Position numbers and translations under genes: made by a program
Notes under the pieces: model-generated
Seen by the model: the letters and a program-made list of their open reading frames with translations, nothing else
Told to the model about the DNA's origin: nothing
Database searches by the model: none
NCBI RefSeq assembly: GCF_003046545.1
Contig: NZ_QAAA01000013.1
Coordinates: forward strand, 1 to 64,000
Source: Rhodovulum imhoffii
Lineage (GTDB): Bacteria; Pseudomonadota; Alphaproteobacteria; Rhodobacterales; Rhodobacteraceae
Direction of reading: 5' to 3'
DNA length: 64,000 bases
Shown: piece after piece, positions 1 through 64,000 of the stretch
How the letters are laid out: each line of letters begins with the position of its first letter
Numbering within the stretch: the stretch's first letter is position 1

Positions 1-92
1 ACCTCGATGTCCGTCCGGCCAGACTCGACAATCCCGCGCAAAACGTTCCGCCCAATCCGGCCAAAGCCGTTGATCGCTACCTTCACTGTCAT
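1..92 (-). CDS. gap: Glyceraldehyde-3-phosphate dehydrogenase, N-terminal fragment
   Basis: Only the first 30 codons lie in the window; the gene runs off the left edge. Read on the minus strand from the ATG at 92, the product begins [20 protein letters not shown], which is the NAD-binding Rossmann start (INGFGRIGR) of type I glyceraldehyde-3-phosphate dehydrogenase. This enzyme interconverts glyceraldehyde 3-phosphate and 1,3-bisphosphoglycerate in cytosolic glycolysis, gluconeogenesis or the Calvin cycle. Which paralogue it is (glycolytic or Calvin-type) cannot be decided from this fragment. Confidence 0.93.
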
Positions 93-170
93 GTCCGTGC
101 CTCGCTGATGTGAAAGAATCCCGCTCCAAGAACGGAATTTGCACGGGAAGGTCAAGATCGTCGGGCTATG

Positions 171-314
171 TTAGCGCCAGAAGGCGACCCATTCCATGAG
201 GTCCATGAATTTCAGGGTCAGGAAAAACGAATTGTCCCAGTCAAACAGGATGCCATCCGCGACAAGCGCCACCGCGATCAAAATCGTCAGACCAAGTGCG
301 ATACTGTTGCTCAT
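171..314 (-). CDS. Tiny single-pass membrane protein (47 aa) upstream of gap
   Basis: A 47-residue protein starting MSNSIALGLTILIAVALVAD and ending EWVAFWR. Residues 5-24 form one strong hydrophobic helix; the tail is amphipathic and ends in Trp-Val-Ala-Phe-Trp-Arg. It lies just upstream of gap on the same strand (79 bases between its stop and the gap start), so the two may be co-transcribed. From memory, very short proteins of this form sit next to gap in other Rhodobacterales, which supports it as a real gene. No function is known to me; a role as a membrane peptide can only be inferred from the hydrophobic segment. Confidence 0.7.
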   Translation of the reverse strand: MSNSIALGLTILIAVALVADGILFDWDNSFFLTLKFMDLMEWVAFWR

Positions 315-506
315 GACGCCTCCGTTCGAGATGTGGCCCTGAATGGTCCGGACAGGTGAAACTGATAGCAGTGTGGCGGGCAAGTTCAAGCGCGCCGGGG
401 ATATTGCAGGCGAGGGGGCGCAATTCATGCTTTGTTTCGGTAATGTCACTACCTGAGACCAATCGAATCGGTGTGCAGCGAAAACCGCAGTTCGGGAAAG
501 CGTAGA

Positions 507-986
507 ATGAGTGACATGAAGGATTTGGAAGGCCGCATTGCCATGGCCCTTGAGAGGATCGGCAAGGGTATCGAGGCCCTCAAGGCTTCGCCGGTGGAGG
601 GTGCGGGGCCAGATGCGGAAGGCATGCAAAAGGATCTGGAGGAGGAGCGTGCGGCGCGTGAGGCTGCCGAAAAAGCGCAGAACGCACAGCGGCAGCGGAT
701 CGTTCAGTTCAAGCGGTGGGTGAAAGGTCTCAAGGAAGAAATCGCTCAGCGGGACAGGGAGATTGCGCGACTCAAGGCCGTCAATACCGAATTGCGTGTT
801 ACCAGTCGCGCCCTGCGCGGCGCCAATGCCGAGGGCCTTGGTAATGCGCTGCTGATCAACAAGGCCATGGAAGCGGAACTGGACGCCCTGAATTCGCTTC
901 GCGATTCCGATCGCAGCGAACTTGACACCATCATTCGCGAAATCGAAACCCTGGTCGATCTCCGGGAGAATAAAGAAGATGCCTGA
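507..986 (+). CDS. Coiled-coil protein of unknown function, upstream of zapA
   Basis: A 159-residue, charged, mostly helical protein. After a short N-terminal helix (MSDMKDLEGRIAMALERIGK) residues 45-105 are rich in Glu, Arg, Lys, Ala and Gln with heptad spacing, as expected for a coiled coil. There are no membrane segments or Cys. The ATG at 507 is chosen over an upstream in-frame GTG at 471 because the residues between look non-coding. Its stop overlaps the zapA start by 8 bases, so the two are translationally coupled. Given ZapA's job, a part in division-ring organisation is a reasonable inference, but no motif proves it. Confidence 0.75.
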   Translation: MSDMKDLEGRIAMALERIGKGIEALKASPVEGAGPDAEGMQKDLEEERAAREAAEKAQNAQRQRIVQFKRWVKGLKEEIAQRDREIARLKAVNTELRVTSRALRGANAEGLGNALLINKAMEAELDALNSLRDSDRSELDTIIREIETLVDLRENKEDA

Positions 987-1380
987 TGTCCAGATCACCA
1001 TTGGCGGCCGGATGTTTGAGGTCGCCTGTCAGCAAGGTGAGGAAGAATACCTTCAGAATGCCGTACGGCTTCTGGATACGGAGGCCAGGGCCGCGAATGA
1101 GCAGATCGGTCGCCTGACAGAGTCGCGCATGTTGCTGATGGCGGGGCTGATGCTGGCTGACAAGGCTGCCGGCATGGAGCGAAAGCTGCGTGCGCTTGAG
1201 GCCGCGCATGCCCAACAGGTCGGGGAACTGGAAAAGTTGAAAGATGCGCCCCTGCCCGCGCCGGAGCGGGTGGAAGTGCCCGTTATTCCCGCCGGGTTGC
1301 GGGATCTTCTGGCTGAACTGGCCGCACGCACCGAGGCCCTTGCGGATGCCGTGGAGGAAAAGCAGACGCGTGTGGACTGA
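979..1380 (+). CDS. zapA: Cell division protein ZapA
   Basis: A 133-residue protein starting MPDVQITIGGRMFEVACQQG, the typical ZapA opening in which a beta hairpin carries the I-x-I-x-G-R-x-F/Y pattern. Residues 20-60 (EEEYLQNAVRLLDTEARAAN) match the globular domain, followed by a long coiled coil. ZapA binds FtsZ in the cytoplasm and cross-links protofilaments at the Z ring. The proposed start at 979 overlaps the preceding coiled-coil gene, indicating one operon. The C-terminal part (residues 85-133) is an alphaproteobacterial extension with Pro-rich linker. A structured RNA candidate begins at the stop codon. Confidence 0.9.
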   Translation: MPDVQITIGGRMFEVACQQGEEEYLQNAVRLLDTEARAANEQIGRLTESRMLLMAGLMLADKAAGMERKLRALEAAHAQQVGELEKLKDAPLPAPERVEVPVIPAGLRDLLAELAARTEALADAVEEKQTRVD

Positions 1381-1532
1381 GGCGCGTTTCCGGGTGCTGT
1401 CTGGCTGTTCCGCGGGCACACGATGACGGCCAGGGGCCGTCACCGATGTCCTCGGGATATACACGGGGTGTAGGAGCTGCTGCCTGTTTTTCCCACCGGG
1501 TTTGGCAGGGAAACGTCACTTGGGCCGCGCCT
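1380..1532 (+). ncRNA. ssrS: Candidate 6S RNA (ssrS-like) directly downstream of zapA
   Basis: The 153 bases behind zapA can close into a long rod. The terminal stem pairs AGGCGCG (1380-1386) with CGCGCCT (1526-1532) and continues with CCGGGTG (1390-1396) against CACTTGG (1517-1523). Inside there is a perfect GACGGCC/GGCCGTC hairpin (about 1425-1441). 6S RNA, which binds the housekeeping RNA polymerase, has this closed-rod form and is often encoded right after zapA in proteobacteria. Length and position fit; family membership was not tested with a covariance model. No independent promoter or terminator is obvious, so it may be processed from the zapA transcript. Confidence 0.5.
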
Positions 1533-1687
1533 GCCCTGTTTCATGACCGCCCCTGATGCATGCCTGCGCGGCATGCGCAGCGACCCGCCTATGGCCCGCA
1601 TGCGGACCCCGGCACGAAAGACCGTCCGCAGCGGACTGGCCAGGGGCGAAATACCCCGGCGCGGGGAGTCGGAAGGTTGTCCGGCGA
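1533..1687. other. Intergenic stretch with a GCATGCC hairpin
   Basis: This spacer separates the 6S-like structure from the convergent glutaredoxin gene. It contains a perfect 7-bp hairpin GCATGCC-TGCGC-GGCATGC (1558-1576) with no T-run on either strand, so it is not a classical terminator. No open frame here has coding character. Confidence 0.5.
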
Positions 1688-2050
1688 TCAGGCGTTTGCA
1701 GCGCGGATCTTGTCGGCGGCATCCTTGGAATAGGCCACGCCCTTGTCGTCGAACAGCTTGTCCAATTCTCCCGAAAGGGTCATCTCGGTCACGATATCAC
1801 AGCCTCCGATGAACTCACCCTTCACGTAAAGCTGGGGGATGGTCGGCCAGTCCGAATAATCCTTGATCCCTTGCCGGATGTCTTCGTCTGCCAGTACGTT
1901 CACGTCTGCAAAGTCGATCCCCATGAAGGTCAGGACCCCTGCCACGCGGCTGGAAAAGCCGCATTGCGGTGCCCCCTTGGTGCCTTTCATGAACAGAACG
2001 ACATCGTTGTCGTCGATGGTTTGCTTGATCTTGGTCTGGGCGTCGGGCAT
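1688..2050 (-). CDS. grxD: Monothiol glutaredoxin, Grx4/GrxD family
   Basis: A 120-residue single-domain glutaredoxin. The active site is CGFS ([11 protein letters not shown], near residue 30), the hallmark of monothiol class II glutaredoxins that coordinate a [2Fe-2S] cluster with glutathione. The TIPQLYV cis-Pro element and the GGCDI glutathione-binding loop follow. These proteins carry Fe-S clusters in the cytoplasm together with BolA. It is the last gene of a minus-strand run with bolA (3 bases away) and purL. Grx4-BolA neighbours are a recurring pair, which supports a joint job in Fe-S transfer. Confidence 0.95.
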
Positions 2051-2053
2051 GGG

Positions 2054-2296
2054 TTACTCCGGGGCTTTGGTGGTCAGGGCAAGCGCATGGAGTGCGGCGT
2101 CAGAGCCGTCCATTTGCTCTTTCAGCGCGGCATAGACTGCGCGCTGCTGCTGGACGCGGTTCATTCCGCGAAAGCTCTCGTCGATGACTTCGGCGGCATA
2201 ATGGTTCCCGTCGCCGGCGATGTCGGTGATGGTGATCCGCGCCTCCGGGAAGCGGGTGCGGATCAGGGTTTCGATCTCTTCGGGCGCGATGGCCAT
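2054..2296 (-). CDS. bolA: BolA family protein
   Basis: An 80-residue BolA/IbaG-type protein with the family fold: the helix starting IETLIRTRFPEARITITDIAG, a GDGNHYAAEVI strand-loop containing the conserved His, and the FRGMNRVQQQRAVYAAL segment (R-x-x-Q-R-x-V/I-Y). BolA proteins bind monothiol glutaredoxins and provide a His ligand for a shared [2Fe-2S] cluster. It sits between purL and grxD on the same strand, 3 bases before grxD, so co-translation with its partner is likely. Confidence 0.95.
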   Translation of the reverse strand: MAIAPEEIETLIRTRFPEARITITDIAGDGNHYAAEVIDESFRGMNRVQQQRAVYAALKEQMDGSDAALHALALTTKAPE

Positions 2297-2358
2297 GTCG
2301 GGGCGTCCTTTACTTTAGTCAGTCCAGATGTAGGCCAAGGAGCGGGCGGCGACAACAC

Positions 2359-4521
2359 TCAGCCGAATGTCTCTTCAAAGCTTCCGCGGTAAAGGGCGGA
2401 CAAGTCCGTCAGCGGGGCCTCGTGGCCGCCGAAGCTGACGGTGTCGCCCCCGAACTTGCCGACGGTTTCCAAATGTACACCGGCCTGCCCCGCCGCAACC
2501 ATAAGGGCTTCGGCCGCATCGAAAGAACAGGCGATCAGATAGCGGCCCTGATCCTCACCAAAGAGCGTGGGCGTGTCTGATGCCTCCAGATGTATGCCCA
2601 AGCCTGCGGCTTCTGCCATCTCGAATGCCGCGAGCGCGAGCCCGCCGTCCGACAAATCCGTTGCGGCAGCGATCCAGGCGCGGTTCTCGCGGATGAAGAT
2701 ACCGTTGCGGCGTTCTGTCTCCAGGTCCACATGGGGTGCATCGCCGTCCTCACGGTTGAAGACCTCGTAGAGCAGGGCGGATTGCCCCAGATGCCCGGTC
2801 GTTTTTCCGACCAGAAGTGCCAGAAACCCGGCCTGGGGCTGACCGGAGATCAGGTCGTCGAGGCTTTCCAGCAGGCCGACCGCCCCGATCGTGGGGGTGG
2901 GCAGGATCGGCGTGCCGTCGGTTTCATTATAAAGCGAGACGTTGCCCGACACGATCGGCATGTCCAGTGCCTTGCAGGCGGCGCCGATGCCCTGGATGGC
3001 CCCCACGAACTGGCCCATGATCTCCGGTTTTTCGGGGTTGCCGAAATTCATGTTGTCCGTGGCGGCCAGCGGCCTTGCGCCGACCGCGCAGAGGTTGCGA
3101 AACGCCTCGGCTACGGCCTGCTTGCCGCCCTCCCTCGGGTTGGCGCGTACGTAGCGGGGCGTGACATCGGCGGTAAAGGCCAGCGCCTTTTGCGTGCCGT
3201 GCACGCGCACGACGCCAGCGCCAAGGCCGGGACGGCGCACGGTGTCGGCCATCACCTGGCTGTCGTATTGTTCATAGACCCACTGCCTGGCCGCATGGTT
3301 GGGGCTGGCGATCAGCGCCTTGAGACCATCCACCGGGTCGATTCCGGGGACATCTTCCATTTCCGGGGCAGGGGGTGTTTCCACCCACGGGCGGTCGTAT
3401 TCCGGTGCATTGCCCGACAACGCCTTGAGCGGCAGGCTCGCTTTTTCCTCGCCGTTGTGGAGGATGAGGAAACGATCTTCGCTTATGGTTTCGCCGACGA
3501 TGGCGAAGTCCAGATCCCACTTGTCGAAAATCGCCTTTGCCTCTGCCTCTTTCTCGGGGCGCAGGACCATCAGCATGCGTTCCTGGCTTTCCGAAAGCAT
3601 CATTTCGTAGGCGGTCATGTTTTCTTCGCGGCAGGGCACGCGGTCGAGATCGAGCCGTACGCCAAGGTTGCCCTTGTCGCCCATCTCCACCGCCGAGCAG
3701 GTCAGCCCCGCAGCGCCCATGTCCTGGATGGAGATCACCGCGCCGGTGGCCATCAGTTCAAGGCAGGCCTCCATCAGGCGTTTCTCGGTGAAGGGATCGC
3801 CGACCTGAACCGTGGGGCGCTTTTCCTCGATGCCGTCGTCGAACTCCGCGCTGGCCATCGTGGCGCCGCCGACGCCATCGCGTCCGGTCTTGGCCCCGAG
3901 ATAGACGACCGGCATGCCCACGCCGCTGGCGGCGGAGTAGAAGATCTTGTCCGCATCGGCCAGACCGGCGGCAAAGGCGTTCACAAGGCAGTTGCCGTTA
4001 TAGGCCGGGTGGAACCGGACTTCGCCGCCCACGGTGGGTACGCCAAAGCAGTTGCCGTAGCCGCCGATGCCTTCGACCACGCCATGCACAAGCTGGCGGG
4101 TCCTGGGGTGGTCCTTTTCGCCAAACGACAATGCGTTCATCGCCGCGACAGGGCGGGCGCCCATGGTGAACACGTCGCGCAGGATGCCGCCCACGCCGGT
4201 GGCCGCGCCCTGATAGGGCTCGATATAGCTGGGATGGTTGTGGCTTTCCATCTTGAAGACCACGGCCTGCCCGTCGCCGATATCCACGACCCCCGCGTTT
4301 TCACCGGGCCCGCAAATGACCTGCGGGCCTTCGGTTGGCAGGCTGCGCAGCCATTTCTTCGATGATTTGTAGGAACAGTGTTCGTTCCACATCGCCGAAA
4401 AGATGCCCAGTTCGGTAAAGGTCGGTTCCCGGTTCAGAAGGCGCAGAATTTCCGCGTATTCCTCGGGCTTCAGGCCATGGGCCTCGATCAGCTCTTCGGT
4501 GATGTTCGGCTCAGCTGTCAT
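2359..4521 (-). CDS. purL: Phosphoribosylformylglycinamidine synthase subunit PurL
   Basis: A 720-residue small-type PurL, the ATP-dependent amidotransferase core that makes FGAM in de novo purine synthesis. Visible signatures are [15 protein letters not shown] near the N-terminus, the [19 protein letters not shown] catalytic/ATP region, and [17 protein letters not shown] in the first AIRS-like half; the second half repeats the fold ([21 protein letters not shown]). Length is that of PurL proteins that work with separate PurS and PurQ, neither of which is in the window. It is the first gene of purL-bolA-grxD on the minus strand. Confidence 0.97.
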
Positions 4522-4660
4522 GGGGCGGTCTCGTCTTGCTGCATTGCCTGCGTTCTAGGGGCAAGTGGCCCGAAGGGGAAGTGGAAAGCGCGGCCATGTC
4601 CCGGTGGTGCGCAGGGCTTGGGCAGAGACGCCGAAAGTTTTGGCGGGTCCCACGGGGCAC

Positions 4661-4687
4661 AAAAAAAGGCCGAGACGAGTCTCGGCC
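4661..4687 (-). terminator. Rho-independent terminator
   Basis: Minus-strand reading gives GGCCGAGACTCGTCTCGGCC followed by TTTTTTT: nine GC-rich pairs and a seven-base U tract. It could end lysR (stop at 4812) but also lies at the right place to end a short independent RNA starting near 4730. On the plus strand there is no U tract after the stem, so it acts in one direction. Confidence 0.85.
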
Positions 4688-4730
4688 CAAGTCCAACAGG
4701 GAGGTAAAGGTGAAAAATGCACCTTCCATT
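4661..4730 (-). ncRNA. Candidate trans-acting small RNA with anti-Shine-Dalgarno motif and intrinsic terminator
   Basis: On the minus strand, between lysR and purL, a short transcript can be drawn from about 4730 to 4661. It ends in a perfect 9-bp hairpin (GGCCGAGAC/GTCTCGGCC, 4668-4687) followed by seven T residues. The 5' part forms a hairpin AAGGTG/CACCTT (4707-4725), followed by single-stranded ACCTCCC, which is complementary to ribosome binding sites. A CTTG-N15-CCCCATAT element (4762-4736) resembles a heat-shock sigma promoter at the right distance. CCTCCC-bearing small RNAs are known in alphaproteobacteria (suhB/alpha-r14 and CcsR types); membership is untested. Confidence 0.5.
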
Positions 4731-4811
4731 CGGAAATATGGGGGCAAGCGGGGTAACGCAAGACAAATTTCCCGGAATGGTTGCAAATCCGCTATGATTT
4801 TAATGCATAGC

Positions 4812-5717
4812 TCAAGGATTGTGCGCTACCCGCAGCCGGTGTTGGGAATCCGAAATCTCTGCGGTTACGAAGTCCCGGAAGGCGGCGATGCGTTTGGAGT
4901 GGCGCAGTTCTTCGGGGTAGGCGAGGTAGACCGGCACCTCGTTGCTTTCGGTTTCCGGCATGACACGGATGAGCTGAGGGTGATCTTCGGTCACGTAATC
5001 GGGCAGAATCCCGATGCCCAGCCCGTTCAGGACCGCCTGCAAAACCCCGAAATAGCTGTTCACGGTCAGAACCGAAGGGACGTTCTGCGCCAGAAGTTCC
5101 TGTGCCAGACGCGCCCCGGCATTCACCTGTGTCGACCGTGTGTTCTGGCAGATCAGCCGGTGGCTGGTCAGGTCGTCCAGGGTTTCCGGAGTGCCGTACT
5201 GATCCAGGTAGGGCTGTACAGTGTAAAGACGCATCTTGACACTCATCAGGCGACGGCGGATCAGATCGGCCTGGCTGGGTTCCTTCATGCGGATGGCGAC
5301 ATCGGCTTCACGCATCGGAAGGTCGAGAACCTGCTCCTCCAGCATCAGGTCGATCTTAATATCCGGGTGCTGCGCGTAGAGCTTGGGCAGGCGCTTTGCC
5401 AGCCAAAGAGAGCCAAAGCCCGTGGTCGTGGTCACGCGCAGTTCGCCGAAGACTTCCTCTACGCTGTCGCGGATGCGCGCCTCGGCGGCTTCAAGCCGTT
5501 TGGTCATGGCGCGGGTGGCGTCGAACAGCAATTCCCCCTGCTCGGTCAGAATCAGCCCGCGGGCGTGACGGTGGAACAGTGTCGTGTTCAGGCTTTCCTC
5601 AAGCGCCCGAATTTGCCGGCTGACAGCCGACTGCGACAGGTGCAGGGCATCGCCGGCGTGGGTCAGGCTGCCCGCGTCCGCGACCGCGTGGAAGATTCTG
5701 AGCTTATCCCAATCCAT
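4812..5717 (-). CDS. LysR-type transcriptional regulator
   Basis: A 301-residue LTTR. Residues 1-60 are the winged helix-turn-helix (FHAVADAGSLTHAGDALHLS, then QSAVSRQIRALEESL); a linker helix and a two-lobe effector-binding domain follow, ending with LGIGILPDYV near residue 230. The second of two adjacent Met codons (MDWDKLRIF) is taken as start. It is divergent from the indolepyruvate oxidoreductase gene across 161 bases, the usual arrangement in which an LTTR controls the divergent operon and itself. The effector cannot be read from the sequence. Confidence 0.92.
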   Translation of the reverse strand: MDWDKLRIFHAVADAGSLTHAGDALHLSQSAVSRQIRALEESLNTTLFHRHARGLILTEQGELLFDATRAMTKRLEAAEARIRDSVEEVFGELRVTTTTGFGSLWLAKRLPKLYAQHPDIKIDLMLEEQVLDLPMREADVAIRMKEPSQADLIRRRLMSVKMRLYTVQPYLDQYGTPETLDDLTSHRLICQNTRSTQVNAGARLAQELLAQNVPSVLTVNSYFGVLQAVLNGLGIGILPDYVTEDHPQLIRVMPETESNEVPVYLAYPEELRHSKRIAAFRDFVTAEISDSQHRLRVAHNP

Positions 5718-5812
5718 CATGCAATTCCTGCAAACCTGTTATGCTGATTCCGACAGATACCTACCCTTGCCCGTGTGCGATTTGCAAACCGAAAGATCGG
5801 GTAATTTTTCGC

Positions 5813-5841
5813 TTGGTAGGTCAATTTTTATGACCTATAAT
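5813..5841 (+). promoter_or_regulatory. Strong sigma-70 promoter with an operator-like inverted repeat
   Basis: TTGGTA (5813-5818) and a perfect TATAAT (5836-5841) are 17 bases apart, 37 bases before the oxidoreductase start codon. A perfect 7-bp inverted repeat, TAGGTCA-N7-TGACCTA (5817-5837), fills the spacer and touches both promoter hexamers. A protein bound there would block RNA polymerase, so this reads as a repressor site. The divergent LysR gene is one candidate, although LysR proteins usually bind further upstream. Confidence 0.65.
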
Positions 5842-5878
5842 TTTGGCCGGGCGCGCTTCTCCGCGCCGGGGAGGAAAC

Positions 5879-8800
5879 ATGGTAAATCACGATATTCGCC
5901 TTGGCGACCGCTATGACCTGTCCCGTTCGCCGGTCTTGTTGAACGGGACGCAGGCTCTGGTGCGGCTGATGCTGATGCAGGCGGCCCGCGACAAGGCGGC
6001 AGGGCTCCACACCGCGGGTTACGTCACGGGGTATCGCGGTTCGCCCCTGGGGGCGGTCGATTTGCAGATGGCCCGCGCGCGAAGCGAACTCGGCGCCGCC
6101 AACATCCTGTTCCAGCCCGGCCTGAACGAGGATCTTGCGGCAACGGCACTTTGGGGGACGCAGCAGGCCGGGTTACGGGGTGAGGGCAGGTATGACGGCG
6201 TTTTCGGCCTGTGGTACGGCAAGGGGCCGGGGGTGGACCGTTCCGGCGACGTGATGCGCCACGCCAACATGGCGGGGACTGCGCCGCTGGGCGGCGTGCT
6301 GATGGCGATGGGGGATGACCATACGGGCGAGAGCTCCACGGTTTGTCATCAGTCCGATTGGGCGCTGGTCGATGCCTACATGCCGGTGCTGTCGCCGGCC
6401 GGGGTGCAGGAAATTCTTGATTTCGGGCTTTACGGGTTTGCGCTCTCGCGCTTCGCCGGGATTTGGGCCGGGCTGAAGATGATGAAGGACACGGTAGAGG
6501 TGACATCGGTCGTCGACGGGCGGCCGGACCGGATGCAGATCGTCACCCCCGACTTCGACATGCCGCAGGGCGGGCTGAACATACGGATCAACGATCATTG
6601 GGTACCCCAGGAAGCGCGCATGATCGATTACAAGCGTTTCGCGGCCGAGGCGTTCGCCCATGCCAACCGGATCGACCGCCGGGTCTGGGGCAAGCCGGGG
6701 GCGAAGATCGGCTTTGTTGCGGCGGGAAAAAATTGGCTGGATCTGGTGCATGCGCTCAATCTTCTGGGTATCGACGAGACAGCCGCCCTGCGCCTTGGCC
6801 TGACGACCTACAAGGTCGGGCAGGCCTGGCCGCTGGACATGACGGGATTTTCCGAGTGGTCCGAGGGGCTGGAACTGATCGTCGTCGTCGAGGAAAAGCG
6901 CAAGCTGATCGAGGTGCAGGCCAAGGAAGCGATTTTCCACAACCGCCATGGGCGTCGTATTTATGGTTGGGAGAATGACCGGGGAGAGGAACTGTTCCCG
7001 ACGCGCTATGCGCTTGATCCGGTCATGATCGCCGAAAAGCTGGGTTCGATCCTGATCGAGGAGGGGCGCGGCACAGAGGGTGTGCGCGCCGCGCTTGCCC
7101 GGCTGGAGGATGCGCGCCGCGCCGACAACGCCAAGGAAATCGCCGCCCGCTTGCCGTATTTCTGCGCGGGGTGTCCGCACAACACGTCCACCCGCTTGCC
7201 GGAGGGGTCCCGTGCCTATGCGGGGATCGGTTGCCACATCATGGCCCTTTGGATGGACCGTGAGACCAGCGGCTTCACCCATATGGGGGCGGAGGGCGCG
7301 AACTGGATCGGCGAGGCGCCCTTTTCCACCCGGAACCATGTGTTCCAGAATCTCGGCGACGGAACCTACAACCACTCCGGCATTCTGGCGATCCGCGCGG
7401 CGGTCGCGGCAGGCACGACGATCACCTACAAGATTCTTTACAATGATGCCGTCGCGATGACCGGCGGCCAGCCGAACGAGGGCGGTCTTGCCCCCCGGCG
7501 TATCGTCGATGAACTTCTGGCCATGGGCGTGGGCAAGGTGGCCGTCGTGTATGACGAGAAGGAGGACGTGGACACCGGCGCCTTCCCCCCCGGTGTAAAC
7601 TGTTACCCGCGTGCGGATCTTATGCAGGTGCAGGAGGACATGCGTGACACCGCAGGTGTGACGGCAATCGTTTACATCCAGACCTGCGCCGCGGAAAAGC
7701 GCCGCCGTCGCAAGCGTGGCACCTTCCCCGACCCGGACACGCGCATTTTCATCAATGCAGATATTTGTGAGGGCTGCGGCGACTGCGGGGTACAATCCAA
7801 CTGCGTCGCCATCGTGCCGCGGGAAACGCCGCTGGGCCGGAAACGCGCCATCGACCAATCCGCCTGCAACAAGGATTTTTCCTGCCTGCAAGGGTTTTGC
7901 CCCTCGTTCGTGACAGTGGCGGGCGCCACCCCGCGCAAGGCCGCCAGCGCAGAGGTCGATCCGGGTGAGTTGCCTGCCCCGGCACTTCCTGCCATCGACG
8001 GCACCCATAACGTGGTGATCACCGGTGTCGGCGGGACCGGGGCGGTGACGATCGGGGCGATTCTGGCCATGGCCGCGCATATCGACGGCAAGGGGGCGGG
8101 GATGATGGAGATGGCCGGGCTGGCTCAGAAAGGCGGGGCGGTGCATATCCATTGCCGCATCGCCGAGCGTCCCGAGGACATTTCCGCCATTCGCGTTGCG
8201 ACGGGAGAGGCCGATGCGGTGGTCGGCGGCGATCTGGTCGTCAGCGCGGGGGCGAAGACACTGGGCCTGATGACCACGGGGCGGACGGCGGGGGTGGTCA
8301 ACAACCACGACATCGTCACCGGCGCGTTCACCCGCGACCCGGAATTCCGCGTCCCCTCGGAGCGCCTGGAGATGGCCTTGCAGGCGCGCCTGAAAGATCG
8401 CCTGCACCTGTTCGACGCCACGGAACTGGCGCGGTGTGCTATGGGCGATACGATCTTTGCCAACATGATCGTGACCGGGGCGGCGTGGCAGCGGGGTCTG
8501 TTGCCTCTCAGCCACGGGGCGATGGTCCGTGCCATCGAACTGAACGGCGCGGGCGTGGCACAAAATCTCAAGGCGTTCGAACTGGGCCGGTGGGCCGTGG
8601 TGCATCCGGAGGAGGCCACGGCGCTGATCACACCTGCGGTTCGCCCCGCGCCAACGCTGGAGGCTGTCATGGCAGCCCGCGCGGCGCATTTGCGCGCCTA
8701 TCAGTCCGCCCGTCTGGCACGCCGCTACATCCGCCTGGTGGAACGGGCCGAAGATCCGCGTTTGAAAGAGGCCATCGCCAAGGGGTATCACAAACTCCTG

Positions 8801-9271
8801 GCCTATAAGGATGAATACGAGGTCGCGCGCCTGCACCTGCGCACCGAGGCCCTTGCGCGGGAGGCGTTCGATGGCGACATCCGCCTGACTTACCATCTTG
8901 CGCCGCCGTTTCTGGACCGTCCCGGTGCGGGGCAGCGCCCGGCCAAGCGCCGCTATGGCTCCCGGATGCGCCAGATGTTTCGCGTCCTGGCGGCCATGCG
9001 CCGCCTGCGAGGTACGCTGCTGGATCCGTTCCGATGGCAGGAGGAGCGCCGCACCGAACGGGCCCTGATCGCCCGGTACGAAGCCGATATGGAGGACGCC
9101 CTGCATGCCGGGAACAGGGACGCCGCCGTGGCGCTGGCGGAGCTGCCGTTGCAGATCCGTGGTTTTGGCCCGGTCAAGCGCGCCAACCTCGACAAGGCGG
9201 AGGACCGGCGCAAGGTGCTTTTGGCCGCGCTGCACGCGCCCGCGCGGGGGGCGCCGGTGGCGGCGGAGTGA
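5879..9271 (+). CDS. Indolepyruvate ferredoxin oxidoreductase, fused alpha-beta form
   Basis: A 1130-residue fusion of the thiamine-diphosphate alpha subunit and the gamma/beta part of 2-oxoacid:ferredoxin oxidoreductases. It converts aryl pyruvates (from aromatic amino acids) plus CoA to acyl-CoA with ferredoxin reduction in the cytoplasm. Visible are the N-terminal VTGYRGSPLGAVD, the central CAGCPHNTSTRLPEG motif, TPP-binding GDGTYNHSG and the Cys-rich CEGCGDCGVQSNC region, followed by the GVGGTGAVTIG nucleotide-like domain. The ATG at 5879 has GGGGAGGA upstream. It is read from its own promoter, divergent to a LysR gene. Confidence 0.93.
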   Translation: MVNHDIRLGDRYDLSRSPVLLNGTQALVRLMLMQAARDKAAGLHTAGYVTGYRGSPLGAVDLQMARARSELGAANILFQPGLNEDLAATALWGTQQAGLRGEGRYDGVFGLWYGKGPGVDRSGDVMRHANMAGTAPLGGVLMAMGDDHTGESSTVCHQSDWALVDAYMPVLSPAGVQEILDFGLYGFALSRFAGIWAGLKMMKDTVEVTSVVDGRPDRMQIVTPDFDMPQGGLNIRINDHWVPQEARMIDYKRFAAEAFAHANRIDRRVWGKPGAKIGFVAAGKNWLDLVHALNLLGIDETAALRLGLTTYKVGQAWPLDMTGFSEWSEGLELIVVVEEKRKLIEVQAKEAIFHNRHGRRIYGWENDRGEELFPTRYALDPVMIAEKLGSILIEEGRGTEGVRAALARLEDARRADNAKEIAARLPYFCAGCPHNTSTRLPEGSRAYAGIGCHIMALWMDRETSGFTHMGAEGANWIGEAPFSTRNHVFQNLGDGTYNHSGILAIRAAVAAGTTITYKILYNDAVAMTGGQPNEGGLAPRRIVDELLAMGVGKVAVVYDEKEDVDTGAFPPGVNCYPRADLMQVQEDMRDTAGVTAIVYIQTCAAEKRRRRKRGTFPDPDTRIFINADICEGCGDCGVQSNCVAIVPRETPLGRKRAIDQSACNKDFSCLQGFCPSFVTVAGATPRKAASAEVDPGELPAPALPAIDGTHNVVITGVGGTGAVTIGAILAMAAHIDGKGAGMMEMAGLAQKGGAVHIHCRIAERPEDISAIRVATGEADAVVGGDLVVSAGAKTLGLMTTGRTAGVVNNHDIVTGAFTRDPEFRVPSERLEMALQARLKDRLHLFDATELARCAMGDTIFANMIVTGAAWQRGLLPLSHGAMVRAIELNGAGVAQNLKAFELGRWAVVHPEEATALITPAVRPAPTLEAVMAARAAHLRAYQSARLARRYIRLVERAEDPRLKEAIAKGYHKLLAYKDEYEVARLHLRTEALAREAFDGDIRLTYHLAPPFLDRPGAGQRPAKRRYGSRMRQMFRVLAAMRRLRGTLLDPFRWQEERRTERALIARYEADMEDALHAGNRDAAVALAELPLQIRGFGPVKRANLDKAEDRRKVLLAALHAPARGAPVAAE

Positions 9272-9342
9272 AACTCTTTCCTGCGGAGGCGTTTTGGTGT
9301 AGCCCGCACGCAGGCGCGGCATGGCAGCGCCTTGTTGGGGTA

Positions 9343-10221
9343 ATGCCAATGCAGCGCCAGATCGCGCGCGACATCAGCTATGCCAGTTCGGCCCGGACAA
9401 GGGGGGGGCGGGTGCTGATACGTGTTGTCGAGAACGCCAGCGGCCGGTTGCGGCTGATCCGGCGGGCGCGGGGCTATGAGCGGGAGGTCGCTTCCGGGCG
9501 GGATTTCTGGGACGTGATGGTCGCCCGCTACGGTTTGAGCCTGGAGATCACGCGCGGCAGCCTGGCGAATATCCCGCCGGACGGGCCGCTGGTCCTGGTT
9601 GCGAACCATCCCTATGGAATTCTGGACGGCCTGATGTTGGGCTACATTCTGTCGCGGACGCGGCGGGATTTCCGCATTCTGGCCAACTCCGTTTTCCGCA
9701 AGGCCGAGGATCTGAACCGGATCGTTCTGCCCATCAGTTTCGACGAAACCCGCGAGGCGCAGGCGCTGAATATCGAAACCCGGCGTGCGGCACTGTCCTT
9801 TCTGGGGCAGGGGGGGGCGATCGGTGTATTTCCGGGCGGCACGGTGTCCACCGCGCTGCGGCCTTTTTCCTGTCCGATGGATCCGGGCTGGCGCAGCTTT
9901 ACCGCACGGATGATCGCGAAATCGGATGCCGCGGTGGTGCCCGTTTATTTCGAAGGCCACAATTCGCGTCTGTTTCAACTGGCCAGCCACCTGCACGCAA
10001 CCTTGCGGCTTGCGCTTTTGATCAATGAATTTCGCACCCGTGTGGATGAACCCGTGCGCGTGGCCATTGGAGAACCGATCGCTCCGGAGTGCCTGCGACC
10101 CCATGCGGGCGATGCACGCAGGATGATGGATTTCCTGCGCAAAGCAACCTATGAGTTGTCGCCAGAGCCGGTGAAATCCTTCGATTACGGCTTCGAGTTT
10201 GACCAAAGGCACGGGGCATAG
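9343..10221 (+). CDS. Lysophospholipid acyltransferase family protein
   Basis: A 292-residue cytoplasmic-membrane-associated acyltransferase of the PlsC/hemolysin-like type. The active-site block is VANHPYGILDG, a His-x5-Asp form rather than the usual His-x4-Asp, followed by the substrate loop VFPGGTVST in place of FPEGT. These proteins transfer acyl chains to lyso-lipids or ornithine lipid precursors. The start at 9343 (MPMQRQ) is the first plausible Met; 9349 is an alternative. It stands between the oxidoreductase and murI, with murI beginning 3 bases after its stop, so the last two are probably one operon. The substrate is unknown. Confidence 0.78.
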   Translation: MPMQRQIARDISYASSARTRGGRVLIRVVENASGRLRLIRRARGYEREVASGRDFWDVMVARYGLSLEITRGSLANIPPDGPLVLVANHPYGILDGLMLGYILSRTRRDFRILANSVFRKAEDLNRIVLPISFDETREAQALNIETRRAALSFLGQGGAIGVFPGGTVSTALRPFSCPMDPGWRSFTARMIAKSDAAVVPVYFEGHNSRLFQLASHLHATLRLALLINEFRTRVDEPVRVAIGEPIAPECLRPHAGDARRMMDFLRKATYELSPEPVKSFDYGFEFDQRHGA

Positions 10222-10224
10222 CGA

Positions 10225-11037
10225 ATGGCTGTCGGCATTTTCGATTCGGGTTTGGGTGGGTTGACGGTTCTGGATGCGGTGACGCGTCGGCTGCCCGACG
10301 TTCCGTTCGTGTATCTGGGGGATAACGCCCACGCGCCTTACGGGACGCGCAGCGCGGACGATGTGTATGATCTGACCACGCGCGGGGTATCGCGTTTGTT
10401 TGAGGAAGGGTGTGATCTTGTCATCCTGGCCTGCAATACCGCCAGTGCCGCCGCCCTGCGCCGCATGCAGGAGGGCTGGCTGCCCCAGGGCAAGCGCGCG
10501 CTTGGGGTTTTCGTGCCGCTGATCGAGGCCCTGACCGAAAGGCAATGGGGCGACAACTCCCCCCCGCGGGAGGTTGCGGTCAAGCATGTCGCGCTGTTTG
10601 CCACCCCGGCGACTGTGGCCAGCCGGGCGTTTCAGCGGGAGCTGGCTTTCCGTGCGATCGGGGTGGATGTGGAGGCGCAGCCCTGCGGGGGCGTGGTGGA
10701 TGCCATCGAGGACGGCGACGAGGCCCTGGCCGAGGCCCTTGTGCGCAGCCATGTCGAGGCGCTGAAGCGACGGATGCCGCACCCGGAGGCCGCCATCCTG
10801 GGCTGTACGCACTACCCGCTGATGGAGGCGTCCTTTCAGGACGCGCTTGGCCCGCAGGTAAAGGTGTACTCACAGGCCAACCTCGTGGCCGAAAGCCTGG
10901 CGGACTATTTGCAACGCCACCCGGATATGCTGGGGGCGGGGACCCGTGGCACCTTTCTGACCACGGGCGACCCGGCCGCCGTGACCGGCAAGGCGACACA
11001 ATTCCTGCGCCGCCGTATTGATTTTAGCGCCGCCTGA
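10225..11037 (+). CDS. murI: Glutamate racemase
   Basis: A 270-residue enzyme that makes D-glutamate for peptidoglycan. The start [16 protein letters not shown] carries the glycine-rich substrate loop with the catalytic Asp/Ser region; the two catalytic cysteines are in ACNTAS (near residue 72) and GCTHYPL (near residue 192). Length and order of motifs are typical. It follows the acyltransferase gene by 3 bases and precedes argC by 55 bases. Confidence 0.96.
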
Positions 11038-11092
11038 TTGCGGTGCGTGTGCCCTGTGCCTAAATACCGATGCAAGACGGAAAGACAGGTCT

Positions 11093-12121
11093 ATGAGTCA
11101 TAAAATCGCAATCCTGGGGGCTTCGGGGTATACGGGGGCGGAGCTTGTCCGCATCATCGCAACCCATCCGGGGATGGACATCGTGGCCCTTTCGGGGGAC
11201 CGCAAGGCGGGCCAGCCGATGGAAAGCGTGTTCCCGCATTTGCGCCATCTCGATTTGCCCGATCTGGTGAGAATCGAGGAGATCGATTTTTCCGGAGTGG
11301 ATCTTGCCTTTTGCGCTTTGCCGCATGCGACGTCACAAGCTGTCATCAAGGGGTTGCCCGGCGATCTCAGGGTCGTGGACCTGTCCGCCGATTTCCGTTT
11401 GCGCGACCCTGCGGCCTATGAAAGGTGGTATGGCAAACCCCATGGCGCCCCGGAGCTTCAGGAAGAGGCCGTGTACGGCCTGACCGAGTTTTACCGCGAC
11501 GACATTCGCGCCGCGCGGCTGGTGGCGGGAACTGGGTGCAACGCCGCCGCGGGGCAGTTTGCCCTGCGCCCGCTGATTTCTGCGGGGGCGGTCGACCTTG
11601 ACGATATCATCATCGACCTGAAAGCCGGGGTTTCGGGGGCCGGGCGGGCGCTGAAGGAAAATTTGCTCCACGCGGAGTTGTCCGAGGGGTTTCACGCTTA
11701 TGCCGTGGGGAGCACCCACCGGCATCTGGGCGAGTTCGACCAGGAATTCAGTGCCCTCGCCGGGCGTCCCGTCCAGGTGCAGTTCACGCCCCATCTGATC
11801 CCGGCGAACCGGGGTATTCTGGCGACGGTTTGGGTCAAGGGCGATCCTCAGGTCATTCATGCCACCCTGGCCGGGGCGTATGCGGCGGAGCCTTTCCTGC
11901 ATGTGCTGCCGATGGGGCAAGCCCCCTCTACCCGCCATGTGCGCGGGTCGAACTTTGCTCATATCGGCGTGGTGGGGGACCGCCGCCCGGGCCGGGCGAT
12001 GGTGATCGTGGCGATCGACAACCTGACCAAGGGGTCCTCCGGCCAGGCCGTCCAGAACGCCAACCTGATGCTGGGGCTGAAGGAGACCGAGGGGCTGATG
12101 CTGGCCCCCTGCTTCCCGTAA
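11093..12121 (+). CDS. argC: N-acetyl-gamma-glutamyl-phosphate reductase
   Basis: A 342-residue type 1 ArgC. It reduces N-acetylglutamyl phosphate to the semialdehyde with NADPH in arginine synthesis. The N-terminal Rossmann motif is [15 protein letters not shown], and the catalytic cysteine sits in [11 protein letters not shown] near residue 147. [14 protein letters not shown] and [13 protein letters not shown] are typical later segments. ATG at 11093 follows a purine-rich stretch. The next gene, ccmE, begins 12 bases after the stop, so argC and ccmE are likely co-transcribed. Confidence 0.96.
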
Positions 12122-12133
12122 GGAGGAGACAAC

Positions 12134-12592
12134 ATGCGCGGGCTGAAAAAGAAGCGTCGGATACAGGTCATCATCGTGGCGGCGGTTGCCCTTGCGGTTT
12201 CAACCGCGCTGATCGGGTACGCGATGCGCGACGGTATCAACTTTTTCCGCTCTCCCAGCCAGATCATGGCGGAACCGCCCGCACCAACGGAGACTTTCCG
12301 CATCGGCGGGCTGGTGGAGGAAGGCAGCCTCCGGCGCGGGCAGGGCAAGACCATCCGTTTCAACGTGACCGATGGCGGCGCAGCAGTGCCTGTGACCTAT
12401 ACCGGCGTGCTGCCCGACCTGTTTGCCGAGAACCAGGGAATGGTCGGGACCGGGAGGCTTGTCGAGGGGGTCTTCGAAGCGTCTGAAATTCTCGCCAAGC
12501 ACGATGAGAGCTACATGCCCAAGGAGGTTGTGGACGCCCTGAAGGAGCAGGGGGTCTACCGTCATACGGAGAACGCCGCGAACGATGGCTGA
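12134..12592 (+). CDS. ccmE: Cytochrome c maturation heme chaperone CcmE
   Basis: A 152-residue protein with one N-terminal membrane anchor (VIIVAAVALAVSTALIGY, residues 13-30) and a periplasmic OB-fold. The heme-binding His lies in LAKHDESYMPKE near residue 124; this His bonds heme covalently before delivery to apocytochromes by the CcmF/H lyase. GGLVEEGSLRRG and VTYTGVLPDLF are family segments. A strong terminator follows 31 bases after the stop. ccmF and ccmH lie beyond the inserted lysis genes. Confidence 0.96.
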   Translation: MRGLKKKRRIQVIIVAAVALAVSTALIGYAMRDGINFFRSPSQIMAEPPAPTETFRIGGLVEEGSLRRGQGKTIRFNVTDGGAAVPVTYTGVLPDLFAENQGMVGTGRLVEGVFEASEILAKHDESYMPKEVVDALKEQGVYRHTENAANDG

Positions 12593-12623
12593 GGGCCGCG
12601 TTAACCGCACTTGAACCACTCTG

Positions 12624-12650
12624 CCCCCGGTTGACGCAACCGGGGGTTTT
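12624..12650 (+). terminator. Intrinsic terminator that also contains the ribosome-binding G-run of the next gene
   Basis: CCCCCGGTT-GACGC-AACCGGGGG followed by TTTT is a 9-bp stem with a 5-base loop. It should stop transcription coming from ccmE. The following endolysin start codon is only two bases past the T-run, so the GGGGG that could act as Shine-Dalgarno is locked in the stem. Confidence 0.88.
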
Positions 12651-12652
12651 CC

Positions 12653-13264
12653 ATGCGGACAGTTCAGGACTTGGCTGAAGAAATCGTTGCCCGTGAGGGC
12701 GGCTATGTGAATGACCCGGATGATCCGGGCGGGGCTACGAAATACGGGATAACAGGACAAACGCTACGGCGCCTGGGCCTGGATCTGACCGGCGACGGGC
12801 GGGTGGATGACCGCGATGTGCGCCGCCTGACCCGGCGGCAGGCCGTGGATATCATGGTGGAGCATTATTTTCGCCGCCCGCGGCTGGATGCTTTGCCGGA
12901 ACTTCTCCAACCCGGCGTTTTCGATATGTACGTGAATGCGGGTGCCAACGCGGTCCGGGTGCTGCAGCGGCTGCTTAACGACATGGGGCAGCGTGTGGCG
13001 GTGGATGGTGTTGTCGGGCCCGAAACAGCGGCTGCCGCCAAGGCCGCGGCCACCGCGGCACCGGGGGTGATTGCGGATGCCTACGGCATTGCCCGGCGTA
13101 ATTATTATTATCGTCTGGCCGATTCCCGCCCTGCCAGCCGCAAATACGCCCTCCGCCGCGATGGCGGCAAAGGCGGCTGGATTTTGCGTGCGGAGGAGTT
13201 CATCTCTCCCCGTTACCGCCTGACGGAAGCAGAACACACGGCGAGGGTCGCGGCATGGGGATGA
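12653..13264 (+). CDS. GTA-type endolysin, glycoside hydrolase 108 family
   Basis: A 203-residue muramidase-like protein. The N-terminal EGGYVNDPDDPGGATKYGIT block contains the catalytic Glu and substrate loop of GH108, and the C-terminal half matches the peptidoglycan-binding domain that follows GH108 (VDGVVGPETAAAAKA). There is no signal peptide, so release needs a holin, which is the next gene (10-base overlap). In Rhodobacter capsulatus a GH108 endolysin with a three-TM holin, encoded away from the main GTA cluster, frees gene transfer agent particles; this pair has the same composition. The start lies directly behind a terminator hairpin. Confidence 0.85.
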   Translation: MRTVQDLAEEIVAREGGYVNDPDDPGGATKYGITGQTLRRLGLDLTGDGRVDDRDVRRLTRRQAVDIMVEHYFRRPRLDALPELLQPGVFDMYVNAGANAVRVLQRLLNDMGQRVAVDGVVGPETAAAAKAAATAAPGVIADAYGIARRNYYYRLADSRPASRKYALRRDGGKGGWILRAEEFISPRYRLTEAEHTARVAAWG

Positions 13265-13734
13265 TTGCCACTCTGGCGGAACTGATGTTTGGGTCCGGTC
13301 GTAACGTGGTGCGCGAGACGGTGGAGGCGTTCCGTGCCAGCGCCGAAGGCGCCGATGACCGGGAGGCGCGGATGCAACAGGCCGCGCTGGAGCAGTTCGC
13401 CGCCGAGTTCGCGCAGCCCCGACCAAGCCGGTTCGACCGGGTGGTGGATGGGCTCAACCGCCTGCCGCGTCCGGCTTTGGCGCTGGGGACGGTGGGGTTG
13501 TTCATCGCGGCGATGGTGGATCCGGACTGGTTCGGATCGCGCATGCGGGGGCTTGCGGAGGTGCCTGAGCCTCTTTGGTGGCTTCTGGGGGCGATTATCT
13601 CGTTCTATTTCGGGGCGCGCCACCAGGCCAAGGGGCAGGAGTTTCAGCGTGCCATCGCCCGGACTTTCGTCCGCGCACAGCCAGTGCAAAGCGGTCCCAA
13701 TCCGGCATTGCGCGATTGGCGGGGGGGACAATGA
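13255..13734 (+). CDS. Holin of the GTA three-TM type
   Basis: A 159-residue protein. A charged N-terminal half (residues 10-75) precedes two clear membrane helices, LALGTVGLFIAAMV (near 80-95) and PLWWLLGAIISFYFGA (near 108-122); the family is described with three membrane segments. The C-terminus is polar. It overlaps the endolysin gene by 10 bases, the usual arrangement of a lysis cassette, and would make membrane holes through which the endolysin reaches the wall. The pairing with GH108 supports a role in gene-transfer-agent release over a random prophage remnant: no other phage genes are near. Confidence 0.82.
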   Translation: MGMIATLAELMFGSGRNVVRETVEAFRASAEGADDREARMQQAALEQFAAEFAQPRPSRFDRVVDGLNRLPRPALALGTVGLFIAAMVDPDWFGSRMRGLAEVPEPLWWLLGAIISFYFGARHQAKGQEFQRAIARTFVRAQPVQSGPNPALRDWRGGQ

Positions 13735-13853
13735 CGGGGGCGGCCCCGGCCTTTGCGGCGGGTCTGTCGGTTTCGGCGTGGTGTCTGTTTCAGGGCCGGC
13801 GTGCGGAGGCGATGTCGGTGGCGATCCTGACCGGGGGCGCGATGCTGACCTGA
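13731..13853 (+). CDS. Small hydrophobic protein (40 aa) overlapping the holin
   Basis: An ATG overlapping the holin stop by four bases (ATGA) opens 40 codons: MTGAAPAFAAGLSVSAWCLF, then QGRRAEAMSVAILTGGAMLT. It has two short hydrophobic stretches split by GRRAE, fitting a small membrane peptide. The tight overlap suggests that it is translated with the holin as a third member of the lysis cassette. I know no family for it. It could also be non-coding sequence. Confidence 0.4.
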   Translation: MTGAAPAFAAGLSVSAWCLFQGRRAEAMSVAILTGGAMLT

Positions 13854-13936
13854 GATCACGCTATCGTCAGCGGGCGCGGGGTTTGGGCGCAGCCAAAACC
13901 GTTGGCGTGCCGGAGGCTTGCCGTTAAATATCGGGC

Positions 13937-15907
13937 ATGTTCATTGAGCTTGGCCACTTTGCCCTGACCCTCGCCTTCGCTGTCGCCCTCGTGCAGACGG
14001 TGATTCCCCTGATCGGTGCCCACAAGGGCTGGACCGGATGGATGGCGGTGGCCGAACCTGCGGCCATCGCCCAGTTCCTTTTGACGGCCTTCAGTTTCGC
14101 GGCGCTGACCTACGCCTTCGTGGTCTCGGACTTCTCGCTGCGATTGGTGGTGTTGAATTCGCATACGCTCAAGCCGATGCTTTACAAGGTGTCGGGCGTA
14201 TGGGGAAACCATGAGGGCTCAATGCTGTTGTGGGTGTTGATCCTGACGTTGTTCGGGGCCATGGCGGCGTGGTTCGGGGGCGGCTTGCCACCGTCACTGC
14301 GTGCGCGTGTCCTGGCAGTTCAGGCTTCAATCTCGGCAGCATTTTTCGCCTTCATCCTTTTCACCTCCAACCCTTTTCTGCGGCTGGAGGTCCCCCCGTT
14401 CGACGGGCAGGATCTCAACCCGCTGTTGCAGGATCCCGGCCTGGCGTTCCACCCGCCGTTTCTCTACCTCGGCTATGTCGGTCTTTCGATCTGCTTTTCC
14501 TTTGCCGTCGCTGCGCTGATCGAAGGGCGCGTCGATGCCGCGTGGGGTCGCTGGGTGCGACCGTGGACGCTGGCCGCCTGGATCTTTCTGACGGTCGGTA
14601 TCGCGCTGGGATCGTGGTGGGCCTATTACGAACTGGGCTGGGGAGGCTTCTGGTTCTGGGACCCGGTGGAAAACGCCAGCTTCATGCCGTGGCTGATTTC
14701 GGCGGCGTTGCTGCATTCGGCGATTGTGGTGGAAAAGCGCGAGGCGCTGAAAAGCTGGACCATTCTTCTGGCCATCATCGCCTTCGGTTTTTCGTTGATC
14801 GGGGCGTTCATCACCCGCTCGGGGGTGATTACTTCGGTGCACGCCTTCGCCTCGGACCCGGAGCGGGGGGTGTTCCTGCTCGTTATCACCGCGCTGTTCA
14901 TGGGGGGCGCGCTTACGCTTTATGCCGCGCGGGCGGGGATCATGCAGGCCAAGGGGGTCTTTGGCCTTGTCAGCCGTGAAAGTGCACTGCTTTTCAACAA
15001 TATCCTGCTGGCAGTTGCCGCCTTGGTGGTGTTTGTCGGAACGATCTGGCCGCTGGTGGCAGAGATGTTTTTCGACCGTAAGCTTTCGGTCGGGGCGCCG
15101 TTTTTCAACATGGCGTTCACGCCTTTCATGGTGGTGCTGGGGCTGCTTTTGCCCGTCGGTGCGGTGATGCCATGGAAACGGGCGCGGCTAGGACGGGGCC
15201 TGCGCCAGATGTTGCCGGCCGCTATTCTTGCCGTGGCCCTGGGGGCGTTGGCCTGGGCGATGCAAACCGGCCGCAGCGCCCTCGGTCCGGTCGGGGTGAT
15301 GTTGGGCGCATGGTTGGTTTCCGGGGCGCTGGCCGATTTGTGGTTGCGGTCCGGGCGTGGCGTGCTGGCCGAGCGATTGCGCCGCATGGGGCGCCTGCCA
15401 CGCGCTGACTGGGGCAAGGCTGTGGCCCATTCCGGTCTGGGGGTAACGATGCTGGGAATCGCGGGGCTGATGGCCTGGCAGCAGGAGGATATCCGCGTCA
15501 CGCAACCCGGCGAGAGATTCGAGATCGGCGATTATGGCATCGTTCTGGAGGGGGTCGAACGCGTCGAGGGCCCCAACTACATCTCAACCATGGGAACGAT
15601 GTCTGTCTGGCGGGCAGACCGCCAGGTCGCCACACTCTATCCGGAAAAGCGGGTTTATCCCGTGGCTGGGTCCACGACCACCGAAGCGGCGCTCGATAAC
15701 GGCGTGTTCCGGGATATTTACGTGGTGATCGGCGATCCGCAGCAGAATGGCGGCTGGGCGGTGCGCAGCTATGTCAAGCCGTTTGCCAACTGGATCTGGG
15801 CCGGTGCGATCATCATGGCGCTTGGCGGCGCGTTGAGCCTCTCCGACCGGCGTGTGCGTGTCGCGGCGGGTGCACGCAAATCCGCGCCACCGGTTCCTGC
15901 GGAGTAG
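13937..15907 (+). CDS. ccmF: Cytochrome c heme lyase subunit CcmF
   Basis: A 656-residue polytopic membrane protein. The tryptophan-rich WWD heme-handling signature is WGGFWFWDPVENASFMPW near residues 235-252, and conserved periplasmic His occur around it (e.g. NSHTLKP, FHPPFLYLGY). CcmF with CcmH attaches heme delivered by CcmE to CxxCH motifs on the periplasmic side. ccmH starts 4 bases after the stop. ccmE lies upstream across the lysis cassette, so the ccm genes are split here. Confidence 0.96.
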   Translation: MFIELGHFALTLAFAVALVQTVIPLIGAHKGWTGWMAVAEPAAIAQFLLTAFSFAALTYAFVVSDFSLRLVVLNSHTLKPMLYKVSGVWGNHEGSMLLWVLILTLFGAMAAWFGGGLPPSLRARVLAVQASISAAFFAFILFTSNPFLRLEVPPFDGQDLNPLLQDPGLAFHPPFLYLGYVGLSICFSFAVAALIEGRVDAAWGRWVRPWTLAAWIFLTVGIALGSWWAYYELGWGGFWFWDPVENASFMPWLISAALLHSAIVVEKREALKSWTILLAIIAFGFSLIGAFITRSGVITSVHAFASDPERGVFLLVITALFMGGALTLYAARAGIMQAKGVFGLVSRESALLFNNILLAVAALVVFVGTIWPLVAEMFFDRKLSVGAPFFNMAFTPFMVVLGLLLPVGAVMPWKRARLGRGLRQMLPAAILAVALGALAWAMQTGRSALGPVGVMLGAWLVSGALADLWLRSGRGVLAERLRRMGRLPRADWGKAVAHSGLGVTMLGIAGLMAWQQEDIRVTQPGERFEIGDYGIVLEGVERVEGPNYISTMGTMSVWRADRQVATLYPEKRVYPVAGSTTTEAALDNGVFRDIYVVIGDPQQNGGWAVRSYVKPFANWIWAGAIIMALGGALSLSDRRVRVAAGARKSAPPVPAE

Positions 15908-15911
15908 ACAC

Positions 15912-16361
15912 ATGTTCAAACGACTTCTTTTCGCTCTCCTTGTTTTTGCGGCCCCGGTTCAGGCTGTGCAACCCGATGAAATCCTGCCCGACCCGGTGCT
16001 GGAGGATCGCGCGCGGGAGCTTTCCAAGGGGTTGCGCTGTCTCGTGTGCCGCAATGAGAACATCGACGATTCCAACGCCGATCTTGCGCGGGATCTGCGC
16101 CTTTTGGTGCGCGAACGCCTCGTCGAAGGGGACAGCGATGCGGAAGTGATCGATTATGTGGTCGACCGCTATGGCGAATATGTGCTGTTGAAGCCTACGG
16201 CGACGGGGTCGAACCTGGTACTATATATTGCCGGGCCGGTCATGCTTCTTCTTGGGCTCGGTCTGGCGGGCGTCTATCTGCGGGGGCGCCGCCGGACGGT
16301 CGGGCTGCCGGATCTGAGCGCAGAGGAAGAGGCCCGCCTGAAGGAAATCATGGGGGAGTGA
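15912..16361 (+). CDS. ccmH: Cytochrome c maturation thioredoxin-like protein CcmH
   Basis: A 149-residue short CcmH. It has a signal peptide (MFKRLLFALLVFAAPVQA), the redox pair in LRCLVCRNENI near residue 42 (the LRCxxC motif that reduces or binds apocytochrome cysteines), and a membrane anchor near residues 103-121 (LYIAGPVMLLLGLGLAGVYL). No CcmI-like TPR domain is fused to it and none follows. It ends 68 bases before an unrelated enoyl-CoA hydratase gene. Confidence 0.95.
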   Translation: MFKRLLFALLVFAAPVQAVQPDEILPDPVLEDRARELSKGLRCLVCRNENIDDSNADLARDLRLLVRERLVEGDSDAEVIDYVVDRYGEYVLLKPTATGSNLVLYIAGPVMLLLGLGLAGVYLRGRRRTVGLPDLSAEEEARLKEIMGE

Positions 16362-16429
16362 CCCCGCGTTCCCCTTTGCGCCGCTTTGCCGCCCGCTAAA
16401 CTGGCTCCAAAGCTTGGAGGGAGAGGCCG

Positions 16430-17206
16430 ATGGTGTATCAGGCGATCACTTATGACGTTGATCTGGGGGTCGCGGTTCTGACGCTGGACCGCCCCGATGT
16501 GATGAATGCGCTCAATACCCAGATGCGAGCAGAGATCACGGATGCGGCTCGCCGTGCCGCTCGGGATGCCCGCGTTCTGGTATTGACGGGTGCCGGGCGG
16601 GCATTCTGTTCTGGGCAGGATCTGACCGATGGCGGGAATGTTGCGGATATAGACCTGGAGGCCACTCTGCGCGATGAGTATGAGCCCATGCTCAATGCCA
16701 TCTACAATAGTCCGATTCCGACGATTGCCGCAGTAAACGGTGCGGCGGCGGGGGCGGGTGCGAATCTTGCGCTGGCCGCCGATGTGGTGATCGCTTCGGA
16801 AACAGCGGTGTTCTTGCAGGCCTTTTCCCGGATCGGCCTGATCCCCGATGCAGGCGGAACCTACTGGCTGCCCCGGCAGGTTGGCTTTGCCCGTGCAATG
16901 GGTACCACACTGTTCGCCGAACCTGTCAGCGCCGCACAGGCGGCTTCTTGGGGGATGATCTGGGAGGCCATTCCCGAGAAGTCTTTTCCCGATCACTGGC
17001 GCGCTCGTGCCGCACACCTCGCGCAGGGACCGACGGAAACCTACCGCCATCTCAAACACGCGATTCGCGAAAGCTACGCGAACGACCTGCCCGAGCAACT
17101 GGCGCTTGAGGCCGACCTTCAGGGCCAATGCGGCCGGACCCGCGATTTCCGTGAGGGTGTGATGGCCTTCCTGGAAAAGCGCAAACCTGCCTTTGAAGGG
17201 CGCTGA
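16430..17206 (+). CDS. Enoyl-CoA hydratase/isomerase family protein (PaaG-like)
   Basis: A 258-residue crotonase-fold enzyme. The oxyanion-hole segments are GAGRAFCSGQDL and AAVNGAAAGAGANLALAAD; ARIGL-type loop reads FSRIGLIPDAGGTYWLPR. The FCSGQDL block and an Asp in LIPDAGG resemble PaaG (ring-1,2-epoxyphenylacetyl-CoA isomerase) more than short-chain hydratases with a Glu pair. Cytoplasmic; it may act in phenylacetate or fatty-acid degradation, but no paa neighbours are present, so the pathway is open. Confidence 0.8.
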   Translation: MVYQAITYDVDLGVAVLTLDRPDVMNALNTQMRAEITDAARRAARDARVLVLTGAGRAFCSGQDLTDGGNVADIDLEATLRDEYEPMLNAIYNSPIPTIAAVNGAAAGAGANLALAADVVIASETAVFLQAFSRIGLIPDAGGTYWLPRQVGFARAMGTTLFAEPVSAAQAASWGMIWEAIPEKSFPDHWRARAAHLAQGPTETYRHLKHAIRESYANDLPEQLALEADLQGQCGRTRDFREGVMAFLEKRKPAFEGR

Positions 17207-17230
17207 ACGGCTTTGCTTTGGTCGAAATAT

Positions 17231-17260
17231 CCCCGCCGGAGGCCCCCGCCTCTGGCGGGG
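17231..17260 (+). repeat. GC-rich hairpin after the enoyl-CoA hydratase gene
   Basis: CCCCGCC at 17231-17237 pairs with GGCGGGG at 17254-17260, and GAGGC/GCCTC extends the stem with one mismatch. It is not followed by a T-run on the plus strand. The sequence AATATCCCCGCCGGAGGC is, from memory, a frequent intergenic element in Rhodobacterales; this single copy cannot prove it. Confidence 0.5.
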
Positions 17261-17266
17261 ATAAAC

Positions 17267-17292
17267 AAAGGCCGCCTTTTGGAGCGGCCTTT
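17267..17292 (-). terminator. Terminator between the hydratase gene and gltA
   Basis: AAAGGCCGC (17267-17275) pairs with GCGGCCTTT (17284-17292), nine pairs with an 8-base loop. Flanking A and T residues give short U tracts in both directions, so the hairpin can end gltA (stop 17 bases away) and probably also the convergent plus-strand transcript. Confidence 0.85.
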
Positions 17293-17309
17293 ATAGTTGT
17301 CATACTGGC

Positions 17310-18605
17310 TCAGCGGTTTTCCACGTCCACATAATCGCGGCGGGTATGTCCGGTATAAAGCTGCCGCGGACGGCCGATTTTCATCGCCGGGTCGCCGATC
17401 ATTTCCTTCCACTGGGAAATCCAGCCTACCGTCCGGCTGACGGCGAAGATCGGCGTGAACATCGATGTGGGGAAGCCCATCGCGTCGAGGATGATGCCGG
17501 AGTAGAAATCGACATTCGGGTAGAGCTTCTTTTCGACGAAGTACGCGTCTTCCAGGGCGATTCGCTCCAGTTCCATCGCGACCTTGAGGGTCTCGTTGTC
17601 TTCGACCCCCAGCAGGTCCAGAACTTCGTGGGCGGATTGCTTCATCACCTTCGCGCGTGGATCGAAGTTCTTGTAGACCCGGTGGCCAAAGCCCATCAGG
17701 CGAAACGGGTCGTTCTTGTCCTTGGCGCGCTTGAGATATTCGGGAATGCGATCCACCGTACCGATTTCGCGCAGCATCTCCAGACAGGCCTGGTTCGCGC
17801 CGCCATGGGCCGGACCCCACAGGCAGGCGATGCCGGCCGCGATGCAGGCGAACGGGTTCGCCCCGGAGGACGAGGCCAGCCGCACCGTCGATGTGGAGGC
17901 GTTTTGTTCATGGTCGGCATGCAGGGTCAGGATGCGATCCATTGCGCGGGAGAGGATCGGATCGACCTCGTATTCTTCCGCCGGGACGGCAAAACACATG
18001 CGCAGGAGGTTGGCGGCATAGTCAATATCGTTGCGTGGATAAATGAAGGGCTGCCCGATCGTATATTTGTAAGCCATCGCGGCGATGGTCGGCATTTTGG
18101 CGATCAGCCGGACCGATGCCACCTCACGTTGTTGCGGATCGGAGATGTCGATCGAGTCGTGATAAAAGGCCGACATCGCGCCGACGACTCCCACCATGAC
18201 GGCCATCGGGTGTGCATCGCGCCGGAAGCCGGTAAAAAAGCGGTGCATCTGCTCGTGCACCATGGTGTGGCGCGTGATTCGGGTTTCGAACTCTTCCAGT
18301 TCGGGGGCAGTCGGCAACTCCCCGTAGAGCAGCAGGTAGCAAACCTCAAGATAGTGCGATTTTTCCGCCAGCTGATCGATCGGGTATCCCCGGTGCAACA
18401 ATTCGCCCTTGTCGCCATCGATGAATGTAATGGTCGACTCACAGGAAGAGGTCGAGGTGAACCCCGGGTCGTGGGTGAAAACACCCGCCTGGCTGTAAAG
18501 TTTTCGGATGTCCACGACATCCGGGCCAGCCGAAGGGCTGAGAACCGGAAGATCGACGGATTTGCCGTCGAGGGTCAGGGTTGCTGTTTTCTGAGTGTCA
18601 GCCAT
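17310..18605 (-). CDS. gltA: Citrate synthase
   Basis: A 431-residue type II citrate synthase, condensing oxaloacetate and acetyl-CoA in the TCA cycle. Signatures include [20 protein letters not shown] near the N-terminus, the [15 protein letters not shown] catalytic His region near residue 267, and [16 protein letters not shown] with the second His and the catalytic region Asp further on. Length fits the hexameric, NADH-regulated class of Gram-negatives. It is a single-gene unit downstream of gltX on the same strand, separated by 70 bases, with a terminator behind it. Confidence 0.97.
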
Positions 18606-18675
18606 GAAAGTCCCTCTTTTCAGGACCAGGCCGCAACGGCCCGGTCAAAATTCCTGGGGGCTTTCGGCACTGCCT

Positions 18676-20076
18676 TCAGCCCGTGGCGTCCTCGATCCGG
18701 GCGATGGTTTCCTCCCGGCCAATGACGAGCATCATGTCGAATACGCTGGGCGAAACGGTTCGTCCGGCCAGCGCGGCGCGCAAGGGTTGCGCGATCTTGC
18801 CCAGCTTCAGATTATGGGCTGCGGCAAGTTGGCCCACCTCTGCTTCCAGCGCATCACGCGACCAGCTAGCATTTTGCAGATGCGGCGTCAATTCTGCCAG
18901 TATACGACGGGATACATCATCGAGAGATCCGGCCGCTTTTTCATCGGGCTCAAAGGGGCGTTCTGATAAGATAAAATGTGCTTTTTCAATAAGATGTGCG
19001 ATCGTTTTCGTTCCGGACTTCATCTGGGGCAAGGCTTTGGAAAAGCGTTCTTTTTGCAGGTCAGTCAAGGGGGCTGACCTTTTTGACGCGAGGTAATCCT
19101 CGGCTTCTTGCAGCAGTGCAGCGTCGTCCATCACGGCAATGTGTTGACCGGACAGGTTGTCGAGCTTCTTGAAGTCGAACCGGGCCGGAGATTTCCCGAT
19201 CCCTTCGAATCCGAACCACGCTTTCGCCTGAGAATCAGTGAAGAACTCGTCGTCTCCGTGTGACCATCCCAGCCGCGCCAGATAATTGCGCATCCCCGCC
19301 GCCGGGTAGCCCATGGCCTGATATTCCTCGACCCCCAGCGCCCCGTGGCGCTTGGACAGTTTCTTGCCGTCCGGCCCGTGTATCAGCGGGATGTGGGCCC
19401 AGACCGGGACATCCCAGCCCATGGCATGGTAAATCTGCATCTGGCGCGCAGCATTGGCCAGATGGTCGTCCCCCCGGATGACATGGGTCACCCCCATGTC
19501 GTGATCGTCGACAACGACGGCCAGCATGTAGGTGGGAGTTCCGTCCGAACGTAACAAAACCATGTCGTCGAGATGATCGTTTTGCCACGTGACATCGCCC
19601 TGCACCTGGTCGCGGATCACGGTTTTTCCGGTCCGCGGGGCCTTCAGCCGCACGACAAAGGGCGCATCCGGATGGGTTTGCGGGGCCGCGTCACGCCACG
19701 GGCTCTGAAACAGGGAGGAGCGCCCCTCGGCCTTTGCGGCGTCGCGGAAGGCGGCGATCTCCTCTTGCGTGGCAAAGCACTTGTAGGCGTGGCCGGCCGC
19801 AAGCATCTGCCGGGCGATTTCGGCGTGGCGGTCGGCGCGGGCAAACTGGCTGATCGGTTCGCCGTCCCAGTCCAGCCCGAGCCAGGACAACCCCTTCAGG
19901 ATGGCCTCTGTCGCTTCGGGGGTGGAGCGCGCCCGGTCGGTGTCCTCGATCCGCAGCAGAAACCTGCCGCTGCGCCCGCGGGCATAAAGCCAGTTGAACA
20001 GCGCCGTGCGCGCGCCGCCGATATGCAGATAACCGGTGGGGGAGGGGGCAAAACGGGTAACGGGGGCCTCAGACAT
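18676..20076 (-). CDS. gltX: Glutamyl-tRNA synthetase
   Basis: A 466-residue class I aminoacyl-tRNA synthetase. The HIGH motif is [20 protein letters not shown] near residue 10 and the KMSKS equivalent is KKLSKRHG near residue 241. The start is the ATG at 20076 (MSEAPVTRF); the frame stays open upstream but without coding character. The protein charges tRNA-Glu (and possibly tRNA-Gln, for later amidation, as in most alphaproteobacteria). It is divergent from comEC across 76 bases and lies upstream of gltA. Confidence 0.96.
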
Positions 20077-20152
20077 GCGCCTTAACCTTTTGTAAACCAT
20101 GCGGGGGATAGCATCCCTCCTGTCTAGGAGATCACCGGCATGAGGACAAGAT

Positions 20153-22171
20153 GTGAGCCTGCCAGACGCGTTCGGGGCGCAGTGGGAGCACCTCTTCGGA
20201 TGGTTGCCGGTGGGGTTGGCCGGGGGGATCGGCCTGTACTTCGCCTTGCCCGGAGAGCCCGCAGTATGGGCGCTGGTTGTCTGCGCAGGCGGTGCCCTGA
20301 GTGGCACGGCCATTTTGCTTTTTCTGCCGCGCCAGGCGGCGCCATGGGTGTGGTTGCCGGTGCTGCTGCTGGGCGGGTTTGCGCTGGCCGGGGGACGGGC
20401 GCATTGGCTGGCCGCTCCGGTGTTGGAGTACCGCCTCCATGGTCCGGTCGAAGGGCGCATTGTAGCACTCGATCGCTCCGGGGCGGGTGCGCCGCGCGTG
20501 ACGCTGGACCGGGTCTGGCTACGGGGCGTAGCCCCGGAAGAGACGCCCGTGCGGGTGCGGTTGTCTCTGCATGGTGGGCATCCGGAGTTTGAATTGCACC
20601 CCGGGCAGACCGTCATGGCGACGGCGTTCTTGGCGCCGCTGCCAGCGCCGGCGGAGCCAGGCGGTTTCGATTTTCGCCGCCATGCGTGGTTTCAGGAACT
20701 CGGTGCGGTCGGTTATTCCCGTGGCCCCCTGATGCTGCTGGAGCACCCTCGGCCCGGTGCAGGGCTTTGGGTGGCGCGGTTGCGTTCCGATCTTTCCACC
20801 GCCCTGCAAGAGCGGCTGCCAGGTGTGCAGGGGGCTTTTGCCGCCGCGATCCTTACGGGGGAACGTTCGGCGATTCCGGAAGCCATCCTGCAGGACCTGC
20901 GCGACAGCAACCTTGCCCACCTGCTGGCGATTTCAGGGCTGCATATGGGGTTGCTGACGGGGGTTGTCTTTACCATGCTACGCTACGGCCTGGCCCTGAT
21001 CCCCCCCCTGGCCTTGCGGGTGCCGGGAAAGAAGCTTGCCGCAGTGGGGGCCTTTCTGGCGGGCGCCGGCTACCTTGCCCTGTCGGGGGGGAATGTCGCG
21101 ACCGAACGGGCCTTTATCATGGTTTCCGTGGTTCTGGTTGCTGTTCTGGCGGATCGGCGGGCCCTGACGCTGAGAGCGGTGGCTCTGGCGGCGCTGATCG
21201 TGCTGGTTCTGTCGCCGGAAAGCCTTACCCAGGCGGGGTTTCAGATGTCTTTTGCCGCAACGACGGCCCTTGTGGCGGTCTTTTCCGCACTGCGGAACCG
21301 GCCCGGACGGTATCCGCGCTGGGTCCGGCCGGTTTGGGCGTTGCTGGTGTCCTCAGCCGTGGCAGGGGCGGCAACGGCTCCGTTCGGGGCCGGGCACTTC
21401 AATCAGGTCGCACATTACGGGTTGCTGGCAAACTTGCTTTCGGTACCCTTGATGGGCGGACTCATCATTCCTGCGGCGGTTCTTGCCACCTGTCTGGCAC
21501 CCTTGGGTCTGGAGGCGCTGGGTCTCGTACCGATGGGGTGGGGAATCGCATGGATTCTGATGGTTTCCGAATGGGTTTCCGGGTTGAAGGGCGCGGTCTG
21601 GACCGTGCCCAGCCCCGGTCCCTGGGTTCTCCCGCTTATCAGCCTTGGGGGGATTTTCTGCATGCTCTGGCAGGGCTGGGGGCGCGTTGCCGGGATCGTT
21701 CCGATGCTTCTGGGTCTCTGGCTTTGGGGGCAGGTGGAACGGCCCGCCTTGCTGGTTTCCCAAAGCGGTGGCCTGGCCGGGGTGCTTGGGCCGGAGGGCC
21801 GCGCGCTGAGCAAACCGCGCGGCGACGGGTTCTCGGCGCGGGTCTGGCTGGAAAATGACGGCGATCCGGTCCCCCAACGGGCGGCGGCGGCCCGGCCCGG
21901 CTGGCAGGAGCAGGGCGGCGTGGCGTTCACGCGGCTTGGCAAGACGACCATCGCCCATCTCACCGGGCGCGGCTGGCAGGACCGGTTGGTTGCCGCCTGT
22001 GCGCTGGGATTGGTTATCACCAACCAGGAGATCCCGACCCCCCCATCCGGATGCCGGGTGATCGACCGGCACGGTCTTGCCCGCAGCGGGGCGTTGGCTT
22101 TTTACCTCAGGGAGGGGGACCTTCTGCGGCGAGAGGCCAAAACCGCTCGTCGCCTTTGGTCCGGTCAGTAG
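20153..22171 (+). CDS. comEC: ComEC/Rec2 family membrane protein
   Basis: A 672-residue polytopic protein. An N-terminal DUF4131-like region (OB-like part with [16 protein letters not shown]) is followed by the competence domain with [15 protein letters not shown] near residue 262 and many membrane helices. ComEC forms the inner-membrane channel for single-stranded DNA uptake. The C-terminal metallo-beta-lactamase-like domain of long ComEC proteins is not recognisable here: no HxHxDH motif is seen. The start is the GTG at 20153. Its last 7 bases overlap the convergent lexA gene. Confidence 0.9.
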
Positions 22172-22845
22172 CTGCGGATCAGACCGACCAGCCGCCCCTG
22201 AATACGGATCTGGTCACTGCGCAAAATCCGGGTTTCGTAGGCGGGGTTCGCGGCTTCCAGCGCGATCATGTTGCCTTTTCGGCGAAATCGCTTCAGCGTT
22301 GCCTCATGCCCTTCGACGAGCGCGACGACGATTTCACCATTGTCGGCGGTTGTCTGTTCCCGGATCACGACGACATCGCCATCGTTGATACCTGCATCAA
22401 TCATGGAGTCGCCCTTGACCTCCAGGGCATAGTGGCGCCCGCGGCCAGAGAGCATCGTCCCCGGCACGGCGACATGATGGGAGGTTTCAGAAATGGCCTC
22501 GATCGGGGTTCCGGCGGCAATCCGCCCCATGACCGGCAGTTCCAGCGCGTGCACGGCCTCGCCCGGGAACCCCGTGGGGGGTGACGTGACATCCCCATCG
22601 ATCCCCTTTGGGTGGAAATCCTTTTCCATCGATTCGGGCAGGCGCACGATTTCTATGGCTCGCGCACGGTGGGCAAGGCGACGGATGAAACCGCGTTCCT
22701 CCAATGCCGTGATCAGCCGGTGGATCCCCGATTTGGAGCGCAGATCGAGCGCCTCTTTCATCTCGTCGAAAGACGGGGGCACACCGTCCGTCTTCATGCG
22801 GCTGTGGATGAATTGCAGCAGGTCGAGTTGCTTTCGGGTCAGCAT
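22165..22845 (-). CDS. lexA: LexA repressor
   Basis: A 226-residue SOS repressor-protease. Residues 1-65 are the winged helix DNA-binding domain ([17 protein letters not shown], then [20 protein letters not shown]). The autocleavage bond is Ala-Gly in [11 protein letters not shown]; the catalytic Ser is in [14 protein letters not shown] and the Lys in [11 protein letters not shown]. The ATG at 22845 (MLTRK) is preferred to an upstream in-frame ATG at 22902, which would place the SOS box inside the coding region. The box 28 bases upstream implies autoregulation. Confidence 0.96.
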
Positions 22846-22873
22846 GGGGTCCCCATCTTGAAAGTTCCCCCTT

Positions 22874-22888
22874 GTTCTACGCTTGTTC
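22874..22888 (-). promoter_or_regulatory. SOS box (alphaproteobacterial LexA operator)
   Basis: GTTC-TACGCTT-GTTC is a perfect match to the GTTC-N7-GTTC operator of alphaproteobacterial LexA. It lies 28 bases upstream of the lexA start and 14 bases upstream of the moeA stop-side boundary, so it controls lexA itself and separates it from read-through of the trp-moa operon. Confidence 0.93.
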
Positions 22889-22902
22889 CTGTTTTGTGTC
22901 AA

Positions 22903-24072
22903 CTATCGCAGGGGCAGGCAGGTTACTGCGGTTCCGATTCTGCGGGGCGGATCATCGGGCGGGCGTTCGATCAGCACATCCGCGCGCGAGAGAACCGTCA
23001 GAAGCGAGCTGTCCTGGCTGTCAAAGGGAATCACCCCTTGTGGGGTGCTCCGGGCGCGCATGTAATGAGTGCGCGATCCGTTGGCCGGAAGCGGCGCAGC
23101 AAGCGGGACGCTTTGGCGTGGGATTGGGCCAGGCAGCCCCTGCATCGCCCAAAGGGCCGGTTCCATGAACAGATGCGCACAGACCAGCGCCGAAACCGGG
23201 TTGCCAGGCAGGCCCAGCAGCAGCGCGCCCGCCAACCGCCCGGCCATGACCGGCTTGCCGGGGCGCATCGCCACCTTGTGGAAGGCCAACTCCAGCCCCA
23301 GCGCGCCCGCCACCTGACCGACGATGTCATGCTCCCCCACGGAGGCGCCGCCGATGGTCACGATCATGTCTGCCCCTTCCGCCTGCGTGAAAGCCGCCCT
23401 CAGCGCCGGGTCCGTATCGTGTGCGATCGGCAAAAGCCGGACCCGCGCCCCCGCGCGTTCGGCCAGTACCTTCAGCCCGTAGCCATTGGAGGCGATGATC
23501 TGGTCCGGGCCGGGTATTCCGCCGGGGGGGACCAATTCGTTTCCCGTGGCGATAACCGCGACCTCCGGGCGACGATGGACCGGCAACCGGGCGTGGTTCA
23601 TGGCTGCAAGCAGGGCAACCTCTGCCGGGCCCAGGCGGCAGGGGGCGTGCAGGGTGTCGCCTTCCCGGAAATCCCCGCCGGCGGGGCGGATATTCGCGCT
23701 GTCCCCAAGGGCTGTGAGGGTCACGTGCTTGCCAGAGCGGGTGGTATTTTCCTGGATGACGACGCGCTGTGCCCCTTCGGGGACCGGTGCTCCGGTAAAG
23801 ATGCGCACGGTCTCGCCCGGCGCAATGGGCTTGCCGTAGCCTGCCCCCGCGGCGGATTCCCCTACCACGCGCAAGACCGCGCCGGGGAGGGCATCCGCCC
23901 TGTGCACCGCGTAGCCATCCATGGCAGAGGCGGCAAAGGGCGGCTGTGTGCGAAGGGCCGCCATATCGCGGCCCAGAACCCGCCCGCCGGCCTCTTCGAT
24001 CGGCACTTCTTCCACCGGCAGCAGGGGGGCAAGGGCAAAAAGCGTTTCCAGCGCGGCTTCGGCGGAAATCAT
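22903..24072 (-). CDS. moeA: Molybdopterin molybdenumtransferase MoeA
   Basis: A 389-residue MoeA, which inserts molybdate into adenylylated molybdopterin. Visible signatures: ASAMDGYAV near residue 49, [14 protein letters not shown] near residue 243, and [13 protein letters not shown] near residue 309, in the usual four-domain order. It overlaps moaC by 4 bases. The gene belongs to trpG-trpD-trpC-moaC-moeA on the minus strand. Its product would be needed by the molybdoenzyme at 50.3-52.9 kb. Confidence 0.96.
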
Positions 24073-24545
24073 CTGGCGTCGTAGCGACCGGATTTGCCGC
24101 CCTCCTTGCTCAACAGCCGGATACCTTCGATTCGCATACCTTTCTCGGCGGCTTTCAGCATGTCATACACCGTCAAGGCGGCGGTTGAGACTGCGGTCAG
24201 GGCCTCCATCTCGACGCCGGTCTGGCCAGAGGTCTTTACCGTCGCGGTGATCCGGATGCCGGGCAGGTCCGGGTCGGGGGCCAGATCCAGCGCCACCTTG
24301 CTGAGCGTCAGCGGATGGCACAGCGGGATCAGGTTGGCGGTCTGTTTCGCCCCCATGATGCCCGCAAGCCGGGCGACACCCAGAACGTCACCCTTCTGTG
24401 CCGTGCCGTCGATGACAAGTGCCAGCGTTTCCCGCGCCATGACCACGCAGCCTTCGGCGATGGCTTGCCGGGCGGAAGGCGCCTTGCCCGACACATCCAC
24501 CATATGGGCTGCGCCCGAGGGGTCGAAATGGGTCAGCCGGGGCAT
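24069..24545 (-). CDS. moaC: Cyclic pyranopterin monophosphate synthase MoaC
   Basis: A 158-residue MoaC that, after MoaA, forms cyclic pyranopterin monophosphate in molybdenum cofactor synthesis. Conserved [13 protein letters not shown] near residue 75 and [20 protein letters not shown] near residue 110 are the active-site blocks. It lies 1 base after trpC and overlaps moeA by 4 bases, so it is translated within the trp-moa operon. Confidence 0.96.
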
Positions 24546-24546
24546 G

Positions 24547-25347
24547 TCAGGCCGCCACCGGGTTGGCCAGCAGCGCCCGCGTGGCGGCCCGCACGTCGGG
24601 CTGGCGCATCAGGCTTTCCCCGATCAGGAAGTTGCGCACCCCGTGGGCGGCCATGTCGGCAAGGTCGTCAGGCGTGTTCAGGCCGCTTTCCGAAACCGCG
24701 ACCTTGTCCTTGGGAAGGCGCGCCGCCAGTTGGCGCGAGGTTTCAAGGCGGGTTTCGAAAGTTTTCAGGTTACGGTTGTTGATGCCGATCAGCGAAGAGG
24801 TCAGCCCACATGCGCGTTCCAGTTCCTCTGCATCGTGCACTTCGATCAGTGCGTCCATACCCCAGAAGCGGGCTGCGTCCTCCAGATCTTTGGCCTGCAT
24901 GTCGGACACGCTGGCCATGATGATGAGAATGCAATCCGCCCCCAGTGCGCGGGCTTCGGCGACCTGGTAAGGATCATACATGAAATCCTTGCGCAGACAG
25001 GGCAGGGAAACCGCCGCGCGCGCGCGCTCAAGATAATTCTTCGCGCCCTGGAAAGAGGGGGTGTCCGTCAGGACCGACAGGCAGGTCGCACCGCCGTCCT
25101 CATAGGCGCGGGCCAGTGCGGGCGGGTCGAAATCGGGACGGATGAGCCCCTTCGAGGGGCTGGCCTTCTTGACTTCGGCGATCAGCCCATAGCCCGTGGC
25201 CGAGGCCGTCCGCAGCGCGCCGGCAAAGCTGCGCACCGGCGGAGCTTCCCTGGCAGCGGCCTCGATCTCGGCCAGCGGTGTCGTGGCCTTGTCGGCGGCA
25301 ATTTCCTCCAGCTTGTAGGCCTTGATGCGGTCGAGGATCGTGTTCAT
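24547..25347 (-). CDS. trpC: Indole-3-glycerol phosphate synthase
   Basis: A 266-residue TIM-barrel enzyme closing the pyrrole ring in tryptophan synthesis. Active-site Lys/Glu residues are in [12 protein letters not shown] (near residue 59) and [11 protein letters not shown] (near 118); [11 protein letters not shown] and [11 protein letters not shown] are the later phosphate-binding strands. It is a monofunctional form (no fused trpF). Its start overlaps trpD by 4 bases. Confidence 0.96.
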
Positions 25348-26363
25348 GCGGCCTCCGAGGTGATCTTGGCCAGCCCTTCGACCTTGGCGCGCGCGGCGCC
25401 GGAGTCGATGCTTTCACGGGCGTGCCCGACGCCTTCCTTCAAGGACCCCGCCTTGCCGGCCACCACAAGCGCGGCGGCCGCATTCAGCAAAACCGCGTCG
25501 CGGTAGGCGGAGGCTTCCCCGTCCAGCAATGCCGCGAAGGCGCGGGCGTTATGGGTGGGCGTGCCGCCGAGGATTCGCTCGAACGGGTGGGTGGGCAGAC
25601 CGGCATCTTCGGGGTGAATCTCGTACTCTTTCACGGCGCCGTCTTTCAGTTCGGCGATCCAGCTGACACCGGCAATAGAGATTTCATCGGTTCCGTCGCC
25701 GCCATGCACCAGCCACGCGGCATCGGAGCCAAGCGCGGCCAGCGTTTCGGCCATCGGGCGGATCAGGTTGCGGCCGAAGGTGCCGGTCACCTGCCGGGTT
25801 ACGCCGGCGGGGTTTGTCAGGGGGCCCAGAATGTTGAAGATCGTCCGGGTGCCCAGTTCCGTGCGGGCCGGCATGACATGGGCCATCGCCGGGTGGTGCA
25901 TGGGCGCCATCATGAACCCGATTCCCACCTCGTGCAGCGCACGCTCCACCACTTCGGGGCCGACCATGACGTTGACGCCCATCTCCCCCATCGCATCCGC
26001 CGCGCCGGACCTGGAACTCAGGTTCCGGTTGCCGTGCTTGGCCACCGGTACGCCCGCGCCCGCGACGACAAAAGCCGTGGCGGTGGAAATGTTCAGCGTA
26101 CCCTTGCCGTCCCCCCCGGTTCCAACGATGTCGATCGCGCCCTCGGGGGCTTTGACGGGGCGGCACTTGGATCGCATCACCGAGGCGGCCGCTGCGTATT
26201 CTCCGACCGTTTCGCCCCGGGTGCGCAGCGCCATCAGCAGCCCGCCGATCTGACTGGGGGTGGCTTCTCCCTCGAACAACGCATCGAACGCGGTTTCAGC
26301 TTCCTGTCGGGTCAGCGGGCGGTCGGCGGCGATGCCGATCAGGGGTTTCAGCGCGTCGCTCAT
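25344..26363 (-). CDS. trpD: Anthranilate phosphoribosyltransferase
   Basis: A 339-residue TrpD that transfers the phosphoribosyl group of PRPP to anthranilate. The PRPP-binding glycine loop is [19 protein letters not shown] near residue 81; [19 protein letters not shown] carries the anthranilate-binding Arg/Asn region. It overlaps trpG and trpC by 4 bases each, so trpGDC are translated in series. Confidence 0.97.
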
Positions 26364-26941
26364 GCGGGTTCCCTCACCATATTCAGGAAATTTTTCAAAA
26401 GCGCATGCCCATGCCGGGAGGCGATACTTTCAGGATGAAACTGCACGCCGTGGATCGGCAGGTCGCGATGGCGCAGGCCCATGACCAGCCCGTCCTCCAG
26501 CCAGGCGTTTACGAGCAGGCACCCCGGCAGGCTGTCACGGTCGACCACCAGCGAGTGGTAGCGTGTGGCCTCAAACGGGCCGGGGAGCCCCGCGAACACA
26601 CCGGAGCCGTCATGGTGAATGCAGCCCATCTTGCCATGGACGATCTCGGGGGCGCGGACCACCTTTCCGCCAAACGCCTGCCCGATGGTCTGATGCCCGA
26701 GGCAGACCCCCAGCAGCGGGGTGCGGGTCTCGGCCGCGGCCAGCGTCAGGCCAAGGCAGATGCCCGCCTGATCCGGGGCGCACGGCCCGGGCGAAAGGAG
26801 AATGGCATCGGGGCGGAGCGCCATTGCCTGTTGCACGTCCAGTGCATCGTTGCGCACGACCTTCGTTTCGGTTCCCAACTCCCCCAGGTAATGCACGAGG
26901 TTGTAGGTGAAGCTGTCGTAATTGTCGATCAGTAGCAGCAT
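26360..26941 (-). CDS. trpG: Anthranilate synthase component II (glutamine amidotransferase)
   Basis: A 193-residue class I glutamine amidotransferase. It begins [20 protein letters not shown]; the nucleophile is Cys in [15 protein letters not shown] near residue 82, with the His/Glu of the triad in [14 protein letters not shown] near residue 170. It supplies ammonia to TrpE. The start at 26941 matches the family; an upstream in-frame ATG at 26995 adds a poor extension. It heads the trpGDC-moaC-moeA run; trpE is separate, beyond the opposite-strand gene. Confidence 0.96.
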
Positions 26942-27070
26942 CTTGTACGCCTTGCGGGTTTGGGGGTGAACCCAGTGCGGGGTCGGGTTATACATGGTCC
27001 GAGCCGGAGCCCGGGGTCAAGGAAAAGCCGCAGACGGCGCCGGCGATGCAGCGAAGCGCAGGAGGCAGGC

Positions 27071-28123
27071 GTGGTGAAGGGGTTGACCAGGGGGGTCTTG
27101 TGGGGGCTGTTCAGTGCGGCATTCGTATTTTTTTTGCTGTCGATTGCCTTTCCGCCGGTCGCACCGGCCCCGCAAGGACGGCTGAATCTGCCTGGCCAGG
27201 CCGAATTCGACCGCAGCCCCACCGATACCGTCCCGCCCCGGCCCGGCGCCGAAACTGCCCCCACATCGCCCCTGACGCAGCCTGCTTCTCCGCCGGAACC
27301 CGCCGCGCCGCCGACCGTGCCCGCCCCGCGGGAGACTGCGGCCGCACCGGAGGCGATGACGGAAGGGGTGAGGCCCCCGGACCTGCCGGAGGGGGCTGCG
27401 CAAACCTCGCCCGCGTTGAAGGTTCCGCCCCGTGCGCTGCCTGTGCAGGGTGGCGATGTCGCTGCGCTTATGCCCCCCGACCATGCGGCTGACACCTCGT
27501 TGGAGCCCCCCCCGCCCGCCGTGGTCAGCCGGGCGCTGGATCGTTTCGCGGCGCGCTTCGAAAGGCCCGGCGGTCCGCTGCTGTCCGTGATTGTGATCGA
27601 CGTCGGAGAGGCGGGGCTTGACCGTACTTCCCTGAAAACCTTCCCTTTCCCGGTCAGCTTCGCGCTGGACCCGGGGCGGGAGGATGCGACCCAGGCGGTG
27701 ACCGATTATCGCGGTGCGGGGTTTGAGATCCTGGCGCTTTGGCCGCAAACCTCCGGGAAGGGGGGGGCGGCGGGATTTCTGCCCGAAGCCGTCGCCCTGA
27801 TAACACCGGCAGCGCAGCCTTTGTACGGGGATACGGCCCTCATGGATCGCCTCGATGAGGAGGGCCTCGGCCTGGTTCTCTATGAAGACGTACCGGCAGG
27901 ACGAGTCCCTGCAGTGAGAGTTTCGCAGGTTCTGGATGCGAACCGGGAGCCGGCGCCCCTCATCCGGGTTTTTTTGCAGCAGGCCGCCGCCCGCGCCAAG
28001 GACACGGGGCAGGCGGTGGTGGTGGCACATGGCTACCCTGAAACGGTGACGGCATTGTATTCCTGGGCGCAAAGCCTGGAAGAAGATCTGACGCTCGCCC
28101 CGGTTTCGGCCCTGTTGCGTTAG
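27071..28123 (+). CDS. Divergent polysaccharide deacetylase-like protein with proline-rich linker
   Basis: A 350-residue protein with an N-terminal membrane helix (GVLWGLFSAAFVFFLLSIAF), a Pro/Ala-rich linker (about residues 30-140) and a C-terminal domain similar to the divergent polysaccharide deacetylase family (YibQ type): LLSVIVIDVGEAGLD near 165 and VSFALDP. Family members usually have an Asp-Asp pair and an NHMGS-like motif; neither is visible, so the metal site may be degraded. GTG at 27071 (or 27074) follows GGAGG. It lies on the opposite strand between trpE and trpG and overlaps the trpE end by 4 bases. Confidence 0.65.
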   Translation: MVKGLTRGVLWGLFSAAFVFFLLSIAFPPVAPAPQGRLNLPGQAEFDRSPTDTVPPRPGAETAPTSPLTQPASPPEPAAPPTVPAPRETAAAPEAMTEGVRPPDLPEGAAQTSPALKVPPRALPVQGGDVAALMPPDHAADTSLEPPPPAVVSRALDRFAARFERPGGPLLSVIVIDVGEAGLDRTSLKTFPFPVSFALDPGREDATQAVTDYRGAGFEILALWPQTSGKGGAAGFLPEAVALITPAAQPLYGDTALMDRLDEEGLGLVLYEDVPAGRVPAVRVSQVLDANREPAPLIRVFLQQAAARAKDTGQAVVVAHGYPETVTALYSWAQSLEEDLTLAPVSALLR

Positions 28124-29631
28124 CGGTTTCCCCGCCCGGCGAACATTCCCGCGTCTTCGGCGGCTTTGCGCAGGGCGCGGGACTTGTTCACCGTCTCCTG
28201 CCATTCGGCCTCCGGGTCGCTGTCGTAGACAACCCCGCCACCCGCCTGGATGTAGAGCTTTTCATCCTTTACCACCGCGGTGCGCAAGGCGATGCACATG
28301 TCCATGTCTCCCCCGGCGCTGAAATAGCCGCAGCCGCCGCCATAGATGCCGCGTTTCTCGGGCTCCAGCTCATCGATGATCTCCATGGCGCGAACCTTGG
28401 GCGCACCGCTGACTGTGCCTGCGGGCAGCCCCGCCAGAAGGGCGGAGAGGGCGTCATGCCCATCAGCGATTTCACCCACCACATTGGAGACGATGTGCAT
28501 TACGTGGCTGTAGCGTTCGATGATGAATTGTTCGGTCGGGCGGACGGTGCCGATTTTCGCCACGCGGCCCACATCATTGCGGCCAAGATCCAGCAGCATC
28601 AGGTGCTCGGCGGTTTCCTTGGGGTCCGCGAGGAGCTCGGCCTCCAGCGCGCGGTCTTCCCCGGGGGTGACGCCACGGGGACGGGTGCCCGCGATCGGAC
28701 GAATGGTGACCTCGCTTCCGCGCAGCCGCACGAGGATCTCCGGGCTTGCGCCGACCACCTGAAAGCCGCCGAAATTGAAGAAGAACAGGAACGGTGAGGG
28801 GTTGGTCCGCCGCAGGCTGCGATACAGGGTGAAGGGCGGCAGGGCGAAGTCCTGTGTCCAGCGCTGGGCGGGCACGACCTGAAAGATGTCCCCCGCGCGG
28901 ATATAGTCTTTCGCCTTCTCCACCGCGGCCATGTAACCATCCTTGGTGAAGTTTGATACCGGCGTGCCGACCTGTGCGCTCTCCCCCATTTCGCGTGTGG
29001 CGGGGGCAGCGCGTTCGAGGTCGCGCAGCGCGTCCATCACGCGTTCGGCGGCCTGGGCATAGGCGGCGCGCGGGGTCAGCCCGGTGCCCGCCCAGGCGGG
29101 GGAAACAACCGTGACTTCGCCCTTTACCCCGTCCAGGACCGCCATGACCGAAGGCCGCAACAGCAGCGCATCGGGCAGGCCGAGCGGATCCGGGTTCACG
29201 TTCGGCAGGTGCTCGACCAGGCGGATCATGTCATAGCCCAAATAGCCGAACAGCCCCGCCGCGATGGGGGGAAGGTCATCGGGCATGTCGATGCGGCTTT
29301 CCGCGATCAGGGCGCGAAGGGTGTCCAACGGGGACCCGTCCAGCGGTTCGAACGCGGTGGGGTCGAAGCGGGCCTGCCGGTTGATACGGCTGGTCTCCCC
29401 CCGGCATTCCCAGATCAGGTCGGGCTTGAGCCCGACGACGGAATACCGTCCGCGCACCTCCCCACCGGTGACGGATTCCAGAATGAAGCTGTCCTTGCGG
29501 GCCTCGGCCAGCTTGAGCATCAGGCTCACGGGGGTGTCGAGATCCGCGGCCAGCCGGGCATAGACAAGCTGGGATTTCCCGGCCTCGAACCCTTTTGCGA
29601 ACTTTTCGAAGGACGGGGTCAACTGGACCAT
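28120..29631 (-). CDS. trpE: Anthranilate synthase component I
   Basis: A 503-residue chorismate-utilising enzyme that makes anthranilate with TrpG. The tryptophan feedback region reads KDSFILESVTGG near residue 46; the chorismate-binding C-terminal half has RPIAGTRPRG, LDLGRNDVGRV and GGGCGYFSAGGDMDMCIA. It starts 9 bases after ppiD ends, so it is probably transcribed with ppiD. There is no room for a leader peptide or attenuator between the two. Confidence 0.96.
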   Translation of the reverse strand: MVQLTPSFEKFAKGFEAGKSQLVYARLAADLDTPVSLMLKLAEARKDSFILESVTGGEVRGRYSVVGLKPDLIWECRGETSRINRQARFDPTAFEPLDGSPLDTLRALIAESRIDMPDDLPPIAAGLFGYLGYDMIRLVEHLPNVNPDPLGLPDALLLRPSVMAVLDGVKGEVTVVSPAWAGTGLTPRAAYAQAAERVMDALRDLERAAPATREMGESAQVGTPVSNFTKDGYMAAVEKAKDYIRAGDIFQVVPAQRWTQDFALPPFTLYRSLRRTNPSPFLFFFNFGGFQVVGASPEILVRLRGSEVTIRPIAGTRPRGVTPGEDRALEAELLADPKETAEHLMLLDLGRNDVGRVAKIGTVRPTEQFIIERYSHVMHIVSNVVGEIADGHDALSALLAGLPAGTVSGAPKVRAMEIIDELEPEKRGIYGGGCGYFSAGGDMDMCIALRTAVVKDEKLYIQAGGGVVYDSDPEAEWQETVNKSRALRKAAEDAGMFAGRGNR

Positions 29632-29640
29632 GGCGACACC

Positions 29641-31467
29641 TTAGCGGAACTGGGCGTGAACGGCGTTTATGGCCTGCTGGTTCAGTTCCAGACCGGCGGC
29701 ATCGACAAGCGCCTGCGCGTAATAGCCGTAGATATCCTGCGCAAGGCTTTGCACAAGTTGCGATTCGAGACTGCGGTGAACCAGGTCGGTGGCGGGGTCT
29801 TCGCTGTCGGGGGCCAAGATGGCTTCCAACTGCACCAGAGCGACACCGGCGTCGGTTTCGGCCACTGCGGCCTCGCCCGGCGCCAGCGCGAACAGCGCGT
29901 CGGACAGGGGGGCGGGCTGAACCGCGGCGCGGGTCAGGGCCTCCTGCCGCTCGACAGGGCCGAGAGTGTCAATCGCTTCACCGGCTTCCAGGCGGGCCTT
30001 CAGGGCCTCGGCCTGTTCGGTCAGACGTGCCTGCGTCTCGCGCGCCTCCCAGCCCGCGACGACCTCTGCGCGAACATCCTCCAGCGGGCGCGGGGTGGGG
30101 GGAATGACCGTGTCGAGGCGCAGGGCGAAAACGCCGCCATCCTCCAGCATCACGAGTTCGGGAAAGTCGTCGGGCTGAACGGCTTCGGCCGCCTCGCGAA
30201 AGGCCTCATAGGCGGCGATGTCCGCGTCCTGACCGGCGAAGTAATCCAGCTTGCCCAGTTCCATCCGGGTCTCGTCGGCCAGTTCCTCCAGGGTTGCGCC
30301 CGCAGCCAGGCGATCGTCGAGGTCCGTCATCTGTTCGGCGATGGCGCGGGCGGCGCGTTCGGTCGCGGCGCGCGCGCGCAGATCTTCGCGAACGTCCTCG
30401 AACGGGGTTTCCTGTGCTTCCAGAATGGCGTTCACCCGGAAGATCGCCGGGCCGAGATCGCTGTCATGGGGGCCGGTCACGCCCGTTTCCGGCAGGGCGG
30501 CCACCGGGGCGGGCAGGTCGTCGCTCCCGACGATGCCCATGTCGATGTCGGAGAGGTCAAGGCCACGCGCGGCGACCTCGTCCTCGAAGTCGCTTTCGCC
30601 GCTGTCGATGCGCGCCATGGCCTCCGCAGCGGCTTCGGGGCTTTCAAACACAAGCCGTTCGACGATTCGGCTTTCGGGGGTGTTGTATTCGTCGCGACGT
30701 TCTTCGTAGAGGGCGCGCAGGGTATCCTCGGGAATTTCGAGACTGTCGAGCATCATGTCCGGGGTCAGCCAGGCATAGGTCAGTTGCTTCGTGCGCGGTG
30801 TGGTGAAGGCGGGGGCGTTGGCCTCGTAATATTCCGTGATCGCGGACGCGTCGGGGGAGGGCAGGGGCATGTCGAGATCTTCGGAGGCAAGAGTGATCTG
30901 CGCGTAGCTGCGCCGTTCGCCGATGAAGGCCATCAGGGTATCGACCGGCGTTCTGGGCAGTTTGATCCCCCCGATCACCGCACCCTGGACAAAGCCGCGG
31001 GCCGCTTCGGTGCGGATGCTCGCCTCGAATTCGGCCTCGCTCAGCCCACTGCGCTCCAGCGTGAAGCGGTAGGAGTCGCGGCTGAACTGACCATCGGGGC
31101 CATGGAAGGCGGGAATTGCGAGAATCTCGTCCCGCAGGGCTGCATCGTCGATCGAGACCCCAAGCCGCGCGGCCTCTCCATCCAGCGCGGTGTCGATGAT
31201 GACCCGTCCGCGCACCTGCTGGTCCAGCCCGCGCGCGATGGCCTCGCTCAGCGGAAGCGGTGTGCCGTTTGCCTGCTGTGCCCGCAATTCCTGTTGCAGA
31301 GCGCGGGCATAGGTATCGGTGGTGATTTCACGCTTGCCCACGGCGCCGATGCTTTGCACCGAGCCGCCGAAATTGCCCACCCCGAAGCCTGCAAGTCCGA
31401 TGATCAGAAGCAGCAGGATGATCCAGACGATCGCGTTGCCGGTTTTTTTGCCGATGCCCTTGGCCAT
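29641..31467 (-). CDS. ppiD: Membrane-anchored peptidyl-prolyl isomerase PpiD-like
   Basis: A 608-residue periplasmic folding factor. One N-terminal membrane helix (AIVWIILLLLIIGLAGFGVG, about residues 10-30) is followed by a SurA_N-like helical domain, a parvulin-like middle region and a long helical C-terminal part. The rotamase core is weakly conserved, as in many PpiD proteins. The ATG at 31467 (MAKGIGKKTG) is favoured because the upstream extension looks non-coding. trpE follows 9 bases downstream. Confidence 0.85.
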   Translation of the reverse strand: MAKGIGKKTGNAIVWIILLLLIIGLAGFGVGNFGGSVQSIGAVGKREITTDTYARALQQELRAQQANGTPLPLSEAIARGLDQQVRGRVIIDTALDGEAARLGVSIDDAALRDEILAIPAFHGPDGQFSRDSYRFTLERSGLSEAEFEASIRTEAARGFVQGAVIGGIKLPRTPVDTLMAFIGERRSYAQITLASEDLDMPLPSPDASAITEYYEANAPAFTTPRTKQLTYAWLTPDMMLDSLEIPEDTLRALYEERRDEYNTPESRIVERLVFESPEAAAEAMARIDSGESDFEDEVAARGLDLSDIDMGIVGSDDLPAPVAALPETGVTGPHDSDLGPAIFRVNAILEAQETPFEDVREDLRARAATERAARAIAEQMTDLDDRLAAGATLEELADETRMELGKLDYFAGQDADIAAYEAFREAAEAVQPDDFPELVMLEDGGVFALRLDTVIPPTPRPLEDVRAEVVAGWEARETQARLTEQAEALKARLEAGEAIDTLGPVERQEALTRAAVQPAPLSDALFALAPGEAAVAETDAGVALVQLEAILAPDSEDPATDLVHRSLESQLVQSLAQDIYGYYAQALVDAAGLELNQQAINAVHAQFR

Positions 31468-31532
31468 GATGGCGCCCTTGTTCCCGTTTCTGGGTGGTGT
31501 AAGGTCTTGCCGCGCGTCCCGCAAGCGGCGGC

Positions 31533-32036
31533 TTAGTCGGTGCCGCGATAAGGTTCCACGTATTGCAGGGCCAGATCCCATGGGAAAAAGATCCAGGTGT
31601 CCTGGCTGACCTCGGTGATGAAGGTGTCCACCTGGTTGCGGCCTTTGGGCTTGGCGTAAACCGTTGCCACATGTGCCTTCGGCAGGTGGGCGCGCACAAC
31701 TTCCAGCGTGCGGCCCGTATCGACGAGGTCATCGACGATCAGAACGCCTTCGCCCTCACCCAGAAGCGACATGTCCGGCGATTTGATGATGCGCGGGGCG
31801 CTTTGGGTCTGATGGTTGTAGGACTTGACCGAGATCGTGTCGACGGTGCGGATATCCAGTTCCCGCGCCACGATCATCGCCGGGGCCATGCCGCCGCGGG
31901 TGATCGCCACGACCGCGCGCCAGGCGCCGTTGTCGGGGCCTTCGCCGTCCAGCCGCCAGGCCAGTGCGCGCGCGTCGCGGTGCAACTGGTCCCAGCTGAC
32001 GTGAAAGCCTTTTTCATGGGGCAGACGGTCAGACAT
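31533..32036 (-). CDS. gpt: Xanthine-guanine phosphoribosyltransferase
   Basis: A 167-residue purine salvage enzyme. The PRPP-binding motif is [20 protein letters not shown] near residue 98; [12 protein letters not shown] near residue 45 is the family pyrophosphate loop and WIFFPWD near 150 contacts the purine. It converts xanthine and guanine to their mononucleotides. It is 65 bases upstream of ppiD; whether they share a transcript is unknown. The second of two adjacent Met codons is taken as start. Confidence 0.93.
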
Positions 32037-32175
32037 CATGGGTCCTTCTCGTTTCGGGGCGGGTCCGCAACAGAGCCCTGCACGCGGCCGCGGGGGCGTG
32101 TCCCTCAGACCTGCCTGGAAAAGCGGCGATGGGCCGGGCAGGGTCGAAGGAAGGGATTCGCCTGACGTTCACCCG

Positions 32176-32994
32176 TTACTTCCGCCCGGTGACCGCGTCG
32201 ATGTCGGGCGCGTCCACGGCCTTCATGCCGACGACGTGGTAGCCTGCATCCACGTGGTGGGTTTCGCCGGTGACGGCGCTGCCGAGATCCGACAGAAGGT
32301 AAAGCGCGGATTTGCCGACCTCATCCTGGGTGACATTGCGGCGCAGGGGGGAGTTCAACTCGTTCCACTTCATGATGTAGCGGAAATCCCCGATGCCGCT
32401 GGCTGCCAGCGTCTTGATCGGCCCGGCCGAGATCGCGTTGACGCGGATGCCGTCCTTGCCGAGATCCTCGGCGAGGTAGCGCACGCTGGCTTCCAGCGCG
32501 GCCTTGGCGACGCCCATGACGTTGTAGTGGGGCATGACGCGCTCCGCTCCGTAATAGGTCAGGGTCAGACAGGAGCCGCCCCCGGTCATCATCCTGGCGG
32601 CCCGTTGCACGACGGCGGTGAAAGAGTAGACGGAGATGTCCATGGACATGAGGAAATTCGCGCGCGAGGTATCCACATAGCGCCCGCGCAGTTCGTTCTT
32701 GTCGGAAAACCCGATGGCGTGCACGATGAAGTCCAGCTTGTCCCAGCGGGCGGACAGATCAGCGAACAGAGCGTCGATCGAGTCCTCCTGCGCGACATCG
32801 CATTCCAGCACGATGTCGCTGCCCAGTTGTGCGGCGAGCGGCTGGACCCGTTTTTTCAGTTGCTCCCCCTGGTAGGAGAATGCCAGTTCGGCGCCCTGGT
32901 CCGCGCAATTCTTCGCAATACCCCAGGCGATCGACTTGTCATTGGCCAGCCCCATGACAAGGCCACGCTTGCCTTCCATCAGTTTCGTTGTCAT
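32176..32994 (-). CDS. fabI: Enoyl-[acyl-carrier-protein] reductase (NADH)
   Basis: A 272-residue short-chain dehydrogenase of the FabI class, the last reduction step of fatty-acid elongation. The nucleotide-binding part is [14 protein letters not shown]; the active site Tyr-x6-Lys is in [36 protein letters not shown] is the substrate loop. ATG at 32994 ([11 protein letters not shown]) matches family starts. It is divergent from pdxH across 108 bases. Confidence 0.95.
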
Positions 32995-33102
32995 TGGATG
33001 TCCTTCGACCACCTTTCCGAAAAGTCAGCGTGGTTTAGGCCAATCGCGCCTATCCATCAAGAGGCACAGCCCGAACAAACCGCCATCGCCGGAGGACAGG
33101 AC

Positions 33103-33708
33103 ATGAGTGACCGCACTGGAATTTTCGCAGGCGACGACCCCTTCGCCATTACCCGCCTTTGGTTGAAGGAGGCCGAAAAAACGGAGCCGAACGATCCCAA
33201 TGCCATTGCGCTGGCCACGGTGGATCGGGACGGGCTGCCAAATGTCCGCATGGTTTTGCTGAAGGAGATTTCCGAAGAAGCGTTTACCTTTTACACCAAT
33301 TACGGTAGTAGTAAGGTAGAAGAAATTACTTATGCGGGCAAAGCTGCGTTCGTGATGCACTGGAAATCTATCCGGCGGCAGATCCGTGTAAGGGGCGTAA
33401 CCGAAAAGGCAGATGGCCCGGCGGCAGATGCCTATTTCGCGTCGCGTTCACTCAAAAGCCGCCTGGGCGCCTGGGCGTCGCGCCAGTCGCAGCCGCTTGC
33501 ATCACGGGCTGCGCTGATTGCGGAAGTCGCCCGGGTCACTGCGGAGAAGGGTGTGGCACCTGCGCGCCCCCCTTTTTGGGGCGGCGTAAGGATCACGCCG
33601 CTGGAGATCGAGTTTTGGGCCGATGGCCCTTTCCGGCTGCACGACCGTTTCCGCTGGACGCGGAAATCCGCCGGGGAAGAGTGGGGCGTACAAAGGTTGA
33701 ACCCGTGA
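33103..33708 (+). CDS. pdxH: Pyridoxamine 5'-phosphate oxidase
   Basis: A 201-residue FMN enzyme that oxidises pyridoxine/pyridoxamine phosphate to PLP. FMN-binding segments are [20 protein letters not shown] and [12 protein letters not shown], and the C-terminal [14 protein letters not shown] block with the closing RLNP is typical. GGAGGACAGG precedes the ATG at 33103. The residue 110-125 [17 protein letters not shown] segment is a conserved family loop. Confidence 0.96.
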
Positions 33709-33854
33709 TCGGGAATGCTAGGTTTTTAGCGTCAGGAGTAAGACGTTTTCTGTGAGTGGTTACTGAAACCCTTTGAAACAGCGCATTTTCTGCGCGGATG
33801 TCACGGGGTGCTGGTGGGGAAGTGGTACAGGACGATCGGATACACAAAATAACG

Positions 33855-33896
33855 ATGGCAGTTTCGGAAGATGGTAAAGAATGCCGCGATGTCTGA
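33855..33896 (+). pseudogene. Short upstream reading frame: original 5' end of the cold-shock gene, now out of frame
   Basis: ATG at 33855 opens MAVSEDGKECRDV and stops at TGA 33894-33896. The residues SEDGKECRDV match the start of the cold-shock protein (SEDDKECRDV), which shows that this was its N-terminus before a 28-bp tandem duplication shifted the frame. The stop overlaps the new start region (ATG 33889), so ribosomes finishing the short frame could restart on the real gene. Confidence 0.6.
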
Positions 33897-33922
33897 AGAC
33901 GATAAAGAATGCCGCGATGTTT
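33867..33922 (+). repeat. Two tandem 28-bp units at the 5' end of the cold-shock gene
   Basis: Two adjacent 28-base units (33867-33894 and 33895-33922) share an identical 18-base core TAAAGAATGCCGCGATGT (33875-33892 and 33903-33920) and differ at only a few other positions. The unit length is not a multiple of three, so the event moved the frame. Confidence 0.9.
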
Positions 33923-34425
33923 ACGGCCGGGTGAAGTGGTTCGATCCCGGTAAGGGGTTCGGTTTCGTCGTGGCGGACGAGGGCGGGCAGGACATCTTGC
34001 TGCATGCGAACGTTCTGCGCAATTTCGGGCAAAGCTCGGTCGTGGAAGGCGCCGGCGTAAGGGTGCGGGTACAATCCACCCAGCGTGGGCAACAGGCAAT
34101 CGAAATCCTGGAAATCACGCCGCCCGACGGCCTTGAGCAGGCACCGCTGAGGGATCTTGCCGAGACCACCGACTCCGATCTGGAGGCACTGCCTTTGCTG
34201 CCGGGGCGGGTGAAGTGGTTCGATAAGGCCAAGGGCTTTGGATTCGCCAATGTTTTTTCAGAACCGGGGGATGTCTTCATCCACGTGGAGGTGTTGCGCC
34301 GGTCCGGCCTGTCCGAGTTGCAGCCAGGCGAAGCCATCTGCCTGCGTATCGTGCAGGGCCCGCGCGGGCGCATGGCGGCAATGGTCCTGGCGTGGGAGGC
34401 GGCGGTACATGAGGCGCGGGCGTGA
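33889..34425 (+). CDS. Cold-shock protein with two cold-shock domains
   Basis: A 178-residue protein with two OB-fold domains. Each has the RNA-binding RNP1/RNP2 pattern: GRVKWFDPGKGFGFVV with DILLH (residues 12-65), and GRVKWFDKAKGFGFAN with VFIH (residues 107-170). Such double-domain proteins occur across Rhodobacterales and bind single-stranded RNA. The start is uncertain: 33889 (MSEDDKEC) or 33871 (MVKNAAMSEDD); 33889 restores the ancestral residues. The DUF192 gene overlaps its stop by 4 bases. Confidence 0.88.
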   Translation: MSEDDKECRDVYGRVKWFDPGKGFGFVVADEGGQDILLHANVLRNFGQSSVVEGAGVRVRVQSTQRGQQAIEILEITPPDGLEQAPLRDLAETTDSDLEALPLLPGRVKWFDKAKGFGFANVFSEPGDVFIHVEVLRRSGLSELQPGEAICLRIVQGPRGRMAAMVLAWEAAVHEARA

Positions 34426-34889
34426 GGGGCCTGACCGTTGCCGCGCTGGCGTTGTCGGGGGCGCAAGCCCTTGCCGGCCCCTGTGCGATGGATCGTGTGG
34501 ATCTGCGCGGGCCATGGGGCCAGGCAAGCTTTGCCATCGAAATTGCCGATGATCCTCAGGAACGGGCCGTCGGCCTGATGGGGCGGGACAGCCTTGCCGC
34601 GACGTCGGGCATGCTTTTCCTGTTTGAGCGGCCTCAGCGCGCGGTGTTCTGGATGAAGGAGACCCTGATCTCCCTCGACATTCTGTTCCTGTCCGTCCAG
34701 GGAGAGGTCGTCGCCTTGCATCGCGAGGCACATCCCAACGACCTGACACCGATAGACGGCGGCCCTGATATCGCGGCCGTCCTTGAAATTCGGGGCGGTC
34801 TGGCGCGACAATTGGGCGTCAGCGAGGGCACAGTGCTGCGTCATCCCGCCTTCGGGGCGGAGGCCCTCTGGCCCTGCCCGGTGCAATAA
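34422..34889 (+). CDS. DUF192 family exported protein
   Basis: A 155-residue protein starting with GTG at 34422 (overlapping the cold-shock stop). A signal peptide (MRGLTVAALALSGAQALAG) precedes the DUF192 domain with ERAVGLMGRDSLAATSGMLF, VFWMKETLISLDILFL and a final GLARQLGVSEG. Homologues are small periplasmic beta-fold proteins of unknown biochemical role. Translational coupling to the cold-shock gene is a recurrent pair in this order, from memory. Confidence 0.85.
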   Translation: MRGLTVAALALSGAQALAGPCAMDRVDLRGPWGQASFAIEIADDPQERAVGLMGRDSLAATSGMLFLFERPQRAVFWMKETLISLDILFLSVQGEVVALHREAHPNDLTPIDGGPDIAAVLEIRGGLARQLGVSEGTVLRHPAFGAEALWPCPVQ

Positions 34890-34929
34890 CGCTTTTCTTC
34901 ATGCGGCGTGCCCGCTAAGAGGGCGCTGA

Positions 34930-35006
34930 CGGGGCGTAGCGCAGCCTGGTAGCGCGTCGGTTTTGGGTACCGAAGGTCGTGGGTTCGAATCCCGCCGCCC
35001 CGACCA
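34930..35006 (+). tRNA. tRNA-Pro (anticodon TGG), CCA encoded
   Basis: A 77-base cloverleaf: acceptor stem CGGGGCG (34930-34936) with CGCCCCG (34996-35002), discriminator A and encoded CCA (35004-35006). The anticodon stem TCGGT/ACCGA closes the loop TTTGGGT, giving TGG, which reads proline CCN codons. The T arm has GGGTTCGAATCCC. It follows the DUF192 gene by 40 bases. Confidence 0.97.
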
Positions 35007-35300
35007 TTTCCGCAGGTGGCGGTGATCAGGCATTCGGGCTGTCGCGCCACAGGCGACCCTCTGGGCGGCGCGGGTCCTCGGCCCGGCTTGTCTCTGCCCG
35101 CAGGAAAACACCGCATCTGCACCCGTGGTGCGGGGGCCCCGTCTCCCGAAACCCGCAGGTTGACGGGCTTTTACGTGCCCCGCGCCCTTGTACGCGCGCA
35201 ATCGCCCTAAATATACCTCACAGCACCGGAGATACTCTCGCAATGGACATGACCCTCGCCGTCTTCGCCCCTCTGGTTTTGCCGCGAGAAGTTCTGTCCC
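35007..35300. other. Intergenic stretch after tRNA-Pro
   Basis: These 294 bases sit between the tRNA and the ABC-F remnant. I see no open frame with coding character, no clear terminator and no recognisable mobile-element end. The frame that leads into the ABC-F ATG at 35301 carries no family signature upstream of it. Confidence 0.4.
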
Positions 35301-36881
35301 ATGCCCGCATCCATCTCCCTGTCCGGCCTGTTCTGGTCCACGCCTGACGGCACGCCGCTTTTCTCTGACCTCAATCTTGCCTTCGGCTCTGGGCGTACCG
35401 GCATCGTCGGGCGCAATGGTATCGGCAAGAGCACGCTTCTGCGCCTGATCGCGGGGCGTCTGAGCGCAGCGCCCGGGCAGATCAGGGTGACCGGATCCAT
35501 CGCCATGATGCGCCAGGACGCAATGAAGCGCGCCGACGAGACCCTCGCCGATCTCTTCGGTGTCGGGCGGGCCCTCGACCTTCTGAAACGTGCGGAACGC
35601 GGGCAGGCGGTGGCTGGCGATTTGGCCGATGCGGACTGGACCTTGCCCGCCCGGATCGAGGCGGCGCTTGCCAGGTGCGCCTTGTCGGCCGATCCGCGGA
35701 CTCCGCTTGCGACATTGTCCGGTGGGCAGCGGAGCAGGGCGGCCCTTGCCGCGCTGATTCTGGCCGAGCCCGATTTCGTGCTTCTGGATGAACCAGCGAA
35801 CAACCTGGATCGGGCGGGACGCCAGGCGGTGATCGGCCTTCTGCGCGGCTGGACAGGCGGAGCAATCATCGCCAGCCATGATCGCGAGGTGCTGGAGGAA
35901 ATGGACTCCATCGTCGAACTTACCTCACTTGGCGCGGCCAGATATGGTGGCAACTAAACGGTCTTCCGGCAGCCAAGGACAGCGACCTCGCGGCAGCGGC
36001 GCGTGGTCTGTCCCATGCGGAAAAGGCCAGCGCCGAGGCGGCGCGTCGGGCGCAGCAGGCGACGGAGCGCAAAGCGCGCAAGGACAGCGCCGGGCGCCAG
36101 TTCCGGGCGAAGGGCGATCAACCGAAGATCCTGCTGGATGCGGCCAGAGGCCGCGCGGAGGCATCGGGCGGCGCCGGTTCCCGCTTGCGCGAGGTTCGGC
36201 GTAACGCGGCCGAGGAGGCGTTGGCCTCCGTCCGCGAGAAGGTCGAGGTGCTGGAGTCTCTGCACATGGAGATTGCGCCGACCGGCCTTCCGCCGGGCAA
36301 GACTGTCTGCGTCTGGATCATGTGACTGGCGGGTACGATTTTGAAGTTCCGGCAATCCGCGATCTTTCGGTGACGGTCACCGGGCCCGAACGGATTCTGA
36401 TTGCCGGGGCAAATGGCAGTGGAAAAACCACGCTGCTCAAGCTGATTACCGGCCAGCTTCGTCCCCAAAGCGGACAAGCCCATGTTTCCGCCCCATGGTC
36501 GTTTCTGGATCAGCATGTCGGGCTGCCCAGCCCTGGCCGGACCTTGCACGAGAGCTTTCAGAGAATGAATCCCGATGCGACGACACAGATGGCCCACGCC
36601 GCTCTGGCCCGGTTTGGCTTACGCGCCGGTGACGCCCAGCGCTGCATCGCCGATCTGAGTGGAGGCGAGCGCGTGCGTGCAGGCTGGCCTGTGTTCTTGG
36701 CGGTACGCCATCCCCGCGGTTGCTGATTCTGGACGAGCCGACCAACCACCTCGATCTTGAGGGAATCGAGGCCTTGGAAGCGGCGTTGGCGTGCTATGAC
36801 GGGGCAGTGCTCATCGTCAGTCATGACCGGGCATTCCTCAAGTCGCTTGCGCCCGAGAGGGTCATTCAGTTGGGGGACAAC
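35301..36881 (+). pseudogene. ABC-F family ATPase, frameshifted pseudogene
   Basis: A near-complete ABC-F protein (two ATP-binding cassettes, no membrane domain) split over four frames. Part 1 (35301-35957) has Walker A GRNGIGKST, signature LSGGQRSRAA and Walker B VLLDEPANNLD. It stops at YGGN. Part 2, the inter-domain linker (KILLDAARGRAEASGG), continues in another frame and shifts near 36310. Part 3 has Walker A GANGSGKTT and [10 protein letters not shown], shifting again near 36690 (GGCTGGCC where GGCCTGGCC would keep frame). Part 4 has [14 protein letters not shown] and SHDRAFL. Residue conservation is high on all parts, so decay is recent or the shifts are sequencing errors. Confidence 0.85.
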
Positions 36882-37376
36882 TGCCCTGTCCCGTGTCGTT
36901 GTCCTGAGGGGCCGTCCTGGACAAAACCCGATGAAACGGGTCCTTCGTTGGGAAACCGAAATTGGCCCGCGCGTTCCCGCCGACCTGCGAGGGCAAATCT
37001 GGCGCCTTGAGGGCAAGAATGAAATGTGAACCAGGCCGCCGTGCTGGTCCGACGGCGCCGCGCGGATAACAGCTTATTTTATCTTTGGTTTTCGAAACTT
37101 CGCAAAATCCGTCCTTTGGGTGTGAAAGCGCCCGAATGGCCGGAGTGTTGTGGTTGGCGAAAAAAAAGTGGCTGTGGCCTGATTTTTCGTTGACCGGCGC
37201 GTCGGGAATAGGTCATCTTGTGCGAGCCTGAGGGAGGACACACAATATTTTGTGTCCTTGGGTGGGGGGACGAAATCCAGTCAGCGGCGCCTGTCGGCGG
37301 AGCTGTGTGCAGTGCGCGCGGCCACTGGTTCCTTTGCTCAGCGTGCAGGTGTGGAATTGAACGACGGGGCAGGACG
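36882..37376. other. Intergenic region upstream of nrdJ
   Basis: About 495 bases separate the ABC-F remnant from nrdJ. The first 130 bases keep an open frame after the ABC-F end but show no family feature. An A-rich run (AAAAAAAA near 37160) and a TTGACC hexamer (37190-37195) lie before the NrdR boxes at 37208-37255, so the promoter of nrdJ is probably near 37190-37220. GCCACTG at 37320 resembles part of a cobalamin riboswitch, but the rest of that structure is not visible. Confidence 0.5.
37208..37255 (+). promoter_or_regulatory. Tandem NrdR boxes in front of nrdJ
   Basis: ACACAATATTTTGTGT (37240-37255) is a full match to the NrdR box pattern ACAC-N-ATAT-N-T-GTGT. A degenerate partner, ATAGGTCATCTTGTGC (37208-37223), has a good right half. 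Their centres are 32 bases apart, the three-turn spacing that NrdR tetramers need. NrdR represses ribonucleotide reductase genes when dATP is high. The sites lie just behind a candidate -35 TTGACC at 37190. Confidence 0.8.
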
Positions 37377-40300
37377 ATGAAGATCGAGCGCAGATTCACC
37401 ACCGAGAAAGCCGGGGCCTATGGCGGACTGGAGTTCGCGACCACCGCATCGGAGATTCGCAATCCCGACGGCCAGGTGGTTTTCCACCTTTCCGGGATCG
37501 AAGTGCCGAAGGGCTGGAGCCAGGTCGCCAGCGATGTCATCGCGCAAAAATACTTTCGCAAGGCCGGCGTCCCCGCGCGGTTGAAGCGGGTGCGTGAAAA
37601 AGGGGTGCCGGAGTTTCTGTGGCGGTCCGTGGCGGATGAGGCTGCGCTGGCGGACCTGCCGGAGACGGAACGTTTCGGGGGGGAAACCTCGGCTCGGCAG
37701 GTGTTTGACCGGATCGCCGGAGCCTGGACCTACTGGGGTTGGAAAGGCGGGTATTTCAGCACTGAAACCGACGCGCGCGCTTATTATGACGAGATGCGCC
37801 ATATGTTGGCAACCCAGCGTGGGGCGCCCAACTCCCCCCAGTGGTTCAACACCGGGCTGCATTGGGCTTACGGGATCGATGGGCCGGGGCAGGGGCATTT
37901 TTACGTCGATTATCGCAGCAAAAAGCTGGTGCAATCGAAATCCGCCTATGAGCACCCGCAGCCGCATGCCTGTTTCATCCAGTCGGTCAAGGACGACCTG
38001 GTGAATGATGGCGGTATCATGGATCTTTGGGTGCGCGAGGCGCGGCTGTTCAAATACGGTTCGGGCACGGGGACAAATTTTTCCAGCCTGCGCGCCGAGG
38101 GGGAGGCCCTTTCAGGGGGCGGAAAATCCAGCGGTCTGATGGGGTTCTTGCGGATCGGGGACCGCGCGGCGGGAGCGATCAAGTCAGGTGGCACGACGCG
38201 CCGCGCGGCGAAGATGGTCATCTGCGACATGGACCACCCCGATATCGAACAGTTCATCAACTGGAAGGTCATCGAGGAGCAGAAGGTCGCCAGCCTTGTG
38301 GCGGGATCGAAAGCTCATGAAAAGCAGCTCAACGAGATTTTCGGGGCGATCCGCGCCTGGGAGGGCCGGTCCGAAGAGGCCTGCGAGCCGACCGCCAACC
38401 CGGCGCTGAAATCTGCCATCCGCGCGGCCAAGAAGGCGCTGATTCCCGAGACCTATATCAAGCGGGTGCTCGACTACGCGCGGCAGGGCTACACGGGGAT
38501 CGAATTTCCGACCTACAACACCGATTGGGACAGCGACGCCTATGCGACCGTTTCGGGACAGAATTCCAACAACTCGGTTCGGGTGACGGACGCTTTCCTG
38601 CAGGCTGTCAGGGACGATGACGACTGGGAACTGCTGCACCGGACCGATGGCAAGGTGGCCAGGGTCGTCAAGGCGCGGGAGCTGTGGGAGCAGGTCGGCC
38701 ATGCCGCCTGGGCCTGCGCCGATCCGGGTATCCAGTTTCACGACACGATCAACGCCTGGCACACCTGCCCGGCGGACGGACCGATCCGGGGTTCCAACCC
38801 GTGCTCGGAGTACATGTTTCTCGACGATACGGCGTGCAACCTCGCCTCGATGAACCTGCTGACCTTCTATGAGGATGGGCGTTTCATCGCCGAAGACTAC
38901 ATCCACGCCGCGCGCCTTTGGACGCTGACGCTGGAAATCAGCGTGATGATGGCGCAGTTCCCCAGCCGCGAGATTGCGCAACTGTCCTATGAATTTCGTA
39001 CGCTTGGGTTGGGCTACGCCAATATTGGCGGGCTGTTGATGAGCATGGGCCACGGGTATGACAGCGCCGAGGGCCGGGCGCTTTGCGGGGCGCTGACGGC
39101 AATCCTGACCGGGGTGGCCTACGCGACATCGGCCGAGATCGCGGGGGAATTGGGCGCCTTCCCCGGTCATGCCCGTAATGCCGCCCATATGCTGCGCGTG
39201 ATTCGCAACCATCGCCGCGCCGCACGGGGGGAGGCGCAAGGCTATGAGGGGCTGGCCGTGCACCCGGTGCCGCTGGATCATGCCAACTGCCCGGACACGG
39301 CGTTGCTGGCCCGCGCGCAGCAGGCCTGGGATACGGCGCTGGCATTGGGTGAGAAGCACGGCTTCCGCAACGCGCAGGTCAGCGTGATTGCCCCGACCGG
39401 GACGATCGGGCTGGTGATGGATTGCGACACCACAGGGATCGAACCCGATTTTGCGCTGGTCAAGTTCAAGAAACTTGCGGGCGGGGGATATTTCAAGATT
39501 ATCAACCGTTCCGTCCCCGCGGCGCTGCGGGCCTTGGGATATACCCCTGCACAGATCGGGGAAATCACCGCCTATGCGGCGGGGCACGGATCCTTGGGCA
39601 ACTGCCCGGCCATCAACCCGACGTCGCTTCTTGGCCATGGGTTCGGCAAGGCCGAACTCGACCGGATCGAGAAGGCGCTGCCTTCGGCTTTCGATATCCG
39701 CTTCGTTTTCAACCAGTGGACGCTGGGGGCGGAGTTCTGCACGGGCACTCTGGGGATCCCGGATGAAAAGCTGGCCGATCCGGGGTTCGACCTGCTGCGC
39801 CACCTTGGCTTTACGAAATCCGAGATCGACACCGCGAACGACCATGTTTGCGGGACCATGACGCTGGAAGGCGCCCCCCATCTGAAGCCCGACCACTACC
39901 ACATTTTCGACTGTGCGAACCCTTGCGGCAAGAACGGGCGGCGTTTCCTTTCCGTTGAAAGCCATATTCGCATGATGGCGGCAGCGCAGAGTTTCATCTC
40001 GGGCGCGATTTCCAAGACCGTCAACATGCCCAATGACGCCACCATCGACGACTGCCTGAGTGCGTACGAATTGTCGTGGTCGCTGGGGGTAAAGGCGAAC
40101 GCGCTTTACCGGGACGGCTCGAAACTGTCGCAACCGCTGGCGGCCGCGCTGGTCGAAGACGACGACCGGGCAGAGGAGATCCTTGCCGCCGGCACGCCCG
40201 CCGAAAAGGCGCAGGTGCTGGCCGAAAAGGTCATCGAAAAGGTCGTGGTGCAGGAGATCGTCCGTTCCCATCGGGTCAAGCTGCCGGAGCGCCGCAAAGG

Positions 40301-41006
40301 GTATACCCAGAAGGCCATCGTGGGCGGGCACAAGGTCTATCTGCGGACCGGGGAGTATGGCGATGGCAGCCTTGGCGAGATTTTCATCGACATGCACAAG
40401 GAAGGCGCGGGCTTCAGGGCGATGATGAACAACTTCGCCATCGCGGTCTCGGTCGGCCTGCAATACGGTGTGCCGCTGGAGGAATTCGTCGAGGCCTTTA
40501 CATTCACCCGGTTCGAACCTGCGGGCACGGTGCAGGGCAATGACAGTATCAAGAACGCGACGTCGATCCTTGATTACATCTTCCGCGAACTGGCCGTCAG
40601 CTACCTCGACCGTACGGATCTGGCCCATGTCAAGCCCAGCGGGGCGGCCTTTGACGATCTTGGCGGCGGTGACAGCGAGGGCAAGCCCAACGTAAGCCCG
40701 GTATCGGAGACGGCGGCGGAGAAGTCGCTCAAGGTGCTCAAGCAGATCAGTTCCGCCGGCTACCTGCGCAAACGTCTGCCCCAGGACCTGATGCTTCTGG
40801 GCGGGGCGGATACAGGCTTTGCCGGCCCGCGGGACGCCGCTGCGCCGTTGCAGGTTCTGGTTCCGGCCAAATCCGACGCCCGTGCCAAGGCGCGCATGCA
40901 GGGCTACGAAGGCGACCCCTGCGGAGAATGCGGCAACTATACGCTGGTGCGCAACGGCACCTGCATGAAGTGCAACACCTGCGGCGCAACCAGCGGGTGC
41001 AGCTGA
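37377..41006 (+). CDS. nrdJ: Adenosylcobalamin-dependent ribonucleotide reductase (class II)
   Basis: A 1209-residue class II ribonucleotide reductase, making deoxynucleotides with B12 as radical source, with or without oxygen. Visible are [20 protein letters not shown] with one redox Cys, [10 protein letters not shown], the finger-loop region and a C-terminal Cys cluster ([18 protein letters not shown]) that can bind zinc and pass electrons. The ATG at 37377 follows GGGGCAGGA. It is a single-gene unit with a terminator at 41104. The two NrdR boxes show that it is repressed by the dATP-sensing NrdR. Confidence 0.96.
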
Positions 41007-41103
41007 AACGGGTTCGGGGGCGGGTGCGCTCGCCCTGAACACTGAGAAGGCCCAGGCAAGGCAACTTTCGGGCGGTAACAAGGAGCCTGATCAGTGAACA
41101 CTG

Positions 41104-41131
41104 GCCCCCTCCGGTTCGGAGGGGGCATTTT
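41104..41131 (+). terminator. Terminator after nrdJ
   Basis: GCCCCCTCCG (41104-41113) and CGGAGGGGGC (41117-41126) form a perfect 10-bp stem with a GTT loop, followed by ATTTT. It lies 97 bases behind the nrdJ stop and separates nrdJ from the Dsb-like gene. Confidence 0.9.
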
Positions 41132-41232
41132 CTTGTCGGTCGCGATCCGTCACAAGACGGTGAGGCCCATGCCATTGATCTTCCCGCGTGGTATTGGAAC
41201 ACAGGCTTTGCACAGCACTGGAAGGAATCCCG

Positions 41233-43305
41233 ATGCCCAGACAGTTTACCCTGCCGGTTCTCGCAATGTGCATAGCGGTCGCCATGGCCGGCATTCTTGG
41301 GGGGGGGCGGGCGCTTGCGGCCAGTTCCGCGCCCGCGGCATCCGACATGGTTTCCGCCCGGCTTCTGACGGCCGAGAACGGGGTTGCGCCGGGGGCCTCG
41401 ACAGTCTCCGCGGCACTGGAGATTTCGCTCACGCAGGGGTGGAAGACCTACTGGCGCACGCCCGGAGAGGTCGGCCTGCCCCCCCGGATCGAGTGGAGCG
41501 GGTCGCGCAACGTGGCGGGGGCCGAGATTCTCTGGCCGGCGCCGGATCGGTTTACAGCCTTTGGCATTGAGAATTTCGGTTATTCCGGGGAAACGGTATT
41601 GCCCTTGCGGGTGAACCTGGAAAATCCGGGGGAACCCGTTGCCTTGCGGGCGCAAGTCAGCCTTTTGATCTGCGCCGAAATCTGTGTTCCGCAGGATTTC
41701 GATCTTGCGCTGGATCTGCCGGCAGGAACCGGCATCGACCCGGAAGCCGCGGCGTCGATCGCCCGACATGTGGCGCGCGTCCCGCTGTCGACGGAGGAGG
41801 CCGGCCTCTCTCTTGAACGGGCCCATCTCGACGACGAAGCCCTGACACTGGCGTTGCGCGCCCAGGCGGCGTTCACGGCACCGGACATCTTTCCCGAACT
41901 CGGGGAGGGGGCTGCCCTCGGTGCCCCGGATATCCGCCTTGGCGAGGACGGGCGGTTCCTGTGGGCACGTTTGCCGGTGCTTGCGCCGGTAACGCCCGGG
42001 GCGGCCAGCATTACCGTGACCGACGGCGCGCGCGCGGTGACACTGGATCTGCCATTGTCGGAGACGCCGCCTGCCCCGCCGTTCGATGTTCAAGAACGGC
42101 ACGCCGGAGCCGGTGAACTTGTTGCGGTGGCCCTGGTGGCGTTGCTGGGCGGGCTGATTCTCAATGTCATGCCCTGCGTGCTGCCGGTGCTCTCGATCAA
42201 GCTGTCTTCGGCCCTGACGGCCCAAGGGCAGTCACCCGTGCGGGTGCGGGGCGGATTTCTGATGGCCGCGCTGGGGGTGATGTTGTTTATGTGGGGGCTG
42301 GCCGCGGCAACGCTGGCAGCCCGCGCCTTCGGGCTTTCGGTGGGGTGGGGTCTTCAGTTCCAAAACCCCGTATTCCTTGCGGCGATGTTCATGATTCTCG
42401 TGGTCTTTGCCGCAAACCTTCTGGGGCTTTATGAGATCAACCTGCCCGCAAGCTGGCAGACCCGGCTGGCCCGTGCCGACGGCGCGCCGGGCTATGGTGG
42501 GGATCTGGCCACCGGGGCCTTCGCGGCGGTGCTGGCGACGCCTTGCTCCGCGCCCTTCCTTGGCACGGCGCTGGCGTTTGCACTGTCGGGCCGGGTGGTG
42601 GATGTGCTGGTGATCTTTACCGCGTTGGGGCTGGGGCTGGCCTTGCCCTATCTTTTGGTTGCGGCGGTTCCGGGGGCGATGCTCCGGCTGCCCCGGCCGG
42701 GGCGGTGGATGCTTTGGGTCAAGCTGGGGCTGGGGGTCTTGCTGGCGGTGACGGCGGGGTGGCTGATCTGGGTGCTTTCCGGGGTCGGGGGGGGCGCCGT
42801 GGCCGTGGCCGTCCTGGCAGCCAGTGCCGTCCTGGTGGGCGTTCTGGCCCTGCGCAGGATTCCCGGCGGGATCCGGGCGCTGGCCTGTGGCATTCTGGTT
42901 GTCGTGGCGATGGTGGCGCCAGCGGTTCTCCGGCCTGAGCAGGGCGTGGCGCAGGCGGCGGCCCGGTGGCAGGCCTTCGACCGGGCGGCCATTGCCCGCC
43001 ACATCGCGGCGGGGCAGGTGGTGTTCGTCGACATTACCGCCGACTGGTGCCTGACCTGCAAGGCCAACAAGGCGCTTGTAATCGGCCGTGCGCCCGTATC
43101 CCGTGCGCTGGAGGCTGCGCATATCGTGCCCATGCGCGGGGACTGGACCCGGCCCGATCCGGCCATTGGCCGTTATCTGGAAAGCCTTGGCCGCTATGGG
43201 ATTCCTTTCAACGCGGTTTACGGGCCGTCGGCCCCCGAAGGGATTCTCTTGCCGGAACTGCTCAGTGCCGAAGCGGTGGTGGAGGCGCTGGAGCGGGCCC
43301 GGTAG
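41233..43305 (+). CDS. DsbD-like thiol:disulfide interchange protein
   Basis: A 690-residue protein with DsbD architecture. A signal peptide leads to an N-terminal periplasmic domain with CAEIC (near residue 157); a membrane domain with the paired Cys in NVMPCVLPVLSIK and ATPCSAPFLGTAL; and a C-terminal thioredoxin-like domain with DWCLTCKANK near residue 614. Electrons pass from cytoplasmic thioredoxin through the membrane domain to periplasmic thiols, for instance apocytochrome c or proofreading partners. ATG at 41233 follows GAAGGA. It may serve the Ccm system and the multiheme protein at 48.8 kb. Confidence 0.88.
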   Translation: MPRQFTLPVLAMCIAVAMAGILGGGRALAASSAPAASDMVSARLLTAENGVAPGASTVSAALEISLTQGWKTYWRTPGEVGLPPRIEWSGSRNVAGAEILWPAPDRFTAFGIENFGYSGETVLPLRVNLENPGEPVALRAQVSLLICAEICVPQDFDLALDLPAGTGIDPEAAASIARHVARVPLSTEEAGLSLERAHLDDEALTLALRAQAAFTAPDIFPELGEGAALGAPDIRLGEDGRFLWARLPVLAPVTPGAASITVTDGARAVTLDLPLSETPPAPPFDVQERHAGAGELVAVALVALLGGLILNVMPCVLPVLSIKLSSALTAQGQSPVRVRGGFLMAALGVMLFMWGLAAATLAARAFGLSVGWGLQFQNPVFLAAMFMILVVFAANLLGLYEINLPASWQTRLARADGAPGYGGDLATGAFAAVLATPCSAPFLGTALAFALSGRVVDVLVIFTALGLGLALPYLLVAAVPGAMLRLPRPGRWMLWVKLGLGVLLAVTAGWLIWVLSGVGGGAVAVAVLAASAVLVGVLALRRIPGGIRALACGILVVVAMVAPAVLRPEQGVAQAAARWQAFDRAAIARHIAAGQVVFVDITADWCLTCKANKALVIGRAPVSRALEAAHIVPMRGDWTRPDPAIGRYLESLGRYGIPFNAVYGPSAPEGILLPELLSAEAVVEALERAR

Positions 43306-43400
43306 ACGGCTTCTGCCGGGCGTTGTCCGGGGCTCTGGTCTTTCCGGAACGGTTGTGCCAGCCTGACCCCGGCATATACGGCCAGATATGGGAGAAAATC

Positions 43401-45122
43401 ATGAAATCCATCCTTTCGGGGCTGGCGGCGCTGGCGCTGTCGGCAGTGCCCCTGCACGCCCAGCAAACGGCGATTTACAGCGGTATGGACCGGCTGCACC
43501 CGGTTTGGGCTGAAAACGGTATGGTTGCCGCGCAGGAACGGGTCGCTGCCGAAGTGGGGCTTGAAATTCTGCAACAGGGTGGGAACGCGGTGGATGCCGG
43601 AGTCGCCGTGGCCTTCGCGCTGGCGGTAACGTTGCCGCGGGCGGGAAACCTGGGCGGTGGCGGGTTCATGCTGGTCCATGACGCTCAGACCGGCGAAACC
43701 AAGGCCATCGACTATCGCGAGATGGCGCCCTCCGCGGCCGAGCGGGACATGTTCCTCGATGCCGAGGGCAATGCGGACAGCACGCTGTCACGGTTCCATG
43801 GCCTTGCCGTGGGGGTCCCGGGCACGGTGGCCGGCATGCAGATGGCGCTGGAAGAATACGGCACGATGAGCCTTGCGCAGGTTGTCGCGCCCGCGATCCG
43901 GCTCGCGGAGGAGGGGATCGTCGTTACGGCGGGTCTCTCAGACAGCCTGATCGCGCTGGAAGACCGGCTGAAGAAATGGCCCAGCACCGGGAAAATCTTC
44001 TACCATGAGGACGGGACGTTTTTCCGCCCCGGCGAAATGCTGGTGCAGGCCGATCTTGCCCGGACTCTGAAGGCCATCGCCGCCGAAGGCCCGGACGGGT
44101 TCTACAAGGGGCCCGTGGCCGAGAAGATCGCCACCGCCGTGCAGGAGGCCGGCGGGCGCATCACCATGGAGGATATGTCCAACTATACCGCCGCCCTGCG
44201 GGAGCCGGTGCGGGGCGATTATCGCGGGTACGAGATCGTCTCCATGCCGCCGCCCAGTTCCGGAGGGGCGCATATCATCCAGATTCTCAATATGCTGGAA
44301 GGCTATCCGATCGGCTATCTGGGGCACAACTCGGCGGACACGATCCACCTGATGGCCGAGGCGATGAAACGTGCCTATGCGGACCGCTCGGAATATCTGG
44401 GGGATAGCGACTTCGTCGATGTGCCGCTTTCGGAGATCACCTCCAAAGCTTATGCCGAGGCGATCCGCGCCCAGATCAGCCGGTCGGTCGCGACACCTTC
44501 GTCCTCGATCGGACCCGGCGATCTTGCCCCTTACGAAAGCGATCAGACCACCCATTTCTCGGTTGTGGACAAGGACGGCAACGCGGTTTCCAACACGTAT
44601 ACCATCAACTTCTCGTACGGGTCGGGGCTGGTGGCGGAAGGCACCGGGGTGCTGCTCAACAACGAGATGGACGATTTCTCCGCCAAGCCCGGCGTTCCGA
44701 ATGCCTATGGTCTGATCGGTGGAGACGCCAATGCGGTGGAGCCGGGCAAGCGGCCGCTTTCCTCCATGAGTCCGACGCTGGTGCTCAGGAACGGGGAGGT
44801 ATTCCTCGTGACCGGGAGCCCGGGCGGGGCCCGCATCATCACCACGGTGTTGCAGGTCATCATGAACGTGATCGATCACGGTATGAACATTGCCGAGGCC
44901 AGCACCGCGCCGCGTATCCACCACCAGTGGCTGCCGGAAGAAATCCGTATTGAGGACGGGATCAGCCGCGATACGATCGCGATACTGGAAACGCGGGGTC
45001 ACAAGGTGGTTCAAAAGCCGGTGATGGGATCGTCCCAGTCGATCATGATCGACCCCGAGACCGGCCTGCGCCTGGGGGCGTCCGATCCGCGTATTACTGA
45101 TGCGGCCACGGTAGGCTATTGA
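43401..45122 (+). CDS. ggt: Gamma-glutamyltransferase (glutathione hydrolase)
   Basis: A 573-residue periplasmic Ntn-hydrolase precursor. A signal peptide (SILSGLAALALSAVPLHA) is followed by the large subunit with GGNAVDAGVAVAF, and the self-cleavage/nucleophile Thr lies in SDQTTHFSVVD near residue 380; RPLSSMSPTLV and TGSPGGARII bind the gamma-glutamyl group. The proenzyme splits into two chains and cleaves glutathione and other gamma-glutamyl compounds. ATG at 43401 follows GGGAGAAAA. A long hairpin follows the stop. Confidence 0.95.
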   Translation: MKSILSGLAALALSAVPLHAQQTAIYSGMDRLHPVWAENGMVAAQERVAAEVGLEILQQGGNAVDAGVAVAFALAVTLPRAGNLGGGGFMLVHDAQTGETKAIDYREMAPSAAERDMFLDAEGNADSTLSRFHGLAVGVPGTVAGMQMALEEYGTMSLAQVVAPAIRLAEEGIVVTAGLSDSLIALEDRLKKWPSTGKIFYHEDGTFFRPGEMLVQADLARTLKAIAAEGPDGFYKGPVAEKIATAVQEAGGRITMEDMSNYTAALREPVRGDYRGYEIVSMPPPSSGGAHIIQILNMLEGYPIGYLGHNSADTIHLMAEAMKRAYADRSEYLGDSDFVDVPLSEITSKAYAEAIRAQISRSVATPSSSIGPGDLAPYESDQTTHFSVVDKDGNAVSNTYTINFSYGSGLVAEGTGVLLNNEMDDFSAKPGVPNAYGLIGGDANAVEPGKRPLSSMSPTLVLRNGEVFLVTGSPGGARIITTVLQVIMNVIDHGMNIAEASTAPRIHHQWLPEEIRIEDGISRDTIAILETRGHKVVQKPVMGSSQSIMIDPETGLRLGASDPRITDAATVGY

Positions 45123-45168
45123 TCGTCTGACCGGCCCCCGTCCGGGCGGCGGTTCTGCATTGCGGTTC

Positions 45169-45195
45169 GGGCGGGGCTGTGGCACAGCCCCGCCC
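45169..45195 (+). promoter_or_regulatory. Perfect 11-bp hairpin abutting the dctQ start codon
   Basis: GGGCGGGGCTG (45169-45179) pairs with CAGCCCCGCCC (45185-45195) around a TGGCA loop, and the next base is the A of the dctQ ATG. There is no T-run, so it is not a normal terminator. It leaves dctQ without a free ribosome binding site in the mRNA and may hold its translation down, or stabilise the ggt message end. Confidence 0.7.
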
Positions 45196-45714
45196 ATGAG
45201 CGGGTTGATCTCTGGATATTTGGCGCTGGCGCGCTGGCTGGACAAGCTGTCGCTGGCGATTTGCGTGACGGCGGGCATGTTCCTGACCGGGGCGACCCTG
45301 CTGATCGTGGTTTTGCGCTACGGTTACGGTGCCGGGTTCATCCAGTTGCAGGATGCCGCAGCCTATGCGTTTACGGTTTTGCTGGCTTTCAGCCTGCCGG
45401 TAACCCTGGCGCGTGGCGGGCATGTGCGGGTCGAGGTCCTGTCCGAGCGGATGCCGTCCGGCTACGTGCGGGTTGCGGATACGGGCGCGCTGATCTTGTT
45501 CCTGATCCCGGTTTTCGCCCTCATGTTGTACGCTTACTGGCCCGATCTGCGCTATGCGTGGTCGATCCGGGAGGCGTCACTGGAAACCGGAGGGCTGGGC
45601 GGGCTTTACCTTGTCAAGACGACGTTGCCGGTTTCGGCCGCGCTGATGATCGTGCAGGGTGTCGCCGCTGTTGTGTCCTCTCAGGTCCAGAAGAAAGGCG
45701 AGGCCGGGTTGTGA
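45196..45714 (+). CDS. dctQ: TRAP transporter small membrane subunit (DctQ-like)
   Basis: A 172-residue four-helix membrane protein (hydrophobic segments near residues 18-38, 50-70, 92-112 and 135-155), typical of DctQ. TRAP transporters import organic acids with sodium, using this small subunit, the large DctM and a periplasmic binding protein. The start at 45196 directly follows a strong hairpin. Its TGA overlaps the GTG start of dctM. No binding-protein gene is next to it. Confidence 0.88.
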   Translation: MSGLISGYLALARWLDKLSLAICVTAGMFLTGATLLIVVLRYGYGAGFIQLQDAAAYAFTVLLAFSLPVTLARGGHVRVEVLSERMPSGYVRVADTGALILFLIPVFALMLYAYWPDLRYAWSIREASLETGGLGGLYLVKTTLPVSAALMIVQGVAAVVSSQVQKKGEAGL

Positions 45715-47249
45715 CGGGCGAAGAGGTCTTTCTGCTGGGGATGTTGCTGGGGTTGTTTGCGGGGATCCTTAGCGGGATTCCGGCGATGCTGGCCATTTCG
45801 GGTGTTCCCCTGATCGCGGCGCTGGCAGGATCGGCGTTTGGCGTTTTTGACCTGCATTTCCTGAATTTTTTCCCGGCGCGGGTCTGGGGGGTGATGACCA
45901 ATCGCCTGTTGATGGCGGTGCCGTTGTTCGTGCTGATGGGGGTGCTTCTGGAGCGGGCGCGCCTGGCCGAGCGCATGTTGGCGGTGCTGGGGCAGATGAC
46001 GGGGGGCGCACCGCGTGGGATGGCATTGAGCGTGCTGGCCTTCAGCACTCTGATTGCCGCTTCCACGGGGATCATTGGCGCAACGGTGGTGATGCTGGTG
46101 CTGATCAGCCTGCCGGCGATGCGGAACGCGGGTATCGACAAGCGTCTGGCGGCGGGGCTCATCTGTGCGAGCGGTACGCTCGGGCAGGTTATCCCGCCTT
46201 CGATTTTGCTGGTGTTGCTGGGTGACCAGATCGGTAACGTGTATCTGGAAGCCCAGCAGGCGGCAGGCAATTTCGCGCCCGATCCCGTTTCCGTCGGGGA
46301 TCTGTTCGCGGGGGCGATGCTGCCGGGGTTGATGCTGGTGGGGTTGTATGCGGTTTACATCGCGCTGCGGATGCGGCCCGGCGATGGCCCTGCGCCCGCG
46401 CGCCAGAGAGTTCCTTTGCAAAAAGTGCTGTTCACCTTCTTGCCGCCGATCCTGCTGATCCTGGCGGTGCTGGGGTCGATTCTGGCCGGGGTTGCCACGA
46501 CGACCGAAGCCGCGGGGCTTGGGGCCATCGGCGCGCTTCTGCTGGCGGCGCATCAGGCCGAAGGGCGCGGGACGGGCCGTGTGCTGATCGTGGCCGCAGC
46601 CCTGGGGGCGCTGGTCCTCGTCGCGATCGGATTGGCGGGGCTGGGGCGCGGGGGTATTGCCGGTCCGTCCGGAGTGGCGGCGCTTGTGGCAGGAGTGGCG
46701 ATTGGCGCTGGAACCCTGGCGGCCGGCTGGCGGTTATGGCGCGGAGGGGTTCTGTACGGTGCGATGGTGGAAACCGTGCGTATCTCGGGCATGGTGTTCG
46801 GAATTGTCGTGGCCGCTTCGATGCTGTCGCTGGTGTTCCGGGGCTTTGGGGGCGACCATCTTGTCGGGACATGGATGCAGACATTGCCCGGTGGCGGGAT
46901 GGGGGCGATTGCCGTGGTGATGGCGCTGATCTTCGTGCTTGGGTTCATTCTTGAAGCTGTTGAAATCATTTATATCGTTATCCCGTTGCTGGGGCCGCCA
47001 ATTCTGGGAACGGAGATTTCTCCGGTCTGGTTCGGGATCCTGATCGCGATGAATCTCCAGACAAGTTTTCTGACCCCCCCGTTCGGATTTGCGTTGTTCT
47101 ACTTTCGCTCTGTCGCACCGGCAGACATCTCCACCGTGGACACCTACCGGGGCGTTGTGCCCTTCGTCCTGCTACAGATTCTGGCACTGGGTATTCTGGT
47201 TGCGGTACCCGAACTGGCGACCTGGTTGCCGGATCGGATTTTCCGGTAG
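45711..47249 (+). CDS. dctM: TRAP transporter large membrane subunit (DctM-like)
   Basis: A 512-residue protein with many membrane helices and the DctM signatures: SGIPAMLAISGVPLIAAL near residue 21, AASTGIIGATVVMLVLISLP near 118, and FLTPPFGFALFYFRSVAP near the C-terminus. It forms the sodium-driven translocation channel. GTG at 45711 overlaps the dctQ stop by 4 bases. Length is above the usual 425, with an extra helical stretch around residues 275-340. A TRAP binding protein at 58.6 kb is a possible partner. Confidence 0.9.
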   Translation: MTGEEVFLLGMLLGLFAGILSGIPAMLAISGVPLIAALAGSAFGVFDLHFLNFFPARVWGVMTNRLLMAVPLFVLMGVLLERARLAERMLAVLGQMTGGAPRGMALSVLAFSTLIAASTGIIGATVVMLVLISLPAMRNAGIDKRLAAGLICASGTLGQVIPPSILLVLLGDQIGNVYLEAQQAAGNFAPDPVSVGDLFAGAMLPGLMLVGLYAVYIALRMRPGDGPAPARQRVPLQKVLFTFLPPILLILAVLGSILAGVATTTEAAGLGAIGALLLAAHQAEGRGTGRVLIVAAALGALVLVAIGLAGLGRGGIAGPSGVAALVAGVAIGAGTLAAGWRLWRGGVLYGAMVETVRISGMVFGIVVAASMLSLVFRGFGGDHLVGTWMQTLPGGGMGAIAVVMALIFVLGFILEAVEIIYIVIPLLGPPILGTEISPVWFGILIAMNLQTSFLTPPFGFALFYFRSVAPADISTVDTYRGVVPFVLLQILALGILVAVPELATWLPDRIFR

Positions 47250-47384
47250 CGGCCCATAGCAACCCCGTATGATTCGCGCCGTCTTGCGTGTATCTCCATA
47301 AAAATTATCAACTCCTGATTGACTCATATATTTTTGTCCTGCCGGTGCGGCGTTGTGGCACATGACGGGCCAGATACAGGGTCC

Positions 47385-47397
47385 TGTCAAATTGGCA
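47385..47397. promoter_or_regulatory. Palindromic operator candidate, copy 1
   Basis: TGTCAAATTGGCA follows the pattern TGNCAA-N-TTGNCA, also T-N11-A as in LysR-type sites. A second copy lies 63 bases downstream, centre to centre, i.e. six helix turns. Confidence 0.55.
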
Positions 47398-47447
47398 GTC
47401 GGATTTGCCCTTTTGGGGCTGGCTGCAAGGCGGGATTTTCCTGAGAA

Positions 47448-47460
47448 TGCCAAATTGTCA
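47448..47460. promoter_or_regulatory. Palindromic operator candidate, copy 2
   Basis: TGCCAAATTGTCA has the same TGNCAA-N-TTGNCA form as copy 1. Its centre is about 59 bases upstream of the transcription start predicted from the promoter at 47477-47506, a standard activator position. Confidence 0.55.
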
Positions 47461-47476
47461 TTAGCACAAAAAGAAT

Positions 47477-47506
47477 TTCAAAGAGTAACCATTTGAAAAG
47501 TATATA
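47477..47506 (+). promoter_or_regulatory. Sigma-70 promoter of the accessory cluster
   Basis: TTCAAA (47477-47482) and TATATA (47501-47506) with an 18-base spacer. Transcription would start near 47513, about 120 bases before the first gene. It is the best promoter match in the AT-rich region. Confidence 0.5.
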
Positions 47507-47634
47507 AAAAACTCTGTGCTGCGAAAATTTTCGATACCCTAGGCACCGCAAGCGGGCAGTCCATGGTGGTGCCCGAAATCCGCAGTGCCAGATGCAGGGA
47601 GCGTGTCTGGCAGGACGCGGTGAAAGGGGGGAGT

Positions 47635-47925
47635 GTGCTGACAACCAGACTGATCGCGGTATCGCTGGTCTGGGCCGCTTTATCCGGGGCTGGAATGGGG
47701 GCGGAAACGCCGTTTGTTGCCGGCACCGCCCCTGACAGCAGGCCGGAAGGTGCGCCGACAATCACCGAAACCGCGAAAGACAGCGACTGGTACGCCGAGG
47801 CCCTCGCGGGTGTCGAGGCACCGTACCCTTACAGCTTGCGCTTTCTTGAAGATCAGGGGGGATGGTTCACGCCGTTTACCCGACCGGGAATGACCGGGCC
47901 ATACGATATTCGGGAAATGCATTGA
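47635..47925 (+). CDS. Small secreted protein, first gene of the redox cluster
   Basis: A 96-residue protein with a signal peptide (LTTRLIAVSLVWAALSGAGMGA) and a short mature part ending PYPYSLRFLEDQGGWFTP, then FTRPGMTGPYDIREMH. There is no Cys, CxxCH or repeat. The GTG at 47635 gives the best signal peptide but lies almost against its GGGGGGAG; an ATG at 47563 is an alternative. I do not recognise a family. It stands 91 bases upstream of the Met-rich gene on the same strand, so a role in the same exported system is inferred from position only. Confidence 0.6.
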   Translation: MLTTRLIAVSLVWAALSGAGMGAETPFVAGTAPDSRPEGAPTITETAKDSDWYAEALAGVEAPYPYSLRFLEDQGGWFTPFTRPGMTGPYDIREMH

Positions 47926-48016
47926 ACGCAGGCAAGGCCTGCGGAGCGATTGTCCGATCTCTTCGGGCAGTCGGGGAGTACGGGGCAAAGCCCCATAACC
48001 ACAAGGAGACAAAGGG

Positions 48017-48757
48017 ATGATTTCCAGCTTCAAGACTTTCGCGGCTGCGCTTTGTTCGGTTTCGATCCTCGCGCTGCCTGCGCTGGCCGAATCCCAGTCC
48101 GGCATGTCCGGCATGGACGGCATGTCCGGCATGGGTGGCATGTCCGGCATGGGTGGCATGTCCGGCATGGGCGGCATGTCCGGCATGTCCGGTATGAGTG
48201 GCATGGCTGGTGATGGCAGCAACTGGGTGTGCACCCAGTGGAGTTATGTCGCGCCCGGAATGATGGGCATGGGCGGCATGTCCGGCATGGGCGGCATGTC
48301 CGGCATGGGTGGCATGTCCGGCATGGGCGGCATGTCCGGCATGTCCGGCATGGGCGGCATGTCCGGCATGGGTGGCATGGGCGGCATGTCCGGCATGGGC
48401 GGCATGTCCGGCATGTCCGGCATGGGCGGCATGTCCGGCATGGGCGGCATGTCCGGCATGGGTGGCATGTCCGGCATGGGTGGCATGTCCGGCATGGGTG
48501 GCATGTCCGGCATGGGTGGCATGTCCGGCATGGGCGGCATGTCCGGCATGGGTGGCATGTCCGGCATGGGCGGCATGTCCGGCATGGGCGGCATGTCCGG
48601 CATGTCCGGCATGAGTGGTATGGCTGGCCATGGCAGCAACTGGGTGTGCACCCAGTGGAGCTCTGGCGCCCCCATGATGGGCATGTCCGGCATGGGTGGC
48701 ATGTCCGGCATGTCCGGCATGTCCGGCGAGTGGACCCCGCCCAAGAGCGACGGCTGA
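48017..48757 (+). CDS. Exported Met-Gly-Ser repeat protein
   Basis: A 246-residue protein with a clear signal peptide (residues 1-24, ending LPALA). The mature part is built from SGM and GGM triplets: 12 in residues 28-63, 39 in 86-202 and four near the C-terminus, about 60 methionines in all. Two copies of GSNWVCTQWS (Cys at 72 and 211) interrupt the triplets, so the protein is two related modules. AAGGAG stands 8 bases before the ATG. Met thioethers can bind Cu(I)/Ag(I) or be oxidised reversibly; which applies is unknown. A stable hairpin follows the gene. Confidence 0.88.
   Translation: MISSFKTFAAALCSVSILALPALAESQSGMSGMDGMSGMGGMSGMGGMSGMGGMSGMSGMSGMAGDGSNWVCTQWSYVAPGMMGMGGMSGMGGMSGMGGMSGMGGMSGMSGMGGMSGMGGMGGMSGMGGMSGMSGMGGMSGMGGMSGMGGMSGMGGMSGMGGMSGMGGMSGMGGMSGMGGMSGMGGMSGMGGMSGMSGMSGMAGHGSNWVCTQWSSGAPMMGMSGMGGMSGMSGMSGEWTPPKSDG
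48098..48721 (+). repeat. Coding tandem repeat ATGTCCGGCATGGGYGGC
   Basis: The Met-rich gene consists largely of an 18-base unit, ATGTCCGGCATGGGYGGC, and its 9-base half ATGTCCGGC. Copies are almost identical at DNA level, including third positions, which shows recent or ongoing expansion rather than protein-level selection alone. Copy number is therefore likely to vary between strains. It is not a CRISPR array: there are no unique spacers, and the units stay in frame. Confidence 0.95.
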
Positions 48758-48766
48758 CAAGCCTGC

Positions 48767-48791
48767 GGCCGGGCGGGCGTTCCGCCCGGCC
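48767..48791 (+). promoter_or_regulatory. Intercistronic hairpin after the Met-rich gene
   Basis: GGCCGGGCGG (48767-48776) pairs with CCGCCCGGCC (48782-48791) around GCGTT. No T-run follows. A stem like this between a gene for an abundant exported protein and the respiratory genes would protect the upstream message from 3' exonucleases and give differential expression. Confidence 0.65.
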
Positions 48792-48822
48792 ATTCCCTTA
48801 CTGAAGATCAACAGGGCATGCG

Positions 48823-50319
48823 ATGAAACTGCTGGGAAACGTGTTAGGTCTGGTGACCTTTGTTTTTTATGCCGCAACGGGTGTTCTGGCGGTTGTCGCG
48901 GCCTCACAACTGGTGCCTCATGCGGGCCAGCGTATTCAGCAGATATACCGGATCTGGGCAACGCCGGTCGGAACCTCGGAAATCGTCATGCCCGGCCCGG
49001 CCTGGATCGCATCGCGCGAGGCGGGCGCCAAGACCCCTTCCGATGACGCGGCACCCGTGGCGATAAGCGCCGACGCCGGTGAGGCCGTATTCCGCAAGTG
49101 TTCGGCCTGCCACACCGCCGATCAGGGAGGGGCCCACCGGACCGGGCCCAATCTCTGGAATGTTGTCGACCGGCCTGTCGCTTCGGTGGATGGGTTCGAG
49201 TTTTCCGAACCCATGGCAGGTCTCGCGGGAGAAGCCTGGAGCCCGGCACTTCTGGATGAATTTCTGGCAAACCCGCGTGGATTGGTTCCCGGAACCAAGA
49301 TGACCTACGCAGGTCTTTCCGGCGCGGCGGACAGGGCGAACCTGATCGCGTGGCTGGCGCAGCAATCCGATACCCCCCGCAGCCCGGATGATCTGGGGCT
49401 TGCGGTGGCCGGGGCGGCGGATGCCGGGGCGGAGGCGGCCCCCGAAGCGGCGCCTGAGATTGCGCCGGTCCCTTACCCGGAGGGCGTGACCTATCGCAAT
49501 CCGCCCGGCGCGGATGCCGGTGAACGTGCCCGCATCGAAGAGGCCGTTGCCGCGCTCAAATCCGAGGCCGAGACGCTCGACTATGAGCGCGCCCGCTTTC
49601 ACCCGATCCATTTCCCGCCGCGGATCGAAACCGCGAGCAACGCGGAATGCTTGGTCTGCCACAAGGAAGTTCTTGAAAACAAAGTCCGTGAAAGCTCACC
49701 CGCAGGGGTGGAGGCCCAGGAAAGCCTGGCCTGGTACCAGACCCTGGACACTTATACCGGGCCGCAGGCAACGTTCCACTGGCGGCACCTTGAGAGCGAC
49801 TTCGCCAAAGAGGTCATGAACCTTGAGTGCACCTTCTGTCACAGAGGCAATGACCCGCGTGAGGAAACCCCCGACATGGTGCCGACCCGTGCCGCTTTCA
49901 GTGCCGCACCCCAGCCGGAGTTCACTTTGCGCAAGATGGTCAATCCGACCGACACCTGCCTGCGATGCCATGGTGCCTACCCCTCGCCCGAAGAGATCAT
50001 GGGCCTGGCCGGGCCCTGGCATGAGGTGCGCGAGGATTTCGAGTTTCCCGAAACGCCGAACGGCTGCATGACCTGCCATGCCGAACTGTATCGCACCAAC
50101 CGGCATATGGTGACCTATCTCAACGCCGAAACCATTGAGGAACTGGCACGCGAGGGGTCGTCTGACACCTGCTACGGCTGCCATGGCGGCCGCCAGTGGT
50201 ACAGCATTGCCTACCCGTATCCGCGTTCGCCCTGGCCGATGATGCCCGAAGGCGTTCCCGGCTGGGCCGAAGGCCGGCCCACGGCCCCCGACGCGCGTTA
50301 CGCGCTGCCCGAGAATTGA
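48823..50319 (+). CDS. Membrane-anchored hexaheme cytochrome c
   Basis: A 498-residue protein with one N-terminal membrane helix (LGLVTFVFYAATGVLAVVAA, residues 8-27). Residues 84-182 are a class I cytochrome c: CSACH at 93-97 and Met ligand in GTKMTY near 160. An Ala/Pro/Glu linker leads to a five-heme part with CLVCH (276), CTFCH (336), CLRCH (379), CMTCH (415) and CYGCH (450). The fusion gives six c-hemes on the periplasmic face. With no NrfD/DmsC anchor in the cluster, it is the likely electron carrier to or from the molybdoenzyme that starts 13 bases downstream. I do not recognise the exact family of the five-heme part. Confidence 0.88.
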   Translation: MKLLGNVLGLVTFVFYAATGVLAVVAASQLVPHAGQRIQQIYRIWATPVGTSEIVMPGPAWIASREAGAKTPSDDAAPVAISADAGEAVFRKCSACHTADQGGAHRTGPNLWNVVDRPVASVDGFEFSEPMAGLAGEAWSPALLDEFLANPRGLVPGTKMTYAGLSGAADRANLIAWLAQQSDTPRSPDDLGLAVAGAADAGAEAAPEAAPEIAPVPYPEGVTYRNPPGADAGERARIEEAVAALKSEAETLDYERARFHPIHFPPRIETASNAECLVCHKEVLENKVRESSPAGVEAQESLAWYQTLDTYTGPQATFHWRHLESDFAKEVMNLECTFCHRGNDPREETPDMVPTRAAFSAAPQPEFTLRKMVNPTDTCLRCHGAYPSPEEIMGLAGPWHEVREDFEFPETPNGCMTCHAELYRTNRHMVTYLNAETIEELAREGSSDTCYGCHGGRQWYSIAYPYPRSPWPMMPEGVPGWAEGRPTAPDARYALPEN

Positions 50320-50332
50320 GGAGCACCGGAAA

Positions 50333-52891
50333 ATGACCCCCAGAGACGATCATATTGACCCGGTCGCCCCCCAGCGTGAGGATCGGCGCGATTTCCTCAA
50401 GACCTCGGCTGTTGCGGCCGCCAGCACCCTGGTGTTGGGGCCGGGGGCGCGCAAGGCCCATGCCTTCGCTTATGAACCCTATCCAACCGATGATGAGCTT
50501 GAGACCGTCGTCACGAGTTGTGCGCATAACTGCGGGTCCCGGCACATGCTGGTCGCACACAAGAAGGGTGACGTGATCGTGCGCCTGTCCACCGATAACG
50601 GGACCTACCAGGGGGATGAGTACGGCACCGATACCGAAGAAAAACCGCAGATCCGGGCCTGTCTGCGCGGTCGTTCCTACCGGCTGCGGCTTTATTCGCC
50701 CGAGCGCCTTCTCTATCCGATGAAGCGTGTCGGCGAACGGGGCGAGGGCAAGTTCAAACGCATCGGCTGGGAACAGGCTCTGAGCGAAATCGCCGAGCGC
50801 ATGGTGCATCTCAAGCAGACCTACGGGCCCACCGCCCTGGTGGACCAAAGCTATGCCGGCGCTTCTTACGGGGTGCTGCACAAATCCGACCAGATCGAGG
50901 GGCTGCTTGGCCGGTTTCTCGGTATGTTCGGGTGTCGGACGTCATCCTGGTCCGTTCCCTCGTACCAAGGTACAACGTTTTCCTCCAGGATGACGTTCGG
51001 CACGATCGAAGATGGAAATGAAGACGATGCGTTCGCCCATTCCAAGCTGATCATCATGTGGGGCTGGAACCCGGCCTACACGTTCCATGGCGGCAACACG
51101 TTCTACTACATGCGGATGGCCAAGCAGCGGGGCTGCAAGTTCGTGCTTGTGGACCCGCAATATACCGACAGCGCCGCCGCCTACGATGCCTGGTGGATTC
51201 CGATCCGCCCCAATACCGATGCGGCGATGCTGGCGGGCATGGCCTATCACATCTGGGACAAGGACCTGCACGATCAGGACTTCATCGACCGCTTCGTGCA
51301 GGGAATGGACAAGGGAACCATGCCCGACTGGGCCGGGGGGCAGGAGAGCTTTCGGGATTACATTTTCGGCGAGACCGACGGCACACCCAAGACCCCGGAA
51401 TGGGCGGCGGAGATTTGTGGTGTCAAGGCCGACGATATCCGCAAGCTGGCGGAGATGTATGCCACCACGAAACCCGCCGCCCTGAAGGCAAGCTGGGCGC
51501 CGGGGCGCAACGCCTATGGCGAACAATACAACCGCATGGCCGCGGCCGTTCAGGCGATGACCGGCAATATCGGCGTTCTTGGGGGGTGTGCCGAAGGGGT
51601 CGGCAAGGCCTGGCATGCCGAAGCCGTCGCTTATCCCTACGATCAGTATTCCAATGTCTGGTTTGCCTCGATCAAGTCGGACCGCTGGGCGCATATCGTG
51701 CTGAACTACCCCAACGTGAAGCGTGAGGAGGCCGGGCTCTGGCCGCGGGGGGATGCCCTTGACGGGGTGATTCCGAACATCCGCGGCATTTTCTGGCAGG
51801 GGTCGGACTGGCTCAACCAGTTGACCAATATCAACAAGGAAATAGAGGCGATCCGAAAGCTCGACAGCTATGGCGAAGGCGAGAGTTTGCTGGTCTGCAT
51901 GGACAGCACCATCACGCCGACGGGCATCTGGGCCGATTACCTGCTGCCCATCGCCACCCATTTCGAGCGCCACGATGTGGCCCTGCCCTGGTACAAGGGG
52001 CATTACTACATCCACCGCCCGAAAGTGATCGAGCCGATGGGCGAGTCGAAATCCGACTTTCAGGTGTTCACGGAGCTTGCGTATCGGCTGGGTTTTGGGC
52101 CGCAATACAACCCGAAGGCCGGGCGTGACTATTTCAACAATCCCGACGCCGTGGATGAGGCGTATCTCGTCGACTGGTGGCACCGCGTGCAGGATCACCA
52201 GGGGGTCGACTGGGATTGGGAAACCTTCAAGAAGCGCGGGGTTTACAAGTTTATCCTGCCCCGGCCGCATGTGGCCTTCCGCGACCAGATCGAGAACGGA
52301 ACGCCGTTCCAGACGCCTTCGGGAAAGATCGAGATTTTTTCCACCACGCTGGCGCAGATCACCGACTGGACGAAAACGCAGTATGGGTATCCGATCCCGG
52401 CAATCCCGAAATGGGTCGAGCCGTGGGAAAGCCTGATCAGCGAGAAAACAGCCGAATTTCCCTTTCACATGGTCAGCCCGCATCCGCGCTGGCGGACGCA
52501 CTCGATTTTCCACAACATTCCGTGGCTGCGGGAAACCTACAGCCAGGAAACCACGATGAACGCCTCGGATGCGGCCAGGCTCGGTATTCGCAACGGCGAT
52601 ATCGTCGAGTGCTGGAATGACCGCGGCAAGGTCGTCACGCCGGTTTACGTGACCGAACGCTGTATGCCGGGGGTCGTCGTGTTACATGAAGGGGCGTGGA
52701 TGGATCTGGATGAGAACGGCGTGGACCGTGCCGGAAATCCGGACTTCCTGACGCTGGACGAACCATCTCCGGCGGGGGCCTTCGCCTATAACACGGTGTT
52801 GTGCAATGTGAAGAAATCCGATCTCGGCCACCGGCCCGGCTGGGACCAGCTTGCAACCGCGCGGAGCCACGTGTTCCGCCGGGATCTGTAA
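50333..52891 (+). CDS. Tat-exported molybdopterin oxidoreductase, DMSO reductase family (DmsA-like)
   Basis: An 852-residue catalytic subunit. The twin-arginine signal is DRRDFLKTSAVAAAS (Arg 18-19). The Fe-S site reads CAHNCGSRHML plus ACLRGRSYR, i.e. Cys63, Cys67, His71, Cys110: the third ligand is His where DmsA has Cys. RVGERGEGKFKRIGWEQAL and the MGD-binding regions follow. A Ser in SWSVPSYQGTTF sits where DmsA has its molybdenum ligand. Enzymes of this group reduce S- or N-oxides and similar oxyanions in the periplasm. Followed by the Fe-S subunit and a TorD-like chaperone. The substrate is not predictable. Confidence 0.92.
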   Translation: MTPRDDHIDPVAPQREDRRDFLKTSAVAAASTLVLGPGARKAHAFAYEPYPTDDELETVVTSCAHNCGSRHMLVAHKKGDVIVRLSTDNGTYQGDEYGTDTEEKPQIRACLRGRSYRLRLYSPERLLYPMKRVGERGEGKFKRIGWEQALSEIAERMVHLKQTYGPTALVDQSYAGASYGVLHKSDQIEGLLGRFLGMFGCRTSSWSVPSYQGTTFSSRMTFGTIEDGNEDDAFAHSKLIIMWGWNPAYTFHGGNTFYYMRMAKQRGCKFVLVDPQYTDSAAAYDAWWIPIRPNTDAAMLAGMAYHIWDKDLHDQDFIDRFVQGMDKGTMPDWAGGQESFRDYIFGETDGTPKTPEWAAEICGVKADDIRKLAEMYATTKPAALKASWAPGRNAYGEQYNRMAAAVQAMTGNIGVLGGCAEGVGKAWHAEAVAYPYDQYSNVWFASIKSDRWAHIVLNYPNVKREEAGLWPRGDALDGVIPNIRGIFWQGSDWLNQLTNINKEIEAIRKLDSYGEGESLLVCMDSTITPTGIWADYLLPIATHFERHDVALPWYKGHYYIHRPKVIEPMGESKSDFQVFTELAYRLGFGPQYNPKAGRDYFNNPDAVDEAYLVDWWHRVQDHQGVDWDWETFKKRGVYKFILPRPHVAFRDQIENGTPFQTPSGKIEIFSTTLAQITDWTKTQYGYPIPAIPKWVEPWESLISEKTAEFPFHMVSPHPRWRTHSIFHNIPWLRETYSQETTMNASDAARLGIRNGDIVECWNDRGKVVTPVYVTERCMPGVVVLHEGAWMDLDENGVDRAGNPDFLTLDEPSPAGAFAYNTVLCNVKKSDLGHRPGWDQLATARSHVFRRDL

Positions 52892-52906
52892 CGCGGAGGA
52901 CGCGCC

Positions 52907-53578
52907 ATGGCCGCGAATCTCGACAAGGAACGCATCAAGGAAAACGTCGCGCGGATGAAGCGCGAAACCTACACACCGGTCGTTCCGGACATGCAGATGG
53001 GTTTCATCCACCACAACGTGGATTGCATCGGCTGCCGGGCCTGCGAAATGGCCTGCAAGGACAAGAACGGCCTTGCGCCGGGGCCCCGGTTCCGCCGGGT
53101 CCAGTATATCGAAGGCGGGACCTACCCGGAGGTTTTCGCCTTCAAGGTGAACATGTCCTGCAATCACTGCGCGGAACCGGCCTGCCTGCCGTCCTGCCCG
53201 ACCGGCGCGATCTTCAAGCGCAAGGACAATGGCGTGGTGGATATCGACAGCACGCTGTGCATCGGGTGCCGCAAGTGTGAGGCCGCCTGCCCCTTCGGGG
53301 CGCCGCAATACGATCCGCAGGATAACCTCGTCAAGAAATGCAACATGTGCATCGACGAGCTGGAGGCCGGGCGCAAACCCTATTGCGTTGCCGCCTGCAT
53401 GATGCGCGTGCTCGATGTCGGCCCGATCGACGGGTTGCGCGACGGCACCTACGAGACCAAGGCGCGCGGTGAGAATGAAGCGGTCGTGCGGCAGGTGCAC
53501 TCCATGGCGGACCCGAACCTGACCAATCCCTCGATCGTGTTCATTCCGCACAGCAAGGGGGTGGTCGATGACGGGTGA
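52907..53578 (+). CDS. Four-cluster ferredoxin subunit (DmsB/NrfC-like)
   Basis: A 223-residue electron-transfer subunit with sixteen Cys in four groups: CIGCRACEMAC (40-50), CNHCAEPACLPSC (85-97), CIGCRKCEAAC (118-128) and Cys145/148/160/164. Each can hold a [4Fe-4S] cluster. It has no signal peptide and would be exported by the Tat system in complex with the molybdoenzyme. It starts 15 bases after that gene and overlaps the chaperone gene. It passes electrons between the molybdenum subunit and the next carrier, here probably the hexaheme cytochrome. Confidence 0.93.
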   Translation: MAANLDKERIKENVARMKRETYTPVVPDMQMGFIHHNVDCIGCRACEMACKDKNGLAPGPRFRRVQYIEGGTYPEVFAFKVNMSCNHCAEPACLPSCPTGAIFKRKDNGVVDIDSTLCIGCRKCEAACPFGAPQYDPQDNLVKKCNMCIDELEAGRKPYCVAACMMRVLDVGPIDGLRDGTYETKARGENEAVVRQVHSMADPNLTNPSIVFIPHSKGVVDDG

Positions 53579-54305
53579 GCCCATCCCTCCGGCACAGGCG
53601 GCCCGCCTTGAATTTCTGGCCGATGCTCTGGATGTCCTGATCCGGCTGCATGACCGGGAAGTGGATCGGTCTCTTCTGATGGCGATGCAGCGTCACCGGG
53701 TGGCGCAGTGGATGGCGCGCGGCCCCGGAACGCCGGCTGTCGGTCGCGCCGCGGCCGACCTGGAAGACGCCTTGTCCGGGATCGGCCTCCAGCCGGATGC
53801 TGTGCTGCTGGACGCCCTCGCGGCGGAATATGCCGACATCTACCTGACCCACGCCTACCGCGTCGCGCCTTGCGGCTCGGTCTGGCTGACGGAGGACCGT
53901 CTGGAGCGTCAGTTGCCCATGTTCGAGGTGCGCGACTGGTATGCCCATTACGATATCACGGTCCCCAACTGGCGTCGCCGCGCCGATGACCACCTGGTAC
54001 ACGAGTTGCAATTCGTTTCGTTCCTGTGCCGCCAGGGGACGCCGGTCGCCGTGGCGGATGCGGCCCGGTTTCTCGATTTGCATGTGCTGTCGTGGGTGCC
54101 GCAGTTCTGTGTCAAGGGGGCCGGGCTGATGCGTCAACCGCTTTACCGTGCTTTGGCACGGCTGACCGCCGCCGTTCTGGAAGATCTGCGCAGCCTGCTG
54201 GAAGAGATGACCGGCTCCGCGCGACAGGTTCGCGCCTTGCCCGATCCGGCCCGGCCCGAGCCGGAGGAAAACGCCTATGTTCCGGGCCTCGCGGAAAGCT
54301 GGTAA
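53568..54305 (+). CDS. TorD/DmsD-type molybdoenzyme chaperone
   Basis: A 245-residue all-helical cytoplasmic protein. Features of the TorD family are AAEYADIYLTHAYRVAPCGS near residue 85, the EVRDWYAHYDITVPNW segment with its conserved Tyr/Trp, and DHLVHELQFVSFLC near 143. Such proteins bind the Tat signal and the apo-enzyme until the molybdenum cofactor is inserted. It overlaps the ferredoxin gene by 11 bases and the next gene by 29 bases. Confidence 0.85.
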   Translation: MTGEPIPPAQAARLEFLADALDVLIRLHDREVDRSLLMAMQRHRVAQWMARGPGTPAVGRAAADLEDALSGIGLQPDAVLLDALAAEYADIYLTHAYRVAPCGSVWLTEDRLERQLPMFEVRDWYAHYDITVPNWRRRADDHLVHELQFVSFLCRQGTPVAVADAARFLDLHVLSWVPQFCVKGAGLMRQPLYRALARLTAAVLEDLRSLLEEMTGSARQVRALPDPARPEPEENAYVPGLAESW

Positions 54306-55038
54306 CATCACGCGGGAAACCATCCTGAGTTGTCGGCCTTCGGGGTGCCTGCGTGATCTGACCCCAGAGAACATCGCCGCCCTCTATCTCGACGGCACGC
54401 GCCGGATCGGCTGTGCCGATGTGTCTTGTCCAGCCTGTGCCGGTGCCGGGCGCGCGCACCTTGAAGATCTTTGCGAGGGGTTTGACGCCTTGCTGGCGGC
54501 GCGGGGGCTGCCGGGGCTGGAATTCGTGGGTCTCGATCCTGCGGCGCTTGGGGCGTGGCGCCGCCGCCGCCGGGAAGCCCCCGCCGATATGGGGCGCCGC
54601 CGCCTGTTTGTGCCGCCCGAAGACACGCCCACTGCGTTGCGGCGCCTCCAGGCAAAAGGCGCGCAAAGGCCTGGTGTGCCCTTTGCTCATGTGCCGGTCA
54701 TTGACGCGGAGCGGTGCAGCGGATGTTCCGCCTGCGTACGGGTTTGCCCGGAGGGGGTGATTTCCCTTGCCGACAGCCTGGAAGGGGGGGGGGCTGCCTA
54801 CCGGGTCCGCCCCACAAGGTGCTGCGGATGCGCCCTTTGCGTGGATGTGTGTCCGGAGAGCGCGCTGCGCCTTGACCGCTTCGCACCCGCGCCTGTGGAT
54901 TTGCAGCTTGCACATTCGATCTGCCCGTCTTGCGGCGCGGACAAGCTGGACCCCGTAGCGAAGGCGACCGACGGCGTCGGCCCGTGCCGGGTCTGTCGCG
55001 CGGTCCGCTCCCGGCCGCCGGTTCTCGTCATGCGGTAA
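54277..55038 (+). CDS. Fe-S protein of the redox cluster (two ferredoxin motifs plus extra Cys pairs)
   Basis: A 253-residue cytoplasmic protein. The N-terminal part has spaced Cys (19, 24, 46, 51, 54; e.g. CADVSCPAC) without a known motif. Residues 140-195 form a two-cluster ferredoxin (CSGCSACVRVCPEG; CCGCALCVDVCPES). A last pair of CxxC motifs (CPSC near 216, CRVC near 237) could bind zinc or iron-sulfur. NapF-like proteins near molybdoenzymes help cofactor loading; a similar job is an inference. It overlaps the chaperone gene by 29 bases and converges on the response-regulator gene one base away. Confidence 0.75.
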   Translation: MFRASRKAGNITRETILSCRPSGCLRDLTPENIAALYLDGTRRIGCADVSCPACAGAGRAHLEDLCEGFDALLAARGLPGLEFVGLDPAALGAWRRRRREAPADMGRRRLFVPPEDTPTALRRLQAKGAQRPGVPFAHVPVIDAERCSGCSACVRVCPEGVISLADSLEGGGAAYRVRPTRCCGCALCVDVCPESALRLDRFAPAPVDLQLAHSICPSCGADKLDPVAKATDGVGPCRVCRAVRSRPPVLVMR

Positions 55039-55039
55039 C

Positions 55040-56389
55040 TCAGGTTTCCTTCAGCTTGCCGATCAGACGGTAGGTGTTGCGCTCACTCATGCCCATGATG
55101 CGCGCGACGGTCTTTCTGTTTCCGTCGTGCCGGTCCAGAAGCATTTTCAGATAAACGTCGCGGATCTGGTCGAGCGTGGGTTCTTCCCTGAAGCTCAGGG
55201 TTACGCCTGCGTCCGACCGCGCGGCGGCTGGGGTAAGGGCGATGTGATGGGGGGCGATCTCGGGTTCGGTTGCGGACATGATCAGGCCGCGTTCGATGAC
55301 GTTGCGCAACTCCCGTACGTTGCCGGGCCAGTCATAGGTGGTGAGGTCCTGTAACGCCTGCGCGGTGAGTTCCTTGTCGATGTTGCGCTGAAAGCTTCGG
55401 TTGCGGACGAAATACCTGGCCAGAACCGGGATGTCCTCCTTTCGTTCGCGCAGGGGCGGAACGGGGATTCGGAAGGCGCTGAGCCGGTAGTACAACTCGC
55501 TGCGGAAGGTACCTTCCTCGACGAGTTTCGCAAGGTCGTTGCTGGTGGCGGCAATGATCCGCACATCGGCAAACAGATTCTGGACCCCGCCCAGCCGCCG
55601 GAACACGCCGGTTTCCATCACCCGCAGCAGGCGGCTCTGGTTCGCGGGGGACAATTCCGCCACGTCGCTGATATAGATCGTCCCGCCATCGGCGAGTTCC
55701 AGCATCCCTTCGCGACGGTTTTCGGCACCCGGTATGGCGTCGGGCTCGTGCCCGAAAAGTTCCGAAGCAGTCATCGTCTGCTGAGCCGGGTCGCAGTCGA
55801 TCGGCACGAAGCGTTCCTCTTTGCGTTCGGACCCTTCGTGCAAGGCGCGCGCGACCAGTTCTTTTCCCACACCGCCTTCGCCTTCGATCAGCAAGGTCGG
55901 GGCCGAGGCCGCATAGAGGTCGATCAGCCTGCGCAGTTCGGTGACATTCGGACTGTCGCCGATGATCGGTTCACCGCTGCCGCGCCGGGCCAGAGACTGC
56001 CAGAACACCACGTCCCGCTTGAGTTCCGCCGTCGCCAGCGCCCGCTGAAGTGCGAGCTTGAGCGTGTCGAAGGTGACAGGCTTGGTCAGGTAATCGCTGG
56101 CTCCGCTTTGGACCGCACGCACGGCCTGGTCGATGGAGCCGAAGGCCGTCAGGATAATCACCGGGCAGTGCGGGGAAAACCGTTCCAGCAGGGTGAACCC
56201 TTCGGAATCGGGCAGGCGGATATCGGCGCAGATGAGATCGGGGTGCAGGGCTTCGGCCTGGGATTCGGCCTCGGCCAGGGAGTGGACGCCGTTGGCGGTA
56301 TATCCCATCTCCCGGATATGGTCGCATAACAGGGCGTTCAGGCTCTGGTCGTCTTCGATCACGAGAATGCTGTGCTGCGGCTGGGTCAT
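55040..56389 (-). CDS. NtrC-family response regulator lacking the GAFTGA loop
   Basis: A 449-residue regulator: receiver domain (residues 6-115, phosphorylation Asp56 in CADIRLP), AAA+ domain (140-375) and Fis-type helix-turn-helix (about 410-449, RKTVARIMGMSERNTYRLIG). The AAA+ domain deviates: Walker A is GEGGVGKE, the GAFTGA sigma-54 contact loop reads DAIPGA (217-222), and the Walker B end is TIYISD where LFLDE is expected. It may therefore act without sigma-54, as NtrC and HupR of Rhodobacter capsulatus do. ATG at 56389 overlaps the kinase stop by 4 bases. Confidence 0.88.
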   Translation of the reverse strand: MTQPQHSILVIEDDQSLNALLCDHIREMGYTANGVHSLAEAESQAEALHPDLICADIRLPDSEGFTLLERFSPHCPVIILTAFGSIDQAVRAVQSGASDYLTKPVTFDTLKLALQRALATAELKRDVVFWQSLARRGSGEPIIGDSPNVTELRRLIDLYAASAPTLLIEGEGGVGKELVARALHEGSERKEERFVPIDCDPAQQTMTASELFGHEPDAIPGAENRREGMLELADGGTIYISDVAELSPANQSRLLRVMETGVFRRLGGVQNLFADVRIIAATSNDLAKLVEEGTFRSELYYRLSAFRIPVPPLRERKEDIPVLARYFVRNRSFQRNIDKELTAQALQDLTTYDWPGNVRELRNVIERGLIMSATEPEIAPHHIALTPAAARSDAGVTLSFREEPTLDQIRDVYLKMLLDRHDGNRKTVARIMGMSERNTYRLIGKLKET

Positions 56390-58299
56390 GCGCGGGCCTC
56401 GTCTGCGTCGGGAATGCTGACATGAAAGACCGCGCCGTCTCCCGGGGCGCTTTCGGCGCTGATGCGGCCGTTCAGGTTGTCGAGAATGGATTTGCAGATC
56501 GACAGTCCCAGTCCGCGCCCGCGGCTGCCATCGGCGCGGCGTGTCCAGAAAGGAAGGAATATCTTGTCGATCTCGTGCGGGGGGATGCCAACGCCGGTGT
56601 CGCGGATGCTCAGCCGGACCGTGCCTTCGCGTGCGCGGCAGGATATTTTGACCGTACCGCCTTCCGGCATCGCGTGGATCGCGTTCAGGACGAGGTTGAA
56701 AACCAGGGTCCGCATGTCGCCATCCCGTGCCAGGACCCGGGGGCACCCCTCAAGTTCGGGGACCAGGCGGGCATTGGCCTTCTCGGCCTCAAATCGCAAA
56801 AGGGCCAGGGTTTCGCGTATGATCGGGTTCATGTCGATCAGTTCCCGCTCCCCCTGGGGCAGGGCCGCCAGCCGCAAGAGGCTTTCGGTGAAATCCATGC
56901 ATTTGTCGATCTCGGCGTCGGCAATGTCGAGATAGTATCCGGCCCGCGGGGACCGTGCATCCTTTCGAATGCTGCGCAGGGCCAGCTTCAGCGACGACAT
57001 CGGGTTCAGAACCTCGTGGGCGACACCGGCCGCCAGGATTCCCATCTCGGAGAGCCGCTGTTCCTGCGAGATGTTCATCTGGGTTTGCAGGTCGCGGATC
57101 GACTCGACAACACAGGGAATTTCCGCCCCTTCGATCCGGAGCGTGACCGGGACGGCGAAGAGCTCCACCGGCAGGGTTGCGCCGGAGGCGGTGACATGGG
57201 TGTGGCTGCACTTTATCCGCGGGGCCCCGTTTTGCAGCAGTTCCACCAGCGGGCAGCAGACCAGGGTGGGTACGCAAGGGGCGCCGCGCCGGTGGCTGGA
57301 GCCGTGGCAGGGCAGGCGCAGGGCCTCATCGGACGTTACGCCAAGCTGGGCGCAATAAGCGGCGTTGACCATGCGCACGCGGAAATTCCCGTCGATCACG
57401 CGCACCCCGTCGGGGATGGCGTCGATCAGGGCTTGCAGCACGGTGGCATTGGCGCGCAGCGTTTCCATCTGGGCCTCGACCTGGTCGGCCATCGTGTTGA
57501 AGCTTTGGGCAAGTCGGGCAATCTCATCCTGTCCGGTTTGCGCCACGCGCACGGACAAATCCCCCCCCGCGATCGTTGCCGCGGTGGTGGCCAGTGCATC
57601 GGTTCGCGCCAGGACCAGCCGGTGCAGCGCCGCCCATAACCCCCCAAGAACCAGCGCAATCACGAAAAGCCCTGAAACCCCAAGCAAAAGCACCCCGTCG
57701 CGCAGGTTGCGCCGTATGGCGGAGGCGTCGTAATCAACCACCAGAAGCCCGTTGACCGGGTTGTCGGCCACCGGGCCGTGGCATTGCTGGCAAACCGGTT
57801 TGTTCAGGACAGGGTTGATGCTGCGCAGGACCTCGACCCCTTCGGCGGGTGCGCGAAAGCCGGTTTTCTGGTGCCGGTCGGCCAGGGCGGTCCCGAAGGC
57901 CGGATCGTCGATCTGCGAGAACAGGCTGCCCGCGTCCGAGGAAAAGCGGATTTCGCCTTTCGGGTTGAGGATGGAGACCGCCCGCACCCCGTCCTGCGAT
58001 CCCAGACGTCGAACGATATCCTGCAACCCGTCCAGATCGCGCTTGATCATCGCATTTTCCAGGGCGGCCTGCAAAAGCAGGTTCACGCTGATCGAGGCAT
58101 CTTCGTAGGTTTCCAAAGTCCGCTGGCGGTAGGTTGTCGTGACCAGCAAAAGAAACCCCAGCGACATCGCTGCCAGGAGTGCACCGAAGATCACTGCAAA
58201 GCGTCGTTGCAGACGCCCGGCCCACCATCGCCCCGCATGGCCGGACGGCGCGGTGGTCACCACGGGAACCCTTGCGGGAACGGCTGCAGGCCGGGGCAC
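56386..58299 (-). CDS. Sensor histidine kinase with periplasmic c-type heme motif
   Basis: A 637-residue kinase: membrane helix (about 33-53), periplasmic sensor domain with CQQCH (170-174), second helix (202-225), HAMP (225-280), PAS (285-400), HisKA with His428 (GVAHEVLNPM) and HATPase (DTGVGIPPHEIDKIF). The CxxCH in an otherwise Tll0287/DUF3365-like sensor implies a covalently bound heme that senses redox state or a gas ligand. The PAS domain has a Cys-rich stretch (331-364; CHGSSH and CC-P). The GTG start at 58299 is uncertain. The response-regulator gene overlaps its end, so they form one system. Confidence 0.88.
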   Translation of the reverse strand: MPRPAAVPARVPVVTTAPSGHAGRWWAGRLQRRFAVIFGALLAAMSLGFLLLVTTTYRQRTLETYEDASISVNLLLQAALENAMIKRDLDGLQDIVRRLGSQDGVRAVSILNPKGEIRFSSDAGSLFSQIDDPAFGTALADRHQKTGFRAPAEGVEVLRSINPVLNKPVCQQCHGPVADNPVNGLLVVDYDASAIRRNLRDGVLLLGVSGLFVIALVLGGLWAALHRLVLARTDALATTAATIAGGDLSVRVAQTGQDEIARLAQSFNTMADQVEAQMETLRANATVLQALIDAIPDGVRVIDGNFRVRMVNAAYCAQLGVTSDEALRLPCHGSSHRRGAPCVPTLVCCPLVELLQNGAPRIKCSHTHVTASGATLPVELFAVPVTLRIEGAEIPCVVESIRDLQTQMNISQEQRLSEMGILAAGVAHEVLNPMSSLKLALRSIRKDARSPRAGYYLDIADAEIDKCMDFTESLLRLAALPQGERELIDMNPIIRETLALLRFEAEKANARLVPELEGCPRVLARDGDMRTLVFNLVLNAIHAMPEGGTVKISCRAREGTVRLSIRDTGVGIPPHEIDKIFLPFWTRRADGSRGRGLGLSICKSILDNLNGRISAESAPGDGAVFHVSIPDADEARA

Positions 58300-58553
58300 G
58301 GTGGGAAAAGGTTAAACAGCAGATGCATCCTTTCAGGCGCTTCGGTCATGGGTAAGTTTATTCCTTTTCCGGGAGGCAGGCGTTGTGCCAGATCAAGTTA
58401 TTCCAAGTGTAATGAGTTGCGGTTGCAAAACGGGCCGGATTTGCGCATCGTGCGTGCGACCCGTATCCGGGGGCCGCCATGGCGGGCGGAGCGTTTCGCC
58501 GGTTGTTGTGGCCCTTTGGCACGCGCTTTCCTGACATGAACGAGAGGACCACC
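58300..58553. promoter_or_regulatory. Divergent control region with sigma-54-like elements
   Basis: The region between the kinase and the TRAP binding protein. On the minus strand TGGCACAACGCCTGC (58390-58376) is a good -24/-12 element (GG-N10-GC) about 75 bases upstream of the kinase start. On the plus strand TGGCACGCGCTTTCC (58517-58531) matches the -24 part but has CC instead of GC and lies very close to the dctP start. Function of either is unproven. Confidence 0.45.
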
Positions 58554-59612
58554 ATGTATCGCAGAACCTTCCTGACCTCGGGCGCGGGCCTGACGGCGGC
58601 GTTGGCGGCTCCGGCATTGGCCAGCGGCAAGATCCACTGGAACCTGCCCACGGCGTTTCCCAAGAATGCTCCCGGTGTGGGCACCAATGTCACCACCTTT
58701 GCCGAGCGCGTTGCGGCGATGTCCGGCGGGCGGCTGACCTTTACCGTTTATGGCGCGGGGGAACTGGTGCCGCCTTTCGCGGTTGAGGATGCCGTTCAGC
58801 AAGGCAACGCGCCGGTGGGGCACGGGCCGACCTATTACGCCGCAGGCAAGAACCCGGCCCTGCACTGGTTCACGGGGGTGCCCTTCGGGATGACGTCGCA
58901 AGAGCATTACGCTTGGCTGCGCTGGGGCGGCGGGCAGGCGGTCTGGGATGAGATTTACGCCCAGCGAAACCTCAAGCCGATCTATTCGGGGAACTCGAAC
59001 ACCCAGTCGGGGGGATGGTTCAAGACCCCGTTGACGTCGGTGGCCGACCTGAAAGGGCTTAACATCCGCGTGGCCGGACTTGGGGGGGAAATCTACCGTA
59101 AGCTGGGAGCCAACGCGGTACTGATGCCGCCGCCGGAGATTTTCCAGGCGCTGCAATCGGGGGCGATCGATGCGGCCGAATGGGTCGGGCCTTACCTGGA
59201 TCAGGCGTTCGGTCTGCAAAAGATCACGCAGAATTGCTATGTTCCGGCGTTCAACGAACCCGGTGCCGGCGTGGCGGTGATCTTCAACACCGGCGCCTGG
59301 GCAGAACTTTCGCCCGATCTTCAGGCGATTTGCGAGTCCGCCGCGCTGACCGCCGCGTTGGAGATGCAGGCGCAGTTCGACTATTTCAATACCAGATCCA
59401 TGGCGGAGCTGAAAGCGCAGGGCGTGCAGTTCCGCCCCTTCCCGGAGGATATCGTGGCGGGGATGCGCACGGCCTGGGCCGAGGTGCGGGATGAACTGAC
59501 AACCGCCAATCCCGATGTGGCGAAAGTGCGTGAAAGCTACGATGCCTATCTTGCCGATGCCACGGCCTACGCCGCTGACATGAGCTTGCCGCTGCTGACC
59601 GGGCGTCGGTAA
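58554..59612 (+). CDS. dctP: TRAP transporter substrate-binding protein (DctP/TakP-like)
   Basis: A 352-residue periplasmic binding protein with a Tat-like signal (MYRRTFLTSGAGLTAALAAP). Sequence such as WNLPTAFPKNAPGVG, VYGAGELVPPFAVEDAV and GHGPTYYAAGKNPALHW fits the TakP group that binds 2-oxo acids or similar carboxylates. GAGAGGA precedes the ATG at 58554. No membrane subunits follow; the orphan dctQM at 45.2-47.2 kb are a candidate partner. It is divergent from the kinase gene, so the two-component system may control it. Confidence 0.9.
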   Translation: MYRRTFLTSGAGLTAALAAPALASGKIHWNLPTAFPKNAPGVGTNVTTFAERVAAMSGGRLTFTVYGAGELVPPFAVEDAVQQGNAPVGHGPTYYAAGKNPALHWFTGVPFGMTSQEHYAWLRWGGGQAVWDEIYAQRNLKPIYSGNSNTQSGGWFKTPLTSVADLKGLNIRVAGLGGEIYRKLGANAVLMPPPEIFQALQSGAIDAAEWVGPYLDQAFGLQKITQNCYVPAFNEPGAGVAVIFNTGAWAELSPDLQAICESAALTAALEMQAQFDYFNTRSMAELKAQGVQFRPFPEDIVAGMRTAWAEVRDELTTANPDVAKVRESYDAYLADATAYAADMSLPLLTGRR

Positions 59613-59625
59613 GCGCGTCGCGGCC

Positions 59626-60903
59626 TCAGCGCAGGGCGCGGCCTTTTCTGATGGCCTCCGGACCGAAGCGGGCGCGGATTTCGTCCGTCGCCCGCTCTGC
59701 CCTGGTGCGCTGCGCGGCTTGCGGATCCAACAGGTCGCCGGACCGGTCGGCATCCTCGGCCCGGACGATTTCCGAAATCCCCACGCCGATCAGCCGGAAG
59801 GGGCCGCGTTCTCCCGACCGGGCGAACAGGTCGCGTGCGGTGCGGTAGATGCGGTCCGCCATCCGGGTCGCGTCGGGCAGGGCGTGGCGGCGGGTGATCT
59901 GCCGGTGATCGGCACGCTTGAGCTTGAGCACCACGACCCGGCCCGCGCGATCTTTCGCCTTGGCCCGGTCGGCCACCTTTTCCGCCAGCCGCCACAGGTG
60001 TCCGTCAAGAATGTCGGGGTCCGCAATGTCTTCCGGGAAGGTGATTTCGTTGGAGATACTTTTCACCGGCGCGTTTGGCGTGACCCGGCGCGCATCCTGC
60101 CCACGGGCCAGGTGCCACAGTCGTAGCCCAAGATTTCCGAACCGTTCGATCAGATCCTCCTGCGGCCAGCGGCGCAGATCGGCGAAGGTGCGGATACCCG
60201 CGGCCTCCAGCGCGGCTTGCCCCGCCGTGCCAACCCCCCACAACAACCCGACGGGCTTGTTGGCCAGCAGATCCGGCGTTTCCGCCTTTCCGATCACGCA
60301 AAAGCCGCGGGGCTTGTCCATGTCCGAGGCCATCTTGGCGAGAAACTTGTTGTAGGACAGCCCGATGGATCCGGACAGGCCGAGTTCGCCCTCCATTCGG
60401 TTTACCAGCCGTGCCAGAAGCAGGGCGGGCGGGGCCCCGTGCAGGCGCGCCGTGCCCGTAAGGTCGAGAAACGCTTCGTCGAGCGACAGCGGCTCCACTG
60501 CCGGGGTGAGCTCCGCCATCATCGCGCGGATCTGGCCTGAGGCCTGTGCATAGGCGCTGCCGCGGGGTTTGACCACCACAGCATCCGGGCAAAGCTTGAG
60601 CGCCTTGAACATCGGCATCGCGGAGCGCACCCCGCGGATGCGCGCGATATAGCAGGCGGTGGAGACCACGCCCCGTTGCCCGCCCCCCACGATGACGGGC
60701 TTGTCGCGCAGTGCCGGGTTGTCCCGCTTCTCGATCGAGGCATAGAAGGCGTCGCAATCCATATGTGCGATGGACAGGGTAAACAGTTCCGGATGGCGGA
60801 TCACACGCGGGCGTCCGCAGGCCGGGCAGCGGCGGCCATTTTCAAAGCAGGTCAGACAGTCTCGGCACAGGGCGGGCATGGGCGTTGTCCGGGGTCGGGG
60901 CAT
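59626..60903 (-). CDS. dinB: DNA polymerase IV (DinB) with N-terminal zinc-finger-like motif
   Basis: A 425-residue Y-family polymerase. The palm motif HMDCDAFYASIEKRDNP lies near residue 48, with LSLDEAFLDLTG near 138 and GIGLSYNKFLAK-type helix-hairpin parts further on (GSIGLSYNKFLAKMASD). A Cys2-Cys2 motif (CRDC...CPAC) precedes the palm, as in many alphaproteobacterial DinB proteins. ATG at 60903 (MPRPRTTPM) follows GGCAGG. No GTTC-N7-GTTC box is seen upstream. Confidence 0.93.
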   Translation of the reverse strand: MPRPRTTPMPALCRDCLTCFENGRRCPACGRPRVIRHPELFTLSIAHMDCDAFYASIEKRDNPALRDKPVIVGGGQRGVVSTACYIARIRGVRSAMPMFKALKLCPDAVVVKPRGSAYAQASGQIRAMMAELTPAVEPLSLDEAFLDLTGTARLHGAPPALLLARLVNRMEGELGLSGSIGLSYNKFLAKMASDMDKPRGFCVIGKAETPDLLANKPVGLLWGVGTAGQAALEAAGIRTFADLRRWPQEDLIERFGNLGLRLWHLARGQDARRVTPNAPVKSISNEITFPEDIADPDILDGHLWRLAEKVADRAKAKDRAGRVVVLKLKRADHRQITRRHALPDATRMADRIYRTARDLFARSGERGPFRLIGVGISEIVRAEDADRSGDLLDPQAAQRTRAERATDEIRARFGPEAIRKGRALR

Positions 60904-60993
60904 GATGCGCCTGCCGTGCACCTTAGGCAAGGGCTTTCAAACAGGGGCGGCGGCAACCATATTGAAGGCGATTCACTCAAGAGGATTCCAGGT

Positions 60994-61875
60994 ATGGATG
61001 CAGAGACACTCGTGGGCGGCAATCTCGTGGTGCTGCTTTTGGCAGGGTTCATCATCCTGTGTGTTCTTCTGGGCGTGCGGATCGTGCCGCAGTCGGAAAA
61101 GCATGTGGTAGAGCGGTTTGGCCGTCTGCGCGCGATACTGGGGCCGGGGATAAACCTGATCGTGCCTTTCCTTGACCGCGTGGCGCACAAGGTTTCCGTA
61201 CTGGAGCGCCAGTTGCCCAATGCCAGCCAGGACGCGATTACCGCAGACAACGTTTTGGTGCAGGTGGAAACCAGTGTGTTCTACCGGATTCTTGAGCCGG
61301 AAAAGACGGTCTATCGCATCCGTGACGTGGATGCGGCAATCGCGACCACCGTGGCCGGGATCGTCCGGGCCGAGATTGGCCGGATGGAACTGGATGAGGT
61401 TCAGTCCAACCGGGCGGAGTTGATCTCCACCATCAAGGCCAGCGTCGAGGACGCCGTGGAAAGTTGGGGAATCGAGGTCACGCGGGCCGAGATTCTCGAT
61501 GTGAATCTCGATCAGGCGACGCGCGAGGCGATGCTCCAGCAATTGAATGCCGAGCGTGCCCGTCGCGCCCAGGTGACCGAGGCGGAAGGCCAGAAGCGTG
61601 CCGTGGAATTGTCTGCCGATGCGCAGCTTTATGCGGCCGAACAAGAAGCGAAGGCGCGGCGTATCTCTGCCGATGCGGAGGCCTATGCGACCAAGGTCGT
61701 GGCGCAGGCCATTGCCGAGAACGGCCTGGAAGCCGCGCAGTACCAGGTGGCGCTGAAACAGGTCGAGGCCCTGACCGCGCTTGGCACGGGGCAGGGAAAC
61801 CAGACAGTCGTTCTGCCCGCCAACGCGCTGGATGCCTTTTCGGATGCTTTCAGGATGCTCAAGGGGCGGGGATGA
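60994..61875 (+). CDS. SPFH/Band-7 (stomatin, QmcA-like) membrane protein
   Basis: A 293-residue protein: N-terminal membrane hairpin (LVVLLLAGFIILCVLLGVRI), SPFH domain (residues 30-190; VPQSEKHVVERFGR, GINLIVPFLDRV) and an Ala/Glu-rich coiled coil (195-250). Such proteins assemble in membrane microdomains and guard proteases or other complexes. The next gene, an NfeD-like protein, overlaps its stop by 4 bases; SPFH-NfeD pairs are a classic operon. Confidence 0.9.
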   Translation: MDAETLVGGNLVVLLLAGFIILCVLLGVRIVPQSEKHVVERFGRLRAILGPGINLIVPFLDRVAHKVSVLERQLPNASQDAITADNVLVQVETSVFYRILEPEKTVYRIRDVDAAIATTVAGIVRAEIGRMELDEVQSNRAELISTIKASVEDAVESWGIEVTRAEILDVNLDQATREAMLQQLNAERARRAQVTEAEGQKRAVELSADAQLYAAEQEAKARRISADAEAYATKVVAQAIAENGLEAAQYQVALKQVEALTALGTGQGNQTVVLPANALDAFSDAFRMLKGRG

Positions 61876-62138
61876 TGACGCTCTGGTGGGTCTGGCTGGC
61901 GGCGGCGGTGGTGTTGGCCATTCTGGAGGTCCTGGTACCGTCCTATGTGTTTCTCGGCTTCGCCATCGGGGCGGCGGTGGCGGGTGTGGCGCTGTGGCTG
62001 GGCGTGAAGGTCAGTGTGCCGTGGCTGCTGCTGATTTTTGCCGTGGTGTCGCTGGCCGCCTGGATGGCGTTGCGTGCCGCGCTGGGCGTTCGCAAGGGTC
62101 AGGTCAGGATCTGGGATCGCGACATCAACGAGGATTAG
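61872..62138 (+). CDS. Short NfeD-like membrane protein
   Basis: An 88-residue protein with three hydrophobic segments (VWLAAAVVLAILEVLVPSY; GFAIGAAVAGVALWLGV; WLLLIFAVVSLAAWMAL) and a short basic tail. It lacks the OB-fold of longer NfeD proteins. Adjacent SPFH and NfeD proteins act together in membrane quality control. It overlaps the convergent pyrF gene by 14 bases. Confidence 0.85.
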   Translation: MMTLWWVWLAAAVVLAILEVLVPSYVFLGFAIGAAVAGVALWLGVKVSVPWLLLIFAVVSLAAWMALRAALGVRKGQVRIWDRDINED

Positions 62139-62823
62139 GCAACTCTGCCAATACCGCCCGGGCCGCAGCGCGGGGGTCTTCGGCTTTCCAGACCGGGCGC
62201 CCGACGACAATGTGGTCGGCCCCGTCGCGGATCGCCTGTGCCGGTGTGGCTATGCGCTTCTGGTCCTCCGGTTCGGTGCCGGCCGGGCGTATGCCGGGGG
62301 TCACGATCAGCTTGCCCTCGGCCTGCGGCAGGGCGCGGATCATCGCGGCCTCCCGCGGGCTGGCGATGACGCCGTCAGCCCCGGCTTCCAGCGCACGGGC
62401 AGCCCGTTCGGAAACGATTTCGCGAATGTCGCCGGGCTTGATCAGCCCCGCGTCCAGATCGGCCCGGTCCAGCGAGGTCAGGATCGTCACGGCAAGAATT
62501 TGCATCCCCGATCCGGCCTTGCCTTCCTGCGCGGCGCGCACCACATGCGGGTCTCCGTGCACGGTCAGGAAGTCGAGGTCGAACCGGGCCAGACCGCGCA
62601 CCGCCGCCTCGATCGTTGCGCCGATGTCGAAAAGCTTCATGTCCAGGAAGATACGTTTGCCGTGCCTGTCCTTGAGTTCCTGGGCCAGCGCCAACCCTCC
62701 GCCCGTCAGCATCCCCAGGCCGATCTTGTAGAAGGATACCGCGTCCCCGATACGGGTGGCGAGTTGCAGCCCGGAATGGGCGTCGGGGACATCCAGGGCG
62801 ACAATCAGGCGCTCATCTTGCAT
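62125..62823 (-). CDS. pyrF: Orotidine 5'-phosphate decarboxylase
   Basis: A 232-residue TIM-barrel enzyme that makes UMP. The catalytic Asp-Lys-Asp set lies in FLDMKLFDIGATIE near residue 60; LIVALDVPD is the first strand, VTPGIRPAGTEPEDQ and IVVGRPV form the phosphate-binding end. It is divergent from clpB across 191 bases. The start is ATG at 62823 (MQDERLIV). Confidence 0.96.
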   Translation of the reverse strand: MQDERLIVALDVPDAHSGLQLATRIGDAVSFYKIGLGMLTGGGLALAQELKDRHGKRIFLDMKLFDIGATIEAAVRGLARFDLDFLTVHGDPHVVRAAQEGKAGSGMQILAVTILTSLDRADLDAGLIKPGDIREIVSERAARALEAGADGVIASPREAAMIRALPQAEGKLIVTPGIRPAGTEPEDQKRIATPAQAIRDGADHIVVGRPVWKAEDPRAAARAVLAELPNPR

Positions 62824-62904
62824 GAGTTTGTATCCTTCTCGCAGATTTGGCCCCTGTTAGGGCGGGGTGGCGAACAAGTCCAGCGCGACAAAAGCTGTTG
62901 TGCC

Positions 62905-62933
62905 CTTGCAACAGGTGCAGACGGCGCCCAAAT
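62905..62933 (+). promoter_or_regulatory. Heat-shock (RpoH) promoter of clpB
   Basis: CTTGCAA (62905-62911) and CCCAAAT (62927-62933) with a 15-base spacer fit the RpoH consensus (CTTG...CCCATnT). The start of clpB is 81 bases downstream. This agrees with the known heat induction of clpB. Confidence 0.65.
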
Positions 62934-63014
62934 ACCGGAAAAGGCCTGCAAAAGGTCGGGGCGCTGCCGGGCAGGTCCCGCCGGAGACGGGCGCTTGAAC
63001 GAAAGGAGAAACCG

Positions 63015-64000
<986 letters not shown>

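Follow-up and report, generated by a model that had tools for sequence, protein, structure and literature searches.

A SorY-type anti-Shine-Dalgarno small RNA beside an LsrB-like LysR gene in Rhodovulum imhoffii and its possible correspondence to the LsrB/VtlR-AbcR locus

Among the described small RNAs (sRNAs), the closest to the one considered here is SorY of Rhodobacter sphaeroides, which is reported to have its own start and to remain unprocessed, to interact with Hfq, to target the takP mRNA, and to stand under sigma factors at the level of RpoE, RpoHI and RpoHII (PMC8307010, PMC6238624). SorX also carries an anti-Shine-Dalgarno (anti-SD) linker between two hairpins; it comes from another locus and is reported as an RNase E product of the 3' UTR of an OmpR-like gene (PMC6238624). 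An anti-SD core between two hairpins is likewise found in suhB (RF00519, with SisA-D), which Rfam describes as mmgR. MmgR is reported to be the same as alpha-R8, and most species are reported to carry alpha-R8 beside a gene for N-formylglutamate amidohydrolase (PMC12559287).

The other system of interest is that of the AbcR RNAs (ar15, RF02345) in Rhizobiales. In A. tumefaciens, abcR1 and abcR2 are reported to lie directly downstream of vtlR, and VtlR binds PabcR1, where its box reads GCAT-N3-TG-N3-T (PMC7486931). In S. meliloti, PabcR1 is described as carrying both T-N11-A and GCAT-N3-TG-N3-T, with the box at -61 to -49, AbcR1 as dependent on LsrB and AbcR2 as dependent on RpoH1 (PMC8844928); no LsrB effect on AbcR is reported in S. 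meliloti 1021 (PMC7486931), and the published LsrB control of AbcR is disputed because these two accounts conflict. AbcR is said to have a CUCCCA loop (PMC5461406), and an RNA model from S. meliloti in which two variable hairpins flank a CUCCCUGU linker (PMC3927594) resembles in layout the RNA studied here. The structure of A. tumefaciens LsrB is reported as PDB 9HH1, and the same source calls LsrB unique to Rhizobiales (PMC11975290), while the order trxB-vtlR has been called conserved in the class (PMC7486931). Up to now, SorY has been studied in photooxidative stress and AbcR in nutrient uptake and host interaction, the two separately from each other.

We analysed a stretch of 64,000 nucleotides from Rhodovulum imhoffii, referred to below as the window. 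The analysis confirms, at the level of prediction from sequence, a short gene for an anti-SD sRNA with an RpoH-type promoter at 4661-4762 on the minus strand, located between a LysR-type gene and purL, both of them on the same strand (Table 1). An initial annotation had pointed to this element; the LysR gene and a dyad lie just outside 4661-4762 and went unremarked there.

Table 1. Features of the sRNA locus in the window and the evidence on which each assignment is based
Feature	Position	Strand	Basis
Predicted SorY-type sRNA, ~66 nt	4661..4726	-	Rfam SorY/SorX/suhB alignments; model R1, 60.1 bits; CTTG spacing
5' hairpin AAGGTG-N7-CACCTT	4707..4725	-	window z -3.2; hairpin near CCTCCC in 66/69 loci
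Linker with anti-Shine-Dalgarno ACCTCCCTGTTGGACTT	4688..4705	-	CCTCCCTGTTGGAC in 71/71 loci, chosen by SorY match
Intrinsic terminator: 9-pair stem, 4-nt loop, T run	4661..4688	-	terminator pattern search
RpoH/sigma-32-like promoter CTTGCG-N13-CCCCATAT	4736..4762	-	sequence; CTTG-dyad spacing same in relatives
Predicted LsrB/VtlR-type LysR operator, dyad GCTATG-N9-CATAGC	4791..4811	-	one mismatch to GCYATGC-N7-GCATRGC
LysR-type regulator, 302 aa	4812..5720	-	Pfam HTH_1 and LysR_substrate; best A. tumefaciens LsrB match here
purL, downstream neighbour, synteny marker	2359..4521	-	NCBIfam PurL 975 bits, cut-off 648

Read on the minus strand, CTTG stands at 4762-4759 and CCCCATAT at 4743-4736, a combination that comes near the sigma-32 consensus. 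A search for sigma-70 promoters at the sRNA locus gave none. The 5' end is expected at about 4726, plus or minus some 5 nt, namely at the start of CTTG plus 36, the offset at which SorY of R. sphaeroides has its mapped start, and the length of about 66 nt follows from this. The hairpin has arms of 6 bp (4725-4720 and 4712-4707), ACCTCCC occupies 4705-4699, and the terminator stem at 4688-4667 is followed by seven T. The initial annotation had described an RpoH-like CTTG promoter, an RNA of about 70 bases opening with a hairpin, a near-ideal terminator and the stretch CTCCCTGTTGGACTTGGG, and all of these are present on the minus strand, with the reservation that the terminator pattern by itself barely exceeds chance (one found, 0.5 expected). 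The RNA folds more stably than its shuffled versions (z -3.69), only 1 of 200 shuffles being equally stable. As for the ACCTCCC that was said to be exposed, the motif is there and its exposure has to be qualified, because the fold changes with the true 5' end: if the RNA starts at 4732 or is shorter, the 5' hairpin is formed and ACCUCCC is partly accessible (per-base probability of being unpaired 0.22-0.98), whereas an RNA that starts at 4734 or is longer takes up another fold, in which most of the motif is paired (0.06-0.91).

Family scores and gene order make it nearly certain that the window RNA is SorY. Under relaxed thresholds the Rfam model of SorY (RF02651) aligns over its full length with 50.6 bits (E 2.5e-9; cut-off 111), and the Rfam scan of the locus gives no family at its own cut-off. 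When the same model was applied to 244 genomes of the order, 241 had a match, and only one of them, G094, exceeded the Rfam cut-off. A covariance model built from 27 relatives with the window excluded, called R1, recognizes the window with 60.1 bits (E 6.1e-13) and finds it as the only match at E<=0.001 in its own genome. The SorY match in G094 starts at 1,632,645 of its contig and the SorY start of R. sphaeroides is reported as mapped at 1,632,642 (PMC6238624); from this fit we infer that G094 is that R. sphaeroides strain. There the sRNA (locus L002) is flanked on the same strand by lysR upstream, 76% identical to that of the window, and by purL downstream (85%). The window RNA is thus like R. 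sphaeroides SorY in the gene order lysR-sRNA-purL, the CCUCCCUGUUGGACUUgGGCCGAG core, the hairpin-linker-terminator layout and the CTTG promoter element at conserved spacing; it differs in the shorter 5' hairpin (6 bp) and in its length, about 66 nt where the SorY model has 83 positions. The sRNA itself is of a known kind, seen in another genome. In two of the three genomes of the order without a SorY match (G110, G227), inspection found the RNA after the LysR gene. The third, G232 (L284), keeps the LysR gene and has neither sRNA nor dyad within 1500 nt downstream nor a SorY match genome-wide, which is possibly a natural loss.

Conservation was read in 71 loci (the window, 30 and then 40 relatives), all of them chosen by SorY match. 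The string CCTCCCTGTTGGAC followed by a T run occurs in every one of them, LysR is the next gene upstream, in the same orientation, in 67, and purL is inside the fetched stretch in 35. The four exceptions to the LysR position are L162, which stops at a contig end, two genomes of one genus with LysR about 1.4-1.5 kb upstream, and L163, with LysR about 6 kb away on the opposite strand. A hairpin ending within 5 nt of CCTCCC was found in 66 of 69 loci, with a mean z of -3.56 when each sequence is folded singly; across relatives its sequence varies freely and the hairpin itself is kept. RNAalifold on a MAFFT alignment recovered the terminator and a tiny hairpin, without covariation and without the 5' hairpin, so the support for the latter is that of single-sequence folding.

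The LysR protein of the window reached no NCBIfam model at its cut-off. Its closest solved structure is PDB 9HH1 (E 1e-74), the next being at 3e-27. When LsrB was searched back, the highest score in the Rhodovulum imhoffii genome went to the window gene (254 bits; next 86) and in G094 to the gene adjacent to SorY (251 bits; next 126). LsrB and the window LysR are reciprocal best matches, where the forward search covered PDB and the genomes of the class. Such matches in Rhodobacterales, as far as protein similarity can tell, do not agree with a restriction of LsrB to Rhizobiales as stated in PMC11975290. The redox cysteines of LsrB, C144 and C273, are found in 75 and 63 of 79 Rhizobiales proteins, respectively, and in none of 65 Rhodobacteraceae proteins, and therefore redox sensing by the window LysR, if any, would work differently; another cysteine, at window residue 191 and at neither LsrB redox-cysteine position, is present in 48 of these 65. 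Upstream of the window lysR there is a divergent gene for indolepyruvate ferredoxin oxidoreductase, and not the trxB order described in PMC7486931.

The dyad GCTATGCATTAAAATCATAGC comes immediately after the lysR stop codon, at 4811-4791 on the minus strand, and we consider it likely that the adjacent LysR controls SorY through this predicted operator. The upstream sequences of the relatives have in common the block AGCYATGCR-N5-YGCATRGCGGNMATGC, and for scoring we used the consensus GCATAGCGGNCATGC with 14 specified bases. At least 10 of the 14 are found in 68 of 70 loci, as against about 2 per 70 in shuffles, a test that is partly circular because the consensus was drawn from the same related sequences; L159 scores 8, one further locus scores 9, and L162 is too short to score. 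The spacing of the predicted dyad and its transfer to other groups are not subject to that circularity. The T and A of the LysR-type T-N11-A are invariant in 69 aligned sites. Viewed as a motif, the LsrB/VtlR box is conserved in T-N11-A and also in GCAT-N3-TG-N3-T, with two departures: most relatives carry GG or AG in place of TG, and the window carries TCAT in place of GCAT. The dyad pattern with at most one mismatch outnumbers its reversed control in all eight genomes compared. Two further exact copies of GCYATGC-N7-GCATRGC, which may be LysR sites as well, occur in G094 (contig C4, 692796 and 1512647).

Alternatively, SorY could be driven by RpoH sigma factors alone and the dyad could serve lysR itself or some other purpose. 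The literature searched, so far as its accessible text goes, gives RpoHI/RpoHII control of SorY without a LysR, and the redox cysteines of LsrB are lost, both of which fit such a reading. We nevertheless hold it to be unlikely, in view of where the dyad stands. The distance from GCAT to CTTG is 36 nt in 54 of 69 loci and 35 nt in ten, the window being among those with 35, so that the dyad keeps 35-36 nt from the -35 element in 64 of 69, although its distance to the core CCTCCC ranges from 93 to 112. In L163, the dyad stays with the sRNA although LysR is some 6 kb off. Moreover, the site is of the same kind as the LsrB/VtlR box reported at PabcR1.

With LysR control as the preferred reading, the locus would work as follows. 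A stress sigma factor of the RpoHI/RpoHII type would read SorY from its own promoter, and the LysR, as the LsrB/VtlR ortholog of Rhodobacterales, would most likely activate it via the dyad at 4791-4811. The RNA would offer ACCUCCCUGUU, between its two hairpins, to the Shine-Dalgarno regions of target mRNAs, most likely those of nutrient transporters, and lower their translation or stability. As to targets, Shine-Dalgarno pairing of the sRNA with 12 DctP genes could not be distinguished from that with other genes, and takP was not singled out among them. The pattern complementary to the linker, with at most two mismatches, was found 56 and 51 times in the own genome against 69 and 48 for the reversed control, which is no clear excess. 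The window itself contains a TRAP-type DctP gene at 58680-59495 on the plus strand, whose Shine-Dalgarno pairing with the sRNA is unremarkable.

What makes the locus of wider interest is its resemblance to the AbcR locus. Like AbcR1/AbcR2, the window sRNA is directly downstream of an LsrB/VtlR ortholog on the same strand, behind a predicted operator of the same kind, and has an anti-SD stretch; the action on transporter mRNAs and the LsrB and RpoH1 inputs reported for AbcR would be further points of likeness. We examined 80 named LsrB loci of Rhizobiales, looking for the AbcR core within 3 kb, a different core from that of SorY because the AbcR linker differs. It is found downstream of LsrB in 72 loci and missing within 3 kb in eight, and Rfam ar15 matches were obtained in 8 of the 9 loci scanned. 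With an operator matrix trained on Rhodobacteraceae sites alone and 100 shuffles per locus, 54 of the 72 prove to have a site before AbcR with p<=0.01, a figure that does not count independent events because the loci are related; many of the 18 that miss are of Mesorhizobium type. Compared with SorY, the distance between site and promoter is shorter by about one helical turn: in 28 of 67 boxed loci TTG[AC] follows 26 nt after the box, and in 30 there is no TTG[AC] in the range searched. AbcR is unlike SorY also in its length of about 112-121 nt (112 positions in ar15), in an anti-SD placed in the loop and in a GUUCCC linker, and in that the two inputs are split between two siblings. Altogether we regard it as rather likely that SorY is the counterpart of AbcR, a correspondence that rests on the locus and the operator because the RNAs differ and the SorY-like core occurs in none of the 80 Rhizobiales loci. 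By RNA sequence alone the link is weak, because R1 matches one AbcR at E 5e-4 and chance terminators come to 0.002; ar15 is absent from the Rfam matches of the window up to E 10.

SorY and AbcR might instead be unrelated anti-SD RNAs that were placed separately downstream of the same LysR and have converged in layout. Little sequence is common to the two, and anti-SD RNAs recur elsewhere, such as the alpha-R8 reported by the N-formylglutamate amidohydrolase gene (PMC12559287). We think such convergence improbable, considering that strand, position and operator are all alike and that RNAs of intermediate form exist in other families of the class. A LysR match was obtained in 233 of 289 class genomes, and 66 loci were read among the roughly 150 best matches listed (26 and then 40, going down the list); those passed over include G487 (contig end) and G503 (genus of G279). 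An RNA with CCTCCC and a terminator within 1500 nt after LysR is found on the same strand in 43 of the 66 and on the opposite strand in none, 23 being without one, and since the loci were read from the top of the list these counts hold for its more LsrB-like end. In 42 of the 43 RNAs CCTCCCTG is present and in 32 the hairpin loop is CTCCCAGACG, so the class RNAs have in one molecule a CUCCCA loop like that of AbcR and a CCUCCCUG linker like that of SorY. The operator matrix reaches p<=0.01 upstream of 20 of these 43 sRNAs, and 23 have no significant site. With R1, E values between 5e-6 and 1e-3 are obtained for several of the class RNAs. When 16 class loci were scanned against Rfam with relaxed thresholds, a single RNA reached the SorX cut-off (47 vs 46.6), the others being below cut-off or unmatched. 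The form with CUCCCA loop and CCUCCCUG linker is seen in many other families; for the most part, the copies in the loci scanned fail to reach the cut-off of any Rfam family, and a family model may therefore be missing. Examples of sRNAs with the CTCCCAGACG loop and the CCTCCCTG linker are L047 (some 314 nt downstream of the LysR gene), L062 and L049. Tandem RNAs after one LysR, like the AbcR1/AbcR2 pair, are seen as well, three in L060 and two each in L039 and L043.

Common ancestry being preferred to convergence, we propose that an LsrB-type LysR, its operator and a same-strand anti-SD sRNA form a module that would be the Rhodobacterales version of the LsrB/VtlR-AbcR locus. LysR and RpoH inputs would be joined on the one SorY promoter, where S. 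meliloti divides LsrB and RpoH1 between AbcR1 and AbcR2. What the sequences show is the match to SorY, the synteny, a dyad kept at fixed spacing, the kept hairpin and the linkage throughout the class; LysR binding and activation, the targets in Rhodovulum imhoffii and the common descent of SorY and AbcR are what we infer here. The explanation as a whole, that is, a SorY ortholog with RpoH and LysR inputs and as counterpart of the LsrB/VtlR-AbcR module, is on balance the one we favour. With a similar degree of assurance, we incline to the broader view that SorY and AbcR go back to one ancestral alphaproteobacterial anti-SD riboregulator, switched by LysR via T-N11-A and integrated with RpoH in Rhodobacterales. 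What may be new here is the shared LysR-operator-sRNA module. A link between SorY and AbcR was not found in the literature searched, which left out most subscription journals, so it may be in print elsewhere; publications naming SorY together with LysR appear to be incidental mentions. If the two are one locus-defined family with the same LysR, what is learned about the operator, the signal and the transporter targets would become transferable across the class, and the description of LsrB as unique to Rhizobiales (PMC11975290) would need revision.

Two remaining readings concern the RNA itself and are both very improbable. The initial annotation placed it among anti-SD RNAs of the suhB/CcsR type, which is right as to kind; suhB is not the closest family. 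The covariance search with RF00519 which it suggested gives a full-length alignment of 33.1 bits (E 3.8e-5), the one point in favour of suhB/MmgR, and this misses the cut-off (41) and ranks third, behind SorY and SorX, the gene order is SorY's rather than one linked to the amidohydrolase gene as reported for alpha-R8 (PMC12559287), and a suhB search of the own genome gave only a weak second match. The label suhB/alpha-r14 mixes names, because suhB is described as mmgR, mmgR as alpha-R8, and the latter as belonging to that other locus. Family matches do exist, a lack of which would have counted against the annotation, though all below Rfam's own cut-offs. Equally remote is the reading of the element as merely the terminator and 3' UTR of lysR without an RNA of its own: it is on the lysR strand, with some 110 nt between the coding region and its core, and SorX is reported as a 3'-UTR product (PMC6238624), but linker, hairpin and promoter spacing are conserved and R. 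sphaeroides SorY is described as unprocessed with its own start (PMC8307010, PMC6238624).

SorX (RF02784) also aligns with the window RNA over its full length, and with 41.6 bits (E 8.2e-9, relaxed thresholds) against a cut-off of 46.6 membership in this family was rejected, as was that in suhB/MmgR. In the own genome, the second suhB match (L033) and two weak SorX matches (L225, L226) were set aside, since they resemble other terminators, with R1 scores of 22.9, 22.3 and 19.8 bits. In L226, at about 1510-1545 on the minus strand, CCTCCC stands shortly before a GC-rich hairpin at a gene end, with a SorX score of 26.2 bits.
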